Assembly: GCA_021789095.1 (NCBI GenBank)
Contig: JAJYJX010000037.1
Span: 1 to 16,354 of the forward strand
From: a bacterium
GTDB taxonomy: Bacteria > JAMCPX01
Direction of reading: 5' to 3'
Length of the DNA: 16,354 nt
This document shows, piece by piece, positions 1 to 16,354 of the stretch. Both the position numbers and the translations under genes were made by a program. The notes under the pieces are model-generated. The model made no database searches. It worked only from the letters and a program-made list of their open reading frames with translations, and was not told the DNA's origin. Within the stretch, counting starts at the first letter, position 1. Every line of letters begins with the position of its first letter.

Positions 1-2331
1 CTTGCCTGTAGACTGGCTCAGGATAATTTCTATGGTCCTGAGCGCACTCGCAAATCCATAGTGAGCGGTAGAAATATATCCGTGCTTCGCGTACGGACTG
101 ACAACAATGATAAACGAGCGCTCCTGGTCTATATGGTCGAACCCGGGCTGCGGGTCGTCCTCATCGATAAATATCGCGGTAGTGCCCCAGTATTTACTGT
201 TTGAAATTGCCTGCACAACCGCTGCTGTTGCAGCATCGTTTTCTGTGTAAGCCGCTATGGGGGTATCCAACGGTTCGTATCCGTCGTCTCCTAATGACAT
301 AAATACAAAGTCTGGCAAGGTGTTGGTTTGAACGATATTCTTAATAAAGTAATCTGCCTTTGTTACATCACTATAATATTGCCCCCCATAGTACAGATCA
401 AATTCCGGCGATGAGTTTAAAGGATTGTTGCTTCCATTGTTGCTTACAAAGGCGCCATTGTAAAGAGAGTTCACATTTTCTCCAAAAGCAGAGAATGTTA
501 TGCCCGCATTCTTCAGTGCATCAAAGATCGTTCCGCTCGGGACGGACGCTATCGGCTCACCAGAATCTCCTGCCCTATAATTACCTCCGTACCCTGTATT
601 GATTGACCAGATCCTCTGAAGATAGTCGCTGATCATGCCCTGAAATGACATTGGATGGCCTGCTATTGAGGGTACAATGTCAAGATAAAAATTCGTATTC
701 AGAGCAAATTGCCGTGCCATTGCATGGGTATTGGGAGTTGTAAACCCGATACCGGCGCCGTTGACGTTCGGGTTGCTGCAGCCATATGATGCAGGTAATA
801 AACTGAAAGCATATATGCTGCCCGCAGATAAGAACGGGCATGGAACGGGAGCGACATTTGCCTGAGTTCCCAGATCCCCGAATTCCATATCGGTAGTCTT
901 GTTTTCTCTGAGAATATAAACAACATGTTGTATGTGTGACCATGCACTCATAATATTTGCCGGAACAGCCGGGTGCGCTGGTTTAACAAAATCATTGGCA
1001 AGCACTTGATTGGTGTATGCTGCAAGCTGAGAGATTGACGGTTGAGGTATGTCCGATACAGAACCATAACAAAACCATGCATAATTTGAAAAATTATAAA
1101 CTTGGCTTGCACTTGCAGGTATAAACGGACCGTGTCCTACGCCGTACATATTCGCAACGAATATATGATTGTTTAAAAGATCAAAGGCAACTGCGGATGG
1201 ATATGAGGCAGTTGGAATCCTTCCTATAACCTTATCTGTAGCAGTATCAATAACAGCAATGGCATTATCTGCACCCATTGAAACATACAGGTACTTGCCA
1301 TCACCTGAAAGTGCGAGGTTATTGGGTAATCCACCCATAGACGGCTCGCTGCCGGACATTGCGAGGGATATGGTGTCGGTCACTGTGTTGGCTGCTGTAT
1401 CAATAACGCTGACCGTGTCGCTGAGCGTATTCGCAACGTACATCTTGCTGCCGTCCGGTGAAGATATAATCGCTGCTGAGCCAACCTGATTAAGGCCTAT
1501 AGTTGTTACTGTGCTTGGAATCCCTGTTAATGAAAATACGGTAACAGTTCCAAGACCTGTATCCGATTGGCGATTACATACATAAGCCTCTTTACCGTCC
1601 GGTGTTATTGCTACTGCCCACGGATAAAATCCGCCTGTTGTTAAGGTGAATGTTTGCGTACCTGTTGAAAGGTCTATAATTGAGACTGTTTCACCGGGAT
1701 ACTGTTTGCCGCTTATTATATCATAAGCAACATTGTTCGCGGTTATTAAAGTGGTGCCATTTACGGCTATACCTGCCGGTGTCGGCATAAGTATCATGGT
1801 TGAACCAAAAGTAGAGGATGCGTACGGTTGAAGCGGTATTGCCTGTTTGAAGCTGAGATTACTGCTTGCATCTATCCCTGCATCAAGCACATATCCCTGC
1901 TTACTTTTTATGCCCGGAACATACACATCCGTACCCGACGTACCCGAACTAGTGACAGCCATGCCGTCAAAACTCTCATATCCAAATGATGTAGTAAGAG
2001 AAATAGAAGATACGATCTTATCCGTTGCTGTGTCTATTGCTGTTATCATATGGCTTTTATTTGCATAAGCAACCCATCCTGTGCTTAAAACCAATGCTGT
2101 TTTTCCATCCGGCGTTACGGCGATTTCACTCGGCTGGGGTATAGCTTTACGATCAGACGCATCAAAAGACGAATTCCCGATTTGTATACCCGCCGGACTC
2201 AGTTTGTACCCGTTTGCACCCCAGTATTGAGATGCTGTAACAGAACTTGTCTCATTACCGCAGCCAATGATGCTTGCCAAGCCGATAAAAAACATAAACG
2301 ACATAAATAAAAATAAATGTTTTTTATGCAT
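1..2331 (-). CDS. Lipoprotein: YVTN/YncE beta-propeller fused to phosphoesterase domain (C-terminus off window)
   Basis: This frame is open for 777 codons, from ATG 2329–2331 to the left edge, so the C-terminus is missing. The N-terminus is a lipoprotein signal peptide with a lipobox ending in IIGC (C24) followed by Gly, which suggests an outer-membrane or periplasmic lipoprotein. Residues about 60–420 carry several YVTN-type propeller blades (for example AVTPDGK, YVANTLSDTVSVIDTA and AIAVIDTATDKVIGRI). From about 465 a phosphoesterase domain of the alkaline phosphatase superfamily begins: the VVYILRENKTTD motif (E476, T479/T480, D481), then PNTHAMARQF, then the IFIDEDDPQPGFDHIDQER metal-binding block (E724, D725, D726). 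The order matches proteins annotated as bifunctional YncE/alkaline phosphatase family. The usual LPNDH-type motif reads LGDDGY here (D682–Y685), so the histidine is absent. An AGGAGG site (2336–2341) precedes the start. The gene lies 37 nt after the 38-aa ORF and may be in the rpmB operon. The substrate is unknown. Confidence 0.88.
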   Translation of the reverse strand, partial: MHKKHLFLFMSFMFFIGLASIIGCGNETSSVTASQYWGANGYKLSPAGIQIGNSSFDASDRKAIPQPSEIAVTPDGKTALVLSTGWVAYANKSHMITAIDTATDKIVSSISLTTSFGYESFDGMAVTSSGTSGTDVYVPGIKSKQGYVLDAGIDASSNLSFKQAIPLQPYASSTFGSTMILMPTPAGIAVNGTTLITANNVAYDIISGKQYPGETVSIIDLSTGTQTFTLTTGGFYPWAVAITPDGKEAYVCNRQSDTGLGTVTVFSLTGIPSTVTTIGLNQVGSAAIISSPDGSKMYVANTLSDTVSVIDTAANTVTDTISLAMSGSEPSMGGLPNNLALSGDGKYLYVSMGADNAIAVIDTATDKVIGRIPTASYPSAVAFDLLNNHIFVANMYGVGHGPFIPASASQVYNFSNYAWFCYGSVSDIPQPSISQLAAYTNQVLANDFVKPAHPAVPANIMSAWSHIQHVVYILRENKTTDMEFGDLGTQANVAPVPCPFLSAGSIYAFSLLPASYGCSNPNVNGAGIGFTTPNTHAMARQFALNTNFYLDIVPSIAGHPMSFQGMISDYLQRIWSINTGYGGNYRAGDSGEPIASVPSGTIFDALKNAGITFSAFGENVNSLYNGAFVSNNGSNNPLNSSPEFDLYYGGQYYSDVTKADYFIKNIVQTNTLPDFVFMSLGDDGYEPLDTPIAAYTENDAATAAVVQAISNSKYWGTTAIFIDEDDPQPGFDHIDQERSFIIVVSPYAKHGYISTAHYGFASALRTIEIILSQSTGK

Positions 2332-2368
2332 GTTACCTCCTCTTTTTAAGGAATATACGTATGTCTGG

Positions 2369-2485
2369 CTACGACTGTTCTTCCTTTTCTTTTGCCTTAT
2401 TTTCCATGAGTGTCTTTTTCTTCAGTCTTGCCCTTTTCTTCTTTCTTCTCTGCTTTCTGTTTAGCTCTCGATCTTTTTCTCTCAT
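2369..2485 (-). CDS. 38-aa highly basic small protein downstream of rpmB
   Basis: A 38-codon ORF begins at ATG 2483–2485 and ends with TAG. It has a strong ribosome-binding site, GAGGGG (2491–2496), 5 nt from the start and directly after the rpmB stop, so it is probably translated with rpmB. Roughly half the residues are Lys or Arg, mainly in one block (core RKQRRKKKRARLKKK, about residues 11–25) followed by an acidic and basic tail KAKEKEEQS. It should be a charged, probably helical or disordered protein without a membrane segment. Very small Arg/Lys-rich proteins of this kind are sometimes annotated as DUF6800-like; that match is from memory and not firm. Its position suggests a ribosome- or RNA-associated role. 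It is too short for many gene callers. A chance ORF is possible but unlikely given the ribosome-binding site and composition. Confidence 0.62.
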   Translation of the reverse strand: MREKDRELNRKQRRKKKRARLKKKTLMENKAKEKEEQS

Positions 2486-2496
2486 GATTTCCCCTC

Positions 2497-2688
2497 TTAT
2501 ACGGCTTTCTGAATTTTACCGGATTTTATGCATGTCGAACATACATAAACCCTCTTAACACTGCCGTTTAATAGTATTCTTATCCTCTGCAGGTTGGGCT
2601 CCCACCTTCTTTTTGTTTTATTGTTGGCATGACTGACCTTATGTCCGTACTGCGAGCCTTTACCGCATATCTTGCAAACCTTTGCCAT
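2497..2688 (-). CDS. rpmB: 50S ribosomal protein L28 (bL28), zinc-binding type
   Basis: The 63-aa product is the usual size for bacterial bL28, a late-assembling protein of the large ribosomal subunit. The sequence starts [21 protein letters not shown] and contains the family signature [14 protein letters not shown]. Cysteines C5/C8 and C50/C53 form two CxxC pairs, so this is the zinc-ribbon (C+) form, not the zinc-independent form that many bacteria induce under zinc starvation. The start ATG is preceded by GGAGG eight bases upstream. The gene sits 305 nt downstream of alaS in the same direction with its own likely promoter (2711–2738), so it probably heads a separate unit with the 38-aa ORF and perhaps the lipoprotein gene. 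Confidence 0.97.
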
Positions 2689-2710
2689 TTTTTTCCTCCA
2701 TTCTATTTAA

Positions 2711-2738
2711 ATAATACAACCAATTTAGTTTAACTCAA
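2711..2738 (-). promoter_or_regulatory. Probable sigma70-type promoter of rpmB
   Basis: Reading the minus strand, TTGAGT (2733–2738) is followed by a 16-nt spacer and TATTAT (2711–2716), close to the -35 and -10 consensus. Transcription would start near 2704, giving a short leader carrying GGAGG before the rpmB ATG. The -35 hexamer directly adjoins the T8 tract (2737–2744) that ends the inverted-repeat region, so termination of upstream transcription and new initiation would be packed together. Confidence 0.6.
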
Positions 2739-2766
2739 AAAAAATCAGGAGTGAGGTTTGCTTGTT
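2733..2766. repeat. Dispersed 34-nt repeat, copy 1
   Basis: These 34 bases align without gaps to 8422–8455 with 28 identities. Both copies begin ACTCAAAAAAA and end AGGTTTGCTTGTT. This copy contains the left arm of the inverted repeat, the T8 tract and the -35 hexamer of rpmB. Part of the match is low-complexity A-run, but the two matching ends are kept at the same spacing. Confidence 0.5.
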
Positions 2767-2934
2767 CGTTCAACCCTGCGATTCACCTAAGATACTTTAA
2801 CTTTTTTATATTGCTCATCTTCAAGCCCTCTGTAAGTTTATATGCAGGCTTCTTGTCTTATCATGTTTGCCGATATTCGAAGAAGACCTTTATTTGACGC
2901 AGGCTTTTCACTCATCCTCACAAACCTCACTCCT
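2747..2934. repeat. 14-bp perfect inverted repeat enclosing 160 nt (alaS–rpmB gap)
   Basis: AGGAGTGAGGTTTG at 2747–2760 is exactly the reverse complement of 2921–2934. The gap between alaS and rpmB (2689–2993, 305 nt) holds this structure and no recognised gene. In a minus-strand transcript the first arm carries a Shine–Dalgarno-like AGGAGUGAGG just ahead of a small ORF. The second arm is followed two bases later by eight U residues. It could therefore act as a long-loop terminator or switch downstream of alaS, or be a small mobile-element relic with terminal inverted repeats. The sequence alone does not decide between these. Confidence 0.6.
2783..2921 (-). pseudogene. Possible broken small gene inside the inverted repeat
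   Basis: After the arm AGGAGTGAGG, ATG 2913–2915 (or GTG 2919–2921) opens a 25-aa frame, MSEKPASNKGLLRISANMI followed by RQEACI, which stops at 2838–2840. Removing one A near 2858 would join it to an open stretch reading DKKPAYKLTEGLKMSNIKKL and a short YLR tail that stops at 2783–2785. The joined product would be 43 aa. The composition changes little across the join, which suggests a frameshift in a former or real small protein. I do not recognise the family. A second mini-ORF (MADLINPKKFV, 2937–2972) ends just upstream. It could all be chance reading frames in a non-coding leader. Confidence 0.25.
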
Positions 2935-2993
2935 TTTTAAACGAACTTTTTTGGGTTTATTAAATCTGCCATCTTCAAAATCTGTTCTACAAC

Positions 2994-5657
2994 TCAATCC
3001 TTTACGATCTTCCTGGTAGTTACCTTTGGTTTAACGCTCTTAATCTGCTCTACAGCAGTTTCCAATTTATCCACGGAGGGTCCCCCTGCCTGTGCGAAAT
3101 CCTTCCTGCCTCCGCCGCTCCCATCCACGAGAGCAGCAAGCTGCTTTATAATTTCAGATGCATCGTATTCATCGGTGAGGTCTTTTGTGACAAACACGAC
3201 AATATTCGCCTTTTGATTCGCATTACTGCCCAGGGCCCCGATACCCGATTGCATCTTTTGCCTCAATATGTCCGACAGGGTACGCATATCTTCGGCCTGC
3301 ATATCCTCCAGCACTGTGCTTACGATCTTTATACCATTCAAGTTCCGTGCCTTCGCCACGATATCGTCCGACAGCTCTGCCAGCGGCTTTTTATTGTTCG
3401 ATTGTCTTGCTTCAAGTTCTTTTATCCTCTGTTTCAGTTTGTTCACGGCAACCTGCATATCAGTCTCGGAAGAGCCCAGCACTGCTGAAAGATCCTTAAG
3501 GTATGAAAACTTCTCCCTGATAAGGTTATAAGCCGCCTGTCCTGTAACAGCCTCTATCCTTCTGACCCCTGCTGACACGGACATTTCCTTGTATATGATA
3601 AAAAGACCGATATCACCGGTGCGTTTTATATGCGTGCCTCCGCAGAGTTCTTTGCTTATTTTGTTGATGGTAATGACCCTTACCACGTCCTTGTACTTCT
3701 CATCGAAAAGCGCCATTGCACCTTCTTTTACGGCATCTTCAAGCGATGAAAAGTTGATGGCCACTTCATGGTTTTCCCGTATCCATTGGTTTACAAGCGA
3801 TTCTATCTGTACCAGCTCGTCCTGGGTAAGTGCGCGGTTGAGCGTAAAGTCAAACCTTAATCTCAATGGACCAACATATGAGCCGGCCTGCGCTATGTGC
3901 GTTCCCATTGTTTTTCTTAAAGCGGCCTGCAGCAGGTGTGTTGCAGTATGGTGAAGCGCGGTTGCCTGGCGATTTTCCTTGTTTACGGCAAGTTCCACAT
4001 TCTGTCCCTTCACAAGATGTCCGTGTTCCAGCTTCCCTACATGTGCTATAAGGCCTTCAACCGGTTTAACCGTGTCTGATACTGAGAATTTATTGTAGCC
4101 TGTTGATATCATCCCGTTGTCGCCCACCTGCCCGCCTGACTCTGCATAGAATGGCGTCTCCTTGAATATGAGGATCCCTTCCTCTCCTTCTTGAAGTTCG
4201 TCTGCGGGCTGATCGTTTTTGACGATGAACTGTACAGGTGTTTTTAACGACAATCTCCGGTATCCGACAAATTCTGTCGGTCCTGTCGTCTGCAGTATCT
4301 CATTGTATAACGATGTATCCTTTATGTCCATGGCCTTACCGAACTTGCTTGCCTCCCTTGCCTTTCTTTTCTGCCCGTCCATGAGCCGGTTAAACACGGA
4401 GAAATCAATACCCACTCCGTTTTCCTTTGCAATATCAGATAATATATCGATTGGGAAGCCATACGTGTCATAGAGCCTGAAGGCGAACTCGCCGTCTATC
4501 ACTTTCGAACCGGATGCTTTCAACGTCTGCAGCTGTCCGTCTATAAAAGACAACCCGCGTTCAAGCGTCGTCAGGAAACGCGCCTCTTCATCTTTTAATG
4601 TGGACCTGATTACATCCTCATGTCTGCCCAAGTCGGTGTACGTATCATCGTAAAGCTTTATAACGGACCCGACCGCGGTGTAGAGCATGGGTTCCCTCAT
4701 GCCGGTCATGAATGCGTACCTCAACGCACGCCTTATGATCCTCCTCAGCACATATCCGCGCTGTTCATTTGAAGGGAACACTCCGTCACCGATAAGAAAG
4801 ACCGCAGCCCTGAGATGATCGGCAATAACCCGCAACGCCGCTCCTGCAAATGTTTCTCTGTCGTACCCGGTATGGAGGATGTCCGAAAGTGTGTTTATTA
4901 TGCTCCTGAAGATATCTATATCGTAATTGCTCGTCACCCCCGACAGCACTGCGCTCAGCCTTTCAAGTCCCATACCTGTATCTATACTGGGCCTGGGCAG
5001 GGGTTCGAGACTGCCGTCCTGCAGTTTGTTGTACTGCATAAAAACAAGGTTCCATATTTCGAGATACCTGTCGCAATCGCATCCTACGCCGCAGTCGGGG
5101 TTGCTGCATTTTACGGCTTCTCCCTGGTCAAATATGATCTCCGAGCACGGGCCGCACGGACCTGTGTCCCCCATTGACCAGAAATTGTCCTTTTCATCCA
5201 TTCTGACAATGCGTGACGACGGGACCTTTATCTCGTCCTTCCATATCTTGTATGCCTCATCATCGTCCCTGAAGACCGTTATCCAGATCCTGTCCGTCTT
5301 CAGCATTAACTCTTTCGTTAAAAGTTCCCATGCAAAATGAATGGCATCCTTTTTGAAGTAATCTCCGAAAGAAAAATTGCCGAGCATCTCAAAAAATGTA
5401 TGATGCCTTGCCGTGTACCCGACATTTTCGAGGTCGTTGTGCTTGCCTCCGGCCCTTACGCATTTCTGCGACGTGCATGCCCGGGCATAATCCGCCTTTT
5501 CTTCACCCGTGAAAAGCTTTTTGAACTGTACCATGCCTGCATTGGTAAAAAGCAGGGTCGGATCGTTCTGGGGGATAAGCGTGGAACTCGGTACAAGTTT
5601 ATGTCCCCTGGAGGCAAAGTATCTAAGGAAGGTCTCTCGAATTTCTCTTGTATTCAC
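2994..5657 (-). CDS. alaS: Alanine--tRNA ligase
   Basis: The 887-aa protein is full length for bacterial AlaRS, the cytoplasmic class II enzyme that charges tRNA-Ala and edits mischarged Ser/Gly. The catalytic core opens EIRETFLRYFASRGH…SSTLIP and includes FTNAGM (37–42) and the DNFWSMGDTGPCGPCSEI block (157–174). The editing domain has the zinc ligands H570 and H574 (HTATH) and C672/H676 (CGGTH). The C-Ala domain has the glycine-rich GSGGGRKDFAQAGG (846–859). A cysteine cluster C184–C195 forms the insert seen in many bacterial AlaRS. The start is GTG 5655–5657, chosen because the family N-terminus begins here. It has no strong ribosome-binding site and lies 3 nt after the pilT stop, so translation is probably coupled to pilT. 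It is the last gene of the pgpA–alaS operon. Confidence 0.97.
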   Translation of the reverse strand: MNTREIRETFLRYFASRGHKLVPSSTLIPQNDPTLLFTNAGMVQFKKLFTGEEKADYARACTSQKCVRAGGKHNDLENVGYTARHHTFFEMLGNFSFGDYFKKDAIHFAWELLTKELMLKTDRIWITVFRDDDEAYKIWKDEIKVPSSRIVRMDEKDNFWSMGDTGPCGPCSEIIFDQGEAVKCSNPDCGVGCDCDRYLEIWNLVFMQYNKLQDGSLEPLPRPSIDTGMGLERLSAVLSGVTSNYDIDIFRSIINTLSDILHTGYDRETFAGAALRVIADHLRAAVFLIGDGVFPSNEQRGYVLRRIIRRALRYAFMTGMREPMLYTAVGSVIKLYDDTYTDLGRHEDVIRSTLKDEEARFLTTLERGLSFIDGQLQTLKASGSKVIDGEFAFRLYDTYGFPIDILSDIAKENGVGIDFSVFNRLMDGQKRKAREASKFGKAMDIKDTSLYNEILQTTGPTEFVGYRRLSLKTPVQFIVKNDQPADELQEGEEGILIFKETPFYAESGGQVGDNGMISTGYNKFSVSDTVKPVEGLIAHVGKLEHGHLVKGQNVELAVNKENRQATALHHTATHLLQAALRKTMGTHIAQAGSYVGPLRLRFDFTLNRALTQDELVQIESLVNQWIRENHEVAINFSSLEDAVKEGAMALFDEKYKDVVRVITINKISKELCGGTHIKRTGDIGLFIIYKEMSVSAGVRRIEAVTGQAAYNLIREKFSYLKDLSAVLGSSETDMQVAVNKLKQRIKELEARQSNNKKPLAELSDDIVAKARNLNGIKIVSTVLEDMQAEDMRTLSDILRQKMQSGIGALGSNANQKANIVVFVTKDLTDEYDASEIIKQLAALVDGSGGGRKDFAQAGGPSVDKLETAVEQIKSVKPKVTTRKIVKD

Positions 5658-5660
5658 AAA

Positions 5661-6812
5661 TCAGAACTTTTCTATCTTAAAATCCTCATCCTTGCCCGCC
5701 CCGGATTTCTTGTCAAAGTCGTCCCATGTTGCGTCAGAGGTCGATGTGATGCCTTTTACCCTTAAAGCGAAATCATCCGGGTTGGTCGACTGCCGGAGCG
5801 CCTCTTCATACGTTATAAGATTTTGTCTGAAGAGCTGCAGCAGTGACTGGTCAAACGTCTGCATCCCGTATGTTGTAAATCCCTTTGCTATGGTGTCTGT
5901 TATTTCAGGGGACCTCTCTTCGTCAGCAATGAGTTCCTTTATCCTTGCAGTCGCTATCATGACCTCTATTGCAGGCACCCTCCCCTTATTATCAGATCGT
6001 GGCACAAGCCTCTGTGATATAACGGCCTTTAATATCGAAGAAAGCTGCAGCCTTACAGCCTTCTGCTGATAAGGAGGGAAAATGGAAATGATCCTGTTGA
6101 TCGTTTCCTTTGCATCAAGCGTGTGGAGCGTACTGAATACCAGGTGGCCTGTTTCAGCGGCGGTTATAGCTGTTTCTATCGTTTCAAAATCCCTCATCTC
6201 GCCTACGAGTATGACATCCGGATCCTCTCTGAGGGCGCTTCTGAGGGCTGTTGCAAAGCTCTGCGTATCAACTCCGAGTTCCCTCTGGTTCACGATACTC
6301 TTTTTGTCCCGCAGTAAGTATTCAATGGGGTCCTCTATCGTAATGATATGGCATGTCCTGACGCCGTTGATGTAATCGATCATGGATGCAAGCGAGGTTG
6401 ATTTACCGCTGCCGGTGGTGCCTGTTACAAGGACAAGCCCCCTCTGCTCCATTGCTATCTTCTCGATAATCTTCGGCAGGTTGAGCTGATCAAAAGAAGG
6501 TACTCCGAACGGGATGACCCTGAACACACCTCCTATTGTACCCCTTTGCTGGAACACATTAACCCTGAACCTGCCGAGCCCCGGCACACCGTAAGCCATG
6601 TCCAGTTCATAGGTCGTTTTAAACTTCTCTCTCTGGATAGGCGTCATTATGCCGAATGTCATCCTTCCCAGGTCTTCAGGCGTCATTCTTGGTGCCTCCT
6701 TGTAAGGTACCAGTGAACCGTTTATCCTGAATATGGGCGGCAGTCCCGCCTTCAGATGTATGTCCGATGCACCCGCCTTGATTGCAACTTTGAGGATGTC
6801 GTTTAATTCCAT
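5661..6812 (-). CDS. pilT: Type IV pilus retraction ATPase, PilT family
   Basis: The 383-aa protein belongs to the GspE/PilT secretion ATPases, hexameric cytoplasmic motors that depolymerise pilin to retract type IV pili and drive twitching. Residues 1–100 form the N-terminal PAS-like domain (ASDIHLKAGLPPIFRINGSL). The Walker A motif is GTTGSGKST (131–139). The Asp box follows at about 160–167 (EDPIEYLL), the Walker B motif is ILVGEMRD (201–208), and a His box lies at about 222–232 (GHLVFSTLHT). The C-terminus EVMIATARIKELI…YGMQTFDQSL…NPDDFALR (283–351) is the PilT/PilU form without the AIRNLIRE motif of classical PilT, so it could equally be called PilU-like. The start ATG directly follows the recA stop, with AGGAG inside the recA end. 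No other pilus gene is in view. Confidence 0.94.
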   Translation of the reverse strand: MELNDILKVAIKAGASDIHLKAGLPPIFRINGSLVPYKEAPRMTPEDLGRMTFGIMTPIQREKFKTTYELDMAYGVPGLGRFRVNVFQQRGTIGGVFRVIPFGVPSFDQLNLPKIIEKIAMEQRGLVLVTGTTGSGKSTSLASMIDYINGVRTCHIITIEDPIEYLLRDKKSIVNQRELGVDTQSFATALRSALREDPDVILVGEMRDFETIETAITAAETGHLVFSTLHTLDAKETINRIISIFPPYQQKAVRLQLSSILKAVISQRLVPRSDNKGRVPAIEVMIATARIKELIADEERSPEITDTIAKGFTTYGMQTFDQSLLQLFRQNLITYEEALRQSTNPDDFALRVKGITSTSDATWDDFDKKSGAGKDEDFKIEKF

Positions 6813-7856
6813 CTACGCTTTCTCCTGTTCTTTTTTTTGTCCCTTTTCACCTTTTATAAGACCGAAATGATGTTTTATCTTTTGTTCCATCTTATCGCAG
6901 ATCTCTGCATGCTCCTTTAAAAACAGCCGTGTGTTGTCCCTGCCCTGGCCTATGCGTTCATTGTTGAATGTATACCATGCACCGCTCTTATCTATTGTCT
7001 TTATCTCTGTGCCGATGTCAATGATCTCGCCGATCTTCGATATGCCTTCACCATAGTATATATCAAATTCGCTCTCCCTGAAAGGGGGTGCCACCTTGTT
7101 TTTTACTATCTTGACCCTTGTCCTCGTCCCTATCACCGAATCACCTTCTTTGATATTGTTAACACGCCGTATGTCTATCCTTACGGATGCGTAGAACTTT
7201 AATGCGTTGCCGCCTGTCGTTGTTTCAGGATTGCCGAAAAATACGCCGATCTTCATCCGTATCTGGTTTGTAAATACAACCGTTGTCTGGGTCTTGCTTA
7301 TATTTGCCGTGAGCTTGCGCAGTGCCTGCGACATAAGCCTTGCCTGCGCACCCATCTGTGCATCACCCATCTCTCCCTCAAGCTCCGCCTTCGGAACAAG
7401 TGCAGCGACAGAGTCTATCACAATGATGTCCACCGCGCCGCTTCGCACAAGTGTATCCGTTATCTCAAGCGCTTGTTCGCCTGAATCAGGCTGTGACACG
7501 AGCAGTTCGTCTATATCGACCCCCAACTTTTTCGCATAGTTGATATCAAGTGCGTGCTCCGCATCGATAAAAGCTGCAACACCTCCCGCCTTCTGTGCCT
7601 CTGCAATAATGTGCAGCGTAAGTGTTGTTTTGCCGGAAGCCTCGGGGCCGAACACCTCCACAATCCTGCCTCTGGGTATGCCGCCTACTCCGAGAGCTAT
7701 GTCAAGGCCTAAAGAGCCTGTGGGTATAACAGGCGTATCAACAATGGCACCTGTCGTACCGAGCTTCATGATACTGCCCTTGCCGAACTGCTTTTCAATA
7801 TTGACAAGGGCCATATCAAGCGCCTTCTTCTTGCTCTGAGTATCAATAACGGTCAT
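6813..7856 (-). CDS. recA: Recombinase RecA
   Basis: The 347-aa protein is the bacterial strand-exchange ATPase that forms filaments on single-stranded DNA for homologous recombination and SOS co-protease activity. It starts with the usual [19 protein letters not shown] helix. The Walker A motif is GPEASGKT (70–77), followed by EHALD, the [19 protein letters not shown] Walker B region, and the L2-region segment [22 protein letters not shown]. The C-terminal tail is short and rich in Lys/Glu ([13 protein letters not shown]). The start ATG overlaps the thpR stop by 4 nt (ATGA), with AAGGAGG six bases upstream inside thpR. I found no LexA-type palindrome in front of it or in front of pgpA, so damage induction is not evident. 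The gene appears to be transcribed as part of a five-gene operon. Confidence 0.98.
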
Positions 7857-8416
7857 AATGCCTCCTTTTTAAGATTTACCTCGTACAATACCCTGTAAAC
7901 AGACCCCTTGGGGCTCAGCATGCTTTGGAACAGGGTTACCCTCTCAGCAATTGATCTGCATATAATTTTATCATTCCACAAGTTCCTTACTTTTTCAAGC
8001 CCGCGGCTGTCAAACTTATCTTTGACCCTTCCAATGGTTATATGCGCTGAAAACGGCCTGTCCTCCCTGTTAATATCGCTTATGGATTCCTCTATCCTGT
8101 CAAACAATGCTTTCGCTTCTTCCTTCTGCTTTATGCCTATCCATATGACCCTTGGCCTTGTCACAGACGGGAATGCACCAATACCATACAGATCCATAGT
8201 AAATATATCAATTGTTTTTAATGCATCCATTGCGTTTTTTACGCGCTGGATCTGGTCTTCATTAATATTACCGAGAAACTTGAGCGTAAGGTGCAGGTTG
8301 TCCTTATCCACCCACTTCACAGCGTGCCCTGCGCCGCGTTGCAATTCGTCCACGATCTTCATAATTGCTGATTGGGCAGCATCTTCAAAAGGTATTGCGA
8401 TAAACGCCCTGATCAT
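7853..8416 (-). CDS. thpR: RNA 2',3'-cyclic phosphodiesterase (2'-5' RNA ligase family)
   Basis: The 187-aa protein is a member of the 2H phosphoesterase superfamily, of the size usual for ThpR/LigT. It carries the two catalytic HxTx motifs, HLTL (42–45) and HITI (125–128). The N-terminus [10 protein letters not shown] and the block [17 protein letters not shown] are typical. The family opens 2',3'-cyclic phosphate RNA ends and can join 2'-5' bonds in vitro; the cellular substrate is not settled. It starts 68 nt after pgpA with a weak ribosome-binding site, and its stop overlaps the recA start. A neighbourhood with recA is common in bacteria. The gap upstream contains copy 2 of the 34-nt repeat. 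Confidence 0.95.
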
Positions 8417-8421
8417 AGCCT

Positions 8422-8455
8422 ACTCAAAAAAACTCAATTGCAAGGTTTGCTTGTT
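8422..8455. repeat. Dispersed 34-nt repeat, copy 2 (pgpA–thpR gap)
   Basis: This copy has 28 of 34 identities to 2733–2766. It fills half of the 68-nt gap between pgpA and thpR. A second short similarity also recurs here on the far side: TTGGGTTTACAATATCT (8479–8495, overlapping the pgpA end) matches 14 of 17 with 2951–2967. This copy therefore resembles the alaS–rpmB gap with the central 160 nt missing. Confidence 0.45.
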
Positions 8456-8484
8456 TGCTCTTCTTCAGATGAGCTCCCTTGGGT

Positions 8485-8958
8485 TTACAATATCTCATAA
8501 AAAAAAATTAATACATGCGCAGCGACGTTTGCAAATACTCCTGCCACAATATCATCCAGCATAACGCCCATGCCGCCGCGGACTTTGGTATCAATAGAGG
8601 AGATCGGGTACGGCTTCAGTATGTCAAACGCCCTGAAACAGAGAAACCCTGTTAAAAGATTTGTAACGCTTGCCGGTATGAACAACATCGTAACATACAT
8701 GCCTGCGATCTCATCAATAACAATCTTTTTGCTGTCATGCTCATGGAGTATCTTTTCTGCTCTGCCTGCTGCAAACAAGCCTGTTAAAAAGATGCCGAGC
8801 AAAACTATGAATGATTGGTAAAGGGATATGCGGCCCCACAGGAAGTAATAAAGCCCGGCACCTATCATGCTGCCGAACGTGCCGGGTGCAAAAGGGATAT
8901 AGCCTGCGAACATGCCCGTGGCAATAAATAAAATCCCTGTATTGTAGAGTTTTTTCAT
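8485..8958 (-). CDS. pgpA: Phosphatidylglycerophosphatase A
   Basis: The 157-aa integral inner-membrane protein removes phosphate from phosphatidylglycerol phosphate to make phosphatidylglycerol. The family motifs are all present: FAPGTFGS (23–30), IDEIAGM (81–87), FRAFDILKPYP (108–118) and GGMGVMLDDIVAG (128–140). The acidic residues D82/E83 and D135/D136 are the expected metal ligands. Four hydrophobic segments are visible. It appears to be the first gene of the pgpA–thpR–recA–pilT–alaS operon. The start ATG 8956–8958 has no clear Shine–Dalgarno sequence; the next ATG upstream is out of frame. Confidence 0.95.
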   Translation of the reverse strand: MKKLYNTGILFIATGMFAGYIPFAPGTFGSMIGAGLYYFLWGRISLYQSFIVLLGIFLTGLFAAGRAEKILHEHDSKKIVIDEIAGMYVTMLFIPASVTNLLTGFLCFRAFDILKPYPISSIDTKVRGGMGVMLDDIVAGVFANVAAHVLIFFYEIL

Positions 8959-8986
8959 AGCATATAAATCTTTAGAATTTTATACG

Positions 8987-9015
8987 AACATAACATATAT
9001 TAAGAACCTGCGCAA
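8987..9015 (-). promoter_or_regulatory. Possible promoter of the pgpA–alaS operon
   Basis: In the 73-nt gap between the YfhO-family gene and pgpA, the minus strand has TTGCGC (9010–9015), a 17-nt spacer and TATGTT (8987–8992). Transcription would begin near 8980, leaving a leader of about 20 nt. The hexamers are imperfect, and a TATAAA nearer the gene is an alternative -10. No hairpin terminator is visible between the two genes, so read-through from the YfhO-family gene is possible. Confidence 0.35.
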
Positions 9016-9031
9016 TCGTTATAATAAAGGG

Positions 9032-11491
9032 TTACTTATGCACGATCAGTACGGAGATCATTTTAACAATCATCAAGCCCAGGGTTATGAGAGACAACAC
9101 TAGCCCGATATAAAACATGTCAGGTGAATAAACAATCCTGACAATATAATTTCCTTCGGGAATCTTTATGCCCTGGAACAGGTAATTCACATGGTACATC
9201 TGCACCTCTTTGCTGTCCACGTAAGCATGCCAGCCGGGATAATACGGTTCGTTGATAACAAGAAACCCATTACTGACTGCATCAATCTTTACAACATGCT
9301 CCCCTGCTCTGTCTTTTATCCTTGTCAGTCTGATCTTTGCATTGTCGAAACTGCCCGATTCATCAACGCCGGCAACGACAGGGGTAGTCAGAAGCTTTGG
9401 GTCATGGCTTGACAATATATCAAGCGCCTCTTCATTATACGTTACCGGCTGGACTGCTCCGGCAAGATAGATGATGGGTTTTGCATCGGGGTTTTCCCAT
9501 AAAGAGAGGTCTTCGTACGAGCCCATGAATCTGTAATAAGCATTGTTCAGATGGGTTGTTGACTCGAATACAAGATACCGTATGCCTGCAATGCTTGCAA
9601 TCACGGGATCAGGAGGCGTGTACGGCCGTGATCTTATATCACCGCCGTTATTCCCAAGTAAAGGTTCGGTTCCCGGAAACAAAGCAAAAAGGAAATGCTG
9701 GTACAGCATGGAGATTGTTATGTCATAGCCCCTGAAGTCCCTTATCCCGTAGAACATATTCAGGTTCGGCTGGATCAGATGATCGGCCGCGTAGAACGTA
9801 TAATCTTTTGTATCGAATTCCATCAATTTTTGTATAATGGGCGTTATTGGTTTGAGATCAGTCGCGGATGGATCAGGATTGTAGTTTATCCCGAAGGTAA
9901 ACAGATCGGTTATGGCAAAAATAATAAGGCATATACTTACAACAACAGGTCTTGTCTTGCGTTTTATCAGCAGGAAGATCGTGCCTGCTATAAACAATAA
10001 AGCAGTAAGGAACTGGACTAGGAAAAACGCTTTTACGTTCGGATCAGGGCCGGGCCATAGAACACTGCACATTGATGAGTTAAAAAAGCACGCAAATCTG
10101 GCAAGCATACTGCTGACAACTGATTTTATACCTTGAACATGATCTATTAAAGAAGCGATCCATTGAACATCAAACCTTATAACAAGGTACAGGAAGGTGA
10201 GGAACAGCGAAATGCCTGCTGTCACGGCTATTAATAGCACTGATCTGCGTTTGTCCTGTACTTTTGTATTTAAAATATGCTGTACACCAAAGCCTGCGAG
10301 CACGGACAGGCTCAGCTCTGCAAGAGGGAAATGCCATACATACCATCCTGCCTGGAACAAAGGCAGGCTTACGAGCAGGGAAAACGGCGGGATGCCTGCA
10401 ATAAGGCATATTGTTACCAGTGCAACCCCTATGAACGCTATGCTGTCCCTGCCGATCTTTCGGACATTCAATAGTGCATACATGCTCAAGAGAAGTGGAG
10501 CTATGCCGATGTACGCGTATGCGAAAGCCCCGTACGGAAGTGCGCCCGAGCCCCTGTTGAAATAATAGTTATAAAGGTAAGGATATGAAGGATTGGAATC
10601 AATGTTCGGCACAATCCAGAGAATCATGTCGTAGATATGGAAGAATATATCTTTATAATACGTTCTGTAAAGCAAAGGCTCGCTGTTTGCCAGTATCTGG
10701 ACCAATGGAAACAACTGGATTGATGCAACAAGGATACCGATAATAATCCCGCTTATTGTATAAATAAATCCTTTAACAAAATATGCCCTTGTAAGCGCAA
10801 GTCTTATAATAGCGTATATAAGAAGCCCCAGGATCCCTGCTGCTGTTGTTTCCGCATGACCTGCAAGAAAAGACAGACCTGCGGCCATTGCAATACCGAA
10901 CATATTGAAACTATTGAATTTGGACTGCCTGCCCATTGATCTGACAAGCCTTTCAAAAAAGTAAAAGAACCACGGGATAAAACTGCCTGCCGCTGTTGCA
11001 GGATGATACAGATAGATAATCATATAGGCAGAAAACGTCCATGCTATGCTTCCGAAAAGGCAAGCATAGATGCCCAGGCCGAACAAATCGAGCAGCAGGT
11101 ATGCGCCTATGCCTGTTACCATGAGTTTCAGAATGGCAATGATAAGGAAGCCTTTGTTAAAAGGAAATAGCAGGCTCGCAAGATTATACAGTGAGAGCAC
11201 AGAGCTCTGATCATTGGCAAAGAACGGTGCGCCGCCGTAGATATAAGGATTCCACAGCGGGAAGTGATGCTGATGCATCTGGTTATAATAGAATTCCCTG
11301 AAAGGCACAAACATAAGCTCTGCATCACCCTGAAGGAAGTTTTGCGGTATTATGCTTTTATAATCGCGCCATGGCTTGCTCATGGAGATCATGTCCACAG
11401 GCGCATAGATGGAATTTGACTTTAACAGGGGCGGCAGAAAGAACAAAAGGATCAGAATGATCAGTATGCCTATGCCATATAAACGCTTCAT
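9032..11491 (-). CDS. YfhO-family polytopic membrane protein (GT-C-like)
   Basis: The 819-aa protein begins with a transmembrane helix and then a long extracytoplasmic loop carrying the YfhO signature GDAELMFVPFREF (55–67) and HFPLWNPYIYGGAPFFANDQ (76–95). About a dozen hydrophobic segments follow, with the family block LAGHAETTAAG (209–219). A large external domain (about 570–775) ends in VINEPYYPGWHAYVD and a final helix. YfhO proteins have the GT-C architecture, and D56 matches the conserved acidic residue of the first loop. In Gram-positive bacteria YfhO is implicated in glycosylation of lipoteichoic acid; the substrate here is unknown. The start has no ribosome-binding site but has a -10 element six bases upstream. 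It is encoded upstream of pgpA on the same strand. Confidence 0.87.
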   Translation of the reverse strand: MKRLYGIGILIILILLFFLPPLLKSNSIYAPVDMISMSKPWRDYKSIIPQNFLQGDAELMFVPFREFYYNQMHQHHFPLWNPYIYGGAPFFANDQSSVLSLYNLASLLFPFNKGFLIIAILKLMVTGIGAYLLLDLFGLGIYACLFGSIAWTFSAYMIIYLYHPATAAGSFIPWFFYFFERLVRSMGRQSKFNSFNMFGIAMAAGLSFLAGHAETTAAGILGLLIYAIIRLALTRAYFVKGFIYTISGIIIGILVASIQLFPLVQILANSEPLLYRTYYKDIFFHIYDMILWIVPNIDSNPSYPYLYNYYFNRGSGALPYGAFAYAYIGIAPLLLSMYALLNVRKIGRDSIAFIGVALVTICLIAGIPPFSLLVSLPLFQAGWYVWHFPLAELSLSVLAGFGVQHILNTKVQDKRRSVLLIAVTAGISLFLTFLYLVIRFDVQWIASLIDHVQGIKSVVSSMLARFACFFNSSMCSVLWPGPDPNVKAFFLVQFLTALLFIAGTIFLLIKRKTRPVVVSICLIIFAITDLFTFGINYNPDPSATDLKPITPIIQKLMEFDTKDYTFYAADHLIQPNLNMFYGIRDFRGYDITISMLYQHFLFALFPGTEPLLGNNGGDIRSRPYTPPDPVIASIAGIRYLVFESTTHLNNAYYRFMGSYEDLSLWENPDAKPIIYLAGAVQPVTYNEEALDILSSHDPKLLTTPVVAGVDESGSFDNAKIRLTRIKDRAGEHVVKIDAVSNGFLVINEPYYPGWHAYVDSKEVQMYHVNYLFQGIKIPEGNYIVRIVYSPDMFYIGLVLSLITLGLMIVKMISVLIVHK

Positions 11492-11497
11492 ACTGCA

Positions 11498-11526
11498 TGT
11501 ATAGCAATATTTTTCATGCAGAACAA
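11498..11526 (-). promoter_or_regulatory. Promoter of the YfhO-family gene, predicted leaderless transcript
   Basis: On the minus strand TTGTTC (11521–11526), a 17-nt spacer and TATACA (11498–11503) form a good sigma70-like promoter. Only six bases separate the -10 from the ATG, so transcription should start at or next to the start codon. This agrees with the lack of any Shine–Dalgarno sequence there. Confidence 0.5.
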
Positions 11527-11588
11527 CAGTATACTACGGGTCATTCCCCTCTTGGAGGTTGTCCGATAATTTACCAGCCCCTAACGTT

Positions 11589-11625
11589 GTCATTCTGAAT
11601 GGAGCGAAGCGGAATGAAGAATCTC
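11589..11625. repeat. CATTCTGA-type dispersed intergenic repeat
   Basis: This unit begins GTCATTCTGAATGGAGCGAA and ends GCGGAATGAAGAATCTC. It belongs to a sequence type I know from intergenic regions of many unrelated bacterial genomes, usually read as GAGATTCTTC…CAGAATGAC. It has internal complementarity (CATTC with GAATG, twice). It lies between vapC and the YfhO-family gene, in a 167-nt gap without a gene. Only one copy is in this window, so its repetition in the genome is inferred. Confidence 0.6.
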
Positions 11626-11658
11626 ATAAATTCAGTAACCCGAAAAATGCGATAATCT

Positions 11659-12093
11659 TCACAATAGATTTATAAAAGGCATGGTTCTTTTTGCCACATC
11701 ATAGAGCTTTTTATCCGCAGTCCATAATGGTGTATTTAAAAATTTCGCCAGTGCTATATAGAAACAATCATACAAGGTGGCGGATTTTAATGCGGCGCCT
11801 ATATCCCATGCAATGTCCAGAATATCTTCCGGGTACAGGAACGAGATGTCCATGCTCTTTAATTCTCTGATAATGTTTCGTGCACTTGTTTCATCGATGA
11901 TTCCCCTGTAAACCTTATTTCTTAAAACAGATGAGACCTCAAAAATAATTAAGGGAGGTGCAGCTATATCTACGGATTCTTTGATCCAAAATTTCCATAT
12001 GTTTTCCGCTTTAGCGCTTTTTTCTTCAGGAAGGAATAGTTTCAACAGGAAGCTTGCATCAATTACAATCTGAGATTTTTTCAATTCTCTCAT
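11659..12093 (-). CDS. vapC: PIN-domain toxin, VapC-like
   Basis: The 144-aa protein has the four acidic residues of a PIN-domain ribonuclease: D12 (VIDASFLLK), E52 (FEVSSVLR), D109 (TLYDCFYIALA) and D127 (WTADKKLYD). VapC toxins cut tRNA or rRNA and stop translation until bound by the antitoxin. The start ATG 12091–12093 has AAAGGT seven bases upstream and lies inside the antitoxin gene, overlapping its end by 35 nt. That is normal for toxin–antitoxin pairs and implies coupled translation. The length is normal and the active site looks intact. The RNA target cannot be read from the sequence. Confidence 0.9.
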   Translation of the reverse strand: MRELKKSQIVIDASFLLKLFLPEEKSAKAENIWKFWIKESVDIAAPPLIIFEVSSVLRNKVYRGIIDETSARNIIRELKSMDISFLYPEDILDIAWDIGAALKSATLYDCFYIALAKFLNTPLWTADKKLYDVAKRTMPFINLL

Positions 12094-12358
12094 CGCGGAC
12101 CTTTCGAAGTGCAGCAGTGGAATCGCTCATTACTCCTTTCCGGAGCAAGGCTTTACGCGTTTTCCTAATCCGCTCGATTTGTGCAAGCCTCTCTGCTGTC
12201 CTCAGTCCGGGGTTTTCAATGGACTCCAAATCCTTCAAACTTACGATGGCTGCTTTCGGCTTGTTTTTTGAAACAAGAATCACCCGCTCGCCTTTTATGG
12301 CTACGGTGTTTACAATTTCAGAAAAATGCTCCCGTGCCTTTCTTATATTGACCTTCAT
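12059..12358 (-). CDS. Phd/YefM-type antitoxin of the VapC-like toxin
   Basis: From ATG 12356–12358 the protein has 99 aa, with the Phd/YefM N-terminal DNA-binding and dimerisation fold (MKVNIRKAREHFSEIVNTVA, then GERVILVSKNKPKAAIVSL). It continues in a basic, probably flexible tail that would wrap the toxin (RIRKTRKALLRKGVM). Earlier in-frame starts exist (ATG 12365–12367 and GTG 12374–12376), but they lie against or inside the predicted -10 element, so the start at 12356 is preferred. It also matches the family N-terminus. There is no Shine–Dalgarno sequence, and a start two to three bases after the predicted transcription start would make it essentially leaderless. The gene should repress its own operon through the palindrome at 12369–12376. 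Confidence 0.85.
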   Translation of the reverse strand: MKVNIRKAREHFSEIVNTVAIKGERVILVSKNKPKAAIVSLKDLESIENPGLRTAERLAQIERIRKTRKALLRKGVMSDSTAALRKVRDERIEKISDCN

Positions 12359-12367
12359 TGTAGTCAT

Positions 12368-12396
12368 AGTGTACACATAATTTGCCGGTGTGTCAA
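12368..12396 (-). promoter_or_regulatory. Promoter of the antitoxin–toxin operon
   Basis: On the minus strand TTGACA (12391–12396, perfect consensus), a 17-nt spacer and TACACT (12368–12373) precede the preferred antitoxin ATG by nine bases. Transcription would start around 12361. Confidence 0.7.
12369..12376. promoter_or_regulatory. GTGTACAC palindrome, likely antitoxin operator
   Basis: This perfect 8-bp palindrome overlaps the -10 element and contains TGTACA. TGTACA is the core hexamer recognised by the E. coli YefM antitoxin, which belongs to the same fold family. The location over the -10 fits autorepression by the antitoxin or the toxin–antitoxin complex. Confidence 0.5.
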
Positions 12397-12405
12397 GGTC
12401 CTTGA
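12393..12405. repeat. 13-bp palindrome TCAAGG-T-CCTTGA over the -35 element
   Basis: These are two 6-bp inverted arms with a one-base centre, overlapping the -35 hexamer of the toxin–antitoxin promoter. The single-base centre cannot form an RNA hairpin loop, so a DNA-binding site is more likely. It could be a second operator. Confidence 0.4.
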
Positions 12406-12420
12406 TATGCGATACCTCTT

Positions 12421-12515
12421 ATGGGCAATCGGAGTTTCACGGCATGGAGACAGTATCATAATCCCCATTTGCCATCCTTGCAGGTTCCTGGAACCCCCGT
12501 TTCTTTAAATACGAG
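12421..12515. other. Intergenic stretch with palindromes, possible repeat remnant
   Basis: This is non-coding sequence between the two divergent promoters. It contains GGTTCC-T-GGAACC (12483–12495), a 6-1-6 palindrome, and an imperfect inverted pair GGCATGG (12441–12447) with CCATTTGCC (12465–12473). The stretch GGAGACAGTATCATAATCCC resembles the gacagtat repeats I associate with REP/RAYT-type elements. That resemblance is from memory and weak. No transposase is present. Confidence 0.3.
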
Positions 12516-12544
12516 TTGAGATTTCATAAGGAATAGACTATACT
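12516..12544 (+). promoter_or_regulatory. Promoter of the orphan nucleotidyltransferase
   Basis: TTGAGA (12516–12521), a 17-nt spacer and TATACT (12539–12544) form a strong sigma70-like promoter on the plus strand. Transcription would start near 12551, upstream of AGGAGG (12572–12577). Confidence 0.6.
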
Positions 12545-12576
12545 GGTTTGAAATTGCATATCCCTTTATACAGGAG

Positions 12577-12831
12577 GTGGAAAAGGTTGTGCTTTACGGC
12601 TCATATGCATCCGGCAATGTTCATCTTAACAGTGATATAGATCTTGCTATTGTTTCACCTGATTTTGGGAAAAACCGATATGAGGAAGGGAAGATGTTGT
12701 TACAGGTGGCATGGAGGGTTGACCCGAGAATTGAACCAATACAAATTTCTTCTGAATCCTATAACAATGATACATGGCTACCGCTTATCTATGAAATAAG
12801 AAAAAAGGGTATTGAACTGAAAGTAGCATAA
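12577..12831 (+). CDS. Orphan minimal nucleotidyltransferase (MNT-like), short N-terminus
   Basis: The 84-aa frame has the nucleotidyltransferase signature GS-x10-DxD (G8, S9, D20, D22 in GSYASGNVHLNSDID). E53 (RIEPIQI) sits where a third carboxylate is expected, and the end LIYEIRKKGIELKV is typical. In MNT–HEPN pairs such proteins act as antitoxins, some by adding AMP to the HEPN toxin; no HEPN partner is adjacent. The start is unclear. GTG 12577 overlaps the AGGAGG site, and GTG 12589 is 11 nt from it. Both lack the usual first helix. The frame is open upstream to 12520 (ending AYPFIQEVEKVVLYGS) without a start codon, and the predicted transcript begins inside that stretch, so the gene may be 5'-truncated. 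It is the only plus-strand gene in the window. Confidence 0.65.
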   Translation: MEKVVLYGSYASGNVHLNSDIDLAIVSPDFGKNRYEEGKMLLQVAWRVDPRIEPIQISSESYNNDTWLPLIYEIRKKGIELKVA

Positions 12832-12890
12832 CTTTATGCCGGGATATTAGCATATAGTGTCACCAAACGCAAATATACTTGCAGTTTGAT

Positions 12891-14891
12891 TTATCGCATT
12901 TCTATGCGGTTGAGCAGTGCCTGCGCCTGGGGGAGGTCGGGATCAAGCCGCAGGGCTTCCTTTAAACGCTCTATGGCGGGTTCTTTCAGGCCGGAAACAT
13001 AATAATAATACCCCATGACCAAATTCACGAATGCCCTGTCCCGATCAGTTGTACCTTCTCTATGCTTAAGAACAGTGTTTACCCTGTTAAAAATCTTTTT
13101 CATCCCGGCAATATCCCCGCTCAAACCGTGTTCAATACCGTACCACAGCAGGACTATTGGATCATATTGCATCATATGTTTTGCCCTGTCGATATGCCTG
13201 AGACCATTGTCATAATCTCCGTTGTTATAAATAAGTGCAAGTCCATAAGCAAGATGCGCATATGCACTGTAAGGCACCTCTTTTACGAGTCTTTGCAGGT
13301 CGTCAAGAAGTCCTGGTTTTGTAAAATAAGCATCCGGCGAAAATAATGGATTCGGAGAATAAAGAAACGAGTAGGGATCGAAAACATGATACGTATAATC
13401 TTTTATTAGCTCATCGTTACCTGTTTCGCTTTTGACATATATCTGAACATAGTCATCGAAGTACACAAGATGCCATTGCGGGGACGGGAACAGCTTCTTA
13501 TAATTTATTGGTACGGCGTTCTCTATGAGTGAATAGGCAACGCCGTATTTGTTCATAAGGTTTTCACATGCAGCGGGGTTGCGCATGGCTGAATCTACCT
13601 CCGAAAGTAAGAACCTTTCGGGATCCAGGCGGGTATCGATAAAATCCTTTATGCGGGGATAGCCGAGAAAGATCACAGCACCACCCAGCTCGGTAGAATT
13701 GAAAATATTGCCTTTTATATGGTGCTCAAGGATAAAGTCTATAGCCTTATCAGGATAGAATTGTTTTTGTATGCCGATGCCCTTGTAACCGGTAAAATCA
13801 GTCTCATATTGATAAATTTCAGAGCCGAACATCAGAGCAATCATAAGGATACAAATGGATGAAACGACAAAACGTCCCTGCCTGGTTCTCTGTAATACAG
13901 AACCATTGAATACGGACAAATACCTGTCAACGGTTATGCCTGCACCCGCTGCTATGCCAATGAGAAGTATGATAATCATACGTCTCATATCAAACGACAG
14001 GGGAAGCATAACAAGCCCGAATAAAACATACCTGAGCGGCATTCTCCGCAGCCCTGCTATTACTATGACTGTGAACATGACGAGCCCTGCAAACATAACC
14101 GGAGTTTGTGAGAAAGAAGGGGGCATGAATTCGTTAATAAATCCAAGCCCGGTTTTTGCACCAAGTGCCACGACATTTTGGAACAGGAATGCATAAAGAC
14201 GGTATGTGCTTGGGGTCATGAAGGCTGCGAGACACGAGATAAAGAATACTATTAACCTCGCGTAGATTTCCTTCACTTTTTTATTTTGCTTCAGAACATC
14301 CAAGAAACCCTCCAGAGCCCATGCTGCCAAAAAGAACAAACCAAACGCAGCGCCCGGATGCATATTGGCCCATACAAGCATGATAAAAGGTATAGACCAC
14401 AAAAGCCTTTTATTATCTATATCCGGTATGGATGTAATAAACACGAACAGGGCTATGCCAAGATAGGTAATAAGCTGAGGTCTGTCATAAAAGAAGGAAC
14501 CCGCTATGATATATATGCCTGTTATGATCATGAAGCTTATATATTTGTTGACCCTGTAATGCTGCATTGAAAGGTATAATAAGGCAGCAGTGAGCCCGCT
14601 TATCAGTGCCTTCATGACAATCAGACCAGCTGCACCAAATAAGCTGTAGAGCAAGTACCAGACAACATCGAATAGCCACTCAACACGGTAAAAAGGCGTG
14701 TTTGGAAGCGTGTAGGAGAATACGTCATGTTCCGGAATACTATGCGTTGTCAGTATATAACGGCCTATGCCAAGATGCCAGAATGTGTCCGGTTCTCCGA
14801 TGATGTTGAATGCAAAGATGAAGGCAAACAGGAATATCAGGAACAATACGATATAGTCTGATGTACTGTTTTTTGCCGGGCTATCATTCAT
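12891..14891 (-). CDS. Polytopic GT-C-like membrane protein with C-terminal TPR domain
   Basis: The 666-aa protein begins with a transmembrane helix and a first external loop reading EPDTFWHLGIGRYI (33–46) and HDVFSYT (55–61), then EW (71–72). Acidic residues in this loop are typical of GT-C glycosyltransferases that use polyprenyl-phosphate sugars, and D35 is a candidate catalytic residue. About ten further hydrophobic segments run to about residue 360. A soluble region follows, ending in TPR-like helices (about 530–666, for example YYVSGLKEPAIERLKEALRLDP). Similar proteins are annotated only as TPR or hypothetical membrane proteins. The start lies 27 nt after the GT87-like gene, so the two are probably in one operon. 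The acceptor is unknown. Confidence 0.75.
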   Translation of the reverse strand: MNDSPAKNSTSDYIVLFLIFLFAFIFAFNIIGEPDTFWHLGIGRYILTTHSIPEHDVFSYTLPNTPFYRVEWLFDVVWYLLYSLFGAAGLIVMKALISGLTAALLYLSMQHYRVNKYISFMIITGIYIIAGSFFYDRPQLITYLGIALFVFITSIPDIDNKRLLWSIPFIMLVWANMHPGAAFGLFFLAAWALEGFLDVLKQNKKVKEIYARLIVFFISCLAAFMTPSTYRLYAFLFQNVVALGAKTGLGFINEFMPPSFSQTPVMFAGLVMFTVIVIAGLRRMPLRYVLFGLVMLPLSFDMRRMIIILLIGIAAGAGITVDRYLSVFNGSVLQRTRQGRFVVSSICILMIALMFGSEIYQYETDFTGYKGIGIQKQFYPDKAIDFILEHHIKGNIFNSTELGGAVIFLGYPRIKDFIDTRLDPERFLLSEVDSAMRNPAACENLMNKYGVAYSLIENAVPINYKKLFPSPQWHLVYFDDYVQIYVKSETGNDELIKDYTYHVFDPYSFLYSPNPLFSPDAYFTKPGLLDDLQRLVKEVPYSAYAHLAYGLALIYNNGDYDNGLRHIDRAKHMMQYDPIVLLWYGIEHGLSGDIAGMKKIFNRVNTVLKHREGTTDRDRAFVNLVMGYYYYVSGLKEPAIERLKEALRLDPDLPQAQALLNRIEMR

Positions 14892-14918
14892 TGCATTCTC
14901 TATACAGCAATCAGATGA

Positions 14919-16193
14919 TTAATACAATTGAGGGGCCTCCTTTTTGATCATCCTGAAATTCAGGAACAATAAGAGCAGCATGCCGTAAAACTGGAGGGAA
15001 TAAAATGTCAATGTATCGATAAAGCCCATGGAATTACCGAGCACATGTCTGTTGGTCATGTAAACCGCCTGTTGAAAGTAAATGGAATAAACATCAATGG
15101 ATATGAGAAATAACGATACCAGAAAGATTATTATTTCAGATCTATTGTTTCTCTTTACAAGCTCTTTTATTAAAATGGCAAATGACAATAAAAGCAGGGT
15201 CAGAGAGTGGTCCCAGCAAAGGGGCGATAAGAGCAAAGACAGGATAATGAACAGGGAAAATCCCAAATCATTGTTGTACTCTTTGATATGCAGTGCCGAA
15301 TACAAAAGAAGCAGTACCACAGCAGCGTAGAAAAGCAGGTCATTAAGAAACGGGCTTACAAAGAGCGTAAAGTAATTACCTATGGTCGGCAGAAACAGCT
15401 TTGAGAAAAAGCCGTTTATGGACAGATTCGCGAGGTTAGCCTGCGAATTTTTTATATCCTGCGGCATTATATTTGAAATGAAATGAAAGAGATCATATCT
15501 TGTTACAATCAGCGCAAGAAGAAGAATAGCCCCCGCTGTTGTAATTGAAACCAGGAACGCCTTCCATCTTTTGTTGATAAGGAAATATACAATCAAAAGT
15601 CCGGGGTAGAATTTCAGCATCGTTGCCAGGGCGATAAATACGCCCGACATTGTTTCATGCCTTTTTTTAGAGAAAAACCATCCTATTGTTACAAACAATG
15701 TCACCAGGACAGATATCTGTCCCCACATAAGGTTTGACTGGAACGGCTGCCATGCAAGTGTAAACAGGGCAATGAAAGGGAAATATATCAATGAAATATC
15801 CTCGGACTTCAGCAATAAAAAGATTGTAAAAAACATGCATGCTATCGTTATCAGAGTATAGATGACCGCCGCATTCTCAAAACTCAGAAACCCCAGAGGG
15901 AACAACAGCATACTGACAAACGGCGGATGGGCATTAACAACAAGGTTAATATCACTTAATCTTGGCGACTCTCGAAAAAGGTCTTTGTAAATCTCCGTGA
16001 AATCGGCTGGATAAACGGATTTGCCCGCAAGGAGCTGTCTCGCACCGATGTAATCCTGCGCAAGATCCGCTGGCGCTGCTAATCCTCTATAAAAAGCGAA
16101 CTCAAATGACTGAACCCTGACAACAAAATATATAAGCAAAACAGCGGCGAGAATAAGATAAATCCCGATCTTTTTCTTTACTATTTTTTCCAT
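14919..16193 (-). CDS. GT87 / DUF2029-family membrane glycosyltransferase
   Basis: The 424-aa protein has about ten to twelve hydrophobic segments and the family's loop motifs: DLAQDYIGARQLLAGKSVYP (43–62) with D43/D47 in the first external loop, HPPFVSMLLFPLGF (89–102), GQISVLVTLF (158–167) and KFYPGLLIVYFL (194–205). The family includes mycobacterial polyprenyl-phosphomannose-dependent mannosyltransferases. The donor and acceptor here cannot be read from sequence. The ribosome-binding region AAAAGGCGG lies just before ATG 16191–16193. The gene follows the FAD-oxidase tail by 56 nt on the same strand and is upstream of the TPR/GT-C gene. Confidence 0.83.
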   Translation of the reverse strand: MEKIVKKKIGIYLILAAVLLIYFVVRVQSFEFAFYRGLAAPADLAQDYIGARQLLAGKSVYPADFTEIYKDLFRESPRLSDINLVVNAHPPFVSMLLFPLGFLSFENAAVIYTLITIACMFFTIFLLLKSEDISLIYFPFIALFTLAWQPFQSNLMWGQISVLVTLFVTIGWFFSKKRHETMSGVFIALATMLKFYPGLLIVYFLINKRWKAFLVSITTAGAILLLALIVTRYDLFHFISNIMPQDIKNSQANLANLSINGFFSKLFLPTIGNYFTLFVSPFLNDLLFYAAVVLLLLYSALHIKEYNNDLGFSLFIILSLLLSPLCWDHSLTLLLLSFAILIKELVKRNNRSEIIIFLVSLFLISIDVYSIYFQQAVYMTNRHVLGNSMGFIDTLTFYSLQFYGMLLLLFLNFRMIKKEAPQLY

Positions 16194-16249
16194 TCCGCCT
16201 TTTATTGTTCACCCTGCAAACTACCCGTTCCTCACTGCTCGCTACTACT

Positions 16250-16354
16250 TTACACCGCCTTGCCCGGGTTCATAATGTTGTTCGGGTCTATAAGCCTTTT
16301 AATTTCTTTCATAAGATTGTGCGATGCCGGGGAGAGTTCTTTTGTGATGTAATC
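16250..16354 (-). CDS. FAD-linked oxidase, C-terminal fragment (GlcD-like)
   Basis: The last 34 codons of a gene entering from the right edge read DYITKELSPASHNLMKEIKR, then LIDPNNIMNPGKAV and TAA. The pattern of a Lys-rich helix followed by LIDPNNIMNPGK is the C-terminal signature of the FAD-linked oxidase C-terminal domain, found in glycolate oxidase subunit GlcD, D-lactate dehydrogenases and related enzymes. The fragment is too short to tell which. The N-terminal FAD-binding domain lies outside the window. Confidence 0.8.
   Translation of the reverse strand, partial: DYITKELSPASHNLMKEIKRLIDPNNIMNPGKAV

Follow-up and report, generated by a model that had tools for sequence, protein, structure and literature searches.

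What should one make of a small ORF that is enclosed by a distant inverted repeat in the gap between two housekeeping genes? In the window, that is, the whole stretch of 16,354 nucleotides that was analysed, the space between alaS and rpmB holds a perfect 14-bp inverted repeat whose arms, 2747–2760 (AGGAGTGAGGTTTG) and 2921–2934 (CAAACCTCACTCCT), lie 160 nt apart. A plus-strand run of eight A residues (U8 in the minus-strand RNA) is found at 2737–2744, two bases beyond the arm, and between the arms there is a small minus-strand ORF, 2838–2930, encoding 30 aa from a GTG start or 25 aa from an inner ATG at 2915. The first-pass annotation had placed the repeat, the U8 and the ORF correctly. It suggested a switch between the two genes, in which the arms would hide a ribosome binding site and create a terminator-like stem, and named a small non-autonomous element as the alternative; it proposed searching relatives, folding the RNA and looking for compensatory changes between the arms. 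The alternative is now strongly supported by dispersed copies, ends, target duplications and empty sites, and the feature is very likely an IS1380-type MITE, one copy of which has come to lie in the alaS–rpmB gap.

When its own genome was searched with positions 2730–2965, 47 matches were obtained. The search of relatives with the copy consensus gave matches in 9/9 phylum genomes examined (the window's own and eight others, all of one family), with up to approximately 54 per genome. No element match was found in 51 genomes outside the family, in phage or plasmid collections, or in a pattern scan of viral contigs; the element is also present in a MAG labelled Deltaproteobacteria bacterium FK_Sedi_A_Bin.102. 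Among the fetched loci, there are 128 unique copies, 89 of which have both ends. The 76 full copies carry the ends CCCGAAAAATGC and GCATTTTTCGGG, and the element has no transposase gene; searches of the translated interior against Pfam, NCBIfam and PHROGs gave nothing significant. In the window, the repeat extends outward past 2747–2934 in a bulged stem that reaches 2734 and 2955, so that the complete element measures approximately 222 bp; the copy and its target duplication are listed here in sense order:

2956–2959, minus strand: 5' side of the degenerate target-site duplication, TAAA (one mismatch against the right flank, TTAA)
2734–2955, minus strand (taken as sense): whole MITE copy, approximately 222 bp, delimited by end mapping and by comparison with 76 aligned full copies
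2940–2955, minus strand: left terminal repeat end, CCCAAAAAAGTTC..., consensus CCCGAAAAATGC
2921–2934, minus strand: 5' arm of the inner stem, sense strand AGGAGTGAGGTTTG, with a Shine–Dalgarno-like purine run
2838–2915, minus strand: 25-aa ORF, MSEKPASNKGLLRISANMIRQEACI, with a start codon column common to 53/54 aligned copies
2747–2760, minus strand: 3' arm of the inner stem, sense strand CAAACCTCACTCCT
2734–2746, minus strand: right terminal repeat end, GATTTTTTTTGAG, consensus GCATTTTTCGGG, including the U8 at 2737–2744
2730–2733, minus strand: 3' side of the degenerate target-site duplication, TTAA (one mismatch against the left flank, TAAA)

The flanks of the copies bear the marks of transposition. 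The ends are bordered by 4-bp direct repeats, usually TTAA but also TCAA, TTCA, ATAA, TAAA and CTCA, and the duplication is exact at 44 of the 72 unique sites, against a mean of 19.6 and a maximum of 28 after shuffling. At non-TTAA sites taken separately, exact duplications number 14/29 (shuffled mean 2.2, maximum 8). Two precise empty sites were identified in the sister genome G008, where the joined flanks of two copies from G001 (L089 and L091) align uninterrupted with 95–96% identity.

The IS1380 assignment comes from a 1,620-bp element in another relative, G002 (L171, 1509–3128), with matching ends of 16–17 bp, CCCGAAAAATGCATTT, and TTAA on both sides. Its transposase matches PF13701 (E 6.9e-23) and the NCBIfam IS1380 model NF033539 (E 3.7e-49), the latter with a score of 167.5 that falls below the cut-off of 180, perhaps owing to the frameshift that breaks the frame near the N terminus. 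The MITE and this insertion sequence have only the terminal 12–17 bp in common; the interior and the inner stem are unrelated. A second, rearranged copy of this insertion sequence is present in G003. The window's own genome, which is 92% complete, yielded no IS1380 transposase, and movement there may therefore be past. Across the nine genomes (G000–G008), G002 has few MITE copies, and the MITE-rich genomes have no intact transposase. Since the sole full-length partner is frameshifted and resides in a copy-poor genome, the helper is inferred from the shared ends. These points count against the assignment, as does the imperfect duplication (TAAA/TTAA) around the copy in the window. Nevertheless, the dispersed copies, conserved terminal inverted repeats, mostly TTAA duplications, empty sites and an IS1380-family element that shares both ends and duplication favour an IS1380-type MITE as the best reading.

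Many copies are themselves interrupted, at a single constant internal position, by another palindromic element (ends CCCCGTTAGAAA/TTTCTAACGGGG) that has TAAA repeats on either side (e.g., L105:1049–1368, L103:1066–1494, L033:1732–2048, L038:1732–2069 and others), and is apparently a nested MITE that has been amplified as a composite. The nested element in L103:1066–1494 and L104:1085–1510 holds a further hairpin-rich insert of approximately 110 bp, that is, three-level nesting. A REP-like small palindrome (GGGGTACCCATCCGGGGGATGGGTCGTG and variants) occupies mirror-image positions in the stem, in the right arm of L018, L023 and L031 and in the left arm of L029 and L135, and some copies (L028, L032:1070–1357, L036:5631–5906 and L135:845–1157) have a GTCATTGCGAG...CTCGCAATGACA repeat inserted in their central loop.

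Copies adjoin many different genes and are mostly intergenic, tending to lie downstream of genes in the same direction. With neighbouring genes called by a simple longest-ORF rule, copies between co-directional genes are sense in 21 cases and antisense in 9, a weak bias (P 0.04; a smaller set had given 23 and 7), and convergent gaps with copies outnumber divergent ones by 28 to 8. This context fits the avoidance of promoters, perhaps also an effect on 3' ends. Approximately ten copies (upstream gene distance −3) have their first bases inside the TAA stop of the preceding gene, which a TTAA target would permit while leaving the upstream protein unchanged. A weak sigma-70-like promoter (TTGAGT-16-TATTAT; 2711–2738, minus strand) overlaps the outer end of the element ahead of rpmB; rpmB could have gained a promoter through the insertion, a match of this kind being near chance level.

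The hairpin predicted for the RNA of the element is strongly conserved. Folding the minus-strand RNA gave −57.7 kcal/mol (z = −3.65), a stability equalled in 0/200 shuffles. Over 48 distinct copies, 94.8% of the cells of a 41-pair stem are paired, and the compensatory changes that the first-pass annotation had proposed looking for are present: 19/41 pairs show two-sided changes, and these occupy 136 cells, compared with 40 after shuffling and no more than 19 after sliding of the partners, though related copies are not independent and these counts overstate the number of events. Tree-based inference gives 34 double changes from one Watson–Crick pair to another. For the outer 12 pairs, a transposase that requires the two ends to match could explain the covariation. 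The insertion sequence does not have the inner 29 pairs, and another cause must be sought for them; because the compensatory stem continues beyond the shared 12–17 bp, folding of the RNA or of single strands (or else repair from arm to arm) is probably of importance to the element family.

The putative ribosome binding site within the arm is a recurrent property of the family, in that the purine run and the start codon recur across copies in the 5' part of the stem, with the start codon in a single alignment column (53/54 copies) and the purines 8–9 nt before it. In the ORF frame, 63/114 change events fall at third positions (permutation P 0.0037), and 44 synonymous events are seen when 28.6 would be expected, a weak coding signal that is concentrated in the first 15 codons. 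Constraint is absent from the later half, where most genomes show a shift of frame or a stop, and pN/pS is clearly low only in G005. It is possible that the small ORF is translated. A full interior protein of 50–60 aa was considered and rejected, its second half having no coding constraint and being broken in most copies.

How, then, should the arrangement be explained? A cis-acting switch that evolved for alaS–rpmB, with arms that hide the ribosome binding site of a leader ORF and form a terminator, would account for the pairing arms, the purine run in the 5' arm and the U8 after the 3' arm. The gap itself speaks otherwise: it measures 305 bp here and only 19–84 bp, without the element, in the six relatives in which both genes are readable, so the insertion is private to the window's genome in this comparison and a dedicated switch is unsupported, while dozens of other intergenic sites hold the same element. 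The terminator-like stem fares no better, since the U8 is the transposon end (ATTTTTCGGG in the consensus) altered by mutation, terminator prediction found none, and the loop of approximately 160 nt is unlike the short-loop, G+C-rich hairpin and immediate U run of an intrinsic terminator. Rfam covariance models gave no match above the gathering score for the element, nor anything relevant at relaxed thresholds (two weak E-value matches fall outside it or at its edge). We regard such a switch as highly improbable.

Two further proposals accept the MITE and concern what maintains its stem. One gives the MITE a general RNA function, domesticated or self-serving, in which a 25-aa leader ORF would be translated, its Shine–Dalgarno sequence later closed by the 3' arm, and the upstream mRNA processed or stabilised in a hairpin-dependent manner. 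The compensatory stem well past the shared ends, the shared start codon and the third-position and synonymous excesses argue for it, as do the preference for sense orientation and for departures from pairing to G-U over A-C on the sense strand (69 vs 44 in stems; in unpaired columns these directions give 103 vs 94). The last two signals are weak, however, and with the later half of the frame unconstrained and pN/pS clearly low in one genome only, we judge this function unlikely. The other proposal, which is doubtful but deserves somewhat more credence, is that template switching or conversion from one arm of a quasi-palindrome to the other, a process of mutation and not selection on folding, preserves the complementarity. 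Events of this kind restore pairing without function, and the inner helices are also highly paired; yet conserved mismatches and an asymmetric 8-nt bulge persist, and the weak favouring of G-U over A-C also points away from it.

For the IS1380-type MITE, the course of events would be simple. The CCCGAAAAATGC ends would have served as the recognition sequence of an IS1380-family transposase, which would have carried the element to TTAA-like, mostly intergenic sites, and such movement would have put one copy between alaS and rpmB. Read-through from alaS would then produce a minus-strand RNA that folds into a long hairpin. Any local effect would probably be modest at most, that of a structured spacer that may alter the processing or stability of the alaS–rpmB mRNA.

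The element shares with IS1380-family insertion sequences (TTAA target) its CCC-starting ends, the TTAA-type 4-bp duplication and, in G002, a transposase of that family between identical ends; it differs in having no transposase gene and an unrelated interior. TTAA duplications and CCC ends are also found in piggyBac transposons, for which IS1380 has served as the outgroup (PMC10813416). No published MITE of the IS1380 family was found in the literature searched. The ERIC, Correia (NEMIS), RUP and BOX MITEs are comparable in size class (approximately 100–200 bp), mostly intergenic position, long stem-loop transcripts and, in some cases, ORFs, which known bacterial MITEs also carry (PMC2229807). 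They differ in sequence and ends, the target here being TTAA-like 4 bp rather than the TA of Correia, ERIC and RUP, and the host of the present element belongs to a different, uncultured phylum. ERIC and Correia affect mRNA processing (PMC2229807, PMC10969869, PMC3049150), and by analogy a general RNA-level effect is plausible here. SPRITE repeats of Streptococcus pneumoniae likewise have a long duplex adjoining a U-rich tract and are enriched near gene 3' ends (PMC3049150), whereas here the U run is short and within the stem end, and the loop is approximately 160 nt.

A bolder view, which we consider improbable, is that a phylum-wide MITE with its own conserved Shine–Dalgarno sequence, start codon and tiny ORF in a covarying hairpin would work in 3' untranslated regions as an RNA module that is portable and responds to translation. 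What looked like a riboswitch between two housekeeping genes is explained by a mobile element, one of an apparently unreported MITE family that has spread through one small bacterial phylum, and its strong covariation past the transposon ends makes the family a good test case for RNA-folding selection on MITEs.
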